A stretch of 64,000 nt of DNA from Bryobacterales bacterium (GTDB taxonomy: Bacteria > Acidobacteriota > Terriglobia > Bryobacterales > UBA6623). The translations under genes were made by a program, and so were the position numbers. The notes beneath the pieces were generated by a model. That model had not been told where the DNA came from. It did no database searches and saw only the letters and a list, made by a program, of their open reading frames with translations. The stretch covers positions 1 to 64,000 of the forward strand of contig JAPPMC010000134.1 in NCBI GenBank assembly GCA_028819235.1, given 5' to 3'. This document shows, piece after piece, positions 1 to 64,000 of this stretch (positions are counted from its first letter, which is position 1; the number at the start of each line of letters is the position of its first letter).

Positions 1-4
1 ATAA

Positions 5-74
5 CGTTATGCGCCCTTGAATCTGGCGGAACTGCTGGTTTTCCCGAGGAAACTGCGGGCAAGGGCGCATAACG
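5..74. repeat. 15-bp perfect inverted repeat (hairpin 1)
   Basis: Bases 5-19 (CGTTATGCGCCCTTG) are the exact reverse complement of bases 60-74, with a 40-base spacer. The same TTATGCGC / GCGCATAA word recurs in the hairpin just downstream, so the two look like parts of one palindromic element, of the REP or small non-autonomous mobile element kind. This is read directly from the sequence; the class of element is inferred. Confidence 0.7.
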
Positions 75-83
75 GCCAAGGGC

Positions 84-127
84 GCATTCCACTTCTTATG
101 CGCCGTTCCGCATAAGAAATGGAATGC
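84..127. repeat. 19-bp stem, 6-base loop hairpin (hairpin 2)
   Basis: Bases 84-102 pair with 109-127 at 18 of 19 positions around a 6-base loop. The stem lies 4 bases beyond the stop codon of the leftward DUF1501 gene, so it could end that operon's transcript or protect its 3' end. There is no T-tract after it on either strand, so it is not a canonical intrinsic terminator. Its arms share the CTTATGCG word with the neighbouring inverted repeat. Confidence 0.7.
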
Positions 128-131
128 GGTC

Positions 132-1520
132 CTACGCCAGCAGCTGGTCAATGACGCGTCCATGCACGTCCGTCAGGCGGAAGTCCCGTCCTTGGTGCTT
201 GAACGTCAGCTTCGTGTGGTCGATGCCGAGCAGATGGAGAGCGGTCGCGTGGAGGTCGTGCACGTGCACCGGGTCTTCAGCCGGCTCGAACCCAAAGTCG
301 TCAGTCGCTCCATGAGTCAGCCCAGGCCGCGTGCCGCCCCCGGCTAGGATCAGCGAGAAGCCGTCCTTGTGGTGGTCGCGCCCGGGGTCTTGCGTGAAGC
401 CTTGCGGGGAGATGGCTTGGGCCATCGGAGTGCGGCCGAACTCCCCGGTCCAGATCACGAGCGTGTCGTCAAGTAACCCGCGTTGCTTCAGGTCGTCGAT
501 CAGGGCGGCGGTCGGTCGGTCCATGATGCGGCACGAGCGCGGCAGTCCGTTTGGCCCGTAGATTGCGCTGTGGTGGTCCCACCCGGCCATCATGATCTGC
601 ACGAATCGCACGCCACGCTCGACCATCCTCCGTGCGAGCAGACACATGTTGGCGTAGCTTGCTCCGCCGGGCTTCGCGCCATAGGCCTCGAGGACGTGCT
701 GCGGCTCATTCTCGAGCTGCATCAGCTCAGGGCCCGACGCCTGCAGCCGGAACGCCATCTCGTACTGCGCAATGCGCGTGGCGATCTCAGGGTCCTGATA
801 GCGCTCGTAAGCCAGCCGGTTGAGAGCGGACACCCCGTCGACCACCCTCGCTTGACGGTCTCGACTGATTCCCTCAGGGTTGGCGAGGTAGTGGACCGGC
901 TCCGCTCCGGAGCGGAACTTGACGCCTTGATGGATGCTGGGCAGGAAGCCACTTCCCCACGCGCTGTTGCCGGCAGTGTTGGCGCCGGTCGCAAGCACGA
1001 CAAAGGTCGGCAGACTATCGCCGAGTGAGCCTAGGCCGTATGAGACCCACGAGCCGAACGTGGGCCTTCCTAGGCGGCCGAATCCGGTGTGGAGAAAGAG
1101 CTCGCCGGCACCGTGGTTGAATTCGTCGGTCTGCATCGAGCGGACCACGGTCAGATCGTCCGCCTGATCCGCCAAGTGAGGAATGAGTTCGGAGAACCAG
1201 GTGCCGGACTCGCCGTGCTGATTGAACTCGTACGGTGACGCCAGTGCCCCCGCGCCCTTGGGCACAAACGCGAATTGCTTGCCCTTCAAGATGCTGTCCG
1301 GCAGAGGCTTGCCCTCGAATTCCGCGAGCATTGGCTTCGGGTCGAGCAAGTCTACCTGTGAAGGCCCGCCGAGCATGTGCAAGAAGATGATGTGCTTGGC
1401 CTTGGCGGAGAAGTGTGGCGCACCGGGTGTGCCGTCGTCCGCCGCTAGAAGCGATTGCAGGGCGATCGATCCGAGGCCGGCGGCGCCGGTCCGCAGGAAC
1501 GCTCTGCGTTGAAGCTGCAT
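132..1520 (-). CDS. DUF1501 domain protein, Tat-exported
   Basis: A 462-residue protein of the DUF1501 family, a secreted group related to the alkaline-phosphatase/sulfatase fold and usually encoded beside DUF1549/DUF1553 proteins. The N-terminus carries a twin-arginine signal (QRRAFLRTGAAG, then a hydrophobic stretch ending near LLAADD). The core has the family hallmarks: FLHMLGGPSQVDLLDPKP near residue 46, the WDHH segment near residue 316 and VIWTGEFGRTPMAQ near residue 358. It lies 5 bases downstream of the DUF1553 gene on the same strand, so the two form one operon. The biochemical role of this family is not established; a periplasmic part in polysaccharide breakdown is often assumed. 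Family assignment is firm, function is not. Confidence 0.93.
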   Translation of the reverse strand: MQLQRRAFLRTGAAGLGSIALQSLLAADDGTPGAPHFSAKAKHIIFLHMLGGPSQVDLLDPKPMLAEFEGKPLPDSILKGKQFAFVPKGAGALASPYEFNQHGESGTWFSELIPHLADQADDLTVVRSMQTDEFNHGAGELFLHTGFGRLGRPTFGSWVSYGLGSLGDSLPTFVVLATGANTAGNSAWGSGFLPSIHQGVKFRSGAEPVHYLANPEGISRDRQARVVDGVSALNRLAYERYQDPEIATRIAQYEMAFRLQASGPELMQLENEPQHVLEAYGAKPGGASYANMCLLARRMVERGVRFVQIMMAGWDHHSAIYGPNGLPRSCRIMDRPTAALIDDLKQRGLLDDTLVIWTGEFGRTPMAQAISPQGFTQDPGRDHHKDGFSLILAGGGTRPGLTHGATDDFGFEPAEDPVHVHDLHATALHLLGIDHTKLTFKHQGRDFRLTDVHGRVIDQLLA

Positions 1521-1525
1521 TGACC

Positions 1526-3973
1526 TCAGCTCTTCGTGATGGCCTCGTCGAGGTTCAGCAGTATTCGTGCAAGCGAGACCCAGGCATCGGATTCGTTCTC
1601 TGAGACTTCGCGGAACCCATTGAGCAGGCGAGTGAGCTCCTCAAGCTCGGCCATGCTGGGCGCACGGGTCACCGCTCGCCGGAAGGCATAAGCGAGCCGA
1701 CTCTTGTCAGACGGCACCTCTAGCCCCGTCACAAGCTCCGCCAATGCGGTGGCTGCCTCGACGTAGGCCGGGTCATTCAGCAAGGTCAAGGCCTGGAGCG
1801 GCGAGTTCGTCCGGTCTCGAATTGCGACGCAAGCTTGTCGCCGGGAAGCGTCGAAAGTGGTGAAGCTGGGGTAGGGAGCCCCCCGGCGCAGGATCGTGTA
1901 GATGCCCCGACGCCTGCGGTCCTCCCCCTTCGAAGTTGGGTAGTTCGGTTCGGCTACGCCGCTGATCTCTCGCCACAGCCCGCTCGGCTGTGCAGGATGG
2001 ACCGGCGGACCGCCCATCTTGGGCGACAGCAGGTCGCTCGCCGCGAGCAGGGAATCGCGAATCGTCTCGGCCGGTAGGCGGAATCGCGGGCCTGACGCCA
2101 AGAGTGCGTTTCTCGGATCTGTTTCCAGCAGCTCGGCTGATCGTCGCGAACTCTGTCGATAGGTCGCGGAGGTCACGATCAGCCGGACAATCTTCTTGAC
2201 AGACCAGCCTCCGTCGACGAACTCCACCGCAAGCCAGTCGAGGAGCTCCGGGTGAGTGGGGGCCTCGCCCCGCCGACCGAAGTCCTCGGCAGAAGCGACG
2301 ATCCCGCGGCCAAACACCTCCGCCCAGAGGCGATTGACGGTCACCCGAGCCGTCAGCGGATTCTCGGCAGAGGTGATCCACTTGGCCAATCCGAGGCGGT
2401 TGCGAGGCAGGTCTGGGTCCAAGGCGTGCAGCGCCGCTGGCGTTCCGGGCTTGACCACGTTCCCATGCGTCCCGATCTGGCCGCGCTCTAGTAGGTGGGT
2501 CTGGACCGGACCCGGCTTGTCGGCCATGATCAGCGTTGTCGGCGGCGCCAAGGCTTTCGCCTGTGCGGCAAGGTCCCGTAGGTCCTTTCGAAGTTCGACA
2601 ACTTCAGGCCGCTTGTTGAGGAAGGCGTCCCGGATCGCGTTGTGGTCCGACTCCGTGCGCTCGTCAACCGGCTTGGCCAAGGCGCTCTTGACGTTCGGGC
2701 GCAGGTCGCGACTGGTCGACTGTCGATCCGTCCATTCCGGCAGGTCTGCGATCGCTTCGAACTCCGCCTGGTTGATCACCATCTTGAGGTATTCGTGCTG
2801 GGCTGTGACGGCGGAATATCGCGCCCGACGACGCACGGAAACGGGCAGCTCGATCTGGGCGCCCACGTAAGACTTCCGCGTGTTGCCCCCGCCGCGCAAG
2901 ACGGTCTCGTCCACTCCCCGGTCGAAGTACGCGTAGAAGCGGTAGTATTCCTGGATCGTGAAAGGGTCGTACTTGTGCGTGTGGCACTGCGCACAGCCGA
3001 GCGTCGCCCCGAGCCACACCGTCGCGGTGGTATTGACCCGGTCGACGAGCATGGCGTTGCGGACCTCGTCGATCTTCGATCCCCCTGATCCGTTCATTGG
3101 CGTGTTGCGGTTAAAGCCGGTCGCGATCAGTTGTTGCAAGGAAGGTGCTTCGAGAAGGTCCCCCGCCAGCTGCTCGACCGTGAACTGGTCAAACGGCATG
3201 TCGTCGTTGAATGCTCGGATGACCCAGTCCCGGTATGGCCAGATCTCGCGGAGATCGTCATGCTGATACCCATTGGAGTCGGCATAGCGGGCGAGGTCGA
3301 GCCAGTGCCGTGCCCAGTGCTCGCCGTATTGAGGCGACGCGAGCAGCTCTTCCGCCTTTTCCCGGTAAGCTCTGTCCGTTGGCCTAGCGAGAAAGTCTTC
3401 GATCTGCTCGGGCGTCGGCGGAATTCCGGTCAGGTCAAGGTAAAGCCGCCGCATCAGCACAGCGGGCCCGGCTTCGACGGAAGGCTTCAGTCCCGCTGCG
3501 TCGAGCTTGTTCAGGACGAAGAGGTCGATTGGATTGCGCACCCATTCCGGGTTGGAGACGGCAGGCAGTTGCGGACGCTCGGGCTTCTCGTAGGCCCAGT
3601 GGCGCTCGTAGTTCGCTCCCGCGGCGATCCATTGTTCCAAGAGCTTGATCTGCCCGTCATCCAGAGGCTCCCCTCCGAGCGGCATCCTGCGCACCGGATC
3701 CTCCGACTTTACGCGCGCGATCAGTTCGCTCGCCTGCGGGGCCCCTGGTTCAATTGCTCTCTTTCCTCGGCGCTCTTGAACGGCTCCTGCGTACTCATCG
3801 AGCCGCAAGCCGATCGCCCGGGCCTGCTCATCGGGGCCATGGCAGCTGAAGCACCGCTCAGAGAGGATCGGCCGGATGTCTAGAGAGAAATCGACGGTCG
3901 TTCTGTCGTCTGGAATGCCCGAGGGCGCCAGCAATGCCGCCAGCCCAGCTAGCCGCAGAGACTGGATGCCCAT
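1526..3973 (-). CDS. PSCyt1/DUF1549/DUF1553 cytochrome-like secreted protein
   Basis: A multidomain exported protein of about 815 residues. I take the ATG at 3973 because the signal-like segment GLAALLAPSG follows it directly; the frame is open back to 4012. Order of domains: planctomycete-type cytochrome c segment (PSCyt1) with a heme-binding CFSCH motif about 40 residues from the start; DUF1549 with the LDLTGIPPTPEQ signature and HWLDLARYADSNGYQHD; a second CxxCH (CAQCHTHKYDPF); then DUF1553 with NPLTARVTVNRLWAEVFGRG and the long C-terminal region. Two CxxCH motifs suggest heme binding and redox function in the periplasm. It is the first gene of an operon with the DUF1501 gene. Such pairs are abundant in Planctomycetota and present in some Acidobacteriota; the substrate is unknown. 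Confidence 0.93.
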   Translation of the reverse strand: MGIQSLRLAGLAALLAPSGIPDDRTTVDFSLDIRPILSERCFSCHGPDEQARAIGLRLDEYAGAVQERRGKRAIEPGAPQASELIARVKSEDPVRRMPLGGEPLDDGQIKLLEQWIAAGANYERHWAYEKPERPQLPAVSNPEWVRNPIDLFVLNKLDAAGLKPSVEAGPAVLMRRLYLDLTGIPPTPEQIEDFLARPTDRAYREKAEELLASPQYGEHWARHWLDLARYADSNGYQHDDLREIWPYRDWVIRAFNDDMPFDQFTVEQLAGDLLEAPSLQQLIATGFNRNTPMNGSGGSKIDEVRNAMLVDRVNTTATVWLGATLGCAQCHTHKYDPFTIQEYYRFYAYFDRGVDETVLRGGGNTRKSYVGAQIELPVSVRRRARYSAVTAQHEYLKMVINQAEFEAIADLPEWTDRQSTSRDLRPNVKSALAKPVDERTESDHNAIRDAFLNKRPEVVELRKDLRDLAAQAKALAPPTTLIMADKPGPVQTHLLERGQIGTHGNVVKPGTPAALHALDPDLPRNRLGLAKWITSAENPLTARVTVNRLWAEVFGRGIVASAEDFGRRGEAPTHPELLDWLAVEFVDGGWSVKKIVRLIVTSATYRQSSRRSAELLETDPRNALLASGPRFRLPAETIRDSLLAASDLLSPKMGGPPVHPAQPSGLWREISGVAEPNYPTSKGEDRRRRGIYTILRRGAPYPSFTTFDASRRQACVAIRDRTNSPLQALTLLNDPAYVEAATALAELVTGLEVPSDKSRLAYAFRRAVTRAPSMAELEELTRLLNGFREVSENESDAWVSLARILLNLDEAITKS

Positions 3974-4012
3974 GTACAGTCGAATCCCTCGCTCGGTCGT
4001 GGGGCAGGGCAC

Positions 4013-4917
4013 GGGTCAGCGTCTCTCAACCCTTGGCTTGTAGAGGTCGTGAAAGCTATTCAGATACAGACGACCCCAGAGGCAGACACATCATACCGTC
4101 CACTAGTGCCGGGAAGTGACAGTGATGTCTAGGACGATCTAGGTGTCGGGCATGTCCTATCGAGGTTCTTGAGGAGTGGTCAAGAGGGTCGCCCCGAGTG
4201 CAGTGGCGACCTTGAACGTATGGGCGACGATTCGTGGGCGCAAGCTGTGCCGGGCCGTCGGCCCCCGCCAGCCGACTCAAACCGCATTCCGCAGCGTCCG
4301 CCTTGACACCGACCACATGCTTGAAGGGGCGCAGGCTGTCCCACTGCTCACTGTCATCGAGCGAAGGCGCTTCGTCGTGCGCGAGTTCTCGGATGCTCTC
4401 CGGTGCACAGGCGGCCGTCAGGCGGCCCTTCCGCACCGCGGCTTTAGCGCGGCCTCCGGTTCGCCGCCGGATCCCGCTTCCCACGTCGACTCCCCATGCA
4501 CGCCTCTCCGCAGTTCGTACTTGGCACGACGCCAGCAGTCCCGACCCGTCCAGCCTCAATCGTTGCAGCCCGATTCGCATTTCCGCCGGCCGAAGCTGGA
4601 GCAGGCCATTTCAGCGCCCCGCTGGTGGGCTTTGCTCAACCTCGACCGCAAGGTGAAGTCAATGTCGCTAGGCCTGAGTTGGCAAAGCAGACGAGGGGCC
4701 AGATCCAGCCGCCCGCACATGCTAGACTTCTCGGATCATTGATGTCCCTGTCCAATGCGACCAATGCGGATTGAGAGAAATCCTATGTCGCTTGGAGAAC
4801 ACGATCGTCGAGCAGGTGCTTCGGTCGAGAAGGTCAGCCGATGCACGATCCGTCATCATGGGGGTGTACTGATGGCGCATTTTCCCCAGATTGTCGCCGC
4901 GGACCGGAGGTGAAGGA
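4013..4917. other. Intergenic region, about 0.9 kb, no gene recognised
   Basis: Frames of 140-190 codons run through here on both strands (for example 4056-4580 minus and 4176-4742 plus), but their translations are Arg/Pro/Ser-rich with no family resemblance, as expected from GC-rich non-coding DNA. The right end carries the ribosome-binding site of the carbonic anhydrase gene. Confidence 0.5.
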
Positions 4918-5619
4918 GTGACCGACTACAGAGGTTCGGCCCGGAGCGTGCTCGATGGGACTCGTTTCTTGGCCCTCGCAGCCATTGCCGCTTGCGCCAC
5001 TATGCCGGTAGCCGCTCAGGTGACCGAGGAACGCCCTTCCGCGCGAAGCGTCGCCGCCGATTCCACACTTGTATCTCGGTCCCGTCCTCTCAAGTTCGCC
5101 GAAATGTCCCAAGGCCAGGCTCCTGACCGGTTGTTCATCACCTGCTCGGACTCGCGCCTGATCCCATCCCAGATCACCGACACCGGGATCGGCGAACTGT
5201 TTGTCATCCGCAATGCGGGGAATATCGTACCTCCGTTTGACGCTCGCCTAGAGGGAGTGAGCGCCACTGTTGAGTACGCCGTGGCCGTGCTTGAAGTGCC
5301 CACTGTTGTCGTCTGCGGCCATACGCGGTGCGGCGCGATGAAGGCTGCATTGGATCCGACGGGCCTCGAAGCAGTTCCGAACGTCGCAAACTGGATCAAG
5401 TTTGTCGAACCTGCGAGATTGGCGCTTGACGAGTTACATCCCCATGTCGGACCGGTCGAGCGCTGGAACCGGATCGTCGAGCTGAACGTCTTGCAGCAGC
5501 TCGCCAACCTGAGGACGCATCCTTGGGTCGCGGCCCGTACCGCCAGCGGCCGCCTTCGGCTTGAAGGTTGGGTATTCGAGCTTGAGAGCCATCAGTTACG
5601 CCTCCTGCCCCAGCCATGA
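4918..5619 (+). CDS. Beta-class carbonic anhydrase with N-terminal signal peptide
   Basis: Reversible hydration of CO2 to bicarbonate. The zinc-site signature is complete: CSDSR (first Cys ligand and the Asp-Arg dyad) followed by CGHTRCGAMKA (His and second Cys ligands). The stretch RNAGNIVPP with VEYAVAVL between them is typical of beta-CAs, close to the domain fused to SulP-type transporters. The GTG at 4918 is chosen because GGAGG at 4906-4910 sits 7 bases before it; the frame also has a TTG at 4891 without such a site. The first 35 residues of the 233 look like a Sec signal (LALAAIAACATMPVAAQ), so the enzyme may act in the periplasm, which is less usual for this class. It stands alone, with no transporter gene beside it. 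Confidence 0.9.
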   Translation: MTDYRGSARSVLDGTRFLALAAIAACATMPVAAQVTEERPSARSVAADSTLVSRSRPLKFAEMSQGQAPDRLFITCSDSRLIPSQITDTGIGELFVIRNAGNIVPPFDARLEGVSATVEYAVAVLEVPTVVVCGHTRCGAMKAALDPTGLEAVPNVANWIKFVEPARLALDELHPHVGPVERWNRIVELNVLQQLANLRTHPWVAARTASGRLRLEGWVFELESHQLRLLPQP

Positions 5620-5895
5620 GTGTGCGTGGTGGAATTCCGTTGCCCTGGCTCGGGGCAGGACTTCTGTGTCACTTGGTCGTCATTCCGCAACGGCGTTGCA
5701 ACCAACGTCCAGTCCGGCAGGAGCGCGCTCGCCGCATTGAAGGCGTACCCGGCCCAGACGTCATCGCTGCCGAGTCGCGCCTGACAGAGGACTGCGCTCT
5801 GTACGAGCCAAACTGAGGGTCACCGTTCGATGGAGGTGTGGTGAGGGACACCGACTCCTCGCGTGTAATGTCGCGCAGGGTTGGCCGGAATCGCT

Positions 5896-6669
5896 TCAGC
5901 TGTCGTCCGTCCGTTGCAGGCCGGCACGGCCCAGCATTGCCTCAATTGCGGCCAGTCGCGCCTCAGTAGCCTTACGCGCCGCCGCTTCCCCCTCAGCCTT
6001 GTGCTCGACCGCTCGTCGGGCCGCCTCCTCCTTCGCATCAATCACTTCCCCAGCCCGGATGGAGTCCGTCCCGCTCCGTGCGTCCCGCTCCCGCAGAAAC
6101 GCCCCTTCGGGCCGCAACGACACCCCCAGCACGGCGCTCCGCACGGCCCCGGGCAATCCGACCGCCGGCCGCAGCCGCCGGTAGCCCGACTCCCCGAGCT
6201 CGTAGCCCACCAGCCGCGGCCCCGGTTGCCTCGCGTCCGGCTGGTACAGGAAGTACTCCCGGACCCCGATTCTCTCGTAAAGAGACCTCTTCGTCTCCCG
6301 GTTGCGCACCTCGCTTGACGCCGAGATCACCTCCATCGCGTAGTCCGGCGGCTTGCCCTCCTCCCACAGCTTGTAGGTCCCACGATCCCCCAAGTCGTGG
6401 TCCAGCACGACGATCACGTCCAGGGCCACGAACTTGCCCGCACGCTTTTCCCGCACCCGCCGCTCGTCGGCCTGCCCATCCGCGCAGTAAAGGAACATGT
6501 CGCCTTCCACCACCACGTCCCGCCGGTGCCGGAAATGCTGCTTAAGGTTGTTGCGCAACTCCACGATGGCGTTGGCCTGCAAGGGGTTCTCGGGCAAGAA
6601 TCGACCGTCCGAATCGGGGTACTCCAGAGGCGCGGGTACGCGGTACCGCCGTGTCGGCTCGACCGCCAC
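5896..6669 (-). CDS. Uma2-family (DUF820) endonuclease-like protein
   Basis: A 257-residue protein of the Uma2/DUF820 family, predicted from its PD-(D/E)XK-type fold to be a nuclease, although no biological role has been shown for most members. Visible landmarks are PENPLQANAI, the acidic pair in ALDVIVVLDHD, PDYAMEVISASS (the central strand with the conserved Glu), the basic RNRETKRSLYERIGVREYFLYQP segment with the family's K..LY...GV.EY pattern, and a C-terminal Ala/Glu/Arg-rich helix of about 60 residues likely to form a coiled coil. Start is GTG at 6669; TAGCCT lies six bases upstream of it, and no Shine-Dalgarno site is obvious. It is a single gene with no partner. Confidence 0.88.
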   Translation of the reverse strand: MAVEPTRRYRVPAPLEYPDSDGRFLPENPLQANAIVELRNNLKQHFRHRRDVVVEGDMFLYCADGQADERRVREKRAGKFVALDVIVVLDHDLGDRGTYKLWEEGKPPDYAMEVISASSEVRNRETKRSLYERIGVREYFLYQPDARQPGPRLVGYELGESGYRRLRPAVGLPGAVRSAVLGVSLRPEGAFLRERDARSGTDSIRAGEVIDAKEEAARRAVEHKAEGEAAARKATEARLAAIEAMLGRAGLQRTDDS

Positions 6670-7382
6670 GGCGGCAGGCTAGCACGGGCAAGAACAGATT
6701 CTCGAGCCGGGGAGCCGCGGGATTGCAGGGAAGCGCCCGAGGTAAGGTTTGCGAACAGAAGGCCAGTGCGGGCCTGTCTGGGGTCAGCCTACCCCTCTTC
6801 CTTACGTCTCGCCGGAACGCTTACGGTTGAGGAATTCGCCTATTCGGCCGCAAGCTTGTTCAGGGACTCAAATCGTTGGCTCGTGACCCGGCGGTATGCG
6901 GCCTTAACTGCATTGAAAAGGACGATGGAGTTCCGAGATTGGCGTTTCATCGACCGGTTCGCGAACCGAGTCTAGGATCCGCCGATTCGCATTGCGGACC
7001 GTTTCAACCAGATTCCCGTTAGGTTCGCCGTCGATGTTGAAGAAGATGCAGGGCTCTCATCAGAATTGCCGATTCTAGGATCGACCGCGGCCATCTTCGC
7101 TCGCAGAGCTGGCCTACGGCGACGGTGGGCACTTTCAAATCGGTCATGGACCGCCCGGGCCGCAACATCTCAACGTGCGGCTCGCCAGTCTCTTTCGAGC
7201 TTGCAGACCGTAGCCGCTCCCGCCCGTTCACCCACTGGCGACGAGGGTAAGAGTTCGTTCGTTGAGCAGAATCCCCTACCACACTGATTTCCTTCTCCGT
7301 TGCGGCAGCCACCAGCGGGCCTAGTGCGCGGTCCACCTAGTCGCGCGGGCGTGACCGGTTACCGCAGGCGCGAGCGCGCCGA
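6670..7382. other. Intergenic region, about 0.7 kb, no gene recognised
   Basis: No convincing coding frame. The end of one plus-strand frame (about 6824-6975) has somewhat protein-like composition but matches no family I know. The right end leads into the purQ promoter. Confidence 0.45.
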
Positions 7383-7410
7383 CTGGACACGCCCCTCCCG
7401 GTGATACAAT
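7383..7410 (+). promoter_or_regulatory. Likely promoter of purQLF
   Basis: CTGGAC at 7383-7388 and TACAAT at 7405-7410 are 16 bases apart, a sigma70-like arrangement, and would start transcription about 30 bases before purQ. No strong Shine-Dalgarno site precedes the purQ ATG. Confidence 0.45.
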
Positions 7411-7445
7411 GACCCCTCCGGCGAGACGCCCCTCGTCTACCGTCG

Positions 7446-8138
7446 ATGAAGTTCGGCGTCGTCATCTTTCCCGGTTCGAACTGCGACCACGACGCCCTGT
7501 ACGCGCTGAGCTGCAATTTGGGGCACGAGGCGATCGAGATCTGGCACGAGTCCGAGGAATTGGGGGGTGCCGACGCGGTCTTCCTGCCAGGTGGCTTCTC
7601 CTACGGCGATTACCTGCGTTGCGGTGCGCTTGCGCGCTTTTCCCCAGTCATCCGCCCGCTTCGCCGATTCGCGTCAAACGGCGGGCTGGTGATCGGCGTG
7701 TGCAACGGATTCCAAATCCTGTGCGAGGCAGGGCTGCTCGACGGCGCGTTGCTCCGGAACCGAGATCTGCGCTTCATCTGCCGCACCGTCGAGATCGTGC
7801 CCGGAACGCGGGCCTCCGCGTTCACGTCGCATTGCCCGTCCGAGCGTCCCCTGCGCATTCCCATCGCGCACGGCGAAGGCTGCTACTTCGCGAATGAGTC
7901 TGTGTTGGATCGGCTTGAGAAGGAGGACCGGATCGCATTCCGATACTCGGGAGCCAACCCGAACGGATCGGCAAGAGGGATCGCCGGGGTGCTCAGCGAG
8001 GGACGCAATGTCCTCGGGATGATGCCGCACCCGGAGCGTGCCTGCGACGAAGCGGTGGGCTCTACCGACGGGATAGCCGTGTTCAGATCGATGGCCGCCG
8101 CTTTTGCAAAGTCGCAAGTCGTCCCCGATGCTGCCTGA
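7446..8138 (+). CDS. purQ: Phosphoribosylformylglycinamidine synthase subunit PurQ
   Basis: The glutaminase subunit of FGAM synthase, supplying ammonia to PurL in step four of de novo purine synthesis. The 230-residue length is usual. The class I amidotransferase triad is intact: Cys86 in GVCNGFQIL, and His195 and Glu197 in [10 protein letters not shown]. The N-terminal [14 protein letters not shown] and [14 protein letters not shown] segments are diagnostic for PurQ. It overlaps purL by 11 bases (purL ATG at 8128), so the two are translationally coupled. A purS gene, whose small product bridges PurQ and the small type of PurL, is not seen upstream or between the genes. Confidence 0.97.
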
Positions 8139-10380
8139 AGTCAGCGAAGCCGTCGCAATCGAGCACGGCATGACTTCGGAGGAGTACGGGCGGCTCACGG
8201 AAGGCCTTGGACGCACGCCGACCATCACCGAACTCGGCATCGTCAGCGTCATGTGGAGCGAGCACTGCTCCTACAAGAGTTCCCGCCTCCACCTCAAGAA
8301 GCTTCCCACCACCGGCGAGCGCATCTTGGTGGGCCCGGGAGAGAATGCGGGAATCGTGGACATCGGGGGCGGGTGGGCTGCCGCCTTCAAGATCGAGTCC
8401 CACAACCATCCCAGCTACATCGAACCGTTCCAAGGCGCGGCTACGGGGGTTGGCGGAATCCTCAGGGACATCTTCACCATGGGCGCGCGACCGATCGCCG
8501 TTCTCGACGCCCTGCGCTTCGGGCCCCCGGACGATCCGCTGCATGGCCCGCGCAACCGGCGCATCATCCAGGGAGTGGTCGAGGGGATTGCCCATTACGG
8601 CAATTGCATCGGCGTGCCGACGATTGGTGGCGAGTGCGTCTTCGCGCCCTGCTTCAGCGCGAACCCGCTGGTCAACGTGTTCGCGTTGGGCGTCTTTCGA
8701 AAGGACGCGATCTTTCTGGGGTTGGCCAAGGGGGTCGGCAACCCTGTAATCTACGTCGGCGCGAAGACCGGCAAAGACGGGATCAAGGGAGCCTCGATGG
8801 CGTCTGAGGAGTTCAGCGAGGACTCCGAGGCAAAGCGGCCGAACGTCCAGGTCGGGGACCCTTTCTTGGAGAAGCTGCTGCTGGAGGCTTGCCTCGAGGC
8901 CATGCGGACTGGGGCAATTCTGGGCATCCAGGACATGGGCGCGGCCGGACTGACCTGCTCGACAGCGGAGATGGGAGGACGGGGCGGCGTAGGGATCGAG
9001 ATCGACTTGGACCTCGTCCCGCAGCGCGAAGAGGGGATGACGCCCTACGAGATCATGCTGTCCGAGTCTCAGGAGCGCATGCTTCTCGTTGCCGAGCGCG
9101 GGCGAGAGCATGAGGTCCTAGAGGTCTTCCGGAAGTGGGGCTTGGATGCCGTCGAGATCGGGTCGGTCACATCCGACCGGATGCTGCGCGTCCGACACCA
9201 AGGGGATGTGGTGGCCGAGCTTGACACCGTTTTCCTTAGCGAAGACGCGCCGCTCTACGACCGGCCGTGCAGCACTCCCCGCAGGACAGCCCCCTTGGCC
9301 GGGCCCAGTCTGCCGGAGCGGACCGGTCGCCAGATCAAGGCAGACCTGCAGCGCCTGCTATGTTCGCCTGACCTGAGCTCGAAGCGCTGGATCTGGGAAC
9401 AGTACGACCACCAGGTGCGGACCAACACCACCGCGGGCCCGGGAAGCGATGCCGCCGTGGTCCGCATCAAGGAGGCAGGCGTATCGCTTGCGATGTCCCT
9501 GGACGGCAATTCCCGCTACTGCGGACTGGATCCGCGACTCGGGGCGCAGCTGATCGTGGCCGAGTGTTGCCGCAATCTCAGCACTGTCGGGGCCAAGCCC
9601 ATCGCTACCACCAACAATCTCAACTTCGGGAACCCGGAGAGGCCCGAAATCATGGCCCAGTTGGTAGAGTCGGTAGAGGGCATGGCGGCGGCTTGCCGAC
9701 ACTTCGGCGCACCTGTTACCGGTGGCAACGTGAGCCTCTACAACGAGACCCTCGGCGAGGGTGTCGACCCGTCGCCGGTGGTGGGTATTGTCGGGATCTT
9801 GGATCACACGCGCCGTCCGCCAGGGCCGTGCTTCAACAGGGCAGGCGACTGCGTTTTCCTGCTGGGCGGATTGCTGCCAGGCGCGCGGGACGACTTGGAG
9901 TGCAGGTTCGGGTCATCTCAGTTCGCCGTTTCCATCCTTGGCCAGAGTTGGGGCCTACCTCCGGTAGTGGACCTAGCCTACGAGTCCGCCGTACACGAGG
10001 CAGTCCGCGAGATCGTCCGCCGGGGCTTGGCCCGCTCGTCGCACGACGTCGGCACCGGTGGCTTGGCCGTCGCGCTCGCCGAGTGCTGCTTCGGAGATCC
10101 GCTAGTGGGTGCCGAGATCACGCTGGAAACTGAAGTGCCGGGCGTGGTAGCCCTTTTTCATGAGGCACCTTCGCGCGTACTGCTGTCGGTCCCGCGGGAG
10201 CGAGCCGGCGAAGTGGAGGCTGTAGCCCGCGCCTCCGGCATAGCGGCGCCACGGATAGGGCACACCGGAGGGCGCCATCTGGCCATTCGGGTGGACGGCG
10301 GACTTGGCTTCCAGGCCTCCGTGGAACGTCTGCATGCCATGTGGGACAGTTCGTTCGAGTCTTCCTTGGACGTGCAATGA
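8128..10380 (+). CDS. purL: Phosphoribosylformylglycinamidine synthase subunit PurL
   Basis: Synthetase subunit of FGAM synthase, cytoplasmic, converting FGAR to FGAM with ATP and PurQ-derived ammonia. At 750 residues it is the small PurL type that works with separate PurQ and PurS. It shows the hallmark [12 protein letters not shown] near residue 45, [23 protein letters not shown] (ATP/metal site) and the second half-repeat with [14 protein letters not shown] and [12 protein letters not shown] place the start at ATG 8128 rather than the upstream TTG at 8104, since the ATG begins a normal PurL N-terminus and overlaps the purQ stop. Its own stop overlaps the purF start as ATGA. Confidence 0.97.
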
Positions 10381-11882
10381 AGCCGCTCCGAGATCTGCCG
10401 TCCCCACCGTCCGCCAAGGTCGACCCGCACGACGGCTTCCGGGAGGAGTGCGGGGTCTGCGCGATCTTCGGCCACCCCGAAGCGGCGAACCTCGCCTACT
10501 TGGGGCTCTACGCGCTGCAGCATCGCGGTCAGGAAAGTGCAGGGATCTGTTCCAGTGACGGCCACACCGTCCATACCCGCAAGGGTCTCGGGCTTGTCGG
10601 CGAGGTCTTCGGCGAGCGCGAGCTGCGCGAGCTGCGCGGGCACATGGCCATCGGACACACGCGCTATTCCACGGCGGGAGACATCGGCGCGCGGAACGTG
10701 CAGCCGTTCTGCGTCGAGTGCAACAAGGGCGTCTTGGCCATCGCGCACAACGGCAACCTCACGAACGGCTTCGCGATGCGCCAGGAGATCGGTCGGCTGG
10801 GCTCGATCTTCCAGGGCACCAGCGACACGGAAGTGATCCCGCACCTAATTGCCCGCTCGAGGGAGCCTGATCTGCTTCATGCCCTCCGCGAGTCTCTGTT
10901 GCGCCTGGAGGGCGCGTACTCGCTGGCACTGCTGAGCAAGGACAGCATCATCGTTGCCCGCGACAAGCGCGGCTTCCGCCCGCTGGCCCACGGCACGATG
11001 CTCCACAAGGGCAGGCAGGTCCACGTTTTTGCTTCGGAGACGTGCGCGTTCGACCTGATCGGCGCCAAGTACGTCGACGACGTAGACCCTGGCGAGATGG
11101 TCATCGTGTCCGACGAGGGGGTATTGCGCCAGCGCTTCGTCACCGCAGCCGAGCGGCTCTCCCAGTGTGCGTTCGAGCACGTGTACTTTTCGCGGCCGGA
11201 CTCGATGGTCTTCGGTCGGTCCGTTCACAAGTCCCGCGAGAACCTCGGGCGGTTCTTGGCGCGCGAATGCCCGGTGGCCGCCGACTGCGTGGTGCCGGTC
11301 CCGGACTCGGGAAACGCGGCGGCCCTAGGCTTCGCCCAGGAATCGGGCCTGCCGTTCACTCTGGGTCTGATCCGCAATCACTACGTGGGACGCACGTTCA
11401 TCGAGCCCAAGCAGTCCATTCGCAATTTCGGGGTGAAGCTGAAGCTGAACCCGGTGAATGACCTCGTCCGGGGACGGCGGGTAGTCCTCGTCGACGACTC
11501 GTTGGTTCGTGGCACGACGAGCCGCAAGATTGTCACGATCATGCGCGACGCTGGGGCAACGGAGGTTCACCTTCGGATCTCATGCCCACCGACCATAGCG
11601 TCTTGCTACTACGGGGTTGACACGCCGGATCGGAACGACCTGATCGCCAATCGCATGTCTGTGGAGGAGATCCGCCGGCACACGGGCGCCGACTCGCTCG
11701 GTTACCTTTCCCTAAGGGGACTCAAGCGGGCCGTGGCTGACTCGAACGGCCAATACTGCTACTCGTGCTACACGGGCAATTACCCGACCGACGTCGTCGG
11801 AGTGGACCAGCTGATAGCGGACTATCGCACCAAAAACGCTGCGGACGAAGCGATCGCGCTGGCCTTGCGCCGCGACGTCTAG
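10377..11882 (+). CDS. purF: Amidophosphoribosyltransferase
   Basis: Glutamine PRPP amidotransferase, the first committed step of purine synthesis. The ATG at 10377 overlaps the purL stop (ATGA), giving 501 residues. A propeptide of 24 residues precedes the catalytic Cys25 ([10 protein letters not shown]), as in Bacillus-type enzymes that mature by cleavage. The N-terminal Ntn glutaminase domain has GHTRYST and AHNGNLTN; the C-terminal phosphoribosyltransferase domain has the PRPP loop [14 protein letters not shown]. Cysteines in ISCPP and in [10 protein letters not shown] match the positions that bind a 4Fe-4S cluster in the Bacillus enzyme. Last gene of the purQLF operon. Confidence 0.97.
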
Positions 11883-12200
11883 CCCGCCGACCCGCGCCGC
11901 AGCCGCACTGCGTGCTGGGCCAGCACCGCGAATTCTAGGTGAGCCGAGACTCCTCGGTCCAAGCCGTGGTGGGTCGGAAGAAGGCCGCGCGCAGGATCGA
12001 CTCTTGTTCCTGGGCGCTCTGCTTGGGAGCCAAGCAACAGACTGCTGTCACATTGACCTGACGTTCGAATCCGTGAGCGAACGGCGATACCCGCAGACTG
12101 GGCGTACTGCCGCGCTTCTCCGCCACTTTCCCTTCCAGGCGGCGCATGCGGATGCGCGGCCGTGCGGCGAGGGCATGTGGTGTCGGCGACTTGCCCGGAC
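11883..12200. other. Intergenic region after purF, no gene recognised
   Basis: About 320 bases. A small GTGCTG/CAGCAC stem-loop lies at 11912-11926 without a T-tract; otherwise nothing is recognised before the promoter of the desaturase gene. Confidence 0.45.
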
Positions 12201-12228
12201 TTGCGTCTCGGTCGCGGGCCCTTATACT
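12201..12228 (+). promoter_or_regulatory. Promoter of the desaturase cluster
   Basis: TTGCGT (12201-12206) and TATACT (12223-12228) are 16 bases apart, a good sigma70-type match. The 11-base word CCCTTATACTG around the -10 recurs upstream of the EF-G gene at the right end of the window. Transcription from here would include a short open reading frame before the desaturase. Confidence 0.6.
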
Positions 12229-12261
12229 GAGACCCGCTTGTCGGGGATAGCAGGAGGACCC

Positions 12262-12306
12262 GTGATCAACGGAGCGATCCAGCACTCTCGCAGGAGTCCA
12301 CTCTAG
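12262..12306 (+). CDS. Possible 14-residue leader peptide
   Basis: GTG ATC AAC GGA begins a 14-codon frame (MINGAIQHSRRSPL, TAG stop at 12304-12306) preceded by AGGAGG five to six bases upstream, the strongest Shine-Dalgarno match nearby. It lies between the promoter and the desaturase ATG at 12321, whose own site (GGAAGG) begins right at the leader stop, so translation of the two could be coupled. The peptide has no run of a single amino acid that would point to classical attenuation. It may be a regulatory leader or a chance frame. Confidence 0.4.
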   Translation: MINGAIQHSRRSPL

Positions 12307-12320
12307 GAAGGCGTTCCCGA

Positions 12321-13229
12321 ATGAGGCCAGCTGCGGAAACGCCACTTCGAGACGCATTCGCGCAGGATGCGCGGCCTTTAAGATCGAGCACTAGGGTCTG
12401 GAAGCGCCGCCGTCTTTACAGGTTCAGCAGGTTCGTGACCTGTGCCGTTGTGGCGGCAAGCCTGGGCGGGCTGTTTTTTGAGCCGGCGGGCCCGTGGCAA
12501 TACACGGCAGATATTCTCGTTCGGTCCTACTTGGCGTTCTTGGGCACCGTTATGGCTCACGAGGCCGTGCATGGCTTGATGGGAAGGACACCACGGTCCA
12601 ATCTCTGGTGGGGACGCTTGGCTTTGGTCCCGTGCATGGTGCCATTCACCAACTTCCGGAAGACCCACTTGCTGCACCACCGGCACACAAACGAGGCGGG
12701 ACGCGACCCGGACCACTTCATCACTCCACGCGAAGGTCGCGAATGGGAGATCCCGCTCCGGGCGGTGGCAATGCCGCACCATTGGCTCCTTTGGCTGCGC
12801 AGGCGCCAGACCATAGACGCCGCCCACGTTCGCGAACTGTTACTCAACTACGCGGGCATCGCCCTGATCTATCTTCCGATCCTCGCCGTGGTTGGTCCGA
12901 AAAGACTCGCCTTCGGAATGATCCCCCTGCTCGTGATCGTTTCGCTCCTGCTCTGGTATCCGTTTGCCTTCAAGACGCACGAGGGGTTCTCTACGGGCAA
13001 CGCCAATTCCCGGTCCCACAACTACTACGGCCGACTGATGTATTGGTTCTCGTTCGGATTGTCGATGCACAGGACGCATCACATGCGCCCCTACCTGGGC
13101 TGGATCGAGCTGCTTCAGTTTGTCGAGCCGGCCCCGAGCGTGGCTGGCAGGCTGATTCCGATGCGCGACATCCAGATCGACGAAGCGTTGCCGATGCCCG
13201 ATGCCCAACCACCATCTCACCACGCTTGA
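12321..13229 (+). CDS. Membrane fatty acid desaturase / hydroxylase family protein
   Basis: A 302-residue integral membrane diiron enzyme. Three histidine boxes are visible: HEAVH (residues 80-84), HLLHHRH (116-122) and HRTHH (250-254), plus an extra His in NSRSHNYYG before the third box. Hydrophobic segments lie near residues 40-55, 65-85, 180-195 and 198-215. These features place it with the fatty acid desaturases and carotenoid hydroxylases; which lipid it oxidises cannot be read from sequence. It overlaps the next gene by 29 bases, and the following gene overlaps a third, so it belongs to a three-gene unit with an acyltransferase and a GH3-like ligase. That setting favours an acyl-chain substrate. 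Confidence 0.88.
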   Translation: MRPAAETPLRDAFAQDARPLRSSTRVWKRRRLYRFSRFVTCAVVAASLGGLFFEPAGPWQYTADILVRSYLAFLGTVMAHEAVHGLMGRTPRSNLWWGRLALVPCMVPFTNFRKTHLLHHRHTNEAGRDPDHFITPREGREWEIPLRAVAMPHHWLLWLRRRQTIDAAHVRELLLNYAGIALIYLPILAVVGPKRLAFGMIPLLVIVSLLLWYPFAFKTHEGFSTGNANSRSHNYYGRLMYWFSFGLSMHRTHHMRPYLGWIELLQFVEPAPSVAGRLIPMRDIQIDEALPMPDAQPPSHHA

Positions 13230-14430
13230 CTTAGTCTGCGTGCTGATGGACACGGATGTCCGGCCGCTAGATTTCGCCCTGCTCCTCGAGTTCGACCGCA
13301 AGATCACCCCGGAGAGCCTTGCTCGTGGGGCAATCAGTGCACGCAACCGGTATCCGACGACGGGGTCCAAGGTTGTTGACGGTCGATGGGTTAGGCTTGC
13401 TGCGGAGTCCTGCCGGTCAGCGTTTCGAGCCGTTCACAGTGAGAGGGAAGCAAACCACATTGACTCTTTTCTTCGGGGTCGGTTGAATGTTGCCACGGGG
13501 CCTCCCGTCCGACAGATCTGGATGGGTGATGGCAAGGACGGCTCGGGGTGTCTTGTTACTAGGATTCATCACTGCGCAGCGGACCTGCTGAGTGCCTTGG
13601 GATGGATTCGACACCAGCTGCGCGTGGCCGCAGGCCTGGACGGTCCCTGCGCCGTCCCGATTGAATCGGGACCTCCGGCTCTGGCCCCCGCCCCGCCCGG
13701 AGCCAATCGGAACCCAGACTGGCACCGATGCGCACCGATCTGGACCCGACCCTCGCGAGCATCCGCCGAGAGGCGCTGGACAACGTTTACGTTGGCGGAC
13801 CGAGGGCTCTCGGCCCTCACCTCCGACGGCGACGGATTCACGTACAACGATGTGCTGACAGTCGCTGTCCTGGAGACACTGCACTGGTGGAATCTCGTTC
13901 ACGACGAAGGCGAGCGGAAGGTGGGTGTCTGGTTGCCTGTGAACATCCGTAGGGAACACTTCCTTGGGTTCGGTAACGCGTCAAGCCGGATTCGCGTGCG
14001 CCGCACCTACGCAGACGGGCTCGCCTTGGCAGACAAGTGCCGCGCGGTTCGGTCCCAGATCAATGTGGCGCGGGAGCGTGGCGAGTGGGTCGTTCCGGAG
14101 CAGACGTTCCCGACCCGGGCGCTGTTTCGGTATGGGAGCCGTATCGCGCGACGCTACCTGAACCGGCCATGGGCAGACATGGGCTCAGCGTCGTTCAGCC
14201 ATGTCCAAAGGTGGCCGGGCCAGACCGATCCTGTCTTCGCGGATGTGCGGAAGGTTGCGGTGGTGGGCGCGATGCATCGGCGACATGCCCTGATGCTCGC
14301 CGCCCTCACGTTCCACGGGCAAACGCGAATGACGATCACTTATGATCCGGCGCTGCTCTGGCGACAAGATCTCGCCGCCATTGCATATCGCTACGTGCGC
14401 ACTGTCGATGCGGTGGTGCTCGGGTCCTGA
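13201..14430 (+). CDS. Condensation-superfamily acyltransferase (WS/DGAT-like)
   Basis: A 409-residue protein resembling the wax ester synthase/diacylglycerol acyltransferase and NRPS condensation fold. The catalytic HHxxxD motif is present as HHCAAD at residues 123-128, with Leu in place of the usual following Gly. The N-terminal pattern (LDxxxxxMDT...LLEFD) and the C-terminal DUF1298-like stretch (SFSHVQRWPGQTDPVFADVRKV) fit the superfamily at both ends. Such enzymes move an acyl group from CoA or a carrier protein to an alcohol or amine; the acceptor is unknown here. The start at 13201 keeps the conserved N-terminal segment and overlaps the desaturase; the stop overlaps the next start by one base (TGATG), so the genes are coupled. 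Confidence 0.8.
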   Translation: MPNHHLTTLDLVCVLMDTDVRPLDFALLLEFDRKITPESLARGAISARNRYPTTGSKVVDGRWVRLAAESCRSAFRAVHSEREANHIDSFLRGRLNVATGPPVRQIWMGDGKDGSGCLVTRIHHCAADLLSALGWIRHQLRVAAGLDGPCAVPIESGPPALAPAPPGANRNPDWHRCAPIWTRPSRASAERRWTTFTLADRGLSALTSDGDGFTYNDVLTVAVLETLHWWNLVHDEGERKVGVWLPVNIRREHFLGFGNASSRIRVRRTYADGLALADKCRAVRSQINVARERGEWVVPEQTFPTRALFRYGSRIARRYLNRPWADMGSASFSHVQRWPGQTDPVFADVRKVAVVGAMHRRHALMLAALTFHGQTRMTITYDPALLWRQDLAAIAYRYVRTVDAVVLGS

Positions 14431-16004
14431 TGCGCGTCGCGTTCAACGACGCCCTCCGACGCCTGATTGCTGTCGTCCTGCGGGTCGGAGGTGGCCTTGC
14501 AGAGGCACTGCACCGTCTGAGAGTGCGCCACCACCATCAACATTGGTTAAGGTTGCGACGGCGGCTCTGCATTCGACCGGACACGGAGCTGACAAGTAGC
14601 GTTCCGCAGGTGAACCTCTCCTCGTCGGTCCCAGCCGGAGGATCGATTCGATTGGTCAGCACCTCTGGTACGACCTCAACGGCGAAGGTGGTCGCGTATC
14701 CGCGAGGGCGGACGGCAGTCGTTCGATGGGTATTCGTCGATTCGTTCATGCGGGCATTCAGGGCCTTCGGCATTCGACGTACGAGCATGTACGTCTTTGG
14801 CCCAGTCCGAGGTGACGACTCGTTGACCAGCCTGTTGCTTGACGAGTCTGGCCGACCTCCATACCTCGCTACTCTGCAGGCTCCATACCGCATACATGCC
14901 TGGAACCGCCTGCGACACCTGCACGATTCCTACGGAACGAACGCCGTTCGCCTCTGGGTGCTGGCGCTCTCGAATCCAGGCGTGCTCTACAGCACTAATC
15001 CGTCCACGATGTCGACGTTCTTCGATGAGCTCGAAGCCCACTGGCTTCAGTCTTCGGCACTCGTGCGTGACATCATACGGGGCAACGGCCAGGTCGATCC
15101 GTCCTTGGCTGCCTTCACGCGGAGACTCGCTTCGCGGGGATTCGTGGACCGTTTCCGGGCGATCGCCGGCAGCTCGACCTACCTGTCCATCGATCGCTGG
15201 GCACCGGCGGTGACCGCCTATTCGTGCTGGACGGGTGGATATGTCTCCCCGTTCCTGGACCGCCTCGAACAATACCTGCCGAAGACCCGATTCCTCCGGA
15301 TTCCGATGTACTCGATGTCCACCGAGACGCTCGAGACCATTCCTGACTTTCGGCTCGGGGAGGTGGCGTTCCTGCCGATGGCCCCCGGTGTCTGCTGCGA
15401 GTTCTTGGACTACAGCGCTCCCCGTGAGTCACGTTCGCTGCTGGCCCCACGGCAGCTCTCGGTCGGCGGCGTATACGAGCTCGTAGTCAGTCACAGCCAC
15501 GGCCTCCGACGGTACTGTACCGGCGACCTGTTCAGAGTTCGCGGGTTCGTCGCCAACCTGCCGGACATCCAGTTCCTGCGGCGCCGCGGCCTCACGTATT
15601 CGTTCACCGGCGAGAAGCTGACGGGCACGCAAGCCATGCTGGCGTACGACCTGCTCAGATCAGAGTTTCCGGATAAAGTCGGCGACCTACCACTGACTTG
15701 CTTTCCCTCCCGACGCCCCGCCATGAGGTTGCCGCACTATCGGATTGTCGCGGTCTATTCTGGCCGCGATGATCCCGGCCAGATTCCGGGCCTTGCGGAG
15801 CGATTCGACGGTCTGCTCTGCGAATCGAATTCGGAGTACAGAGCCAAGCGGGCAAGTGGACGGCTGGGTCCAGTACGGCAAGAAAGTGCTTCCTTGCGAG
15901 CCATGCCGACGCACCTCTCCGATCGGCTAACCCCGGGCGTGGATTCGCAATTCAAGCTGCTGCCGCTCTATCCCCGGTTATGGGAAGAGAGGAGCCGGCC
16001 TTGA
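14430..16004 (+). CDS. GH3-family acyl-adenylate-forming amido synthetase
   Basis: A 524-residue protein of the GH3 (auxin-responsive) branch of adenylate-forming enzymes. These activate a carboxylic acid with ATP and join it to an amine, usually an amino acid, without a carrier protein. Key motifs are present: the nucleotide-binding STSGTTSTAK at residues 77-86, YCTGDLFRV at about 362-370, and FLRRRGLTYSFTGEKLT at about 382-398, followed by a C-terminal domain ending in QFKLLPLYPRLWEE. Its start overlaps the acyltransferase stop. Plant GH3 enzymes conjugate hormones; bacterial members are mostly uncharacterised. In this operon a fatty or polyketide-like acid is a reasonable inferred substrate. 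Confidence 0.85.
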   Translation: MRVAFNDALRRLIAVVLRVGGGLAEALHRLRVRHHHQHWLRLRRRLCIRPDTELTSSVPQVNLSSSVPAGGSIRLVSTSGTTSTAKVVAYPRGRTAVVRWVFVDSFMRAFRAFGIRRTSMYVFGPVRGDDSLTSLLLDESGRPPYLATLQAPYRIHAWNRLRHLHDSYGTNAVRLWVLALSNPGVLYSTNPSTMSTFFDELEAHWLQSSALVRDIIRGNGQVDPSLAAFTRRLASRGFVDRFRAIAGSSTYLSIDRWAPAVTAYSCWTGGYVSPFLDRLEQYLPKTRFLRIPMYSMSTETLETIPDFRLGEVAFLPMAPGVCCEFLDYSAPRESRSLLAPRQLSVGGVYELVVSHSHGLRRYCTGDLFRVRGFVANLPDIQFLRRRGLTYSFTGEKLTGTQAMLAYDLLRSEFPDKVGDLPLTCFPSRRPAMRLPHYRIVAVYSGRDDPGQIPGLAERFDGLLCESNSEYRAKRASGRLGPVRQESASLRAMPTHLSDRLTPGVDSQFKLLPLYPRLWEERSRP

Positions 16005-16087
16005 CCCTGACCAGGCTCACCATCGCGGACCGCAGACTGACCTTGTCTCGGCATAACGGCCGGCCATGACGGCTTGGCCCCGCTCTC

Positions 16088-16723
16088 TCATCGGACCAGC
16101 ATGGTCTGAAGCTCCCGGAAGGACCGGAAGTCGCGGCTGAGCAGGAGAACTCTGCAGCCTGCGGCCGACGCTCCGCACCCGTCGGTGTCCGCACGGTCGC
16201 CTATATGCAGCAGTTGCTCCGGCATCAGTTCAAGATCGGCAAGAATGCGGCGGAACGGCTCCGGCCTGGGCTTGAGCCACCCCATTCGCTCCCCGGAGTA
16301 GACGGCGTCGAAGTGTCGTGTCAGTCCAAGACTGGCGAGCTTGTCCGCTGCTTCGAAGTCGGAGAACGCAACTTGCGCCCGGAACCGGGATCTGAGCGCC
16401 TGCAGGGCAGCATCGACACCTGTTCGGGCACCAACGGCCGCCATCGCGGGCAAGAGCCACCTCCGTTCGAGTACTAGGCGCCTCCCAATGCGAGCGTCGT
16501 CCGGCTCAATGAGCCCCTCCTCACGACGAAGCCGCTCCATGCGCCGGCGAAATCTGTGCAGGGACGCCGTCGCCTGCCAGGCCGACCGGCCATCGCCGGA
16601 CAGAGACGCAGCCAATACCGCGAGCCAGTATCGAACGGCAACCCTGCGGGCTGAATAGAGCGTGCCGTCAACGTCCCAACTCAACGCTCGGACAGCACCA
16701 GCTTCGAACGGTCGTGAAGGCAT
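16088..16723 (-). CDS. HAD-family hydrolase
   Basis: A 211-residue haloacid dehalogenase-like phosphatase. Motif I is WDVDGTLYS with Asp17 and Asp19 as nucleophile and acid/base; motif II is the Ser in AFSDFEAADK; motif III is the Lys in GWLKPRPEPF; motif IV is HIGDRADTD. A helical cap lies between motifs I and II. The ATG at 16723 is preferred because the catalytic motif follows closely; an upstream extension to 16828 would run into the divergent gene. On the minus strand a TACAGT -10-like hexamer lies about 20 bases upstream. It is divergent from the methyltransferase and convergent with the GH3 gene. The substrate is unknown. Confidence 0.85.
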   Translation of the reverse strand: MPSRPFEAGAVRALSWDVDGTLYSARRVAVRYWLAVLAASLSGDGRSAWQATASLHRFRRRMERLRREEGLIEPDDARIGRRLVLERRWLLPAMAAVGARTGVDAALQALRSRFRAQVAFSDFEAADKLASLGLTRHFDAVYSGERMGWLKPRPEPFRRILADLELMPEQLLHIGDRADTDGCGASAAGCRVLLLSRDFRSFRELQTMLVR

Positions 16724-16743
16724 TCTGGCGAAGGCCTCGATGC

Positions 16744-16750
16744 TACTGTA
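16744..16750. promoter_or_regulatory. Shared bidirectional -10 element TACTGTA
   Basis: On the plus strand TACTGT (16744-16749) is exactly six bases before the ATG at 16756. On the minus strand the same bases read TACAGTA and lie about 20 bases before the HAD hydrolase ATG. One element could therefore serve both divergent genes. This is a sequence reading; no promoter activity is known. Confidence 0.45.
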
Positions 16751-16755
16751 CCGAC

Positions 16756-17574
16756 ATGCGAGTCGTGGGCCCTCCGTCGCGCCGTTTCGATCCTGCAGGC
16801 GTTCGCAACCCATCGTCGACCGGGGCAATGGACTGGTCCGGATTCAATTCCAGCTTCGATTGGTTGGTGCGCACGAACTGGCGGGACGTGAACGCCCACG
16901 TCTCTTACCCGCTTCCAAGGCGTCTGCTGCGGCTATGGCTGGCCTTCGTCCAACAGCGGCGCAACGCCATCCTCGATTTCGAGGGCAAGCTGCGCACGTT
17001 CTGGCAGCTGAGGCTTCCACCGAACCCGAACATCGTTCAGTTTGGAGCCGAAGCAGGCTGGGAGGCGGCCCTTGTGCAGGCGCTCTATGGCAACCGGGGA
17101 AGAGCATTGCTCATCGACAGCGACCCAATGGCGTACCAACGCTTCCTCACGGCGCCCCAGCATGTCCGCGTTCGCGCTCCCAAGGGAAGTGGGCGGCGGT
17201 GGATTGACGTCTTCCGCGACCCCGCGCGGTTTGAATACTCGCGGGAGGACTTCTTCAGGATGGAACCTTCCGAGACCTTCGATGTGGGCCTGGACTGGGG
17301 CTTGATCGAGCACTTCGACGATCAGGGAAAGCAGTCCTTGATCGCTCTCTTCCGCAGGTTCCTGAAGACGGAGGGGATCCAAGTCTCGTCTTGTCCCAGG
17401 GACCGCATCTCTGTTCGATTGTTCTACGCCGCCTTCTCCGAAGAATTGAACTTTGGGTACCGCGAGCTAATGAAGCTGCACGAGCTCGCGGCACACATCC
17501 GGCGGGCCGGTTGCCACATCACGTCGCAGCACCGGCTGGCCGCCCATAACGTGGTTGCGTACCGTTTCGCATGA
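16756..17574 (+). CDS. Class I SAM-dependent methyltransferase
   Basis: A 272-residue Rossmann-fold protein. The glycine-rich SAM loop is degenerate (IVQFGAEAGWEAA), followed by the acidic residue pair in ALLIDSDPMAY and the motif FDVGLDWGLIEHFDD, which resembles methyltransferase motif II; the C-terminal half is ordinary for the family. The substrate cannot be told. I choose ATG 16756, which has a -10-like TACTGT six bases upstream and would give a leaderless message; ATG 16828 is a possible shorter start that keeps the whole fold. It is divergent from the HAD hydrolase and may belong functionally with the preceding desaturase/acyltransferase/GH3 genes, but that is a guess from position. Confidence 0.78.
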   Translation: MRVVGPPSRRFDPAGVRNPSSTGAMDWSGFNSSFDWLVRTNWRDVNAHVSYPLPRRLLRLWLAFVQQRRNAILDFEGKLRTFWQLRLPPNPNIVQFGAEAGWEAALVQALYGNRGRALLIDSDPMAYQRFLTAPQHVRVRAPKGSGRRWIDVFRDPARFEYSREDFFRMEPSETFDVGLDWGLIEHFDDQGKQSLIALFRRFLKTEGIQVSSCPRDRISVRLFYAAFSEELNFGYRELMKLHELAAHIRRAGCHITSQHRLAAHNVVAYRFA

Positions 17575-17700
17575 CCCCTCGCTCGAGCAGGCCCGTGACC
17601 TGATGCGAATCGCCGAGGTGACCGCCCCCCTTGCCATTGGTAATCCGGGCTGTGGCCAAGCCGCGTGATGACGGTTCGTCCGGACAATCCGGTCGGCATC

Positions 17701-18551
17701 TCAGCGCGACTCCCGACAGCTGCCGAGGCCGGCGGCGAGGCGGCGGATCCGTGCGACACCGTCGAGCAGCGGGCCCAATCGGTCGAGCCGCAGCGCCGTG
17801 GAACCATCCGACAGCGCGACCGCCGGGTTGTCGTGGACTTCTAGGAACACACCGTCAACGCCGCATCCAGCTCCGGCGCGTGCCAGCGTCTCGATGAACT
17901 CCGGTTCGCCCCCGCTCGAGCCTCCCGCGGATCCCGGAAGCTGTAGGCTGTGGGTCACATCCAGCACGACCCGGTATCGAGCTTCTGCATGCGAGCAACG
18001 CCGCGGAAGTCCACGACCAGATTCCTGTAGCCGAAGCTGGAGCCCCGCTCGGTCAGGAGGATCCTGTCATTCCCCGTGGACGCGACCTTGTCGGCTGCGT
18101 GCCGCATGTCGTCGTGCGCGAGGAACTGGCCCTTCTTGATGTTCACCACGCGGCCCGTCCGGCCCGCAGCAGCCAGCAGGTCCGTCTGTCGGCACAGAAA
18201 GGCCGGTATCTGCAGGATGTCGCAGGTGTCCGCGGCGAAGTCTGCTTGGTCCGGATGGTGGATGTCGGTCAGCACCGGCAGCCCGGTCGCCTTTCGAACC
18301 TCTCCGAGGACCTCTAGGCCACGCCGCAGTCCCGGCCCCCTGTAGGAGGTCACGCTTGTGCGGTTGGCCTTGTCAAAGGATGCCTTGAACGCGGCGGCCA
18401 CTCCTGCCGACTTGGCTGCGACGGCGACCGCATGCCCTATCTTGACCGCATGGTCCCGCGACTCGATCACGCACGGTCCGCAAATCGCAAACGGCCGCTC
18501 CGCCGCGAGGAGCGCTGATGCCCGATCGTCCATCCCAGGTAGCCGGATCAA
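17701..18551 (-). pseudogene. kdsA: 3-deoxy-8-phosphooctulonate synthase, frameshifted
   Basis: KDO-8-P synthase condenses phosphoenolpyruvate with arabinose 5-phosphate for the LPS inner core. The first part (18551 to about 17985) encodes a good KdsA: PFAICGPCVIES, AAFKASFDKANRTS, GLPVLTDIHHPDQ, QIPAFLCRQTDLL, NIKKGQFLAHDDM and SSFGYRNLVVDFR. It then runs into a stop at 17955. The remaining quarter continues in another frame (17967 down to 17701) with VVLDVTHSLQLPG, SSGGEPEFIETLARAG, GVFLEVHDNPAVALSDG and LDRLGPLL. A single-base indel between about 17958 and 17990 explains both. With no other decay visible, a sequencing or assembly error is as likely as a real inactivation. Confidence 0.9.
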
Positions 18552-18614
18552 CTCACCGGCGCTCGACTCAGAATAGGGCAGACCTGCTAAGCCGAGGCTG
18601 AAGGGGTGTTCGGT

Positions 18615-20105
18615 CTACCGGGCCCCGCCGCTTGAGACGCTGCCCAGCAGGGACAGCAGCTCGGATTGGATCTGGACTGAGGACTGCTGCTCTACCCGGC
18701 TCGTGCCCAGCCACGTCTCGTAGCCGCCGAGTTCATGCTGCTCCGGAGTCGGCAAGTAGCCTTCCGCTCCGTTTGCGAGGGAAATGGTGAACGTCGGCTT
18801 GAGCGGGCTGAGCTGCTTGATCGCGAGCCCCGTCTCGGTGAACGTCTCGAACGGAAGCGCCGCGATGCCCACGGGACCGATCCTGATGGACTGCAGGACG
18901 ACCGATACACTTTCGGGCCCCCGGTGGAGGTCGACCGCCCGCTGGGCATAGACCCTTTGCCGCACTGTTGCGTCGGCCGGGGGGTCGGACAGCAGGCCCA
19001 AGGACCGATCGAGGAGTTCGGGTGAAGGCTTCCTGCGAGCGAGCTGCAGTTCAGACTCCTCCATCGCGACATCCACTTGGCGCTGGTGCTCCAGGTCCTT
19101 GCAGGCCTCGGTGACCGCATCTGCCAGCTTGGACGCGACTAGAAGGATCTGTTCGAACGGCTCTCGGCGGGCGCGGGGTTGCGCGAAGTTGAGGTTGTTG
19201 ACGTCGGCGCTTGTGCCGTTAGAGAGGATTGCCACGAAACCATCTTCCTGCCCGATGCGGTCCTCGATCAGCCGTGCGAACTCACCGAAGTAGTCGGCCG
19301 AGACTTGTCCCGCCGGAATTCCGCCCACGTAGTGCAGGGAGTAGTTGGTCAGCAGCGCGATGGGCCTGCCGGTGGCCGAGCGGACGGACAGCACCGCCAC
19401 TTCCGGGTCCACCGCTCCCGCCGGCCGAACGAGGCCGGGATTCTCGAAGCCGGGGTTCATGCGCACCTTGTCCGTGGTCCCTCCGAACGGGTCCGGCGGG
19501 ATGCTGCCCTCCGCCATGAACCATCGCCTGTTAAACACCTCGTCCGGAAGCGCGGTCGTCGCCCATCCGACCTCGGCGGGCTCCAATCTCGAGAGGCTGT
19601 CAGCGATGGCCGTCGCGATGCCCTCTACGAGCCGGTCGACATACGCCGTCTCGCGCTGAAGGTCGGGTTCTCCTCCCATGCCTCTGAGGCCAGCCCCGGG
19701 GGCCGAAGGCGGAGCGCTGTGCGTGTGGGTTGCCGCGACGAGGATGCGGCTAGCATCCAAACCAGTGTCCTCAGCCACGCGCTTCTTTGCCCGGTCAACC
19801 GTCTCCCGTGGGATGTAGCAGCTGTCTACAACAGCGATCGCAACCGTTGAATCGCCGCTTCGCAGAGCGACGGCCCGAGCGTGGAGGGGATCGTGGGCGC
19901 TCTCGGCCGGACGGTATCGGAACGATCCAATCATCGGAAGCGGCCATTGCAGGGGTGTGATGTCAACGGCGGCTGCACCGGCAAGAACTCCGTCGGGCGG
20001 GCCAACGGCGCATGCCCCCAACCCCAATTGCAGGATGGCCGGGATGACCGTGAGCAATCCCACAGTCCGGGCCGCGTGTCCGCCTCGATTCTTGTTGTCG
20101 GTCAT
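18615..20105 (-). CDS. Neutral/alkaline ceramidase-like lipoprotein
   Basis: A 496-residue exported protein matching the N-terminal catalytic domain of neutral/alkaline non-lysosomal ceramidases, zinc enzymes that cleave the N-acyl bond of ceramide. A lipobox LGAC places the acylated Cys at residue 32. Landmarks: GAAAVDITP at the start of the mature part, VAATHTHSAPPS (zinc-binding His region, about residues 124-133), NYSLHYVGG and a downstream ILSNGTSADVNN. It is shorter than characterised bacterial ceramidases (about 650 residues) because the C-terminal immunoglobulin-like domain is absent. Many bacterial relatives are annotated from this domain alone, so activity on ceramide is not assured. 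Confidence 0.85.
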   Translation of the reverse strand: MTDNKNRGGHAARTVGLLTVIPAILQLGLGACAVGPPDGVLAGAAAVDITPLQWPLPMIGSFRYRPAESAHDPLHARAVALRSGDSTVAIAVVDSCYIPRETVDRAKKRVAEDTGLDASRILVAATHTHSAPPSAPGAGLRGMGGEPDLQRETAYVDRLVEGIATAIADSLSRLEPAEVGWATTALPDEVFNRRWFMAEGSIPPDPFGGTTDKVRMNPGFENPGLVRPAGAVDPEVAVLSVRSATGRPIALLTNYSLHYVGGIPAGQVSADYFGEFARLIEDRIGQEDGFVAILSNGTSADVNNLNFAQPRARREPFEQILLVASKLADAVTEACKDLEHQRQVDVAMEESELQLARRKPSPELLDRSLGLLSDPPADATVRQRVYAQRAVDLHRGPESVSVVLQSIRIGPVGIAALPFETFTETGLAIKQLSPLKPTFTISLANGAEGYLPTPEQHELGGYETWLGTSRVEQQSSVQIQSELLSLLGSVSSGGAR

Positions 20106-20417
20106 CTGACGGGCTCCAGTCTAACCTTGTTGACGGCGGGTGTTGGACCGTCGCAGCTTCGGTGCGCCCAACCCGAGCTGCCGCCGCTCCGAATTGTCGC
20201 GCTTCCGTCAGGTCGGCCGTGATTCCGCTCACGTGGGGAACAACCACCGGGAGGGCGCGCCACGTGCCGCTCCCAACGGTCTCAGCCCCTGCCCTCGTTC
20301 AGTCGAATGACGCACCGGCCTCGTGTAACTGGACTCCCGGGCGCATCGTAAACGCTTATGTGTCCCCAATAGGATCGGGCGAATCGATCCCTCGGCACTG
20401 CCTCGCTGCCTCGCCTG
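20106..20417. other. Divergent intergenic region, no gene recognised
   Basis: About 310 bases between the divergently transcribed ceramidase-like and PhoD-like genes. A TAGACT hexamer on the minus strand lies 14 bases upstream of the ceramidase start. No reading frame looks real. Confidence 0.4.
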
Positions 20418-20423
20418 TACGAT
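20418..20423 (+). promoter_or_regulatory. -10 element for leaderless phoD-like gene
   Basis: TACGAT ends exactly six bases before the ATG at 20430, so a start site seven bases downstream of the hexamer would fall on the A of the ATG. No Shine-Dalgarno sequence is present. The same spacing occurs before at least three other genes in the window. Confidence 0.5.
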
Positions 20424-20429
20424 TGAGTC

Positions 20430-21956
20430 ATGAAACTCGGACGACGGCAGATCCTGTCACTTGCCGCACTCCCTGCGTTGGCATTGCGCTCGGGAGCGCA
20501 GCGCCGGAAACCGGTCTTCAGGACGAATCCGTTCACCCTCGGCGTGGCGTCGGGAGATCCCGGCTCCGATGGATTCGTCCTTTGGACGCGGCTGGCTACC
20601 GAGCCGCTACGTGGCGGAGGGCTTGAAGAGGAAGAGATCGATGTTCGGTGGGAGGTCTCCGAGGACGATGCATTCCGCCGGATTGTTCGGTCTGGCACGG
20701 CCGTAGCCGATCCGCGCCTCGCACACTCTGTCCATGTCGAGGTCGACGGCTTGCGCCCTGACCGGTGGTACTGGTACCGGTTCTTCGCCGGCGACGACGG
20801 GAGCGGAGTGGGCAGGGCACGCACGACCCCGGCCCCAGGCGCTGTGTCCCCACACATGTCGTTCGCCTTCGCCTCCTGCCAGCACTTCGAGACCGGCTAC
20901 TACACGGCCTACAGACACATGGCGGCGGAAGCGCCGGACCTAGTGTTCCATCTCGGCGACTACATCTACGAGGGCCGGTCGACCCCGCGCGTGCGCGCCC
21001 ATCTGGGCGGAGAGCTCCGGAGCCTCGGCGATTACCGCAACCGCTACGCGCTGTACCGCACCGATGCAGATCTTCAGGCGATGCACGCCAGCTGTCCTTG
21101 GGTCGTTACGTGGGACGATCACGAGGTCGACAACAACTACGCAGCGGACGTCTCCGAACACCCGGATGTGATGCGCGAAGAGTTCTTGGAGCGGCGGGCA
21201 TCGGCCTATCAGGCGTACTACGAGCACATGCCGTTGCGGGCTGCCCAGATTCCCACGGGTTCGTCCATGCGCCTGTACCGCCACTTGGACTTCGGCGGGC
21301 TGGCCGGGTTCTCCGTCCTCGACACGCGCCAGCACCGGAGCGACCAGCCCTGCGGCGACCGTGCCAAGCCACCCTGCGACGGCATGGCCGACCCACGCGC
21401 CACTCTCTTGGGCAGTGCCCAGAGAGACTGGCTCTTCTCGACGCTGCGAGGTTCCTCGGCGGTCTGGAATGTGATCCCGCAGCAGGTGATGGTTGCTAAG
21501 GTGGATCGTTCCCCCGGCGAGGACGTCACCTACAGCATGGACCAATGGGCGGGATACGATGCCGCCCGGGGGGACCTCTTGCGGTTTCTCGAAGAGAGCC
21601 GCGTGCGGAATCCGATTGTCCTGACGGGCGACATCCACAGCAATTGGGTCAACGATCTGGTAGTGGACATTGACGATCCCGAATCCCGTCCCGTGGCAAC
21701 CGAGTTCGTCGGAACTTCGATAAGTTCAAGCGGCGATGGCGGTCCGAACACCACTTACGGCGAGGGCGTGATGCGCGACAACCCGTTCGTAAAGTTGCAC
21801 AATGCCCAGCGCGGCTATGTGATTTGCGACGTGACGCCGCGCCATTTCACAGCTCGGTACAGGATCCTCGAATCCGTGACGCGGCGTGGGGCCGAGCGGG
21901 AGACGCTTGCGGAGTTTGCGGTGGAGAACGGCAGGCCCGGAGCGCAGCCCGCTTGA
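20430..21956 (+). CDS. PhoD-like alkaline phosphatase/phosphodiesterase, Tat-exported
   Basis: A 508-residue secreted metallophosphoesterase of the PhoD family, which releases phosphate from phosphomonoesters and diesters in the periplasm. The twin-arginine signal GRRQILSLAALPALAL opens the protein, followed by the N-terminal Ig-like PhoD domain (FTLGVASGDPGSDGFVLWTRL). Metal-site motifs are visible: SFAFASCQHFETGYYTAYRH, VFHLGDYIYEG, VTWDDHEVDNNY and VLTGDIHSNW. All match the calcium/iron-dependent PhoD enzymes. The length is usual. It probably starts leaderless at the ATG, with TACGAT six bases upstream. Confidence 0.93.
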   Translation: MKLGRRQILSLAALPALALRSGAQRRKPVFRTNPFTLGVASGDPGSDGFVLWTRLATEPLRGGGLEEEEIDVRWEVSEDDAFRRIVRSGTAVADPRLAHSVHVEVDGLRPDRWYWYRFFAGDDGSGVGRARTTPAPGAVSPHMSFAFASCQHFETGYYTAYRHMAAEAPDLVFHLGDYIYEGRSTPRVRAHLGGELRSLGDYRNRYALYRTDADLQAMHASCPWVVTWDDHEVDNNYAADVSEHPDVMREEFLERRASAYQAYYEHMPLRAAQIPTGSSMRLYRHLDFGGLAGFSVLDTRQHRSDQPCGDRAKPPCDGMADPRATLLGSAQRDWLFSTLRGSSAVWNVIPQQVMVAKVDRSPGEDVTYSMDQWAGYDAARGDLLRFLEESRVRNPIVLTGDIHSNWVNDLVVDIDDPESRPVATEFVGTSISSSGDGGPNTTYGEGVMRDNPFVKLHNAQRGYVICDVTPRHFTARYRILESVTRRGAERETLAEFAVENGRPGAQPA

Positions 21957-22121
21957 GTCTTCCACTTCGGCCAGAAGTCCCTGAGGCCTGCCATGCGAGC
22001 CGATGGATGCCTGCGGGGGTGGCACGGCAGCTGAGCTTCGCGCTGGAACGCTGATCCTTCCAGAGGTAGTCCCTATACAAGATGGCCGGCCCTGTAGGGC
22101 TCGAGAGTCTGGGCACTGCCA

Positions 22122-22127
22122 TATACT
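22122..22127 (+). promoter_or_regulatory. -10 element for leaderless Gfo/Idh/MocA gene
   Basis: TATACT, five of six to the consensus, ends six bases before the ATG at 22134. The expected transcription start would coincide with the start codon. Confidence 0.55.
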
Positions 22128-22133
22128 CGTGCC

Positions 22134-23345
22134 ATGACTAGACGGAGATTCGCAGCGGTCTCGGGGATCACGGCCCTCGCGGCTCGACGTGTACCGGGCG
22201 CGAACGACCGGATCGGGATAGGCATCCTGGGCTGTGGCCAGAGGAATCTCCTCGGCCAAGTGCTCGAGTTCCAAGGCCAGGCGAACGCGCAGGTGCGAGC
22301 TGTCTGCGACATCTGGAAGCAGCATCGAGAGGCAGCCGCCGAACGGGTCCGGCAGGCCGGATCGGCCTCGGTCGCGGCGCTGCACGAGTACGACGATCTC
22401 CTCGCTCGCGACGATATCGACGCCATTGTGATTGGCACGCCCGACCACCAGCACTGCGCCCAGCTGATCGCAGCCGTCCGCGCCGGCAAGGATGCCTATG
22501 TGGAGAAGCCGCTCGCAATGGACCTCAAGGAGCTGAGAAAGGCCCTTGACGCGGTGAAGGCATCCGGCCAGGTCGTGCAAATGGGCACGCAGGTCAGGAG
22601 CTTTCCGTCTTCCGTTGCGGCTAGGGCCTTCGTGCAGGCCGGCGGCCTCGGGGACATCTTCAAGATCGAACAGGCCCGGAATTCGTTCAAGCCCTACTGG
22701 TACCGATACGCCGAGCGCGCGATTGACCGGGACGACACGGACTGGAATCGGTTCCTGATGCACCGTCGGTCGCGTCCTTGGGATCCACAGCAGCACGCGG
22801 GGTGGTTCGGCTACCGGGACTTCTCGCAGGGGCCCCACTCGAACCTCGGCGTACACTTCTTTGATCTGGTCCACTACATCACCGGCTCTGGCCCACCTTC
22901 CCGTGCCGTGACCATGGCGGGCAGCTATCGCTGGAATCGCGACGGGTTCGACGTGCCGGACTCGGTCGAGACTACGCTCGAGTACCCGGACCAAGGCTTC
23001 TTGGTGCGTTACAGCTCAACGTTCGGCGTCCGTGGCAACAGCTTCCTGAAGTTCTTCGGAACGCGCGGCGAAATGGACGCGACCCGATGGGGCGATCCGT
23101 TCGGCATCAGCGGTGCCACCGTGGAGGACGAGGACCGCGTTCGCGATGGGCAAGCCATCGCCGAAATGGAGAGCACACCGCACATGCTGAACTTTCTCGA
23201 ATGTGTCAGGTCCCGGGAGGAGCCCCACGCTCCGATTGAGGCGGGATACAACCATTCCGTCGCGGCGATTCTCGCCGACGAGAGCATGGTGCGGGGTTGT
23301 CGCGTCGAGTACGATCCGCAGAAACGGCGCATCCGGCCAGGATGA
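22134..23345 (+). CDS. Gfo/Idh/MocA-family oxidoreductase, Tat-type signal
   Basis: A 403-residue NAD(P)-dependent sugar oxidoreductase-like protein. The N-terminus TRRRFAAVSG is a short twin-arginine signal, so it is likely exported with its cofactor bound. The Rossmann fold begins with GIGILGCGQRN; the family motif YVEKPLAMDL follows near residue 122, and the C-terminal domain contains NLGVHFFDLVHYITG with the conserved His/Asp region. Members act on sugars or inositol-like alcohols; exported members are common in Planctomycetota and Acidobacteriota, with mostly unknown substrates. Its stop overlaps the next start (ATGA at 23342), so it is coupled to the hydrolase gene. Confidence 0.92.
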   Translation: MTRRRFAAVSGITALAARRVPGANDRIGIGILGCGQRNLLGQVLEFQGQANAQVRAVCDIWKQHREAAAERVRQAGSASVAALHEYDDLLARDDIDAIVIGTPDHQHCAQLIAAVRAGKDAYVEKPLAMDLKELRKALDAVKASGQVVQMGTQVRSFPSSVAARAFVQAGGLGDIFKIEQARNSFKPYWYRYAERAIDRDDTDWNRFLMHRRSRPWDPQQHAGWFGYRDFSQGPHSNLGVHFFDLVHYITGSGPPSRAVTMAGSYRWNRDGFDVPDSVETTLEYPDQGFLVRYSSTFGVRGNSFLKFFGTRGEMDATRWGDPFGISGATVEDEDRVRDGQAIAEMESTPHMLNFLECVRSREEPHAPIEAGYNHSVAAILADESMVRGCRVEYDPQKRRIRPG

Positions 23346-25705
23346 TGCGGTCGCCGAATCGATGCTCTACGGCGGTCAGCACCAGCCCGTCCCGACCTGA
23401 TTCCGGGCCCTCCTTGATCCGCACGGGCGTTCTCGCGGCAGCGGTTGCCTTTCTCGTCCTGGCCAACGGCGCCGCCCCGCAGAGCAACCTTCCTGCGACG
23501 GAACCTTTGGATTTCCAAGGTGACCTCGCGGCCGAGATGGTGGAAGGCATCCACCGGTACCTGGACCGAGCCGTGGGGCGGGCCGAGGCCGAGCGAGGGC
23601 GACACTGGAACGCGGACTTTACATCGCGGGAAGCCTATGAGCGCTCCGTAGAGCCGAACCGCGATCGCCTCAAGACCATTCTGGGGCTTGTGGACCAGCG
23701 GGTCGAAGACCCGACATTGGAGCTCGTCACAACGTTGGCCCGCCCGTCGAGGATCGCCGCCGGTCCCGGATACGTTGTCCACGAGGTGCGCTGGGAAGCG
23801 CTCCCAGGCGTCTTTGGCGAAGGACTGCTGCTGCAGCCCGAAGCATCTCCCTCCGCAAGGGTTGTGGCGATTCCCGACGCGTCGTGGACGCCTGAGTCGC
23901 TAGCGGGGCTGACCGGGGACTTGCCGCCGGGAGCCCAGTTTGCCCGCCGGCTTGCCGAGAGCGGCTGCCAGGTTGTCGTTCCCGTGCTCATCGATCGCAC
24001 GGCCCGCTGGAGCGGGCTGGAGGGCTTCCGGCGGACGAATGTGCCCCACCGAGAGTTCCTCTACCGAATGAGCTACGAGCTGGGCCGGCACCTGATCGGC
24101 TACGAGGTCCAGAAGGTCCTGTCGCTGATCGACTATTTCGAGACAGCCGACCGCACGGCTTCTGGTGTGCCCACAGTCTTAATTGGATACGGAGAGGGAG
24201 GGCTGGTTGCGCTGCATGCCGCGGCTACCGACGTGCGCATCGACGCGGTCGCCGTGAGCGGGTACTTCCAGGGCCGGAGCGGCTTGTGGGAGGAGACCAT
24301 CGATCGGAACGTGTGGGGCCTGTTGCTCGAGTTCGGTGACGCCGAGATCGCCTCGCTTGTAGCTCCGAGGACGCTAGTCGTCGAGGCCACGATAGGGCCG
24401 CAAGTGCCGGGGCCCCCTCCGGCGCCAGGCCCGGTTGCCGACCGTGCCGCGTCGGGCCGGTTGGACTCGCCGCCGCCAGAATCGGTTCTGCGCGAGCATG
24501 CGCGTGCGCGTGCCGTGTACGAGAGGCTGGACGCGACTGACCGCCTGCACCTTGTTCGGGAAACCGACTTGCCAGGCGCCGACGGCACGTTGGCGGCGCT
24601 GATCGGTCCTTCGGCATTGCGAGCGGCGGGCCCCTTGCCGGTTCTGGAGGGACCGCTCACGGACCCGGACCGGCGGTTGCGCCGTCAATTCGACCAGATC
24701 GTGGCCTTCAACCACGGCTTGGTGCGGGACGCGCCGCGCCGACGGGCCGAGTTCTGGGCGAAGGCATCGACGGCGTCCGTTGAGGATTGGACGCAGTCCA
24801 CGACCTTTTACCGAAATTACGTCTGGGACGAGGTGATCGGGAGGCTGCCGGACCCCGACGTTCCCCCCCGGCCCAAATCCAGACAGGCCTATGACCACGC
24901 AGACTTCACCGGTTACGAGGTAGTGCTCGACGTCTGGGAAGACGTGTTCGCTTACGGAGTCCTGCTTGTGCCCAAGGGGATCCGGGCAGGGGAACGTCGA
25001 CCCGTCGTGGTCGCACAGCACGGTCTTGAGGGCCGGCCTTCGGATTTGGTCGATCCCGCGAGCGACCACCGGGCCTACCATCGCTACGGAGCCCGGTTGG
25101 CCCAAGAGGGCTTCGTGGTCTATGCGCCACAGAATCCCTACATCGGGCGGGACAGGTTTCGGCAGATCCAGCGCAAGGCGCACCCGCTGAAGCTGTCGCT
25201 GTTCTCATTCGTGATCGGCCAGCACGAGAGGACCCTAGAGTGGCTCAGGAGCCTGCCGTTCGTCGATGCAGGGAGGATTGGATTCTACGGCCTCTCGTAC
25301 GGGGGAAAGACCGCCGTCAGGGTGCCGCCGCTGCTGGACGGCTATGCTCTGTCGATTTGTTCGGCGGACTTCAACGAGTGGGTCTGGAAGAACACCAGCA
25401 CGACGGACCGCTACAGCTACCTGTTCACGCAAGAGTACGACATGCTCGAGTTCAACTTCGCCAACGTGATCAACTACGCGGAACTGGCGATGCTGATGGC
25501 CCCACGACCGTTCATGGTCGAGAGGGGACACTCGGACGGTGTTGCCCCTGACGAGTGGGTTGCGTATGAGTTCGCGAAGGTGCGCCGCTTCTACAATCGG
25601 CTCGGCTTGGGGGACCGTGCAGAGATCGAATTCTTCGACGGCCCCCACGAGATCCACGGGGTCGGCTCGTTCCGCTTTCTACGCAAGCACTTGCGACTCG
25701 ACTGA
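23342..25705 (+). CDS. Large secreted alpha/beta hydrolase, two hydrolase modules
   Basis: A 787-residue exported protein. The start ATG at 23342 overlaps the upstream stop; the signal peptide is LAAAVAFLVLANGAAPQ. The first module contains VLIGYGEGGLVALHA, an alpha/beta-hydrolase elbow with Glu where the nucleophile Ser would normally be, so it may be non-catalytic. The second has VVAQHGLEGRPSD and IGFYGLSYGGKTAVR (Ser nucleophile) with a late FFDGPHEIHG supplying the His. This layout resembles acetylxylan-esterase or dienelactone-hydrolase-like proteins of environmental bacteria. A degraded second copy of its C-terminus lies near 28.3 kb. The substrate is probably an ester of a plant, algal or host polymer, inferred from export only. 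Confidence 0.85.
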   Translation: MMRSPNRCSTAVSTSPSRPDSGPSLIRTGVLAAAVAFLVLANGAAPQSNLPATEPLDFQGDLAAEMVEGIHRYLDRAVGRAEAERGRHWNADFTSREAYERSVEPNRDRLKTILGLVDQRVEDPTLELVTTLARPSRIAAGPGYVVHEVRWEALPGVFGEGLLLQPEASPSARVVAIPDASWTPESLAGLTGDLPPGAQFARRLAESGCQVVVPVLIDRTARWSGLEGFRRTNVPHREFLYRMSYELGRHLIGYEVQKVLSLIDYFETADRTASGVPTVLIGYGEGGLVALHAAATDVRIDAVAVSGYFQGRSGLWEETIDRNVWGLLLEFGDAEIASLVAPRTLVVEATIGPQVPGPPPAPGPVADRAASGRLDSPPPESVLREHARARAVYERLDATDRLHLVRETDLPGADGTLAALIGPSALRAAGPLPVLEGPLTDPDRRLRRQFDQIVAFNHGLVRDAPRRRAEFWAKASTASVEDWTQSTTFYRNYVWDEVIGRLPDPDVPPRPKSRQAYDHADFTGYEVVLDVWEDVFAYGVLLVPKGIRAGERRPVVVAQHGLEGRPSDLVDPASDHRAYHRYGARLAQEGFVVYAPQNPYIGRDRFRQIQRKAHPLKLSLFSFVIGQHERTLEWLRSLPFVDAGRIGFYGLSYGGKTAVRVPPLLDGYALSICSADFNEWVWKNTSTTDRYSYLFTQEYDMLEFNFANVINYAELAMLMAPRPFMVERGHSDGVAPDEWVAYEFAKVRRFYNRLGLGDRAEIEFFDGPHEIHGVGSFRFLRKHLRLD

Positions 25706-25757
25706 CCGAAGCCGCGTTCTCCCAAGGTGGCCGCCGGATCAGCGTCCCGGCACGCCA

Positions 25758-26160
25758 TCAGGGATTGATGCGGATCGCGATTGTCGCGGCGGCCGCGAAG
25801 CCGAGTGAGGCGGCAAGCAGAGTGCAGCCCACGAGCCGCTCCTCCCTGGGCCTTGAACGGCACGTAGAGTCCCGTTGCGCCTATCGTGAGAAGGCCCAAA
25901 AGAGGTCAGGAACAAGATCGCTCCCCACACGTACGTGGCTGCGTCTCCAGGGAAGACGCCGTACGAGAGGTGCAGGCCTGTTGGCTTGCGCGCCGAGGAG
26001 GCGCACAGTGAGCCCCGCGCATCTCGCTAGGCGTCTCGCACGCCCAGCTCGCGCTGGCTCTGCGCGCGCCAGTGCCTCAAGCCGCCGCGCACGGAGTAGC
26101 AATTGGACAGTGTTCGGGCGTAACCTCCGACGACCCACGCGCACTCGAGAGCCGTTCTAC
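25758..26160 (-). pseudogene. Decayed PepSY-type membrane protein gene
   Basis: The minus strand holds a broken relative of the intact gene at 28439-29020. Matching pieces, in order: a segment like VVGGYARTLSNCYSV, then ELGVRDA, then TGLHLSYGVFPGDAATYVW followed by GAILFLTSFG and LLTIGATGLYVPFK, and a C-terminus ending in IRINP and the same stop position. Frameshifts separate these pieces. The adjoining DNA (end of the intact hydrolase gene plus about 250 bases) is visibly similar to bases 28312-28660, so this is one copy of a duplicated block. Confidence 0.82.
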
Positions 26161-26245
26161 ACGATGAGGCCCTTGCATGTGAATTGTGATTCGGCCCTAG
26201 GCGAGCCTGTAGGAGACCGCAACTCAAGGTTACTCTGGTCCTAGG
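26161..26245. other. Short gap before the SDR gene
   Basis: No gene. AAGG about 20 bases upstream of the TTG is the only weak ribosome-binding candidate for the next gene. Confidence 0.3.
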
Positions 26246-27742
26246 TTGCCAGTCCCCGACAGCGCCGCACTGCGCGACCTTGCCGCTAGGTCATGTCCGG
26301 CTGTGCTCATCGCCGGTGCCTCAGGCTACATTGGCGGGCGCCTACTAAGGAGGCTGGCGCAGGAAGGTGTCCGCGTCCGGTGTCTCACCCGTGAGCCCTC
26401 GAGCCTGCGGCACCGCATCCCGGCCACGGCCGAGATCTGTCGCGGCGACGCGCTCGACATCCAGTCCTTGAGGCTGGCGCTGGAGGAAGTCCATACTGCC
26501 TACTACCTAGTCCACTCGATGGCAGCTGGGGCGCAATTCCGCGAGATCGACCGTCAGGCCGCCGAGAACTTCGGTCGGGCTGCCCTCGAACGGGGCGTAC
26601 GTAGAATCATCTACCTCGGGGGATTGGGCAGCGGGCGGGATTTGTCCACGCATCTCGAGAGCCGGCACGAGGTTGGTCGCGTGTTGCGCGCTTCCGGTGT
26701 CGTGACCCTTGAGTTTCGGGCCTCGATCATCCTAGGATCCGACAGCCTCTCCTTCGAGATGCTCCGAACGCTCGTCGACCGCCTCCCCGTCATGATCACT
26801 CCGCGGTGGACCCGCACGCTGGCGCAGCCGATCGCCGTCGAGGACGTAGTGTCGTACCTGGCTGCCGCGCTGGATCCGAAGGGGACCGACAGCGCGGTGT
26901 TCGAAATCGGGGGAGCGGACACGGTCTCCTATCTGGACCTGATGAGGAGCTACGCGAGCATTCGCCGGCTCCGTCGGCTGATCGTACCAGTGCCTTTCCT
27001 GACTCCCCGGCTCTCCAGCCTGTGGCTGGGACTTGTAACCCCTGTCTATGCGAGCGTCGGTCGTCACCTGATCGAGGGGGTCAGGAACGAGACCGTTGTC
27101 ACGAATGACGACGCCTTGCGAACGTTTCCGGTCGAGCCAATGACTGCGGCAGCCGCAATTCAACGGGCCTTGACGAACGAGGACTTAGAATTCTCCGAGA
27201 CTCGCTGGTCAGATGCATACCGGGTTCGGGACGTTGAGAAGAAGTGGGGTGGCGCTAGATTCGGGCAGCGAATCGTTGACTCTCGGACGATCGTCGTCAA
27301 CCTGCCTGCCGGCAAGGTGTTCCCTCTCGTGGAGGCCGTCGGCGGAGACACGGGCTGGTACTACGGGAATTGGCTCTGGAGGCTGCGGGGCTTCCTTGAC
27401 CTGCTTGTGGGTGGCGTCGGATCGCGACGCGGACGCCGGCATCCGCTGAAGTTGACGCCCGGAGACACGGTCGATTTCTGGCGCGTGGAGCAAATCGAGA
27501 CTGGCAGACGGTTGCGACTGCGGGCCGAAATGCGGTTGCCGGGGAGGGCTTGGCTTGAGTTCGAGGTCGAGCCGGGCGGGCCCCGATGCACGCTGCGGCA
27601 AACGGCCGAGTTCGATCCGGTGGGATGGGCGGGACAGTTGTATTGGTACGCGCTGTTTCCCGTGCACGGGCTCATATTTCGCAAGATGCTGCACAAGATC
27701 GCCCGGGCCGCCGTCGGGCGGACCCAGGCCTCCAGCCGGTGA
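26246..27742 (+). CDS. SDR-family NAD(P)-binding protein with DUF2867 domain
   Basis: A 498-residue two-domain protein. The N-terminal half is an atypical short-chain dehydrogenase with the nucleotide loop GASGYIGG (residues 24-31), a long loop YYLVHSMAAG and IIYLGGLGSG, resembling NmrA/complex I assembly-type SDRs rather than classical YxxxK enzymes. The C-terminal part from about residue 330 is DUF2867 (VFPLVEAVGGDTGWYYGNWLWRLRGFLD and the ending LYWYALFPVHGLIFRKML). This fusion is widespread but its reaction is unknown. The start is TTG at 26246; no better start lies before the Rossmann loop. It sits between the two copies of the duplicated block. Confidence 0.88.
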   Translation: MPVPDSAALRDLAARSCPAVLIAGASGYIGGRLLRRLAQEGVRVRCLTREPSSLRHRIPATAEICRGDALDIQSLRLALEEVHTAYYLVHSMAAGAQFREIDRQAAENFGRAALERGVRRIIYLGGLGSGRDLSTHLESRHEVGRVLRASGVVTLEFRASIILGSDSLSFEMLRTLVDRLPVMITPRWTRTLAQPIAVEDVVSYLAAALDPKGTDSAVFEIGGADTVSYLDLMRSYASIRRLRRLIVPVPFLTPRLSSLWLGLVTPVYASVGRHLIEGVRNETVVTNDDALRTFPVEPMTAAAAIQRALTNEDLEFSETRWSDAYRVRDVEKKWGGARFGQRIVDSRTIVVNLPAGKVFPLVEAVGGDTGWYYGNWLWRLRGFLDLLVGGVGSRRGRRHPLKLTPGDTVDFWRVEQIETGRRLRLRAEMRLPGRAWLEFEVEPGGPRCTLRQTAEFDPVGWAGQLYWYALFPVHGLIFRKMLHKIARAAVGRTQASSR

Positions 27743-28249
27743 TGTCCAGCCGCGCTCAGCTCAGTCTGTCGAACTAGGGCGGAACATCTGCGACGGACGG
27801 GCCGCGAGCCGTCTTGGGAGTGCCCGTGTAATCGAGCGACCGGCCAAGTGCGCCAGCGTCATCCCCATAGGGCGGCGTCAAGGAGGGCGATTGTGTCCGG
27901 ATTGGCTGCGATTGCAGTCATGGCTCCCACAACGTAGGCAGAGACGCTTGAGGGTTTCGAGTTTTTCGAGTCCCAGACTCCACGGGTGCCATGAATCGGA
28001 TGCGCGGGCTCAGCCTCAACGCGCGGCACGAGTTGCGCCGGGGCAGCCGGAGTCGCGACGCGGACGTGCGGAACGATGTGGAGTCCAGCCCTTTCGTCGT
28101 CGCGCTGCGCTAGGAATGCAACCTCGAGACGCCTCTGGACAGCTGGCTCCCCGAAGATATGGCACTTGGGTCCGAATGGCGGACCCGAATGGCGGCTCTG
28201 GATCCGCGAGGTCGGGGTTCGGGAGTCGAAGAGCGCCATCGACCTCGAA
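27743..28249. other. Non-coding or remnant region after the SDR gene
   Basis: No intact gene is recognised. A minus-strand frame (28239-27859) has a tail (DSKNSKPSSVSAYVVGAM) that is less GC-biased than typical shadow frames, so it might be a remnant, but I cannot assign it. Confidence 0.35.
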
Positions 28250-28384
28250 AAGGGCCGGAAGTTCTGGACCCTTCAAGCCCCCGAGCGGCGCCGGCACCTC
28301 CGGTCAGGGGCCCTAGATGGCCCTGACGAAATCCACGCAGTAGCCGGGTTCGGCTCCTTCCCCAAGCACTTGTGGTTCGACTGA
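28250..28384 (+). pseudogene. Remnant of the alpha/beta hydrolase C-terminus
   Basis: The plus strand reads LDGPDEIHAVAGFGSF, then PKHLWFD and a TGA stop. This matches the end of the intact hydrolase (FFDGPHEIHGVGSF, RKHLRLD, stop) residue for residue with gaps; the preceding KGRKFWTL resembles its KVRRFYNRL. It is followed, tail to tail, by the intact PepSY gene, just as the intact hydrolase is followed by the PepSY pseudogene. Only this short end survives. Confidence 0.8.
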
Positions 28385-28438
28385 CCGCAGCCGCAGGCCT
28401 TTCCGGCCTAGTCTCCGGGTGAGCGGACCGGCACCCTG

Positions 28439-29020
28439 TCAGGTGTTGATCCGGATTCCTATCAACATTGTGGCTGCGAAGCCCAGCGAAGCGGCGAGCA
28501 AAACGCAACCCGCGAGCCGCTCCTCTTGCGTCTTGAACCACAGGTAGATTCCTGTTGCGCCGATCGCGAGCAGCCCAAGGGAAGTGAGGAACAGGACCGC
28601 CCCCCACAGGTTCGCCGCAATATCCTCGTGAAAGACTCCGTACGAGAAGTGCAGGCCGAGGAGCAGTCCCGTGACGCCGGCCCGTTCCTCGGACACCGTC
28701 GCCTTCGAGGCACCCAGCTCATAGTGGACGTGGGAGCTCGAGCCCGGTCGGCGGACCACAAAGCTGTAGCTGGCGCTTTCGTCCGTCCGGACCTGTACGA
28801 GATCCCCCCGAAGGCCATGCCTTTGCCGCAGTTGCCTCCGCAGGTCTCTCGGAGTGCCCGCCTGGTCTGGGTCGACCGCTAGCGAAGTCTCGCTGGTCGT
28901 CGGATTCGGAGTAAACCAAGACTGGTGTGCGATTCGCACCGAACTCAGCAGGTAAACGCCTAGGGCTAGCGCGAACACCAAGCCTAGAACGAGATGGGTG
29001 TTGCGCATCAGACGGTACAT
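28439..29020 (-). CDS. PepSY-associated transmembrane protein (second of pair)
   Basis: A 193-residue inner-membrane protein. An N-terminal helix (LVLGLVFALALGVYLLSSV) leads to a periplasmic PepSY-like domain of about 90 residues; then come HFSYGVF, a helix LWGAVLFLTSLGLLAIGATGIYLWF and a last helix near the C-terminus. This is the layout of PepSY-associated TM proteins linked to iron-siderophore reduction or to regulation of secreted hydrolases. The gene starts 4 bases after the stop of the upstream paralogue, forming a tandem pair. A decayed homologue lies at 25.8-26.2 kb. Confidence 0.78.
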   Translation of the reverse strand: MYRLMRNTHLVLGLVFALALGVYLLSSVRIAHQSWFTPNPTTSETSLAVDPDQAGTPRDLRRQLRQRHGLRGDLVQVRTDESASYSFVVRRPGSSSHVHYELGASKATVSEERAGVTGLLLGLHFSYGVFHEDIAANLWGAVLFLTSLGLLAIGATGIYLWFKTQEERLAGCVLLAASLGFAATMLIGIRINT

Positions 29021-29024
29021 CGGG

Positions 29025-29612
29025 TCACCTCAGCCAAGCGATCAGCCCAAACACGACGGCGGAGGCGGCTCCAGCGGTCCAGACGGCCCACCGCATGCCA
29101 GGGCGGGTAGCTAGCCACATGTAGACGCCCGACACCGTCATGAGCATGACCGCCCAAAGGGAGAACTCGTTATAGGCTCCCCAGAGAGCCATGTTCCAGC
29201 CAGGATTCTGGCGCACCACAGTCTGCATGTGCATGATGTTCAAATACTCGCCGAGCTTGGTGTTCGCCTGTTCAATGCGAATCTGCCCGCGATCCTCCAA
29301 CAGCACGATTCGCCGCATGCCGTTCGGCGTGTAGTAGCGCCCCTCCAATCGCTCCTCTGAGTCGCGCCTCGGCTTTCGCCCGGGCTCAACGTGCTGCAGG
29401 CCGGATGCGACGATCATGCGGTCCGCGACCTCTTGGTCCGTCTCCGTGCCGTTCACCCGGAACTCCACCGCACGCGAGTCTGGCCTGCCCGGATGTCTCT
29501 CCGACGGCGGGGGCAGGAAGCTGGCCCAGATTCCGACGATCCCCCAGACCGTGAAGCCTGCGTAGCTGAGGAGGCCGGAGTAGATGTGCAGCTTTTTGAT
29601 CCAGCGGTACAT
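29025..29612 (-). CDS. PepSY-associated transmembrane protein (first of pair)
   Basis: A 195-residue membrane protein similar in plan to its downstream neighbour: both begin MYR, then a helix (GLLSYAGFTVWGIVGIWASFL), an extracytoplasmic domain with ADRMIVASGLQH and RYYTPNGMRRIVLLED, then EYLNIMHMQ, a helix SLWAVMLMTVSGVYMWLA and a last helix WAVWTAGAASAVVFGLIAWL. Together the two may form a heteromer. On the minus strand TACAAT lies about 45 bases upstream as a possible -10. No siderophore or iron genes are adjacent, so the ligand is open. Confidence 0.75.
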   Translation of the reverse strand: MYRWIKKLHIYSGLLSYAGFTVWGIVGIWASFLPPPSERHPGRPDSRAVEFRVNGTETDQEVADRMIVASGLQHVEPGRKPRRDSEERLEGRYYTPNGMRRIVLLEDRGQIRIEQANTKLGEYLNIMHMQTVVRQNPGWNMALWGAYNEFSLWAVMLMTVSGVYMWLATRPGMRWAVWTAGAASAVVFGLIAWLR

Positions 29613-29732
29613 GAGAGGTGCGAGGCTGTAGGGCCGAGCGCTCAGCAGCCTGCGATTGTAGCCGGAGGCTGTGACCGCTCATGAATGGAGACTGGCGCTT
29701 CCGACGCCCTGTCCGTGCGAGAATTCACTCCG

Positions 29733-31109
29733 ATGCTCCTCCGCAGCCTACTCCCCCTCGTGGCAATCGTATCCGCCTCGGCACAGCTGCCGCCTCGCCC
29801 GAACTTCGTGGTGTTTCTCTCGGACGACATGGGCTGGGAACAGGTCGGCTTCAACGGGGGGAGGGAAGTGCCGACGCCGAACATTGACCGGATTGCCCGA
29901 GAGGGCGTGAAGCTGACGCAATTCTATGTACAACCCGTCTGCTCCCCCACACGGGCCTGCCTCATGACGGGGCGTTATGCCTGGAAGAACGGAATGGAAG
30001 TCCGGCCGACAGCCCAGTCGCGACACGGCATGCTCCTTGACGAGCGCACCATCGCCGAGGCCCTGCGCGAGGCGGGCTATCGCACTTGGATGGTGGGCAA
30101 GTGGCACCTCGGCGAATGGCAGCGCCCCCACCTGCCGATGCAGCGGGGCTTTGACCACCACTACGGCCACTACTCCGCCGCGATCGATTCATTCACGCAC
30201 ATGCGGGGCCCGGTCCTGGACTGGCACCGCAATGGCCGCCCCGTTGTTGAGGACGGCTATTCGACTTTCCTGATGGCCCGAGAGGCCGCCAGCCTGATCG
30301 AAGCCCACGACGGTCGGGGACCGTTCTTCCTCTACCTGCCGTTCAACGCCGTTCACGGCCCACACCAAGCGCCGCAGGAGTATCTGGAAAAGTACAGCCA
30401 CATCGGGCGTGCGGCTGCGCAGCGGGCCCAGCTCGAGTGCATGGACATAGCGGTTGGCCAAGTCCTCGCGGCCCTCGAGCGTGCTGGGATTCTCGACTCG
30501 ACCCTGGTCATGTTCACCAACGACAACGGTGGAACAAGGATCACTTCGAACGGGCCGTATCGCGGATTCAAGTCGCACTACCACGAGGGGGGAGTGCGCG
30601 TTCCGGCGGTGCTCCGATGGCCAGGGCGCATTCCCGCAGGCTCGGCCAGCGACGAGATGCTCCATGCGGTGGACTTATTCCCGACCTTCGCGAGGCTGGC
30701 TGGAGCGCGAATCGACGGCGGACTCCCCCTGGACGGGATGGACGCTTGGCCTACCATCGCCAGCGGTGCCGGAAGCCCACGGAATGAGATCGTTCACTCC
30801 CTGGACGTTCTCCGGCTGGGGGCCTGGAAGCTGATCGAGGAAGGGGCCACCTACTACGGATGGCCCGAGCAGCCGCTGCAGCTCTACAACATCCGCAATG
30901 ACCCGTACGAAGAGGACAACCTTGCCGAGGGCAATCCCGACAAGGTCGCCGAACTGCGGTCCCGACTGGCGCACCATCGATTGTTCGCGCGAGTGGCCGA
31001 ACCTCTCGAACCGATTCCCAGGTTTCCGCCTGCCGTCTATGGAGAGGTCGAGGAATCAGTCTTTGGCCAAGATCTCAGAGCCCGGCTGCCTGTGGCTAGG
31101 GAGCAGTGA
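29733..31109 (+). CDS. Secreted arylsulfatase-type sulfatase
   Basis: A 458-residue S1-family sulfatase that would hydrolyse sulfate esters. The ATG at 29733 begins a Sec signal (LLRSLLPLVAIVSASAQ); the frame is open to 29685. The first metal-binding pair is DD at residues 31-32 (VVFLSDDMGW). The formylglycine signature CSPTRACLMTGR starts at Cys70, and GKWHLGEW and MFTNDNGGTR complete the active site. Maturation requires a formylglycine-generating enzyme, which is not in the window. A degraded paralogue lies at about 35.5-36.6 kb. The natural substrate cannot be told from sequence. Confidence 0.93.
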   Translation: MLLRSLLPLVAIVSASAQLPPRPNFVVFLSDDMGWEQVGFNGGREVPTPNIDRIAREGVKLTQFYVQPVCSPTRACLMTGRYAWKNGMEVRPTAQSRHGMLLDERTIAEALREAGYRTWMVGKWHLGEWQRPHLPMQRGFDHHYGHYSAAIDSFTHMRGPVLDWHRNGRPVVEDGYSTFLMAREAASLIEAHDGRGPFFLYLPFNAVHGPHQAPQEYLEKYSHIGRAAAQRAQLECMDIAVGQVLAALERAGILDSTLVMFTNDNGGTRITSNGPYRGFKSHYHEGGVRVPAVLRWPGRIPAGSASDEMLHAVDLFPTFARLAGARIDGGLPLDGMDAWPTIASGAGSPRNEIVHSLDVLRLGAWKLIEEGATYYGWPEQPLQLYNIRNDPYEEDNLAEGNPDKVAELRSRLAHHRLFARVAEPLEPIPRFPPAVYGEVEESVFGQDLRARLPVAREQ

Positions 31110-32303
31110 CCAGCGGTCGGTCGGCCGTCAGGTGCACCGCCACGCTGCTTTGGTGTCAGCGCGGGAACGCCATGCAGATTCGCCCTTGTGGCTCCATCGA
31201 CGCGACCGTTTTCCCGATCCGTCACGTTTCCAAGTGCGGCAGCCCGTCGACCGGATCATCCAGGTCGCACCCGCCAACAGGCGTGGCGCTCGAATGTGGC
31301 GGTGCCAATGCGAGTGAGCCGCGCCGTTGCGATGCCTTGTGCGGCCACATCATGCGATCCGCCGTCGTCGCAAAGCATGGACGGCGCCAGACTGAGCATC
31401 TCGCTCCGCTCTCGATCCAGACTCCAATCGACTCGGCTTTGCGAATGCACCTTCAGCGATGGACCGGGCCAGCGACGAAACTTCCCTGAGTGTGCGTCCG
31501 ACAACAGAGCCGCTGTGCGGACGGGACAGGCATAGTGGATGGGCAGAGGCCCTATGGTGTGGGCGCATTCGCGGCTCCGCCCTTGGGCTAGCAGGCGGCG
31601 TCCCAGATTCTGGGCCATCTGCGAACCTTCATTGGTGGTAGGACCAATGGGGAACAGCGGCTAGGCAGCTTCCTCACTTTCCCAGCGCGACACCCGCTCA
31701 ATGCCGTGGACAGCGCGGCAAGCGACCCCCATGGGTGCTCCGGGCCGGATCAGTTGTTGCGTACCAGCTGAGTTCGGTGGGTTGGCCCGACATGCGAGTG
31801 GTGGCGACCTGGGAGAGAATCCCGATCAGGTACTGCCATTCCGGAGTTGCCTGCCTCCCGGGTCAGGAGCCGGGCGCAGTCAGCGGCTCGATCCAGCGCG
31901 GCCACTCCGCCCTACGTGAGCCCGACCTAGGAGTTGGTGGGCGCGGCAAACACCGACAGGACTGTCTACCTCGGGCTCCACGCGCCTGTCACGATCGATG
32001 TCGTTCCCCACGTGAAGAGTCCCCGTGGGAACGGGCCGGGGGAGCGACCTCCAGCGCGACCCTTTTCATAACGGCTGCAAGCCTTGTCTGGCACGACGTC
32101 GGAACGGAAGGGTCTACCGCCTTGCGCTCCAATCTCCCTGGGGTCGAATCACGTCGGGAACAGACGGGAAATCAGATTCGAGAGCGGCTTCCTTGACTAT
32201 TCTGACTTCGTTCCCCAAGATGAGTTGGACCCTTCAGAGGCGGCGGAAGTCGGACCGCCTCAAGACTCTCACTACCCTTTTTGGCCTCGATGGGGGCAGC
32301 CAT
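31110..32303. other. Intergenic region, about 1.2 kb, no gene recognised
   Basis: Frames of 120-150 codons exist on the plus strand (31106-31489, 31735-32196), but none has a ribosome-binding site, domain or recognisable composition. It may contain decayed genes like its neighbourhood, but I could not match any piece. Confidence 0.45.
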
Positions 32304-33722
32304 ATGGATTCCTTGACCAAAACCAACTTTCTAGGCAATGTGCGCAGGATGTTCGACCGCGCCGCCCGCGCCCTCGGTGTCGCGCCAGATCTGGTGGAGA
32401 CGATTCGCGAGTGCAACTCCGTGATTCAGCTGCGCTTCCCTGTGCGCCTCCGTGGCGCATACCGGACGTTCTGTGGCTGGCGCGCTGTACACAGCGAGCA
32501 TCGGCTGCCCGTAAAGGGCGGTATTCGCTTCGCGCCAATCGTCGACCAGCAGGAGGTTGAGGCGCTGGCGGCGCTCATGACCTTCAAGTGCGCGCTCGTG
32601 GATGTGCCGTTTGGCGGCGCCAAGGGCGGCTTGATGATCAGTCCGGAAGATTACGACGAGGCCGAACTCGAACTCATCACCCGCCGCTTCGCGAAGGAGC
32701 TCGCCGACCACGGCTACCTCAGCCCCAGCCGTGACGTGCCGGCTCCGGACATGGGAACCAGCGAACGCGAAATGGCATGGATTGCCGACGAGTACCGGGC
32801 TCTCTATCCCTCGGACATCGACGCGCTGGCCTGCGTTACGGGCAAGCCGGCGACCCAGGGCGGGATTCCAGGTCGCCCAGAGGCGACCGGCCGCGGCGTG
32901 CACTACGTTATCCGCGAATTCTTCGAGTGCCCTGAAGATGTCTCGCGATGTGGCCTCGAAGGCGGTCTCGAAGGCAAGCGCATGATCGTCCAGGGATTCG
33001 GAAACGTCGGATTCAATGCCGCGCGCTGCCTCACGGAGGAGGAAGGAGTGCGCCTCATTGGCGTAATCGAGCGGGACGGCGCCATTGTCTCTGATGCCGG
33101 CCTCGAGCCAGCGGAGGTGGCCGAGCACCTCCGCGAGACAGGCGGTGTCGAAGGGTTCCCGGCCGCCCGGTTCGTGCCCGACGGCTCGTCTGTGCTCGAA
33201 GCGGACTGCGACATCCTGATCCCGGCTGCCATTGAGGGCCAGATCACCGCCGCCAACGCGCCACGAATCCGTGCGCCCCTTATCGTCGAGGCAGCGAACG
33301 GTCCCGTCACGTTTGCGGGCGAACGGGTTCTCCTGCGGCGCGGCAGGGTGCTTCTCCCGGATTTGCTGGTGAACGCCGGAGGCGTCACAGTAAGCTACTT
33401 CGAATGGGTCAAGAACGTCTCGCACATGCGCTTTGGCCGGCTTTCTCGCCAGTTGGACGTTGAGCGCAACCGACGGATTCTGGACTTGATCGAAACGACC
33501 ACCGGCAAACCGGTTCCTGATGACCTTAAGGCTCCGCTGCTGCGCGGCCGAACCGAACTCGACCACGTACGCTCCGGACTCGAGGACACGGTATGCGAGG
33601 CCTATGGTGCAGTGCGGGAGAAGATGCTCACGATCGACGCAATAGACGATCTCCGTACAGCGGCATTCGCGGTTGCACTCGAGAAGGTCGTACGCTCATA
33701 CCGCGAGATGGGTCTTGCATGA
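32304..33722 (+). CDS. Glu/Leu/Phe/Val dehydrogenase family (glutamate dehydrogenase-like)
   Basis: A 472-residue cytoplasmic dehydrogenase for reversible oxidative deamination of an amino acid, most likely glutamate. The ATG at 32304 begins the family-typical N-terminus; a longer open frame to 32025 is not needed. Active-site residues are in place: Lys71 in PVKGGIRF, Lys107 in PFGGAKGG (catalytic Lys) and Asp143 in SRDVPAPDMGT. The Rossmann dinucleotide motif is IVQGFGNVGFNAAR, followed later by LIVEAANGPVT and NAGGVTVSYFEWVKN. Cofactor preference is not clear. Single gene without partner. Confidence 0.92.
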   Translation: MDSLTKTNFLGNVRRMFDRAARALGVAPDLVETIRECNSVIQLRFPVRLRGAYRTFCGWRAVHSEHRLPVKGGIRFAPIVDQQEVEALAALMTFKCALVDVPFGGAKGGLMISPEDYDEAELELITRRFAKELADHGYLSPSRDVPAPDMGTSEREMAWIADEYRALYPSDIDALACVTGKPATQGGIPGRPEATGRGVHYVIREFFECPEDVSRCGLEGGLEGKRMIVQGFGNVGFNAARCLTEEEGVRLIGVIERDGAIVSDAGLEPAEVAEHLRETGGVEGFPAARFVPDGSSVLEADCDILIPAAIEGQITAANAPRIRAPLIVEAANGPVTFAGERVLLRRGRVLLPDLLVNAGGVTVSYFEWVKNVSHMRFGRLSRQLDVERNRRILDLIETTTGKPVPDDLKAPLLRGRTELDHVRSGLEDTVCEAYGAVREKMLTIDAIDDLRTAAFAVALEKVVRSYREMGLA

Positions 33723-34120
33723 CCCTGGCACGGCGTCTTGGCGATGCTGCGGCAGTTGCCGAATGGGACGGCAGCCACCACCATCGATTGCGCGGCGTTC
33801 CGAAGCCGCCACATCCGAGAGAAGCCCAAGCGGCAGTGGGTTCGCTCACCCACCCGACGCGGTCACGTGGCGGCTGCAGACTCCGATCGGAATCTCGACA
33901 GGGTGGCCTTCACTTCTTGGAGTCGCCGGGCGGACCGCACGCACGAGTGCCGAGGCTGGCCCGAATCTGGTGGTCCGCAATAGCAGTGTTCTCTACCAGA
34001 GCGCGCTAAACTGCACCTCCACAAGATTGGAGAGTCCGGGCTTCGGTGGGGGCAGCGTTCAACGGTGGTCTTCGGACCCGGGTCATCCACAATGGAGTGG
34101 CTGACGGGATCGTGGTCAAC
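33723..34120. other. Intergenic region, about 0.4 kb, no gene recognised
   Basis: Lies between convergent genes. Overlapping frames of 75-140 codons are present but look like composition artefacts. No clear terminator was found. Confidence 0.4.
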
Positions 34121-35278
34121 TCAACCTCGACTGATGTTGCCCTTCGGATCAACCGTGACCGGCAGAACAGGCCCACTCGAGATGGTGGGATGGTAACGCG
34201 TGTATCGGCGAAGCCCGGTCCTCGTGAGCGCTCCTTTTGACACCAGTCCGGCCAGATCCCGCCTAGCCGTTGAGGGGGTAGCATCGGTTATCGTCATGTA
34301 GTTTCCCGCGCTGAGACCGCCTCGGAAGCCGTCAGGACCCTCCCTTAGCACTCTGAGCAAAGCCTTCTCCTGCCTAGTGTTAAGTTGTCCGTTCAACCTG
34401 TCTAGGAGCTTGGTTTTCTCGATGAGAAACTCAACGTTCGCCGTTGTCCGCTGCTGAGCCTCGATCGCAATTCCCGCAAACCACCTCAGCCACGCGGTAA
34501 TCTCATTGCCTTTGTTCGCGTTTTCGAGCGCCACATAGTACGCCTTCCGGCGACGTAGAATCGTCGCCGCAAGCGCCACTAGAGTTGGTCGCCCAAGGCA
34601 CTGTGCCATCGCCTTTTCTGCGATGGCGCGCCCGATGCGACCGTTTCCGTCGTCAAAGGGGTGTATGGATTCGAAGTAGATGTGTGAGACTCCGGCGCGG
34701 GTGACCGCAGGTAGTGCCGAGACGCCGTCCGGGGCCGTGCGGTTGAACCATTGGACGAACTGCTCCATCTCCCGTTCAAGTCTCGAAGCGGGCGGTGCCT
34801 CGAAGTGCACTCGGCGTCTGTTGACGGGACCGGAAACCACTTGCATTGGGGCCTCGTCCGAGCGATAGCAGCCTAGTTCGCTTCCTGCCAGTCTGCCTAC
34901 TAGCAGTTCGCGGTGCCACTGTTGGAGCGTGTTGTGCGACAGGGGGGAAGCGAACGAGCGTGAGAGATCCCCCATCATGGCCGCAATGCCCCGCTCGGAC
35001 GCCCCGGCACGATTCTGTGGAACGGCAAGACCAAGCTCAATGGAGAGCGACGACCGCACACTTGCCCGGTCGAGGATTTCGCCTTCGATTTCGGACGTTG
35101 TTAGCGCTTCGGAAGAAATCACATCAACAACGAACTGCTTCCTAGCCTTTGCTGCGAGATGTTTCATGGCGCCGTCCGATACGCCGCTGCCAAGGAGGAA
35201 CACGTCTTCCGCCTTCCTCAAGACGGCACTGTTCCAGCGAAACTGCGGCCAGTCGGGCTGTTGCCAGTTCCACGTCAT
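34121..35278 (-). CDS. Fic-domain protein with intramolecular inhibitory motif
   Basis: A 385-residue Fic protein, predicted to transfer AMP or another nucleotide moiety to a target hydroxyl. The N-terminus (WNWQQPDWPQFRW) is the DUF4172-type domain. An inhibitory helix with [S/T]xxxE[G/N] is visible as TSEIEG at residues 61-66, placing it in class II, where the inhibitory Glu is N-terminal to the Fic core. The active-site loop HPFDDGNGR starts at His206. The last 70 residues resemble a winged helix-turn-helix (TITDATPSTARRDLAGLVSKGAL). No separate antitoxin gene is adjacent. An inverted repeat lies just upstream. Confidence 0.92.
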   Translation of the reverse strand: MTWNWQQPDWPQFRWNSAVLRKAEDVFLLGSGVSDGAMKHLAAKARKQFVVDVISSEALTTSEIEGEILDRASVRSSLSIELGLAVPQNRAGASERGIAAMMGDLSRSFASPLSHNTLQQWHRELLVGRLAGSELGCYRSDEAPMQVVSGPVNRRRVHFEAPPASRLEREMEQFVQWFNRTAPDGVSALPAVTRAGVSHIYFESIHPFDDGNGRIGRAIAEKAMAQCLGRPTLVALAATILRRRKAYYVALENANKGNEITAWLRWFAGIAIEAQQRTTANVEFLIEKTKLLDRLNGQLNTRQEKALLRVLREGPDGFRGGLSAGNYMTITDATPSTARRDLAGLVSKGALTRTGLRRYTRYHPTISSGPVLPVTVDPKGNISRG

Positions 35279-35296
35279 GAGCGATAACGAGACCGT

Positions 35297-35332
35297 CTAT
35301 CGATCATGATACGGGCCTTCCGTGATCGATAG
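35297..35332. promoter_or_regulatory. Inverted repeat upstream of the fic gene, possible operator
   Basis: CTATCGATCA (35297-35306) and TGATCGATAG (35323-35332) are perfect reverse complements separated by 16 bases. The repeat lies 19 to 54 bases before the fic start. Spacing and symmetry suit a dimeric DNA-binding protein; the C-terminal winged helix of the Fic protein itself is one candidate. Confidence 0.5.
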
Positions 35333-35499
35333 GACGGCGCAGCGTCCCTGGAGTGCTCTCCGGTCGGGACCGCCGTGCTAATTCTTGGCGTGAGACGGTC
35401 GTACAAGGGTGTCAGTTGACGGATGGAACGGACCCGGGCCCGAGATTGTACGCACGAGTCACGGGTGGGGGCTGGCAGTCGCATACGACGCTGTGGCGA

Positions 35500-36612
35500 C
35501 TGCCGAATTGAATGGGCCTAGCATTGGCCGCGAATCGTTCGTGGACCCCGCGGTGGGAGTCGCTGGTACGCTCCCGAGCGTTCTCGGCCATCGCCGCTGA
35601 GGTGGCCGTTGGGATGACTGTAGGAGAACTGCACCATATGGCCACCGGCACGGCCCCGCCTGCCGTTACGGCGTGGCGGGGACGGCCATTACGGCCACTG
35701 CGCCACCGCCGTCTATTCCTGCGCTCAAGTGCTGAGCGAGGGGCTCGATTGGTACCTCCACGCTCGAACCGCAGTTGAAGAGGGCTGTTGGACGGTCCTA
35801 TTGGCTCAAGGCGCCGCCAAGCTGCTCGAAGCCCACGACGGCCGGGATCCGGTCTTGCGCTACCCACTGTGCAGAGCCGTGCAGCCCACGCACTGCGTGG
35901 CAGGGTCATGTGCAGAGGTACGGGCGCATCGTGGCCACCGTGTGCACAACCGAGCCAGCCCGAGTTCACGAGTCTGGATGGGGGCCAGATTCTCGCGGGG
36001 CTCAACTGCCGACGTGCCCCCCTCGTGCCTCGTCATGTTCACAGCGGACAACATCGGAACGCGGATCACGAATTCGGGTCGCATTGCTGCTGCGGGCTGC
36101 GGCTTCCGGCCGGGCTCTGGCACGATGGGCCTACTCCCTCCGGCTCGGCCAGTGACGAGATGCTCCAAGCGGTGGGGCCATTTGTCACCCCGCGGCACTC
36201 GGAGGTGGGAGGACCGGTGGGGAGCTAACTCTCGACCGGTTGGACGCTTGGGCGACGACCGCCCGCTAAGCCCTTACCCAAGGGCACGACAGAACCCCCT
36301 CCTTCGCAGTTCTCCGGATGCGGGGTAGGGAGTCGATCGACGAGGGTGCTACTAGCTACGGATCGCCCCACCGACCGCTGCATCTCCAGCAGAGGCGCGA
36401 AGACCGGTACTGAGGGGACGACATGCCCAGCGCCATCCCGACAAGGCTGCCCGGCTATGCTCCCGACTGGCGAAGCACCGCCGTTTCGTACACGAGGCCG
36501 AGAAGATCGAATCGGTTTCTGGCTCTCCGCCAGCGATGCACGGACAAGTTGAAGAAGCTGTCTTCGACCAAGATCGCAGGGACCGACTACCCGCTGACAA
36601 GGATCAGCGACC
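35500..36612 (+). pseudogene. Decayed sulfatase gene
   Basis: Fragments in several plus-strand frames match the intact sulfatase at 29733-31109 in order. Examples: AAKLLEAHDGRDPVLRYPL against AASLIEAHDGRGPFFLYLP; LVMFTADNIGTRITNSG against LVMFTNDNGGTRITSNG; and near the end PPAMHGQVEEAVFDQDRRDR against PPAVYGEVEESVFGQDLRAR. Upstream of these, GHYGHCATAVYS matches HHYGHYSAAIDS. Frameshifts separate the pieces, and the N-terminal third with the formylglycine motif is not recognisable. Boundaries are approximate. Bases 35333-35499 hold no other gene. Confidence 0.85.
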
Positions 36613-36621
36613 CGTGGCCGG

Positions 36622-37605
36622 TCAGCCGCCGTCTGCTGCGTCGTGCTGCTTGGAGGTCAGCACCAGAACGCCCCACGGCTTCACCCTTGTGCCATCGTCG
36701 ACCTCCACTGTCTTGCCGGCCCACCAAGTCTCATGGTGCAGCAGGCCGTCTGGCGACTTGTCGGGCGTGTCCACGTCACCGATTGCGAGGTTGAAGCCGA
36801 TCGGTGTGTCCTCCATGCCGTCCTTCCAGTGCTGGCCATCCGCGATCTCCACGCCCCCATCCAGCCGGAGTCGCAGCTCCATGGTGTAGCGGTTCTGGGC
36901 GGGGTGGATCACCGTTCGCGTGTCGATGATGTCGTCCAGAATCCAGCGCTGGTTGTTCTCCCAGTTCTCCAAGGTGCGGTTCGGCCCGTGGGGCAACATG
37001 CCCGGAGTGCCGACGCCACCCTCGTGCGACTTGGTCAGGTTGTAGATGATCTGCACGCCTCGCCCGTCTCCGGTCACGTCCGAGACCGGCACTTGGAGAT
37101 CGAGCATCCGGGAGTACGTCAGGATTTCGATCATGTCCCCGAACCACGGCCATCCCCTCTGGCGCTCCCCGACGACGTGGGCGTCAGGATTCCGCGACGG
37201 CACCCAACGCTCAGTGTCGATCCCGTAGAACACGTCATCCCGGACGTCGAAGGCAAGGTAGAGATGCTCGCCGTCATGCTTCACCCAGCCATTGAAGTCC
37301 AGGTCCTCCCTTGACTCGATCTCTAGCTGCATCGCTTCGATCCAGTCGTCGTTCCACTCGAAAGCATCAGCGTCGCTGTATTCCTCCGGGCCGATCTCTC
37401 CGTCGAATACTGGGGTCGAGCCCTTCCAGCAGGTCAGTCGGCGCTCGTTGTTTGCCATCGCTCGCTCAGCCGCCACCACCTGTTCAGAAGACTCGGACGA
37501 GCCCTGCGGTACTGGCCCCTCGCACCTCACTGTGAGCAGGAGCAGTCCGGCCAGTGCAGCCCGACGGCCACTACCACCCATTCCGTCGAACCTAGTTGTT
37601 GTCAC
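36622..37605 (-). CDS. Secreted CBM9-like carbohydrate-binding protein
   Basis: A protein of about 327 residues with a signal segment (RRAALAGLLLLTVRC) and a mature part resembling family 9 carbohydrate-binding-like domains: TPVFDGEIGPEEYSDAD, GWVKHDGEHLYLAFDVRDD, MIEILTYSRMLD, YTMELRLRLDG and the ending PWGVLVLTS. Such domains bind xylan-like or other glycans or occur in extracellular redox proteins. The Cys after VR does not form a good lipobox. The GTG at 37605 has AGGAGG four bases upstream; ATG 37581 is an alternative. It directly abuts the decayed sulfatase, facing it. Confidence 0.72.
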   Translation of the reverse strand: MTTTRFDGMGGSGRRAALAGLLLLTVRCEGPVPQGSSESSEQVVAAERAMANNERRLTCWKGSTPVFDGEIGPEEYSDADAFEWNDDWIEAMQLEIESREDLDFNGWVKHDGEHLYLAFDVRDDVFYGIDTERWVPSRNPDAHVVGERQRGWPWFGDMIEILTYSRMLDLQVPVSDVTGDGRGVQIIYNLTKSHEGGVGTPGMLPHGPNRTLENWENNQRWILDDIIDTRTVIHPAQNRYTMELRLRLDGGVEIADGQHWKDGMEDTPIGFNLAIGDVDTPDKSPDGLLHHETWWAGKTVEVDDGTRVKPWGVLVLTSKQHDAADGG

Positions 37606-37608
37606 CAA

Positions 37609-37980
37609 GCCTCCTCTTTTCGGTCCTACGAAGCGGTCTTGCGCTTCTCAACTTCGGCTGAAAGCCGAGCTGATGCTGGCTCCGGCCGTTTGGCGGGACT
37701 TTGCCGAATCTGTCCCTCGAGCCCCAAAACGGTCCTCCCTCAGCTGGCCAGTGCGGTGGGGGGCTTGGAGCGAGCGATGCTTCCGGTGCAGAGACGGTGC
37801 CCTTCACCGCCACAACGTCGGACCGCTCAGATGGGCGCGACGTGTCTCTGAGATCGGCGGGTCCGACTCTGCCTGATCGAAACCTACAGGACCGACCCAG
37901 CGCCTCTCCCCATGTGGTGGGCCGCCGAGCGAACGTTGCATCTTTCTCGTGATCCGCACCTACAGACATGGGTCCGCTGA
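37609..37980. other. Intergenic region, no gene recognised
   Basis: About 370 bases. A minus-strand frame runs through but has no ribosome-binding site or family resemblance. Confidence 0.4.
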
Positions 37981-38400
37981 CTAGCTGCCCTCCTCGCAAA
38001 AAGCTCCGGTTTGCCCAGACTTTTTGGGACGGACCAGTTTATTCGCATGCACGTGAATCTCCAATATCTGCTCCTTGGATTCCCTTTCAGAACTTACTGC
38101 AAGACCTAATGAGTCCTCCTCTTCATCCTGATCGCTGGAAAAGGAATCCAGTTCATTAATACATCCGTCCACCCATCCCCCGATACAGCATCGTCCGTTT
38201 TTCCAAACATGATATCGGTCTTGAGCCCAAGAATCGGCGACCCGAATCCAGTCACCATCCTCGTGTTGGAGAAGCTTAAGTTGTGTGTGGAAGTCGTATA
38301 GATAGTTTACTAGTTTGGAACTCAAGTCGTGCAACTCATCTTCGCTGCAAGAGAGATAGTCTTGAGCAAAATCATAGAATTCCACCAACTCAGTGCGCAT
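37981..38400 (-). CDS. Hypothetical acidic protein in AT-richer DNA
   Basis: A 139-residue frame whose DNA is visibly richer in A+T than its surroundings, and whose codon use is correspondingly different. The protein is rich in Asp, Glu, Ser and aromatic residues (YDFAQDYLSCSEDELHD, DSFSSDQDEEEDSLG) with a probable helical first third and no signal or membrane segment. I recognise no family. The start codon directly follows a stop (TAAATG) of a 15-codon remnant reading DGLVAEIEFEHLVA, which may be the end of a lost upstream partner. It may be a horizontally acquired cargo gene, for example of the immunity or toxin-related kind, but nothing in the sequence proves that. Confidence 0.55.
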   Translation of the reverse strand: MRTELVEFYDFAQDYLSCSEDELHDLSSKLVNYLYDFHTQLKLLQHEDGDWIRVADSWAQDRYHVWKNGRCCIGGWVDGCINELDSFSSDQDEEEDSLGLAVSSERESKEQILEIHVHANKLVRPKKSGQTGAFCEEGS

Positions 38401-38529
38401 TTAGGCGACGAGGTGTTCGAACTCAATCTCGGCCACGAGCCCGTCCGTCTACCGCGAAGATAGCCATTAGAATGCTTGGCAGAGGTTGCCCTAGGCTGAG
38501 CGGGACCAAATGCCGCCAGCCAATCTCAG

Positions 38530-40137
38530 TCATGCGGCTTCCACCCAAACCGGGCTTGACCACGCGAGTTCCCCGTTCGACTCGAACACGCGCACGTAAT
38601 ACCAGTCCACGTCCTCGCCGTCACTCTCATCATGCGCCGAAAACGACGTCTCCCAATTGTCATGGAAGACGATCCGGTGGAGCATGGCCGACTCCCATGG
38701 GAATGGTCGCGTGAAGAGCATTTCGTTGGACTCATTGAGCTGTCCCAAGGTCTGTGAGACCGAGCAGCGCGTCGGCTTGGTGCAGTTCACGCTAATACGG
38801 GTGGCCGCATCTCCTTGGATACGCAGCACGAGCGCCTTCTGGGAGTAGTCGTCCAGCTGCTGCTTGAGCGCCGTATAGGACTGGACCCGCACCGCGGATC
38901 GGCTGCTGCTCACTATCCGATCGCGCCGGAACTCGTCTAGCGGCCCGGACGTGAAGCACGGGTGAAAGCCCTCGATGGACCCGCCCTTCACGACGAACTC
39001 GAAGTCCCAGTCCGCTGTGCCGCCCCAACCGAGTGCCGGCCACGGCCCCCAGCCGTATTCGAAGCGCACCACCACGGGCTCGCTCCAGCGGTTGGCTCCG
39101 GGGATGCGGTCCACTGGAAAGTCCCGGTGGATCACGCGCCCGTTCTTGACGACCTCGACGCGGTCCACCATGTCCCAGCCGCGGACCGTTGCGCGGATAT
39201 CCCGCTCGCGGGTAAACGGGATGGACTGGCCCATCATCGCGCCGTTGACCGAGAAATCCAGCTCGATGCGATCGCCGGTGACTGCATACGTGCGCCTCGA
39301 CCGGATTGCGTCGAAGATCGCGTCCCGGGTCAGCGCCGTGGCCTTGACCACTGCCAGACCTTCGCGGTAACCCCCTGGATAGCCCAGATGGTCGTCAGTG
39401 CTGGCTATGACACCCAAGCGGTGGCCCTCGCTCAAGTAGTGCTGGAGGGTGTGCTTGGTCCAGCGGCCGCCTTCCGTGTGGCGCTTGTACGGGTGCGGGG
39501 CGCGGTCGTGCTCTGCGCAGCCCCACTCCGAGTGGATTTCCAGCACGGGAGACACGGACGTGTCGATGGAGCTGGACGCGACGCCCCGGTGTCCAATACG
39601 GTTGGCGGGATGGTGGGGCACGAGGATGCAGCCCCTCCGCTTGGCGAACGCTTTGAGGTCGTCGAGCCTCTCGACAAGCTCGTAGTCCCCGTCAAGGTCC
39701 GGGAACAGGATGTGGTAGTCACCCTCCATCGTGCCGTGGCGCTCGTAGCCCAAGATGGTGGTGAAGCGGCCCGGGTCGTCGAATTCCCGTGCCAGCCTGA
39801 CCACGTCCGGCCAGCGAGCCTTGGCCACCGCGAAGCCGTTGCGCCACTTGTACTGGATCTTCCCGTCGTACTCGCCCATGTCCGGCCAGTAGGAGTGCGG
39901 AGTGAACGCGTAGAAGTCCAGATGGTTCCGCGCTACTTCGAAGCTGCGCTCCAGGCTCCCCTGCGCGTAGCCGACTTGGTTGTGGTTGTGCAGGTCGCCA
40001 AAGTAGTTGGTGTACGTGGCCGAGGCTGCCTCCGCGGCTCCGGCCACAGATGAGGCCGTCCCCGCTAGCGCTGCGCCCGCCCCGGTGCTAGCGCAGTGGC
40101 GCATCCAATCGCGTCTGGAAATGGAGCTTTCGGGCAC
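38530..40137 (-). CDS. DUF3604 domain protein, exported
   Basis: A 535-residue DUF3604 protein, distantly related to PHP-type metal-dependent phosphoesterases. Motifs with likely metal ligands are GDLHNHNQVG, FYAFTPHSYWPDMGEYD, LGYERHGTMEGDYHILFP, VPHHPANRIGHRG, LEIHSEWGC and GVIASTDDHLGYPGG. The N-terminus has SRRDWMR plus an Ala-rich hydrophobic stretch, a twin-arginine-like signal. The start is taken as GTG at 40137, preceded by a run of six Gs about seven bases upstream; a TTG at 40155 is in frame. Function is unknown; members often lie beside sulfatases, as here. Confidence 0.85.
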   Translation of the reverse strand: MPESSISRRDWMRHCASTGAGAALAGTASSVAGAAEAASATYTNYFGDLHNHNQVGYAQGSLERSFEVARNHLDFYAFTPHSYWPDMGEYDGKIQYKWRNGFAVAKARWPDVVRLAREFDDPGRFTTILGYERHGTMEGDYHILFPDLDGDYELVERLDDLKAFAKRRGCILVPHHPANRIGHRGVASSSIDTSVSPVLEIHSEWGCAEHDRAPHPYKRHTEGGRWTKHTLQHYLSEGHRLGVIASTDDHLGYPGGYREGLAVVKATALTRDAIFDAIRSRRTYAVTGDRIELDFSVNGAMMGQSIPFTRERDIRATVRGWDMVDRVEVVKNGRVIHRDFPVDRIPGANRWSEPVVVRFEYGWGPWPALGWGGTADWDFEFVVKGGSIEGFHPCFTSGPLDEFRRDRIVSSSRSAVRVQSYTALKQQLDDYSQKALVLRIQGDAATRISVNCTKPTRCSVSQTLGQLNESNEMLFTRPFPWESAMLHRIVFHDNWETSFSAHDESDGEDVDWYYVRVFESNGELAWSSPVWVEAA

Positions 40138-40290
40138 TACCACACCCCCCTTCAACCGGCTCCGGCGGCCGGAGCGCCGATCATGCTAGCACGACAGTGG
40201 CGCTTTACCATCTGCCTGTCGCGCCCCCGCCGAGCGCCCTACTTCCCGTCCCACACAACACTGCCCAAGAACTGACGGGCTGGTTCTTGG

Positions 40291-42105
40291 TCACAGGCGC
40301 CGGGCGTAGACGTAGAACGCACCGCGCTCGGTGCCATCCGCGGTCCTGAAGAGGGTGTGAAGCGTGGTCTTTCCCTCCTGCAAGTCAACTTCAATCTGAA
40401 CGCTGGGCGATCCTTCCGGAACGTCTGCAGTGCGCTCGATGCCTCCTACTGTGAGGGTTGCCGTCGCCGCCTCGATTGGAAATCCGGCCGGCTTGTCGCG
40501 CTGGAACAGATCGAACTGGTATGTCCCAGCCTGCGCCACGCGGATTTTCCACGTGCCGTTGACCGCAGGTCCTGCCGCAACGTGGCCCTGATTCCAGGGG
40601 ACCCGAACCGAGTCGTCGGGCGGCAGCCAGTCATGGGCGGTAATGCGCGCGGGATTCTCGGCGTCCGTACCGATGTCGATGTAGACGTGCGTGTCGAAAC
40701 GCTCGTCAATTCGATCCCACCAAGCGGCGTAGGCCTCTCGCAGGCTCTCGACAACCTCAGGACTCTCTCCCGCTATGTCGGACTCCTGTCCGGGATCCAC
40801 CGTGATGTCGTAGAGCTCGGCGCCGTTGACGAGACGGTACTGTTCAGTCATTACGGCTGACTTCCGCCAGCGCTCCGGGAAGCGGATCCGCTGGGAGTGA
40901 ACGACCAGAGTGCGGTCGCTCCAATCCCCGCCGCGCAGCAGCGGCACGAGGCTCGTGCCGTCCCAGTCAAGGTCCTCACGACGACCGATGCCGGCCAGGT
41001 CGGCGAAAGTTGGCAGCACGTCGACATGTGCGGTGAGGTTGCCGACGTCACGGGGCTCGCCCAGTCCGCCTTGGGGCCAGCGGACGAGGAACGGGACTCG
41101 GTGACCGCCGTCGTACTCCGAACCCTTCCGGCCGCGCATTCCCGCGTTGAACCCCTGCCACGCCCCCTCGGCCTCTTCCCTTGCGGCCCGCTCCAGCAAT
41201 TCGGGGTTCGTCGAGCCGACCCGTTGGGTGGGATGGGTCGCTGTTACCCCCGCCGCCGTACCGTTGTCCGTCATGAAGATCAGCAGCGTGTTGTCGGCTA
41301 CGCCAAGTTCGTCAAGCTTCCCGACCAAGCGGCCCATGTTGTCGTCGATGTTCTCGATCATTCCGTAGAACTTGTCCATCGGACTGGGCACGCCCGCATC
41401 GGCGTACGGCGTAGAGTAGGTCTCGTCGACCAAGAAAGGCCCGTGGGGCGCGTTCGTCGAAAGGTAAACGAAGAACGGCGATGAACCGTCCGCTGCTTGG
41501 TGCTCGATAAAGTCCAATGCGCTGTCGAAGAACACATCGGTGCAGTAACCCTCGTAAGCCTTTGGCTGGCCGTTGTGCCAGTAGGTGTCGTCGAAGTAGT
41601 CGTTGCCCCAATAGTCCGGAGTCTGGCCGACGCCACCTCCTCCGTGGAAGACGGCCTCCTGGAAGCCGCGGTCGATCGGGCGGTAGGGCGCGTTGTCACC
41701 GAGATGCCACTTCCCGAAGAACCCGGTCGAGTATCCGGCCTCCGAGAGCACGTCCGCGAAAGTCCTCTCGTCGCGGTGCACGATCGAGCGTCCCATGATC
41801 GTGTGCCAAACACCGGTACGCGACGAGTAGCGGCCCGTCACCAGCGCCGAGCGCGTAGGGGAGCACGTCGGGTCAACGTGAAAGTTGGTCAGACGCACGC
41901 TCTCGCTGTGGAGGGCGTCGAGGTTGGGTGTCCGGATCTTCGAGTTCCCGTGCGCCCCGATGTCCCCGTATCCCTGGTCATCCGTGATGACCAGGATGAT
42001 ATTTGGCCTAGAGTCGGCCGGGCCTGAGCATCCCCCTAGCAATGCTCCCGCCACGGCGAGCATCGCCGCAATCTGGAGCCCGGAATACGATGTCCTTGAT
42101 CTCAC
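40291..42105 (-). CDS. Sulfatase lipoprotein with C-terminal beta-sandwich extension
   Basis: A 604-residue S1 sulfatase anchored as a lipoprotein (LAVAGALLGGCSG, lipobox LGGC). The GTG at 42105 is supported by GGAGG nine bases upstream; the open frame extends back to 42318. Active-site features: VITDDQGYGDIG, the formylglycine signature CSPTRSALVTGR, FFGKWHLGD and FMTDNGTAAG. The last 110 residues form an extra beta-rich domain (NGTWKIRVAQAGTYQFDLF) beyond the usual sulfatase C-terminus, perhaps for substrate binding. Substrate unknown. Confidence 0.92.
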   Translation of the reverse strand: MRSRTSYSGLQIAAMLAVAGALLGGCSGPADSRPNIILVITDDQGYGDIGAHGNSKIRTPNLDALHSESVRLTNFHVDPTCSPTRSALVTGRYSSRTGVWHTIMGRSIVHRDERTFADVLSEAGYSTGFFGKWHLGDNAPYRPIDRGFQEAVFHGGGGVGQTPDYWGNDYFDDTYWHNGQPKAYEGYCTDVFFDSALDFIEHQAADGSSPFFVYLSTNAPHGPFLVDETYSTPYADAGVPSPMDKFYGMIENIDDNMGRLVGKLDELGVADNTLLIFMTDNGTAAGVTATHPTQRVGSTNPELLERAAREEAEGAWQGFNAGMRGRKGSEYDGGHRVPFLVRWPQGGLGEPRDVGNLTAHVDVLPTFADLAGIGRREDLDWDGTSLVPLLRGGDWSDRTLVVHSQRIRFPERWRKSAVMTEQYRLVNGAELYDITVDPGQESDIAGESPEVVESLREAYAAWWDRIDERFDTHVYIDIGTDAENPARITAHDWLPPDDSVRVPWNQGHVAAGPAVNGTWKIRVAQAGTYQFDLFQRDKPAGFPIEAATATLTVGGIERTADVPEGSPSVQIEVDLQEGKTTLHTLFRTADGTERGAFYVYARRL

Positions 42106-42475
42106 CGATGGCACCCTCCAATTGGTTCCGCTGACAATACCACAGCGCGCTAGGTTGCGGCCCCGCAGGATATCTAGCTCCGGGCCGGCCTTGCCCAACG
42201 GACAGGGAGTCCCAATTCCCTCGGGAAGCTGAACCAGCTTCCGAGGTGACACCAATCGTTGACTACCCAGAGCCCAAGAACGGGTATCGAGGCACCGGTC
42301 AGCTTCGCAGAGATTCATCTGTAAACGCGAATCCTGTCTTCACCTAATGCCCTTTGTCGTTGCGCATATCCGTCTCGACGGTATCAGGGCGGGAATGCCG
42401 AGAATCGGATTTCGCTGAAAGTGGGCTCGAGCGAATTGGTATCGTGATGTGGGCACTTCGATATCGGGGTTCGAG
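42106..42475. other. Divergent intergenic region, no gene recognised
   Basis: About 370 bases between the divergent sulfatase and TonB-receptor genes. It should hold both promoters; no convincing -35/-10 pair was found. Confidence 0.35.
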
Positions 42476-44962
42476 ATGATTGGCAATAGTTCGTCCAGCG
42501 GGCGGATAAACACGTTCAGGTCCAGAGTGGTGAACTGCGCTGTCGCACTGGTATGCTGCCGTATCCGGTCGATCCAAGCTGGAATGGCGGCCTTGCTGTT
42601 GAGCGGGCTCGGGGCGCAGTGCCTTGGCCAAGACATGAGCGGCAGAATCGCCGTTCGAGTGACCGATCCAGCTGGCCGGGGCGTGCCCGCGCAAATCGAG
42701 CTCGTGGGGCGAAGCCCAGCATTCGCGGCCCGAGCGACCGCTGACAGTGATGGCCGCGCAGTTCTAACTCGCATACCACCGGGCACTTACAGGCTGGCAG
42801 TTGGCCACGACGGGCTTGCCCCGGAAGTCCGCTCCGTAGAGGTCCGATCTTCCGTTCCCCGAAACGTTGACATCGCCCTGCGGCTCGAGACTGTGCGGGA
42901 GCAGATCAGCGTAGTCGCCGAACCGCCTCTCCTCGATCCGAGGGTGCCATCGCAGCCCGTCCAGGAAGGCCGTACGCAGCTCGACCGGACTCTGGGAACG
43001 ACCCTGGGTCGCAGTGTGGTCGACGTGGTCACGACGATGCCCGGATGGCTGCTGGAGGCCAATGCAGTCCTGCACCCGAGAGGCTCCGAGTACGACACCC
43101 AGTACGTGATTGACGGGCTCCCCCTGTACGACAATCGCTCGATCGCGTTCGCTCCGCCCTTCGAGACCGACGAGTTCGAAGCCGTGCGAGTGCTCACGGC
43201 CGGGATCCCAGCCGAGTACGGACGCCGGCTCGGAGGCGTGATCGCACTGGACACTCGCAGGGCGCCAGCGGACGGCCACCGTTCCGAAGCTGCCCTCCAA
43301 GTGGGCAGCTATTCCTCAAGAATGGGGACAGTCACCCACCAGTACGCCCGTCGCGGGAACGAGGTCTCCTTAGGTTTCCGGGGCGGGGCGACCGACCGCT
43401 ATCTCGATCCGCCTTCCGTGGAGAACTTCACGAACTCCGGAAGCTCGGGGGGCGCCAACCTGCGAGTTGCGCGCGACGTGGGTGTGCGTGACCGGCTGAC
43501 CTTCTACGCCCGGAGCAACCGGACGCGATTCTTAGTCCCCAACGACCTGGCGCAGCAAGCGTATGGCCAGCGGCAGGACCGGCTCTCAAGCGAGTCGGCG
43601 GGACAGGTCCACTACCAGCGTGCGCTGACCTCTACGCAACTGCTCGCTGTGCGGGGCATGTTCCGAGACCTGGGAGCTGAACTCTGGAGCAACACTCTGG
43701 CGCTTCCGGTCTTCGTCCAGCAGGACCGGGGTTTCCGAGAGGGAGCCCTCATGGCCGACCTGACCATTGACAAGGAGCGCCACACTCTCAAGCTTGGTGG
43801 TGACCTTCGGGTGACTTCCGTCCGGGAGGCATTCCAGATGGCTGAGCCGGACGAGTTGCCTGAATTGGACCTGGACTTCTTTCAGAGGGAAAGGGCGGTG
43901 GAAACGAGCGCGTTTGTGCAGGACTCGCTCCGGCTCGGTAGTTTCGCGGCCAACATTGGCCTGCGGTACGACTACTACAGCCTCCTGAGGTCCGAGACCG
44001 CTCTTAGTCCGCGGCTCGCGGCAAGCTACTTAGTGCCGAAGCTGGGAGTCCAAGCCTATGCATCCTACGACAGGATCTTTCAACCACCCCCTAGGGAGAA
44101 CCTCCTCCTGAGCAGTGCCGGCCCGCGACTGGGTCTCGACGAGGTCACGGGTGTGTTGGTGGTCCCGGCCAGCCGGGCGAACTTCTTCGAGGTGGGCCTC
44201 CGAAGAGCGCTGGGTAACGTGGCCCGCCTGGACGTCAAACATTACTGGAGGGACTTCCGGCACGCGATTGACGACGACGTTCTGCTGAACACCGGCCTCT
44301 CGTTCCCGATCACGTTCGATTCGGCGAAGGTCGAGGGAACGGAAGCGCGGCTCGAACTGCCGTCTTGGGGGCGCGTCTCGGCAGTGGCCAGCTACTCGCA
44401 CATGCTCGGGATCGCCGCATCCCCGGTGACCGGCGGGCTGTTCGTGGAGGGAGGCGAAGCCGAAGAGCTGCGCGACGAGCGAGTTGAGTTCCCCATCAGC
44501 CAGGACCAGCGCAACACGGTGGCCGCACATGTGCAGGTGGATGTGACCCGCAGGCTGTGGGTCTCGGCTGGCGTCCGCTACGGCAGCGGCCTGCCGATCG
44601 AACTAGAAGACGATGACGACGACGATGATCTTGACGATGACGACGCTGGTGACGATGATGACGATGCCGGCGCGGCAGAGGGGATCGAAGATGACGACGA
44701 CAACGGGGATGCGGAACAGGAAGTTGCGGCGGCAATTCTGGACCGCGTGAACCTATCCCGCGGCCGGGTGCGGCCGGTACTGAGCATAGATTTCTCCGTA
44801 GGAGCGAGAGTCTGGGAGCGAGGCAACCGCTCGGCGACTCTGCAATTCGACCTGCGCAACGCCACGGATCGCCTCAACGTCATTAACTTCACCGGGCTTT
44901 TCTCGGGCACGGCCCTGGCACCGGGGCGACAGGGCACGGTGCAACTCAGGCTACGCTTCTGA
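42476..44962 (+). CDS. TonB-dependent receptor with acidic Asp-rich loop
   Basis: An outer-membrane receptor of about 828 residues. A carboxypeptidase-regulatory-like beta-sandwich (IAVRVTDPAGRGVPAQIELVG) follows the signal region, then a plug domain (QYVIDGLPLYDNRSI, AGIPAEYGRRLGGVI) and a beta-barrel ending in RQGTVQLRLRF. Near the C-terminus a segment of 41 codons at 44600-44722 has 27 acidic residues, 21 of them Asp in runs of four to seven; it falls between two barrel strands and so is likely an external loop, perhaps binding calcium or another cation. The start is uncertain: ATG 42476, GTG 42530 and ATG 42584 are all in frame. It heads a plus-strand series of genes including a second, larger receptor. 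Confidence 0.85.
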   Translation: MIGNSSSSGRINTFRSRVVNCAVALVCCRIRSIQAGMAALLLSGLGAQCLGQDMSGRIAVRVTDPAGRGVPAQIELVGRSPAFAARATADSDGRAVLTRIPPGTYRLAVGHDGLAPEVRSVEVRSSVPRNVDIALRLETVREQISVVAEPPLLDPRVPSQPVQEGRTQLDRTLGTTLGRSVVDVVTTMPGWLLEANAVLHPRGSEYDTQYVIDGLPLYDNRSIAFAPPFETDEFEAVRVLTAGIPAEYGRRLGGVIALDTRRAPADGHRSEAALQVGSYSSRMGTVTHQYARRGNEVSLGFRGGATDRYLDPPSVENFTNSGSSGGANLRVARDVGVRDRLTFYARSNRTRFLVPNDLAQQAYGQRQDRLSSESAGQVHYQRALTSTQLLAVRGMFRDLGAELWSNTLALPVFVQQDRGFREGALMADLTIDKERHTLKLGGDLRVTSVREAFQMAEPDELPELDLDFFQRERAVETSAFVQDSLRLGSFAANIGLRYDYYSLLRSETALSPRLAASYLVPKLGVQAYASYDRIFQPPPRENLLLSSAGPRLGLDEVTGVLVVPASRANFFEVGLRRALGNVARLDVKHYWRDFRHAIDDDVLLNTGLSFPITFDSAKVEGTEARLELPSWGRVSAVASYSHMLGIAASPVTGGLFVEGGEAEELRDERVEFPISQDQRNTVAAHVQVDVTRRLWVSAGVRYGSGLPIELEDDDDDDDLDDDDAGDDDDDAGAAEGIEDDDDNGDAEQEVAAAILDRVNLSRGRVRPVLSIDFSVGARVWERGNRSATLQFDLRNATDRLNVINFTGLFSGTALAPGRQGTVQLRLRF

Positions 44963-45013
44963 ACAGCGGAGTCTGGTTAGTGGCCGGGGTATTGCCGAGC
45001 CGGGGAAGATGAG

Positions 45014-45826
45014 ATGAATTTCGGATTCCTGACGAGGGGATGCATGCTGGCTCTTTGGCTGGCTGCGGCCATCCTGGGCCAAGGGACGCGGCAGGTCCTG
45101 ATCCTCGACGACGGGACTGAGATCGCGGTCCGCGAGTACGAGGTTGGCGACGATCGCGTGCGGTACTTCAGCACGGCAAGGGGCCAATGGGAGGAAGTGC
45201 CGACCACAATCGTGGACTTGGAACGAACCGACGAGCGCAACCGGAGCGCCCAAGCGGAACTCGACCGCAATCAGGAGGAACTCCGGCGCGAGAGGGCCGC
45301 CGAACGGAGGGCCCGCACGGAACTGCACTCCGTGCCGCTAGATGACGGGGTCTACTATCTGGGGGCGGGGGGCCTCGTCTCACTAGAGCAGGTCTTCCTC
45401 AAGCTGGACCGGAGCGCGGGTCGGACCGCGCTGAATGTGATCGCACCCGTCCCGGTGATCACGGGCAAGCGGACGCTGTCCATTGAGGGCCTCGATGCTG
45501 GGACGGTCGCCACCAACGAGCGCCCGATCTTCTACCTGAGGCTGGACAGCTTCGCTCGATTCGGGATCTCGCGCCTGAAGCCCGAGCCGAAAAAGAACAG
45601 GCGGGTAGTCCAGCAGATCTATACGGTTCCAAGAACCGAAGAACAGGCCGAGGCCCAAGAGGACGTCGAAGTGTTCCGTCAGCAGCTGGCCCCGCTGGTC
45701 TACAAGGTCTGGCCCGTAGAGCCGCTCGAGCCGGGGGAATACGCGGTCGTGGACTACACGCCGGGAAAGTCCGACCTGCGGGTATGGGACTTCTCCTACC
45801 GCCGTGGCGGGACCTCTGAGAAGTAG
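45014..45826 (+). CDS. Hypothetical secreted protein with short coiled coil
   Basis: A 270-residue protein with a Sec signal (MLALWLAAAILGQG). The mature part begins with a small beta motif (RQVLILDDGTEIAVREYEV) resembling a surface-exposed strand pair, then a charged helix (RNRSAQAELDRNQEELRRERAAERRAR) likely to coil, then a beta-rich body. I recognise no named family. A GGGGAAG-type ribosome-binding site precedes the ATG. Its stop is five bases before the membrane-fusion gene, so the two are probably co-transcribed. Confidence 0.7.
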   Translation: MNFGFLTRGCMLALWLAAAILGQGTRQVLILDDGTEIAVREYEVGDDRVRYFSTARGQWEEVPTTIVDLERTDERNRSAQAELDRNQEELRRERAAERRARTELHSVPLDDGVYYLGAGGLVSLEQVFLKLDRSAGRTALNVIAPVPVITGKRTLSIEGLDAGTVATNERPIFYLRLDSFARFGISRLKPEPKKNRRVVQQIYTVPRTEEQAEAQEDVEVFRQQLAPLVYKVWPVEPLEPGEYAVVDYTPGKSDLRVWDFSYRRGGTSEK

Positions 45827-45831
45827 CAGGC

Positions 45832-47052
45832 ATGCGCGCCGCGAGGTCCGCGAATCTGTTGGCGCTGGCCGTGGCACTTGCGGCTGGCTGCGGCGGCGAG
45901 CCGCAAGTCCTCGACGCGCGCAGGCCGGAGATCAGAGACATTGAGGTGGCCGTGACCACCGACGGGCGAATCGAGGCGACCAGCGCAGTGGCGCTGCACT
46001 CTCCCCTGCCGGGCCGAGTGGAACACATCGGCCCGCAGCTCGGAGAGAGTGTGTCCAAGGGCCAAGAAGTACTCCGCATTGCCGATTCCGGCCAAGAGTC
46101 GGCGCACGACGAGGCGACCGCTCGGCTGGAGACCGCCAAGGCACGCCTGACGCGCTTCGACGCGGTTCAGGGCCCGACCGAGGCAGCTGATCTGCAGGCC
46201 CGGCGCAGGAAGCTGGCAGGAGCATTGAGGGCCGCGGTCGAGGAAGGTTCGCGATCTCGGCGGTTGCTGGCCCTAGATGCGGTGCCTCGCGCCGAGCTCG
46301 AAGCGGGCGACCGTTTGGTCCACGACCTCCAAGCTGAGATTGAGGCGCTGGACGTGCGCCTCTCGGCTCCGCGAACCGTAGTGCAGCGAGCCGAGCTGGA
46401 GGCTGCCGTTTCGGTGGCGGCCGCGACGCTCGAAGCGGCCGCGCGCGCCCTTCGAGATCTGTCCGTCCGAGCGCCTGCGGCGGGTCGCGTGTACTCCATT
46501 GCGGTCGAGGAAGGCGACTTCGTCGAGGCAGGCGCGTTGCTCGCTCGCCTAGGCTCTACAACCGAGGTGCGCGCGCGAGTGCACATTGACGAACCGGATC
46601 TGGGCGCCGTGCGATTGGGAGTGGCCGCGACCCTAACGGCGGACGCGTACCCTGATCGCGAATGGGTATGCATCGTGGAGGGCCTCCCTACCGAGGTCGT
46701 CGATGCCGGTCCTCGCCGCGTTGGCGAGGCGCAGTGCACGGCGGAGAATTCGGATGGCGTGCTGCTGCCGGGCCTTGCGGTCGGCGTCCGGATAGTGGTC
46801 CAGACGGCCGAGCGGGCCCTTAGCCTTCCTCGGGAGGCCATCGTGGGCAGTGGGTCGGGGGCCCATGTCTGGGCCTTGGAGGATGGGCTGCTAAGCCGCC
46901 GCGACGTCGACTTGGGAGCTGTCGGGCCCGCGCATGTTGAGATCCGCGGTGGCATCGACGCGTCCGACGTGGTCGTGATCCCAGCCGGCGCACAACTCCG
47001 GAGCGGACAGCGCGCCCGCGCCCGCTCCGTCCGAGGCCACAGCGGTGGTTAG
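45832..47052 (+). CDS. Efflux periplasmic adaptor (membrane fusion protein), lipoprotein
   Basis: A 406-residue HlyD/RND-type adaptor. The lipobox LAAGC marks a lipoprotein. The order is typical: a beta-barrel/lipoyl half (VALHSPLPGRVEHIGPQLGESVSKGQEVLRI), a long alpha-helical hairpin with Ala/Arg/Glu-rich helices (residues about 85-200), the returning lipoyl half (LSVRAPAAGRVYSIAVEEGDFVEAGALLARL) and a beta-barrel plus membrane-proximal domain. It would link an inner-membrane transporter to TolC. The matching FtsX-type permease and TolC-like gene lie about 9 kb away at 55.8-58.3 kb. It overlaps the next gene by 8 bases. Confidence 0.9.
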   Translation: MRAARSANLLALAVALAAGCGGEPQVLDARRPEIRDIEVAVTTDGRIEATSAVALHSPLPGRVEHIGPQLGESVSKGQEVLRIADSGQESAHDEATARLETAKARLTRFDAVQGPTEAADLQARRRKLAGALRAAVEEGSRSRRLLALDAVPRAELEAGDRLVHDLQAEIEALDVRLSAPRTVVQRAELEAAVSVAAATLEAAARALRDLSVRAPAAGRVYSIAVEEGDFVEAGALLARLGSTTEVRARVHIDEPDLGAVRLGVAATLTADAYPDREWVCIVEGLPTEVVDAGPRRVGEAQCTAENSDGVLLPGLAVGVRIVVQTAERALSLPREAIVGSGSGAHVWALEDGLLSRRDVDLGAVGPAHVEIRGGIDASDVVVIPAGAQLRSGQRARARSVRGHSGG

Positions 47053-47827
47053 GCCGATCGTCGCGCTGGCGATCTGCGGGACTCTCGTGGCTGCGGGCGC
47101 CTCCAATTTCGAGGAGGGTCTCCGGCACTACGCTGCCGAAGACTACCGCAAGGCGCAAGAAGCGTTCGAGGCGGCCCTTGAGGAGGCCCCCGACAGTTCG
47201 GAGCACAATCTGTGGCTGGGATTGGCGATCGGTCGGCGGCTTCAAACCATGTCCGCGATTCGCCGGCTAGGGGCGCTTCCGCTAGCGAGAAAGGTCAAGC
47301 GGCAGTTCGAGCGCGCCGTTGATCTGGACGGGGCGAACTTGGAGGCCTTGGACGCACTGTTGGGATTCCATCTGGAGGCCCCGCCCATGGTGGGCGGCAG
47401 CAAGGCGCGGGCTCGGGAGATCGCCGAACTGATTCGGAGAGAAGATCCCGTTCTGGGGGCCGTTGCCTCGGCGGCATGCCTCGAGGCCGCGGGCGAGTTC
47501 GGCGACGCTTCCGGCGAGCTGGTCCGGGCCCGAGAGCTCGCGCCGGACGACATCGGCCCTATCCTGGCCCAAGCTGCCTTCTCGGCGAGGAGGGGCGACC
47601 ACGCCGCCAGTGGCGAGCTCTTCGAACTGGCGTTCCGACTCGACGGCGACAACCCGTCGGTCTGGGTCACGGCAGCAAGGGCCTGGAGTGTGGCGGAGAG
47701 TCGGCAACTCGTGGAGAGGGCAGCAGGCTTGGCGAAGCGCTACTTGCAAACGCCCAAACCCGCTGCCAACGCTGAACCGTACTTCGAAGTCCGGGCGCTG
47801 CTCAGGAAGCTGCAGCGGGCCCTGTGA
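47045..47827 (+). CDS. Secreted TPR-repeat protein
   Basis: A 260-residue exported protein starting at GTG 47045 inside the adaptor gene. Its signal is short (PIVALAICGTLVAAGAS). The mature part contains tetratricopeptide repeats (NFEEGLRHYAAEDYRKAQEAFEAALEEAP, then less regular helices). The role is protein-protein interaction in the periplasm, perhaps with the adaptor. Another TPR lipoprotein is encoded at 58.3 kb beside the permease and TolC-like genes, so each half of this split efflux set has its own TPR protein. Confidence 0.78.
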   Translation: MVRPIVALAICGTLVAAGASNFEEGLRHYAAEDYRKAQEAFEAALEEAPDSSEHNLWLGLAIGRRLQTMSAIRRLGALPLARKVKRQFERAVDLDGANLEALDALLGFHLEAPPMVGGSKARAREIAELIRREDPVLGAVASAACLEAAGEFGDASGELVRARELAPDDIGPILAQAAFSARRGDHAASGELFELAFRLDGDNPSVWVTAARAWSVAESRQLVERAAGLAKRYLQTPKPAANAEPYFEVRALLRKLQRAL

Positions 47828-47979
47828 GCGCCAAGCCCGGACGGGTTCTCCTAGGGCTGGGATTGCCGCTCGGCGCTTGATATGCTGAATATGGTGGGCT
47901 TGAGGGCGCAAAGGCGCTTGGTTCACAGTTGTCTAGTGAGGGGCTTAACAGTCTTGCCCCCAAGGGAAAGGAGTAAATT

Positions 47980-50900
47980 GTGAAGAGATTCCTGTACCCC
48001 ACGGGACTGGCGGTCTTGCTCGGGGTATTTCTGCTGGCCACGCCGGCCATGGCCCAGCGCGACATGGGGACGCTGCTGGGCAGTGTCACCGATCCGTCCG
48101 GCGCCGCGATTCCCGGGGCCACGATCACCATTACGGAGGAAGCGACCGGCGTTACCGACACCGTCGAGTCGGACGTCATTGGGAACTATATCCGCCCGCT
48201 CATCAAGCCAGGGGTCTACACGATTGCTTGCGAGTCGCCGGGTTTCAAGAGGTCCGTCCAGACTGGCGTCATCCTGCAGTCGGCGGGCCGCGTCCAGGCT
48301 AACTTCATCCTCGAGATCGGTGAAGTCACGGAGACTATCGAGGTCTCGGCGGCACCACCCGCGCTCCAGACAGAGTCCACCCAGATGGGGGGCACGCTGG
48401 AGAACCGGCAGACCAGTGAGTTGCCGCTTGGCGGCCAGCGTCGCTTCGCGTTCTTGGCGCGGACCGTGCCGGCGGTCGTTCCCGCTGAGCCCGGGGCTCG
48501 AGATGCGGCCGGCGGTGGTTTCTCCGCCAACGGCGTTCGCTCGAACGGTCAGAACAACTTCTTGCTGAATGGTGTTGACAACAACGTCAACGTGATCGAC
48601 TTCATCAACCAGACCGCGTACGTCGTCGGGCCTTCGGTAGAGGCGATCGGCGAGATGCAGATCCTGACCAATGGGTACAACGCTGAGTATGGGCGCGCGG
48701 CCGGCGGGGTCGTCAACGTCACGATCAAGTCTGGGACCAACGAGATCCACGGCACCCTTTTCGAGTTCCTGCAGAACACAAAGGCCAACGCGAATACGTG
48801 GGAACTGAACAGGAACGGCAACCCCAGGCAGCCCTACAAGCAGAACCAGTTCGGTGCCGCTGTGGGTGGCCCGATCGCGAGGAACCGGACCTTCTGGTTC
48901 GCGGACTATCAGGGAACTCTGATCCGTGACGGGAGCCTTTCCAGCACTCTGACCGTTCCCGCCCCAGGCATGGCGCAGGGAGATTTCTCAACAGTCTTGC
49001 GGCCTTCCGATGTTCTCGGCCAAGACGTCCTTGGGCGGAATGTGGTGCGCGGGCAGATTTTCGACCGCGACACCCAGCGCGAGATGGACGGGACGGTCAT
49101 ACGAGATCCATTCCCCAACAACATGGTTCCGGCGTCCCGGTTCGACCCCATCGCATCGAACCTCATCGGCCAGTACCCGTCCGAGAACCAGAACCTCACG
49201 GCGCCCGGCCAGCGGCCCGGCGGAAACTACTTCACCGCTCGCAATGCGACGCGCGATGTTCACCAGTGGGACGTTCGGGTCGACCACCGCATCTCGGACA
49301 ACGACAGCCTGTTCGGCAGCATTAGCTGGATTGACGAGCAGAAATTCCAGACGCCGCCGCTGCCAGGCGACCTGGACGCCGGAGGATTCCTCGGCGAGAC
49401 CGAGGAGAACCTGAGCCGCGCGGCGATGCTGAGCTACACGAAGATCTGGTCTCCGTCTCTGATCACCGAGTCTCGCGTCGCCTACTCGCGGCTCATCACC
49501 ACAAGAGTGCAGAGCAACGCGGACGCTGACTCGTTCTCCGCGCTTGGCTTTGGCGGGCTGAATCCGTTCACGACGAACAACGGCGGCATGATGCGCCTCG
49601 GACCTCAGGGCTACAGCACGGTTGGCGGGTCTGAATGGCTTCCGACGCAGGAATACAACAATGTTTGGGACTTCATCCAGAACGTTTCTTGGAACAAGGG
49701 CGCACATGCGATCAAGTTCGGCGCCGAGTACAGGCCAATCGGATTCCCCTTCTTCCAGGTGCCCTCGCCGCGCGGCCGGATGGACTTCAACAGGGCGGAC
49801 TCCGACCAGGTCGGCTTCAACGACACCGGCGACGGCATGGCATCCTGGCTCTTGGGCGACGTGCACTGGGCCCGCATCACCACTGCGAATTTCATCTCGT
49901 CGTTCAAGGATGCGTACTCGTTCTTCGTCCAGGACGACTGGAAGGTCAGCTCGAAGCTGACGGTGAACCTTGGCGTGCGGTACGAGCTCACAACGCCGAT
50001 CGGCGAGAAGTTTGGCCGGCAGGCCCACTTGGACGTGTTCGGCGCTGACCACAGCGAGCCCACGCTGGTGATCCCCCAAGGCAAGGACCAGGACGCGCCG
50101 CTGCCGCCGAACTTCGCGACGGACTACCCGAATATCAGTGTCTCTCGAGGCGTCACCTCGTTGTACCTGAGGGATTGGGACCGGACAAACCTCGCACCAC
50201 GGATCGGCTTCGCTTACGAGGTCATGCCGGGTACCGTGATCAGGGCTGGATACGGAATCTTCTACGGTGCCGAGGAGAACGAGGGCGGCAATCCCAACCG
50301 CGGGGAGAACGTGCCATTCAATCAGGAGACAAGATTCGTGAAGGACCGCGGCTCGGACCGCAACCCCTTTGTCAGGAAATTCTCCGATGGGTTTCCTGTT
50401 GACGCATTCTCCCTTCCCGCGCCTATCTCCTTCCGCTCGGTCTACACGCAGCGCCGCTGGCCCTTGGTGAACAAGTGGAACTTCAACGTGCAGCGGGACT
50501 TGGGTTGGAACTCAGTTCTTGAGCTCGCCTACATTGGCTCGAAGGGCAACCGGCTGACAGACAACTACAACGGCAATCCCCTGGTGAACGATCCTCGTCC
50601 CAACATATCGGCGTTCAACCGCAGGCCTTTCAAGGACGTTGTGGGCAATGTGAACATCTCCTTCACCAACAGCAATGGTCGCTCATCGTACAACGCTTTC
50701 ACAGCGAAGCTCGACAAGCGCTACTCAGACGGACTCGGATTCCTTGCCGCGTACACGTGGGGTCATGCGCTTGCAGACACAGGAACGACGCTATCCGGGG
50801 GACCCGGAAATCGCACGCCGCACCAGTATCTCGAGTACGCGCACGCCAGCTTTGATGTCCGGCATCGCTTCGTACTTAGCGGAAACTGGAACCTGCCGAC

Positions 50901-51390
50901 TCCGGCGCAGTTGAGCGGCCCGGCTCGAATGCTCATCGGCGGCTGGCAGCTGAATGGCATTCTCACCCTTCAGACCGGCAACTACTTCAACGTCGGCACG
51001 AATCGAGCCATATGTTCGTGCAGCGGCACTACGCGTCCGGATCCCGTTTCGGGGCGCGATCCAAATTCGGCTCCCTCTGGTGGGCGGAGCCCGGACGAGT
51101 GGTTTGACACATCTGCGGTGCAAGATCCCGCACCAGGAACCTTCGGCGCGCTCGGAAACTACTCGAACATCGGCCCGCCGACCAACACAGTGGACCTTTC
51201 CCTGTTCAAGGACTTCCCGATCACTGAGAGTTCCAAGGTGCAATTCAGGATCGAGTCCTTCAACCTGACGAACACACCCCAGTTCAACCGTCCGAACTCG
51301 ACCCACGGCTCCGGCAACTTCGGCCGGATCTTCGGTACGCGTGCCGGGCTGAACCGGCAGTTCCAGTTCGCACTCCGGTTCATGTTCTGA
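47980..51390 (+). CDS. TonB-dependent receptor, Oar-like
   Basis: A 1136-residue outer-membrane receptor. AAAGGAG lies six bases before the GTG start. After the signal peptide (LAVLLGVFLLATPAMAQ) comes a carboxypeptidase-regulatory-like domain (GTLLGSVTDPSGAAIPGATITI), a plug (NNFLLNGVDNNVNV, NGYNAEYGRAAGGVVNV) and a long barrel ending LNRQFQFALRFMF. The aromatic last residue is typical of outer-membrane barrels. This domain plan is abundant in Acidobacteriota genomes and supports the taxonomic call. The cargo is unknown; oligosaccharide or peptide uptake is usual for such large members. Confidence 0.94.
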   Translation: MKRFLYPTGLAVLLGVFLLATPAMAQRDMGTLLGSVTDPSGAAIPGATITITEEATGVTDTVESDVIGNYIRPLIKPGVYTIACESPGFKRSVQTGVILQSAGRVQANFILEIGEVTETIEVSAAPPALQTESTQMGGTLENRQTSELPLGGQRRFAFLARTVPAVVPAEPGARDAAGGGFSANGVRSNGQNNFLLNGVDNNVNVIDFINQTAYVVGPSVEAIGEMQILTNGYNAEYGRAAGGVVNVTIKSGTNEIHGTLFEFLQNTKANANTWELNRNGNPRQPYKQNQFGAAVGGPIARNRTFWFADYQGTLIRDGSLSSTLTVPAPGMAQGDFSTVLRPSDVLGQDVLGRNVVRGQIFDRDTQREMDGTVIRDPFPNNMVPASRFDPIASNLIGQYPSENQNLTAPGQRPGGNYFTARNATRDVHQWDVRVDHRISDNDSLFGSISWIDEQKFQTPPLPGDLDAGGFLGETEENLSRAAMLSYTKIWSPSLITESRVAYSRLITTRVQSNADADSFSALGFGGLNPFTTNNGGMMRLGPQGYSTVGGSEWLPTQEYNNVWDFIQNVSWNKGAHAIKFGAEYRPIGFPFFQVPSPRGRMDFNRADSDQVGFNDTGDGMASWLLGDVHWARITTANFISSFKDAYSFFVQDDWKVSSKLTVNLGVRYELTTPIGEKFGRQAHLDVFGADHSEPTLVIPQGKDQDAPLPPNFATDYPNISVSRGVTSLYLRDWDRTNLAPRIGFAYEVMPGTVIRAGYGIFYGAEENEGGNPNRGENVPFNQETRFVKDRGSDRNPFVRKFSDGFPVDAFSLPAPISFRSVYTQRRWPLVNKWNFNVQRDLGWNSVLELAYIGSKGNRLTDNYNGNPLVNDPRPNISAFNRRPFKDVVGNVNISFTNSNGRSSYNAFTAKLDKRYSDGLGFLAAYTWGHALADTGTTLSGGPGNRTPHQYLEYAHASFDVRHRFVLSGNWNLPTPAQLSGPARMLIGGWQLNGILTLQTGNYFNVGTNRAICSCSGTTRPDPVSGRDPNSAPSGGRSPDEWFDTSAVQDPAPGTFGALGNYSNIGPPTNTVDLSLFKDFPITESSKVQFRIESFNLTNTPQFNRPNSTHGSGNFGRIFGTRAGLNRQFQFALRFMF

Positions 51391-51932
51391 TCGGGCAGAC
51401 TGCCTTCCTCTGGGCCTCCGTCCTCCGGGACGGGGGCCCTTGTTGTTGACCGCCCTGCCGCCCGTCGGGTGGGTGTGACGGCTGCGGCAGCGTCCGCTAG
51501 CTACGCGCTGTCGGCGGTCCACACCGTGGCCAGAGCGGGGACTGGGTGGATCCCGGCCTGATCGTCTTGCAAGTTCTGGAAGGCGGCCTGAATCCGGCAG
51601 GTAAGGCGGTCAGAGGGCCGAGCCGGGACATTACGTCCGCACGCAAGGCCGCCCTGCACAGGCGAGGAGGATCTGGGTCTGGCGTCGGCCAGGCATCGGG
51701 TGCTGCAGACTTCACCAAGGGCCTGCGAAATCTGCCACTGTTCTGGCACGATAGCGCTGCGGGCACGTCTGTTGCCAGGCAGTGCCAGCGAGGAGCCGAC
51801 TGCCCGGTGCGGGCCGTTCCCGGTGTTGACGGCCATCCAGCATTCTTTGTCAGTGCCGTCTATGCTGTAGGAGAAGCCTTTTCTAGGAAAAACGAACAGA
51901 ACAGTTTCGATTTTCCTGTTTGAACTTGCGCC
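51391..51932. other. Intergenic region with terminator, no gene recognised
   Basis: About 540 bases. Apart from the terminator at 51412-51446 nothing is recognised; frames on both strands look like composition artefacts. Confidence 0.45.
51412..51446 (+). terminator. Rho-independent terminator after the Oar-like receptor
   Basis: Arms 51412-51423 and 51428-51439 pair at 11 of 12 positions (GC-rich) around a 4-base loop and are followed by TTGTTGTT. It begins 21 bases after the receptor's stop codon. Confidence 0.8.
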
Positions 51933-53087
51933 ATGATCCCACGGCCCCGTCACGAGTCAGACATCCGGCGCCTGCTAGGTCAGTTCCCGGTCGTGGGTCT
52001 CATAGGCGCGCGCCAAGTCGGCAAGACCACGCTGGCCCGTCGCCTGATTGCGCGAGAGCCGGGCCCGGTCGCTTCGTTCGACCTGGAAGACCCGACCGAC
52101 GCTGCCCGCTTCGCCGATCCGATGCTGGCTCTCCAGGATCTGGAAGGGCTCGTCGTCATTGACGAGGTCCAGCACTGCGAGGGGCTCTTCCGGGTCCTGA
52201 GGGTGCTTGTGGACCGACCGGGAAGGCGGGCCCGATTCCTGGTACTCGGCAGCGCCGGGCCGGACCTTCTTCGGCAATCCTCGGAATCGCTTGCCGGACG
52301 GATCGCCTACCATGAGCTGACCCCGCTTTCCGTCGACGAGACCGCCTCTGTGGGGTTGGACCGATTGTGGCTGCGGGGCGGATTCCCGCGCTCGCTCCTC
52401 GCGAGTGACGAATCCGCGAGCGCGGCTTGGCGCAAGGCGTTCGTGCGCACTTTCTTGGAGCGGGACCTGCCGCAGCTTGGCATCAGTGTCCCGGCGTCCA
52501 CGATGCGGCGGTTCTGGACGATGCTGGCGCACTATCACGGCAACCGCTGGAAGGCTGCGGAACTGGCGCGCTCGCTTGGGCTGAGCGCCCCCACGGTGAA
52601 CCGCTACTTGGAGGCGCTGGTCGATGCGCTCGTTGTGCGCAGGCTAACTCCTTGGTTCGAGAATCTGAAGAAGCGCCAGGTAAGGTCACCGAGGGTTTAC
52701 TTGAGCGACACGGGGCTGCTACACACGCTGCTTGGAATCCGGAGCGAGTCGGCGCTGCTGGGCCACCCTAAGTGCGGCGCGTCCTGGGAAGGCTTCGCGA
52801 TGCAAGAGGTCGTTAGGCTCCTCGCTGCCGACTGGGAGGACTGTCACTACTGGGCGACCCACGGCGGAGCAGAGATCGACCTGCTGGTCTTCGACGGCAG
52901 CCGTCGACTCGGCTTCGAATTCAAGAGGACCAGTGCTCCGAGGATGACGCGCTCGATTCATTCGGCACTGGCCGATCTTCGGCTCCACCGAATCACTGTC
53001 CTGTTTCCCGGCGACAGGCGATTTCGGCTCCACGAGCGTGTTGAAGCGGTTGGTCTGGCAGTCGCCTGCTCCCAGGGATTGGAATGA
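51933..53087 (+). CDS. AAA ATPase with DUF4143 domain
   Basis: A 384-residue cytoplasmic ATPase of the AAA_14/DUF4143 family. Walker A is GARQVGKTT (residues 25-33); Walker B is LVVIDEVQ near residue 72; sensor-like VLGSAGPDLL follows. The middle has a helix-turn-helix-like region (AAELARSLGLSAPTVNRYLEAL) and the C-terminal DUF4143 part has a nuclease-like core (HGGAEIDLLV and the later GFEFKRTSAPRM). The family is widespread, often horizontally transferred, with no agreed role. Single gene; the ATG at 51933 has no obvious ribosome-binding site. Confidence 0.93.
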   Translation: MIPRPRHESDIRRLLGQFPVVGLIGARQVGKTTLARRLIAREPGPVASFDLEDPTDAARFADPMLALQDLEGLVVIDEVQHCEGLFRVLRVLVDRPGRRARFLVLGSAGPDLLRQSSESLAGRIAYHELTPLSVDETASVGLDRLWLRGGFPRSLLASDESASAAWRKAFVRTFLERDLPQLGISVPASTMRRFWTMLAHYHGNRWKAAELARSLGLSAPTVNRYLEALVDALVVRRLTPWFENLKKRQVRSPRVYLSDTGLLHTLLGIRSESALLGHPKCGASWEGFAMQEVVRLLAADWEDCHYWATHGGAEIDLLVFDGSRRLGFEFKRTSAPRMTRSIHSALADLRLHRITVLFPGDRRFRLHERVEAVGLAVACSQGLE

Positions 53088-53382
53088 TCGCCGGGAGGTG
53101 TCGTCCATCGGGGAGGGTCGGCGGACTTGGACATGCTGTGGGGAGATTGCGGAACGGAGGAACTAATTCGAAGACCGGCAGGATGGTGCAAGTTGTGCAT
53201 CCACGATCTCCTCGGCTGATGTCGCTGACGGTGCGGGACTGGGCACCGATCCGAGGATTCCTGCGCGCTGTGTCACGAATGCAGACGACCTGAGTCTGCC
53301 GCATCCGGAGAGTCGTCCTTGCAATGCTTCTCCAGTCCGACATTGAGCGCTCTGAGTCCGACCAGCTCGAAACGGGCGGAGC

Positions 53383-54738
53383 TCAGACGGTAGAAGGCGT
53401 AGGGTGCACCCACGGGCTCCGATAGGGCCGCGCGAGCTTGGCCGCAGCTTCGGGATCATTCGGCACAGTCCCGGTCCCCTCGTCCCAGCGCACGGACCGC
53501 CCCAGGTCCATCGAGACGTTCGCCAGAATGCAGCAGGCCGTCGAAATGTGCCCTTGCTCAATGTCGGCCACCGGATCCCGGCGGTGGTCGATTGCCGACA
53601 GGAAGTCTCTCATGTGGGCGCGCAGCACGGGGAACTCGTGCGGCCCCAGCCTTGACTCGACGGAGTCGACCTGATCGATCTCATACCTCTCCATTTCCGT
53701 GACCGCGTCTCGACGAATGGCCTTCGAGTTCTTGTCGACCGGTATGAACTCCCACTTCGTCGTCGACCCCTTGAAAAGGCCCTTCTCGCCGTAGATGAAG
53801 TAGGCCCATGGGTAGCCCGGGTATACCGGGCTGCCCCAATTGCGATGAGTCCAGACGACGTTGAGGTCCGGGAAAGAGAACGTTGCTGTCTGGGTGTCCG
53901 GAGTGTTTGCCTTGCTGTCCTTGTCCACGAAGATCCCGCCGGTGGAATGGATGACGGACGGCCAGCCCAAGTTCAGTGTCCAGCGCACCAGGTCCAGCAT
54001 GTGGATGCACATGTCCCCGATCACGCCGTTGCCGTACTCCATGAAATAGCGCCAACGCCGAGGATGCGTCCACTGGCAGAACGGTCGCATCGGGGCCGGG
54101 CCGGTCCACATCTCGTAATCGAGATGTGGGGGCGGATCGGTGTCGGGAGGATTTCCACGAGGGCTCCGGTAGATATAGCAGCAGACCTCCGCGTGCGAGA
54201 TCTTGCCAAGCATCCCGCTCTGGATGCGGTCCCGCGCCTCGATCAAGTGCGGGGCAGACCGACGCTGTGTGCCGACTTGGCACACTCGACCGTACTTCCG
54301 CGCAGCTGCGACCATCGCTTGGCCTTCGACGACATCTGCAGAGATGGGCTTCTGAACATAAACATCAGCGCCAGCCTTCATGGCGGCGATGGCCGGCAGG
54401 CAGTGCCAGTGGTCGGGCGTCGCCACTTCCACGATGTCCGGCTGCTCTTGGCGCAGCATCTCCCGGTAGTCGACGTACGCTCTTGGAGCCTTGCCCGACC
54501 TGTGCCTGCCAGCAGCGGTGACTACGTCGGCCGCCAAGCTGTTGGAATCTGGGTCGCAGAGCGCAACGATCTCAACATCGCCTACCTGCACGAGACGGAA
54601 CAGGTCGTTCTTGCCATACCACCCGGAGCCGATCAGCGCGACGCGTCGGGGTGGATTCGCCGCTCTTGTCCCCACCAGAGGTAGGCCGGCCGCAGCCGTG
54701 GCGATGAGAGTGCGCCGGTTTAGGGAGACGCTGGACAT
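53383..54738 (-). CDS. Gfo/Idh/MocA-family oxidoreductase, exported
   Basis: A 451-residue sugar oxidoreductase-like protein. The N-terminus (LNRRTLIATAAAGLPLVG) is a twin-arginine-like signal. The NAD(P) loop is VALIGSGWYGKND, and the family motif YVQKPISADV carries Gln in place of the usual Glu before Lys-Pro. Other landmarks are VATPDHWHCLPAI and GNGVIGDMCIHMLDLVRWTL with the conserved His/Asp region. A weak GGGAAG ribosome-binding site precedes the start. It is a different branch from the protein at 22-23 kb. Substrate unknown. Confidence 0.92.
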   Translation of the reverse strand: MSSVSLNRRTLIATAAAGLPLVGTRAANPPRRVALIGSGWYGKNDLFRLVQVGDVEIVALCDPDSNSLAADVVTAAGRHRSGKAPRAYVDYREMLRQEQPDIVEVATPDHWHCLPAIAAMKAGADVYVQKPISADVVEGQAMVAAARKYGRVCQVGTQRRSAPHLIEARDRIQSGMLGKISHAEVCCYIYRSPRGNPPDTDPPPHLDYEMWTGPAPMRPFCQWTHPRRWRYFMEYGNGVIGDMCIHMLDLVRWTLNLGWPSVIHSTGGIFVDKDSKANTPDTQTATFSFPDLNVVWTHRNWGSPVYPGYPWAYFIYGEKGLFKGSTTKWEFIPVDKNSKAIRRDAVTEMERYEIDQVDSVESRLGPHEFPVLRAHMRDFLSAIDHRRDPVADIEQGHISTACCILANVSMDLGRSVRWDEGTGTVPNDPEAAAKLARPYRSPWVHPTPSTV

Positions 54739-55814
54739 GGTGGCTTCCCGGGCACGACACTATCACAGATGCCTGGCGGGCCCCTGCGAAGGGCGGGAGC
54801 ACGCCATCGCAGGCATCGTCCCTGCGGGAGACGGCTATTCGACCCGTGCCATGCGCGGAACGATCGGCCCAGTCAGAGCTTCAGCGGGGTCTGGGGGAAA
54901 GCGGTTCAGGCCCGTCCTTGAGACGGGAAATGCCGACTTCCGATTGCCGGTCGTCCAGCGGCCGAAGATTGGGTGGCAGGTGTCCTCCCGAGTTGGGCGC
55001 TGAGGGCCGGGTCCGTTCTGGGAGCTCGTGGAGGCTCGTCATCGGCTGCCTCAGGTAGCCACAGGAAACGGATCGGGGCGCCAGCGTTCAGCGGCTATGG
55101 AACTGCGGTTGCTAGGCGGCGGCTGAGCCCCCCGGCGAATCTGCATTCGAAGGGGGGAACCAGTCCATCGGATTCCTCGCATCGGCTTCACTGGCTCGCA
55201 TGCATCGTCCCCTGCACCGCGTTTGGATTGCGGATCCAGAGGCGGGCACGCGCAGATTGTCTGTCAGCGCGGGATGCGAGCCACGAGATGCCTGAGCTGA
55301 TGCCGTCAAGTCCCGAAGTTCCGTCCCCCCGCTCACCCGACGCACAGCTGCCGTCAGGTGCGACTCACCAAGACGACCACCCGGCAGTGGGCCGATGGCT
55401 CGGACCTCTGGCCGGCACAGCCAACGGCTTGCGCGAACCTGCCTGACGGGTGAATTCGCCAGGTGCACGCACATGCTCTCGGCGGACTGGCATCCGGCTC
55501 TGGTCCGAAGCAGATGGCGCGGTTCTCCGTTACCGCACCTCTCATAGGCCGAGGAATTCTGTAGTAAACGAGGCGCAACTAACCGGGCAGGGCTCCGACA
55601 CATGTTGTAGGGCGTCGATAATATGGGAAATACGGGACCGGAGACCGAGGACCCTCGTGCGGACGCTTGCCGAAACAGGCTGCAGCGCTGGCACCTAAGG
55701 GCTGAGCTCTTTGCGTCGTGGCGCACGAGCCTCGGACTCGATGGTCCGCGGTGAGCGGGTAGGAGCGATTCGTTCGCCTGTCCGGACCACCGCGCTGCGT
55801 GCTCCGGAGAGTCC
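54739..55814. other. Intergenic region, about 1.1 kb, no gene recognised
   Basis: The largest gap in this part of the window. Frames such as 55112-55828 on the minus strand are Ser/Arg/Pro-rich with no domain. GGAGA just before 55815 is the ribosome-binding site of the next gene. Confidence 0.45.
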
Positions 55815-57038
55815 TTGAAGTCTGGCAATCAGGGCATTGTTGCGAGGGCCTTGGCGCGATCCGCCGTGGAAGCGCTTTGGGCCCAGCGGCTCCGCTCGTG
55901 TCTGGCGGCGGGCAGCATGGCTGCGGCTGTATTCGCCGTCGCGACGGTCTACGGTGTCGCAGCTACCGGAAGGACCTATGTGCTGGCCCAGATCGAGGGT
56001 GTCGGCTCCAACCTGGTGTACGCGTACTACGAGGCCGGGGGCAACGTGTCCGCCTCAGAAGCCGACTACATCAACCTCCGGGATGTGACAGCAGTTCGGC
56101 AGCGCCTCGGAGGCTTGGCAAGGGCCGTGGCCGGCGTAACCAGTACTTGGGATTGGATCACCGTACAAGGGCGGCCAATTCAAGTGCGCATACTAGGCTC
56201 GGACGAATCGTACAGGACAGTTCGCAATCTGGTTGTCCACCAAGGCCGGTTCTTGGACCGTCTGGACGTCGAGTCCCGCGCCAAGGTCGCTCTGGTTACC
56301 CCCGAGCTCTCGCGAAAGCTCTTCGGCCCCGGCCCGGCACCCGTGGGGCAGCGCGTCGAAGTCCATGGCCTCCCATTCTTGCTCGTGGGGGTGTTCTCGG
56401 AAGGCGTCGAGACGTTTGGCCAGTCCGAGGTCTCAGACAACTCGATGCTCGTCCCCTACACTGTTCTGGCTTCCTTCCAGCCCGTCGAGCGGGTGGATCC
56501 GCTATATGTCTCGGTCCGGTCGCAAGATCAAGTTGACCAAGCCGCCGGCATCCTACGGGAGACGCTCGAGAGTCGGCACCGTCTCGGGTCCTTATACCGT
56601 GTTGAGACGATGAGTGGGGTCCTGTCGGCTGCAAGTCGCATCATGACCGCAATGACCGCGGCTATGGTGCTGATCGCATCGCTGACACTGGCAGTTAGCG
56701 GTGTCTTCATCATGAACATGATGCTCATGGCGGTTTCGGAGCGGACGGTCGAGATTGGGGTCCGGCGGTCCGTCGGTGCGACCAGACGCGACATCGGCGT
56801 CCAGTTCGTCCTGGAAGCAGCCGTGGTCGCCGTCGCTGGGGGGATATTGGGGAGTGCCGCCGGAATCGCCCTCCCTCTGGCCGTGGGACACTCTTGGCCG
56901 GACCTGCCCGTCCATGTGCCGTTCGCCTGGACCGCCCTTACTCTTGCTTTGGCCGTCGTTCTGGGGGTCGGCTTCGGACTGCTGCCCGCCTCTAGGGCGG
57001 CGAGCTTGGCTCCAGCGGAGGCTCTCCGAAATGAATAG
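55815..57038 (+). CDS. FtsX/MacB-type ABC transporter permease
   Basis: A 407-residue inner-membrane permease. It has the MacB plan: first transmembrane helix (AAGSMAAAVFAVATVYG), a periplasmic core domain (about residues 55-255), then three helices including TAMVLIASLTLAVSGVFIMNMML, the signature SERTVEIGVRRSVGATRRDIGVQFVLEA, and a final helix before PAEALRNE. The nucleotide-binding domain present in full-length MacB is missing, so a separate ATPase is required; none is encoded in the window. Start is TTG 55815 with GGAGA about 6 bases upstream. It overlaps the TolC-like gene by 8 bases. Confidence 0.9.
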   Translation: MKSGNQGIVARALARSAVEALWAQRLRSCLAAGSMAAAVFAVATVYGVAATGRTYVLAQIEGVGSNLVYAYYEAGGNVSASEADYINLRDVTAVRQRLGGLARAVAGVTSTWDWITVQGRPIQVRILGSDESYRTVRNLVVHQGRFLDRLDVESRAKVALVTPELSRKLFGPGPAPVGQRVEVHGLPFLLVGVFSEGVETFGQSEVSDNSMLVPYTVLASFQPVERVDPLYVSVRSQDQVDQAAGILRETLESRHRLGSLYRVETMSGVLSAASRIMTAMTAAMVLIASLTLAVSGVFIMNMMLMAVSERTVEIGVRRSVGATRRDIGVQFVLEAAVVAVAGGILGSAAGIALPLAVGHSWPDLPVHVPFAWTALTLALAVVLGVGFGLLPASRAASLAPAEALRNE

Positions 57039-58335
57039 CATCCTGCTATTGCTCGTTCTCTTCTCATCTGCTGTCACGGGCTTCGGGGCCGATCCTGAGG
57101 GCCAGTCCCGTTCCATCGGCCTAGGGGAAGCCATGCGCATCGCGATGGAAGGCTCCGTGGATGTGGAACTGGCACGGATTGAGGTGGGCCGCGCCCATGC
57201 TGGCGTTGCGTCCGTCCGTGCCGAGCGGTCCGCCCGAATGCAGGCCGGATCGGGCCTCGGGGCGACCTCTGGCATTCCGCAGAGTGTTCTGGGCGCCGCT
57301 CCCTCGATCGCCCACCTCACGGTCAGCCAGCCGCTGCTTGATGTTCAGCAGCCGCGGGCGAGCCAGCGCGCGCGCGAATCGGCCCGCGCATCCGAGCACC
57401 TTGCACGGTCGACCGCCGAGCGATCTGCCTACGGCGCGGGTGTTCGCTATCTCGAATTCGAGCTCGCCTGTTTGGAGGAGCGTCGGCGGCTCGCGGACGT
57501 GACCCACTTCGCACAGCTGGAGCGGATTGCGGAGGCGAGAGTCGAGGAAGGCATCGCTGTTCCCCTGACCTTGGCCGGCGCGCGACTGGAAACGGCACGG
57601 GCTCGCGAGAGGCATGCGGCCACCAGATCACGCGCCCGGCTGCTGGAGGCCGAACTTGGGCACGCGCTCGCGCTGGATCCGTCCGTTCGCCTCGTTCCCG
57701 CTGGGCTTGATGCCCAGTCTGCCGCACGGTTGGAGGACGCCGCCAGCAGCGAGGCTCGAGATCTGGACGACCACCCCGACGTGGCCGCTCTCGCTGCCCA
57801 ACTGACCGCCGCGCAGCTCCGGGTCGAAGAGGCCAGGGCCGAACGACTGCCCAAGCTGGACATCGTGGCGCAGTACGCTGTCTTGGCACGCTTCAACAAC
57901 TACGACGACTACTTCCGGCGCTTCCAGCGCCACAACCTGCAGGCCGGAGTCGCAGTGCGGGTGCCGCTCTTCGCCGGACGTACGGTAGCAGCGGCTGTGG
58001 CCAGGGCCCGGCTCGACGAGCGCGATGTGCTCGTCCGGCACAAGGCCAAGCGCTCGGCGCTGGCCTTGGAGCGTCGGCGGTCGGACGAGGTATTGCAAGA
58101 GGCTGAGCGACGCGATCGGCTGGCGGCCCAAGAGCTCGAGTATGCTCGTGCCAGGCTCGACGTGACACTCGCCCAGTTCGACGAGGGACGAGTGGGCCTG
58201 GAAAGCGTGTTGCGGGACCGTGTTGCGGAGTCCGCCGCTTGGGGTGAGAGGATGGCAGCGCGCTTCGGAGTGGCAATGGCGAGGCTTGAAGCCGTCTATT
58301 CTTCAGGGAGGATAAGCGATGTTCTGGCGGACTGA
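57031..58335 (+). CDS. TolC-family outer membrane efflux protein
   Basis: A 434-residue outer-membrane channel protein. The signal peptide is LLLLVLFSSAVTGFGAD. The mature part has the two long helical repeats of the family: an SRSIGLGEAMRIAMEGSVDV entry, heptad-like helices rich in Ala/Arg/Glu, and the second repeat with FNNYDDYFRRFQRHNLQAGVAVRVPLFAG, a typical TolC beta-strand region. The ATG at 57031 overlaps the permease stop, which ties channel and permease into one machine. It overlaps the next gene by 17 bases. Confidence 0.88.
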   Translation: MNSILLLLVLFSSAVTGFGADPEGQSRSIGLGEAMRIAMEGSVDVELARIEVGRAHAGVASVRAERSARMQAGSGLGATSGIPQSVLGAAPSIAHLTVSQPLLDVQQPRASQRARESARASEHLARSTAERSAYGAGVRYLEFELACLEERRRLADVTHFAQLERIAEARVEEGIAVPLTLAGARLETARARERHAATRSRARLLEAELGHALALDPSVRLVPAGLDAQSAARLEDAASSEARDLDDHPDVAALAAQLTAAQLRVEEARAERLPKLDIVAQYAVLARFNNYDDYFRRFQRHNLQAGVAVRVPLFAGRTVAAAVARARLDERDVLVRHKAKRSALALERRRSDEVLQEAERRDRLAAQELEYARARLDVTLAQFDEGRVGLESVLRDRVAESAAWGERMAARFGVAMARLEAVYSSGRISDVLAD

Positions 58336-59107
58336 TCCCAGCGCGGGTGACTGCGTCGTGCGGGCCACATCATGTTGGCTGATCTTGGCGTTGGCCGGAT
58401 GCTCCGAGTCTCTGCCGCCTCTTCCCGAAGTCAGCTTTGAAACGTTCGCTCCCGCTGACCAGTCCCGCGTCCGCAGTGCCTACGACCGTGCGAACGCGAA
58501 TCCTCTCAGCCCAGCGGCCGTCGAAGGGCTTGGCAAGACGCTGTTCGCGCACGGTCGGCCGGAATCGGCAGCCGCGTGCTTCGAGCGCTGTCTCGCGCTC
58601 GACCCGCAAGGCTTCGCCTGTGCGTACCTCTTGGGCGTAGCGCGGTCCGACCAGGGTCTCCTTGTCGAGGCCCGGGCCGCGTTCGAGAGGGCCGAGGGGA
58701 TTCAGTGGAGGGACATACCTACATCCGTCCGCTTGGTGGATTTGCTGACGCAGGCCGGTGAGCTGGAGCGGGCCCGGGATATTCTGGAGCGCGTCCTCAG
58801 AATGGAGCCATCCAGCGCGGCCGCGAATTACCGCTTGGGCACGATTCTGCAGGACGATCCAGACCGCGCGATCCGCCACTTAGAGGCTGCCGTCCGGACC
58901 GCTCCCGGGTACCGGGATGCGCTCCGGTCGCTGGCTGCGGCACTGCGGCAAGCTGGCCGCACGGCTGAGGCGGAGGAGGTTGATGCGCGGTTCGAACAGG
59001 CAGACCCCGAACCGCGCCGCTACTACCAAGATCCGCTGGTGGATGCGCTGGAAGCCCTGCGGCCGGGCAGAACCGAACCGCAACCGTCATCCCCGGACGC
59101 CTTGTAG
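58319..59107 (+). CDS. TPR-repeat lipoprotein
   Basis: A 262-residue lipoprotein (WLILALAGCSES, lipobox LAGC) with four or five tetratricopeptide-like units: PESAAACFERCLALDPQGFA, DQGLLVEARAAFERAEG, AGELERARDILERVLRMEP and DPDRAIRHLEAAVRTAPGYRDAL. It is the third gene of the permease/TolC operon, overlapping the TolC-like stop. The likely role is periplasmic scaffolding. An 8-bp stem-loop without a T-tract lies at 59122-59142. Confidence 0.85.
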   Translation: MFWRTDPSAGDCVVRATSCWLILALAGCSESLPPLPEVSFETFAPADQSRVRSAYDRANANPLSPAAVEGLGKTLFAHGRPESAAACFERCLALDPQGFACAYLLGVARSDQGLLVEARAAFERAEGIQWRDIPTSVRLVDLLTQAGELERARDILERVLRMEPSSAAANYRLGTILQDDPDRAIRHLEAAVRTAPGYRDALRSLAAALRQAGRTAEAEEVDARFEQADPEPRRYYQDPLVDALEALRPGRTEPQPSSPDAL

Positions 59108-59259
59108 CGACGGGGCACCTTCGGGCTGGGGCCGCCAGCCCGCCCGGCACGTAGTCTCGGCGTCGTCACACATGGCGGTGCGTTGACGGGTTGCCGCGGC
59201 ATTCCCGGCGGGCCGTGCAGCATGACCGGTTCGCACCGTGGGCGGCCTTGACGCTGACG

Positions 59260-59697
59260 TTAGTCAGATCTCGGTCCAACGTTGACGGCGACAACATGCA
59301 ACGTCATGCCGGAAACTTCCACTACGCGCACGGACTGGCCCACAACCACCGGCTCGGCGCTCGTGGCGCCCCAGAGTTCCGATCCTATCTTGACGAGGCC
59401 AGAGGGATCGAGGGTCTCGTGTGCCCTTCCCACAGACCCTACAAGCGATTCGACGCCTGTCGGGGGACCTGCCGAGTAGGCCGAGCGCAGCATGGGGTAC
59501 AGCACGGCATCCTTGGCCGCCCAGGCTCCGATCGCCACCCAACAGATCCAGGGCGGTAGCTCGAGCCATCGCGCGACTGGCCAAGCGAGTGCCCCAACGA
59601 GCACGAGGCCTGGGATCTGGAACAGCCAGTAGCGCCTCCACGTGCGCTCAGGCCGCGTCGCTGAGGGTCGACTGGAACGGGACAATCTCGGGCACAC
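59260..59697 (-). CDS. NfeD-family membrane protein
   Basis: A 145-residue protein with two adjacent membrane helices (FQIPGLVLVGALAWPVARWL and PWICWVAIGAWAAKDAVLY) and a C-terminal OB-fold domain (VGRAHETLDPSGLVKIGSELW, then VVVGQSVRVVEVSGMTLHVV) that matches the NfeD soluble domain. NfeD proteins usually pair with a stomatin/slipin or a membrane protease gene; neither is adjacent. GTG 59697 is the outermost start; TTG 59688 is possible. Confidence 0.78.
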   Translation of the reverse strand: MCPRLSRSSRPSATRPERTWRRYWLFQIPGLVLVGALAWPVARWLELPPWICWVAIGAWAAKDAVLYPMLRSAYSAGPPTGVESLVGSVGRAHETLDPSGLVKIGSELWGATSAEPVVVGQSVRVVEVSGMTLHVVAVNVGPRSD

Positions 59698-60055
59698 CTC
59701 GGAAGGGAAGTTCCAGACCTACGTCATTCCAGTCGGCCAGTCTCCCTGTCGATCGTAACCCGTACCGAATCGAGTCCGGTTCCGGTTCGGGAAGGGCAGG
59801 CGCGTGCGTCGTTCGCGATTGATAGGACGAGCGTCGCGCGAGTACGAGCACTTGTCCGCCTGGAGGCGGGCGGTTGGCGCAACGTGAGACGCAAGAGCGA
59901 CCGGGTCCTCTATCGATGGCCGCCCATGTGCCCGTACGTGCAGAAGACCGACCCGCCGTTTGCGCGGCAACACTGTTCGCCGAGCATAACGGGGGGATCG
60001 GTCGGTTCGGCTCGAGGCTGCTGTCGAGCAGCCCCATGGGGCTTGCCGCGCGTGG
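59698..60055. other. Divergent intergenic region, no gene recognised
   Basis: About 360 bases. TACGTT at 60056-60061 is a -10-like candidate 12 bases before the ThuA-like start. Confidence 0.4.
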
Positions 60056-60073
60056 TACGTTCTAACCGTTCCC

Positions 60074-60961
60074 ATGAAGTTCCGAGCCCCACTCGCCGCA
60101 CTGGCCACGTTCCTGCTCGCCGGCTGCGCACCGGCGACCGGCGATGTCTACCGTGCCCTGATCGTCGACGGCCAGAACAACCATCGCATCTGGCCCACGA
60201 CCACACAGTATCTCAAGGGTTACTTGGAAGAGACGGGAATGTTCAGCGTCGACATAGCGACAACTCCGCCAGCCGGCGAGCCGATGGGCAGCTTCCGGCC
60301 GCCGTTCTCCGAGTACGACCTGGTCGTCTCCAACTACAACGGTGACCCTTGGGGCGCCGAAACTATGGCGGACTTCGAGAGCTTCGTGGCCGACGGCGGG
60401 GGATTCGTTTCCGTTCACGCCGCCAACAACGCCTTCCCAGAATGGACCGCCTACAACGAGATGATCGGCATCGGCGGCTGGGGAGATCGCACCGAACGCC
60501 ACGGTCCCTACCTGCGCCTGCGGGACGGCGCCTTCGTGCCGGACCACTCTCCCGGGATCGGGGGCAGCCACGGAGAGAGGCACGAATTCCCCATCGACAT
60601 CCGCGACACAGATCACCCCATAACCCGGGGACTGCCCACCCGCTGGATGCATGCTAACGACGAACTCTACGACCGCCTGCGAGGCCCGGCCAAAAATGTC
60701 CGTGTGCTTGGCTCGGCGTACTCAACGGTCGAGACTGGGGGGACGGGGGAGCACGAACCCATATTGATGGCAATCCCCTACGGGCAAGGCCGCGTATTCC
60801 ACACTACCCTCGGGCACGCGCTTGTGTCCCAGCGCTGTACGGGCTTCATCGCGACCTTCCAGCGGGGCGCCGAGTGGGCGGTGACCGGTGAGGTCACCCA
60901 GCACGTCCCGGAGGACTTCCCGGCGGCGGAGCAGGCCCGCGCGCGCCCCGAGCCCGAGTGA
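60074..60961 (+). CDS. ThuA-like domain lipoprotein
   Basis: A 295-residue lipoprotein (LATFLLAGCAP, lipobox LAGC) with a ThuA-like, class I glutamine-amidotransferase-type fold: RALIVDGQNNHR, YDLVVSNYNGDPWGAETMADFESFVADGGGFVSVHAANN, and late GRVFHTTLGHALVSQRCTGF. ThuA proteins are linked to trehalose and related sugar use, but exported members in Planctomycetota and Acidobacteriota have no proven activity. It begins a plus-strand series with a small lipoprotein and a sulfatase. Confidence 0.9.
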   Translation: MKFRAPLAALATFLLAGCAPATGDVYRALIVDGQNNHRIWPTTTQYLKGYLEETGMFSVDIATTPPAGEPMGSFRPPFSEYDLVVSNYNGDPWGAETMADFESFVADGGGFVSVHAANNAFPEWTAYNEMIGIGGWGDRTERHGPYLRLRDGAFVPDHSPGIGGSHGERHEFPIDIRDTDHPITRGLPTRWMHANDELYDRLRGPAKNVRVLGSAYSTVETGGTGEHEPILMAIPYGQGRVFHTTLGHALVSQRCTGFIATFQRGAEWAVTGEVTQHVPEDFPAAEQARARPEPE

Positions 60962-61005
60962 CGCCTCCGGTGATCCTTCGATAGCCGAACCGGCACGCGC
61001 TGCCG

Positions 61006-61011
61006 TACAGT
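61006..61011 (+). promoter_or_regulatory. -10 element for leaderless small lipoprotein gene
   Basis: TACAGT ends exactly six bases before the ATG at 61018; no Shine-Dalgarno sequence lies in the short gap. Confidence 0.5.
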
Positions 61012-61017
61012 AGGGCC

Positions 61018-61500
61018 ATGCGGGCCATTGCGCTGATACCGATCCTCCTGATCTCCTGCGCTCCAGCGAGCGTGACCCCGGAGGCCCAGCTGGAACTGGA
61101 GCGCGCGTTCGAAGAGTCCATGCGCGGCGCAGTTCTGGAGGGGAACTTCACGGTCTTTCGCACCGACGGCGAGCCCGGCGAGGACAGCGACACATCGGAG
61201 CCCGTGCGGCTCCGGCAGGAAACCTACCGGATCGAGAAGGTAGTGAAGCGGTCCGACAGTCTCTGGACGTTCCACGCACAGATTCAATTCGGGCAGACCG
61301 ACGTGACGCTGCCCGTCCCGGTACAGCTGCACTGGGCCGGCGACACGCCCGTGGTCAGTGTCACAGACCTTGGCCTTCCCGGCATGGGCAAGTACACGGC
61401 GAGGGTCGCATTCTACCGGGACTCATACGCCGGAATGTGGTGGGGCTCCAGTCACGGCGGCAACATGTTCGGGACGATTGAGCCCGGCGAGGGCGAGTGA
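61018..61500 (+). CDS. Small hypothetical lipoprotein
   Basis: A 160-residue protein with signal IALIPILLISCAPAS (Cys at about residue 14). The mature part has an acidic helix (PEAQLELERAFEESMRG) and a beta-rich body (GNFTVFRTDGEPG, SLWTFHAQIQFG, TARVAFYRDSYAGMWWGSSHGG). I cannot name a family, although the ending with GGNMFGTIEPG looks like a conserved, folded domain. The position between ThuA-like and sulfatase genes suggests the same extracytoplasmic metabolism. Confidence 0.72.
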   Translation: MRAIALIPILLISCAPASVTPEAQLELERAFEESMRGAVLEGNFTVFRTDGEPGEDSDTSEPVRLRQETYRIEKVVKRSDSLWTFHAQIQFGQTDVTLPVPVQLHWAGDTPVVSVTDLGLPGMGKYTARVAFYRDSYAGMWWGSSHGGNMFGTIEPGEGE

Positions 61501-61591
61501 GGATGGCGCACGCTCGCCTGGCTGCACAGTGGCCGGGCTGAAGGACTCTCGCGGGCCGCGCGGCCAGTCCTTTGTCCCGGCAGCGGCGCTG

Positions 61592-61597
61592 TATCCT
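61592..61597 (+). promoter_or_regulatory. -10-like hexamer close to the sulfatase start
   Basis: TATCCT ends eight bases before the ATG at 61606, close to the leaderless spacing seen at other genes here, although slightly longer. Confidence 0.35.
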
Positions 61598-61605
61598 ACA
61601 GGGAC

Positions 61606-63084
61606 ATGACACGAAGGGATCTCATGTCCGCCGCAATAGGGGCGGCAGCGGCGCTGCCGGCCAGCGGCCAGCAGAGGCGTCCGAACGTCCTGTTCGCGAT
61701 CGCCGATGACTGGGGCTGGCCCCATGCCGGGGCCTACGGCTGCGAATGGGTAAAGACGCCAGCCTTTGACAGGCTTGGTGCCGAGGGCGTTCTCTTTGAG
61801 AACTGCTTCACATCGAACCCGAAGTGCTCGCCTTGCCGAGCCAGCATCCTGACCGGGCGCAACACTTGGCAGCTCGAGGAAGCAGTCAACCACTTCGGGG
61901 TCTTTCCCGCAAAGTGGGCGGTATTCCCCGACCTGCTCGAGCGGGCCGGGTACCACATCGGCTACACGGGCAAGGGCTGGGGCCCGGGGGACTACACGGC
62001 GGGTGGCTTCGAGCGCAATCCCGCAGGCCCGGAGTACCGCAAGCACACCGCCAGGCCCGAGTTCCGCGCTATGTCGAACAACGACTACGCTCGCAACTTC
62101 GAGTACTTCTTGGAGAGCCGCGAGGCTGGCCAACCATTCTGCTTCTGGTACGGCACGCACGAGCCGCACCGGGCATTTCAGGACGGCGCCGGAGCGATCC
62201 GGGGAAAGCGCCCTGAGGACGTGGACGTGCCCAAGTTCTATCCGGACGACGACACGATTCGGCGGGACCTCGCGGACTACGCCGTGGAGTCCGAGTGGTT
62301 CGACACACATCTGGGCCGCATCCTTTCCAAGCTTCAGGAGATCGGCGAACTGGACAATACCCTAGTCATTGCAACCTCCGACCATGGAATGCCCTTCCCG
62401 AGGGTCAAGGGCCAGATCTACGAGTACGGCTTCCACCTCCCGCTGGCCGTCCGCTTCGCTGGAGGTCGTGCCGGCCGTTCCGTGAAGGATTTCATCAACG
62501 TCAGGGACATTGCACCGACCATCCTTGAGATGGCGGGCCTGGAAGTGCCCGACTCGATCACCGGCACGAGCTTTGCGGACATCCTGCGATCCGACGAGGA
62601 GGGTTGGATCGATGCCAAGCGCAACCGCATGCTGGTGGGCAAGGAGCGCCACGACCTGGGCCGGCCCGACGATCAGGGCTATCCAGTGAGGGCGCTGCGC
62701 ACGCCGGAGTACCTCTACGTCCGGAACTACGAGCCCGACCGCTGGCCGGCGGGGAACCCAGAGACCGGTTACCGCAACTGTGACGCGAGCCCCACAAAGT
62801 CGCGAATCCTGAGAGGATTCGACGAGTACTACAGGATGTCCTTCGGCAGGCGGCCCGCCGAGGAGCTGTACCGCGTCGACCGCGACGCGGATTGCGTGCA
62901 GAACCTCGCTTCCGATCCAGCCCATGCCGAGGCCAAGAAGGCGCTGCGGGCCGAGCTTCAGCGGCGCCTGGAGCAGGACGGTGACCCGCGGGCGTTGGGC
63001 ATGGCGTGGGTCTTCGACACCTACGAGTACACGGGCTCGCGCAGGCACTCCTACTCGAGCTGGCTCGAGAACAACGGTTCCTAG
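61606..63084 (+). CDS. Tat-exported sulfatase with CSPCR active-site motif
   Basis: A 492-residue S1-family sulfatase. The signal starts with TRRDLMSAAIGAAAALP, a twin-arginine type, unlike the Sec and lipoprotein signals of the two other intact sulfatases here. VLFAIADDWGWPHAG carries the metal-binding Asp pair, and the formylglycine signature is CSPCRASILTGR near residue 72, still fitting CxPxR but with a second Cys. GYTGKGWGPG and IATSDHGMPFPR complete the site. It resembles the heparan N-sulfatase-like branch more than the other two, but substrate is not provable. Confidence 0.92.
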   Translation: MTRRDLMSAAIGAAAALPASGQQRRPNVLFAIADDWGWPHAGAYGCEWVKTPAFDRLGAEGVLFENCFTSNPKCSPCRASILTGRNTWQLEEAVNHFGVFPAKWAVFPDLLERAGYHIGYTGKGWGPGDYTAGGFERNPAGPEYRKHTARPEFRAMSNNDYARNFEYFLESREAGQPFCFWYGTHEPHRAFQDGAGAIRGKRPEDVDVPKFYPDDDTIRRDLADYAVESEWFDTHLGRILSKLQEIGELDNTLVIATSDHGMPFPRVKGQIYEYGFHLPLAVRFAGGRAGRSVKDFINVRDIAPTILEMAGLEVPDSITGTSFADILRSDEEGWIDAKRNRMLVGKERHDLGRPDDQGYPVRALRTPEYLYVRNYEPDRWPAGNPETGYRNCDASPTKSRILRGFDEYYRMSFGRRPAEELYRVDRDADCVQNLASDPAHAEAKKALRAELQRRLEQDGDPRALGMAWVFDTYEYTGSRRHSYSSWLENNGS

Positions 63085-63112
63085 ACTCGCGGGCCCGCAG
63101 GCCCTCAGCCCT

Positions 63113-63118
63113 TATACT
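63113..63118 (+). promoter_or_regulatory. -10 element upstream of the EF-G gene
   Basis: TATACT within CCCTTATACTG, the same 11-base word as in the promoter before the desaturase cluster. It would give a leader of about 105 bases. No good -35 match is seen. Confidence 0.45.
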
Positions 63119-63231
63119 GGTCGCCAAGGCCCCGCTAGCGGCCCCGCGCCGCGCCGGTGCCGCCGTCTCGGCCTGTCCCGCCGTGCTCCTCTAGCCCGGC
63201 GGGATCCGCGCTATCCCCGGGAAGTCAGCAG

Positions 63232-64000
63232 ATGAAGGAATTCCAAACCAAGGACATCCGCAACGTCGGCGTAGTCGGTCACGGCGACTGCGGAAAGACC
63301 ACGCTCGTGGCCGCCATGCTATTCACAGCGGGAGCGACCAACCGGCTCACGAGGGTCGATGAGGGCAACACCATCACCGACCATGACGAGGAGGAGATTC
63401 AGCGCAAGGTCAGCATCTCCACGTCCTTGGCACACGCCCTGTGGAAGCGAGTGAAGGTCAACCTTCTGGACACGCCCGGCTACAACATCTTCATCAACGA
63501 GGCCAAGTCCGCACTGTCGGCCGCTGATGCTTCCCTAGTCGTCGTAGACGCCGTCAACGGGGTAGAAATCCAGACAGAGAAGAGCTGGGCCTTCGCGACC
63601 GAATTCGGCCTTCCAAAGGTCGTCTTCGCAAACAAGATGCGCCGGGACCGCGCCTCTCTGAACCGTATCGCGGAGCAAGTCAGGGAAGTGTTCGGCGTCA
63701 CGCCAGTGCAGATCCACATTCCGCTGGGACAGGAGGGGTCCTTCCGCGGAGTCGTCGACCTGCTCTCGGAGAAGGCCTACGAGTACGAACTCGGGGGCAG
63801 GGGCCAGGGTGTGGAAACCGAGATCCCCGACGATCTGGCCGATCAGGTTGAGGATCTCCGCACGGCACTGGTCGAGGCGGTTGCGGAGACTGACGAGGAT
63901 CTGATGGAGGAGTACTTCGAAGAAGGCACGCTTGACGCCGAGACGTTGGCCTCCGGCCTTCGAGCGGCCGTCCTCCAAGGAGAGGTCCTGCCCCTGCTGT
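63232..64000 (+). CDS. Elongation factor G-type GTPase, partial at right edge
   Basis: The first 256 codons of an EF-G-like translational GTPase, probably the EF-G2 branch rather than the canonical FusA. G1 is GHGDCGKTT, the switch region reads DEEEIQRKVSIS, and G3 is DTPGYN. The G4 motif, normally NKxD, reads NKMRRDRAS, with Arg in the position of the guanine-specifying Asp. The ATG at 63232 fits the family N-terminus (MKEFQTKDIRNVGVVGHG). The gene runs off the window, so the remaining domains cannot be assessed. Confidence 0.9.
   Translation, partial: MKEFQTKDIRNVGVVGHGDCGKTTLVAAMLFTAGATNRLTRVDEGNTITDHDEEEIQRKVSISTSLAHALWKRVKVNLLDTPGYNIFINEAKSALSAADASLVVVDAVNGVEIQTEKSWAFATEFGLPKVVFANKMRRDRASLNRIAEQVREVFGVTPVQIHIPLGQEGSFRGVVDLLSEKAYEYELGGRGQGVETEIPDDLADQVEDLRTALVEAVAETDEDLMEEYFEEGTLDAETLASGLRAAVLQGEVLPLL

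Follow-up and report, generated by a model that had tools for sequence, protein, structure and literature searches.

The window, that is, the whole 64,000-nucleotide stretch of a Bryobacterales contig that was analysed, contains a group of five genes between positions 12321 and 17574. The first three, encoding a desaturase-family protein, an HHxxxD acyltransferase and a GH3 enzyme, overlap on the plus strand, while the HAD gene has the opposite orientation, convergent to the GH3 gene and divergent from the methyltransferase gene. The features are the following:

12321..13229, plus strand: membrane diiron protein of the FA_desaturase family, 302 aa (PF00487, three His boxes)
13201..14430, plus strand: HHxxxD acyltransferase of the WS/DGAT-condensation superfamily, 409 aa (motif, Pfam matches of orthologues, hhalign)
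14430..16004, plus strand: predicted GH3-family ATP-dependent acyl-amide ligase, 524 aa (GH3_M, JAR1 profile match, motifs)
16088..16723, minus strand: HAD hydrolase, likely a phosphatase, 211 aa (PF00702, motifs; start set from orthologues)
16724..16755, no strand: divergent intergenic stretch of 32 bp, putative shared control region (DNA alignment of nine loci)
16756..17574, plus strand: putative class I SAM-dependent methyltransferase, 272 aa (weak Pfam matches in orthologues)

The desaturase and acyltransferase genes overlap by 29 bp (13201-13229) and the acyltransferase and GH3 genes by 1 bp, in a TGATG at 14430. With the PF00487, HHCAAD and GH3_M assignments detailed below, these overlaps bear out the preliminary description of three overlapping genes of these kinds. 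Coding constraint is visible in all five genes, the differences from one relative amounting to 0.41-0.57 at third codon positions versus 0.15-0.23 at second positions. The HAD and methyltransferase genes had been described as following from a shared promoter. Their starts were placed from relatives, at 16723 (the HAD frame can be extended to 16828, but the orthologues begin at 16723) and at 16756, hence the gap between them is only 32 bp. A CCTCGGTGCTACTGTACCG block within this gap is largely conserved in the DNA alignment of the nine loci, and a divergent control region common to both genes is a plausible reading. However, the HAD gene is transcribed from the minus strand and diverges from its neighbour instead of following in line, and a sigma-70 consensus scan detected no promoter in the gap; the single match of the scan lies outside the five-gene unit, and shuffled sequences give as many.

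The desaturase-family protein matches PF00487 well above the cut-off (E 1.5e-20, 74.5 bits versus 29.7) and carries the His boxes H80xxxH, H116xxHH and H250xxHH. It shares 70-92% identity with its counterparts within the genus and 50% with the copy of G086, a genome from another family. From these features the product is predicted to be a putative desaturation or hydroxylation enzyme. Its best NCBIfam matches are CrtR (5e-11, 42 bits versus a cut-off of 475) and CrtW (1e-6, 28 bits versus 350). An assignment as a carotenoid enzyme, either CrtR beta-carotene hydroxylase or CrtW, was rejected on these scores, which are far under the equivalog cut-offs.

In the acyltransferase, HHCAAD occupies residues 123-128 and HHC.AD is invariant across orthologues. 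A Pfam search with the single protein of the window returned neither Condensation nor WS_DGAT_cat. Condensation was matched by five of seven orthologues (best 9.5e-5) and WS_DGAT_cat by three of the seven (best 1.5e-3, under the Pfam cut-off). Alignment to a full WS/DGAT protein by hhalign gave a probability of 97% with the catalytic motif aligned, and the sole match in a sequence search of the PDB was the Marinobacter WS/DGAT 6chj (E 0.017). The AlphaFold model matches condensation-fold chains including PapA5, but at a pLDDT of 40 its confidence is too low for it to serve as independent proof of the fold, although it agrees with the sequence evidence. Known WS/DGAT members esterify hydroxyls using acyl-CoA. 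Taken with this general family knowledge of the reaction, the Pfam, hhalign, 6chj and fold matches make it likely that the enzyme is an acyl-CoA-dependent O-acyltransferase.

The GH3 protein of the window exceeds the GH3_M cut-off (1.8e-12, 47.6 bits versus 23.6), and the GH3 profile matches JAR1 at 7e-14. The N- and C-terminal GH3 models remain under cut-off in the window copy, and the N-terminal model is above it in G086. The adenylation motifs TSG[T/S]..K, STE, GLxRYxxxD and QFK are intact in every member, both in the genus and in G086, so that the adenylation residues expected in the preliminary description are retained throughout, with no case of loss seen. A maximum-likelihood tree of 25 GH3 proteins joins the genus family and the G086 copy in one fully supported group. 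Its branch measures 2.47 changes per column and is distinct from every other acidobacterial GH3 recovered. Because this branch is long, its placement relative to the remaining GH3s is unsure, while membership of the group is not in doubt.

The HAD protein matches PF00702 (2.1e-14, 54.8 bits versus a cut-off of 26.4), and its alignment displays DVDGT, containing the invariant DxD nucleophile, together with SDFE, KP and GDRxxTD. For the methyltransferase, sub-threshold matches to Methyltransf_25 were found in eight of eight orthologues (best 8e-4) and a match to Methyltransf_23 in one (4e-4). A homologue in genome G068 exceeds the Pfam methyltransferase cut-offs; there is no GH3 gene near it. 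The AlphaFold model of the methyltransferase was too poor (pLDDT 37) to be used as support.

Within the genus, which consists of uncultured acidobacteria, the cassette is present in nine of 11 genomes. Full or split matches recovered the GH3 gene in eight of them, and in G006, the ninth, a fragment of it lies where a contig ends; the methyltransferase gene is found in the same nine genomes and the desaturase gene in eight, the exception being the contig break in G006. The two negative genomes are near-complete (98%, one of them a single contig) and lack the GH3, methyltransferase and desaturase genes altogether. Wherever a contig spans all five genes, their order and orientation are identical. 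The flanks, in contrast, fall into three contexts. The window and G002 have purL/purF and a gene of the KDO8P/DAHP-synthase family, the G005 group has an oxidase and a LysR-type/decarboxylase set (both named by eye from sequence), and G004 has a further, different neighbourhood. No cassette follows purF in the stretch read of G007, G008, G009, G005 and G004. The linkage of the five genes despite changed surroundings is most simply explained by one selected function, and together they are a real, well-conserved and movable unit that holds together more than chance would allow.

Next to the cassette of the window, the DAHP/KDO8P-synthase-family gene (17707-18551, minus strand) is interrupted by a change of frame near 17977, while its relative in L015 is a single intact frame of 283 aa. 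The interruption may be a sequencing error or a recent mutation.

Beyond the genus, only one near relative was found among 396 sampled acidobacterial genomes. Co-occurrence of the genes, proposed earlier as a check across the phylum, thus holds inside one genus, where they are not scattered, but extends elsewhere to one distant genome, G086, and the phylogenetic range of the cassette is limited. In G086, the desaturase (50% identity), GH3 (39%) and HAD (31%) genes are adjacent on one strand, the HAD gene directly after the GH3 gene. Immediately after the HAD gene comes a gene for a PF04116 fatty acid hydroxylase (L042:3238-3978, plus strand), which is possibly a functional stand-in within the pathway. 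Relatives of the HHxxxD acyltransferase and of the methyltransferase were not detected in G086, on a contig of 6.3 kb and with few candidates scored per genome. The core had first been given as desaturase, acyltransferase and GH3. This no longer stands, since G086 retains desaturase, GH3 and HAD with no detectable HHxxxD or methyltransferase gene, and judging from gene content the older core appears to be the desaturase, GH3 and HAD set. It follows that an acyloxyacyl, methylated product cannot be general. The family and the order of G086 are represented by one genome each, hence no further relatives were available there. As a broader and rather doubtful proposal, the distinct GH3 clade with its diiron enzyme and HAD core could make an amide-linked lipid, or a lipid signal, of a class not described before, the cassette spreading among acidobacteria and recruiting acyl- and methyltransferases lineage by lineage.

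For the five-gene form, the favoured reading, held tentatively and with a little less than even confidence, is that the genes form a transferable cassette. It would direct the GH3-dependent synthesis of an N-acylated amino lipid and work like OlsH/OlsI/OlsG, the ornithine-lipid enzymes compared below. This reading is favoured because the cassette genes move and are lost together, the GH3 motifs are intact, the acyltransferase resembles WS/DGAT and the G086 core is paired with PF04116. We infer all substrates, the order of the steps and the lipid nature of the product. The diiron membrane enzyme would introduce a double bond or a hydroxyl into a fatty acyl chain, and the GH3 enzyme would convert the free acid into an acyl-adenylate and couple this with an amine (an amino acid being the likeliest) with no carrier protein. 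With acyl-CoA as donor, the WS/DGAT-like enzyme could then esterify a hydroxyl and so attach a second acyl tail. A phosphate might be removed from the amine headgroup or its precursor by the HAD enzyme; this role is a guess and the least certain step, and the target may be a phosphorylated amine (a phospho-amino acid, for example) or an unrelated intermediate. The methyltransferase would cap the headgroup, yielding a modified N-acyl amino lipid. The acyl-amide lipid product put forward in the preliminary description is plausible, and the conserved gene unit and the intact adenylation motifs of GH3 are borne out.

The main rivals of the amino-lipid reading are a diffusible acyl amide and a substrate other than a fatty acid. 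N-acyl amino acids are known bacterial products, and N-acyl tyrosines (stieleriacines) are named in a published abstract; the cassette might produce a soluble N-acyl-amine for signalling or defence, a small desaturated acyl amide rather than a structural membrane lipid. The patchy presence and shifting genomic position of the cassette would fit such a dispensable, specialised trait; on the other hand, the conserved unit includes no transporter, regulator or resistance gene, and the second acyl transfer suggests a two-tailed lipid, which leaves the soluble molecule unlikely, if still worth considering. Less probable again is an acid that is carotenoid-like, hopanoid or aromatic, produced by a CrtR/CrtW-like hydroxylase or ketolase and conjugated by the GH3 enzyme. 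CrtR and CrtW are indeed the best NCBIfam matches of the desaturase, and the substrates of plant GH3 enzymes are small acids, hormones and benzoates, according to the names of their PDB entries. However, the CrtR and CrtW scores are a small fraction of their cut-offs and the unit has no isoprenoid gene. The likeness of the acyltransferase to WS/DGAT and the extra gene of the fatty acid hydroxylase family in G086 also speak against such an acid.

It could also be argued that the locus comprises two neighbouring modules, a desaturase-acyltransferase-GH3 operon and a HAD/methyltransferase pair adjacent to it by happenstance, as the latter two genes lie on opposite strands with a common start region of their own. 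All five genes nevertheless remain linked when the flanks change, and the HAD homologue of G086 directly follows the GH3 gene on the same strand, which makes a chance juxtaposition improbable. If the amino-lipid reading is correct, the cassette would add a further amino-lipid route in the phylum, where OlsB/OlsF were not found in the genomes tested, and as a compact, self-contained set with fixed partners it would provide a defined target for the products of divergent GH3 clades.

Databases contain many bacterial GH3 enzymes, and no characterised one other than OlsH was found in the literature searched. In several acidobacterial loci (L099, L100, L056, L059, L060 and L063), GH3 recurs alongside GNAT-like proteins and two radical SAM proteins of the B12-binding kind, and some of these loci add an FA_desaturase and a Rieske protein; the members were Pfam-checked in L100 and the remainder named by sequence likeness. 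These clusters have GH3, and in some cases a nearby FA_desaturase, in common with the cassette but belong to another GH3 clade with other partners. Within this cluster in L100, one 474-aa frame (13699-15120, minus strand) has an N-terminal PAP2 phosphatase match and a C-terminal squalene/phytoene synthase match. A search of plasmids recovered only two GH3 relatives, both distant and within unrelated clusters: Citrobacter plasmid L054 carries GH3, radical SAM genes, an N-acetyltransferase and a PAP2 phosphatase, while in L053 (Streptomyces plasmid NZ_CP027299.1) GH3 is part of a type I polyketide cluster whose last gene encodes a threonine--tRNA ligase. The literature search on GH3 with desaturase or radical SAM clusters returned no matching pathway.

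The plant acyl acid amido synthetases JAR1/GH3.11 and GH3.12 belong to the same family by sequence (JAR1 E 7e-14) and share the P-loop-like TSGT...K, STE, RYxxxD and QFK motifs; the cassette enzyme differs in its very divergent N-terminal acid-binding half and in its position in a bacterial operon alongside lipid enzymes. Similarly, the cassette acyltransferase shares HHxxxD, the N-terminal LSTLD, NDV and the P-V-x-R-R region with WS/DGAT (6chj), but it is shorter, forms a separate subfamily and scores under the Pfam cut-off.

The closest described system is the planctomycete OlsH/OlsI/OlsG ornithine-lipid pathway (PMC12493201). In Singulisphaera acidiphila, the GH3-like OlsH (526 aa) uses ATP to couple a free fatty acid to ornithine, yielding N-acyl ornithine; the second acyl chain is attached by the alpha/beta-hydrolase OlsI, and methylation of the headgroup is the task of OlsG (PMC12493201). 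Activity of OlsH was obtained in extracts and not in cells (PMC12493201). The statement that no pathway with this kind of gene set had been described fails, because this operon of GH3, O-acyltransferase and methyltransferase genes was published in 2025 (PMC12493201); it has no desaturase or HAD gene. The same report places some acidobacterial GH3s in a clade of their own and suggests other amines for other clades. The cassette resembles this system, by description and size, in its GH3 (524 versus 526 aa) and in the acyltransferase and methyltransferase genes beside it. In addition, both occur in genomes without OlsB/OlsF: no PF13444 N-acyltransferase was detected in the nine genomes tested, the control being positive in two known genomes, hence GH3 would stand in for the missing enzyme, as it does in Singulisphaera. 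None of the five cassette genes encodes an alpha/beta-hydrolase, and for this reason the cassette is not classed as a member of the OlsH/OlsI type, though it may work like one. It differs in its HHxxxD acyltransferase of the condensation type, where OlsI is an alpha/beta-hydrolase, and in the addition of a diiron enzyme and a HAD phosphatase in a divergent layout.
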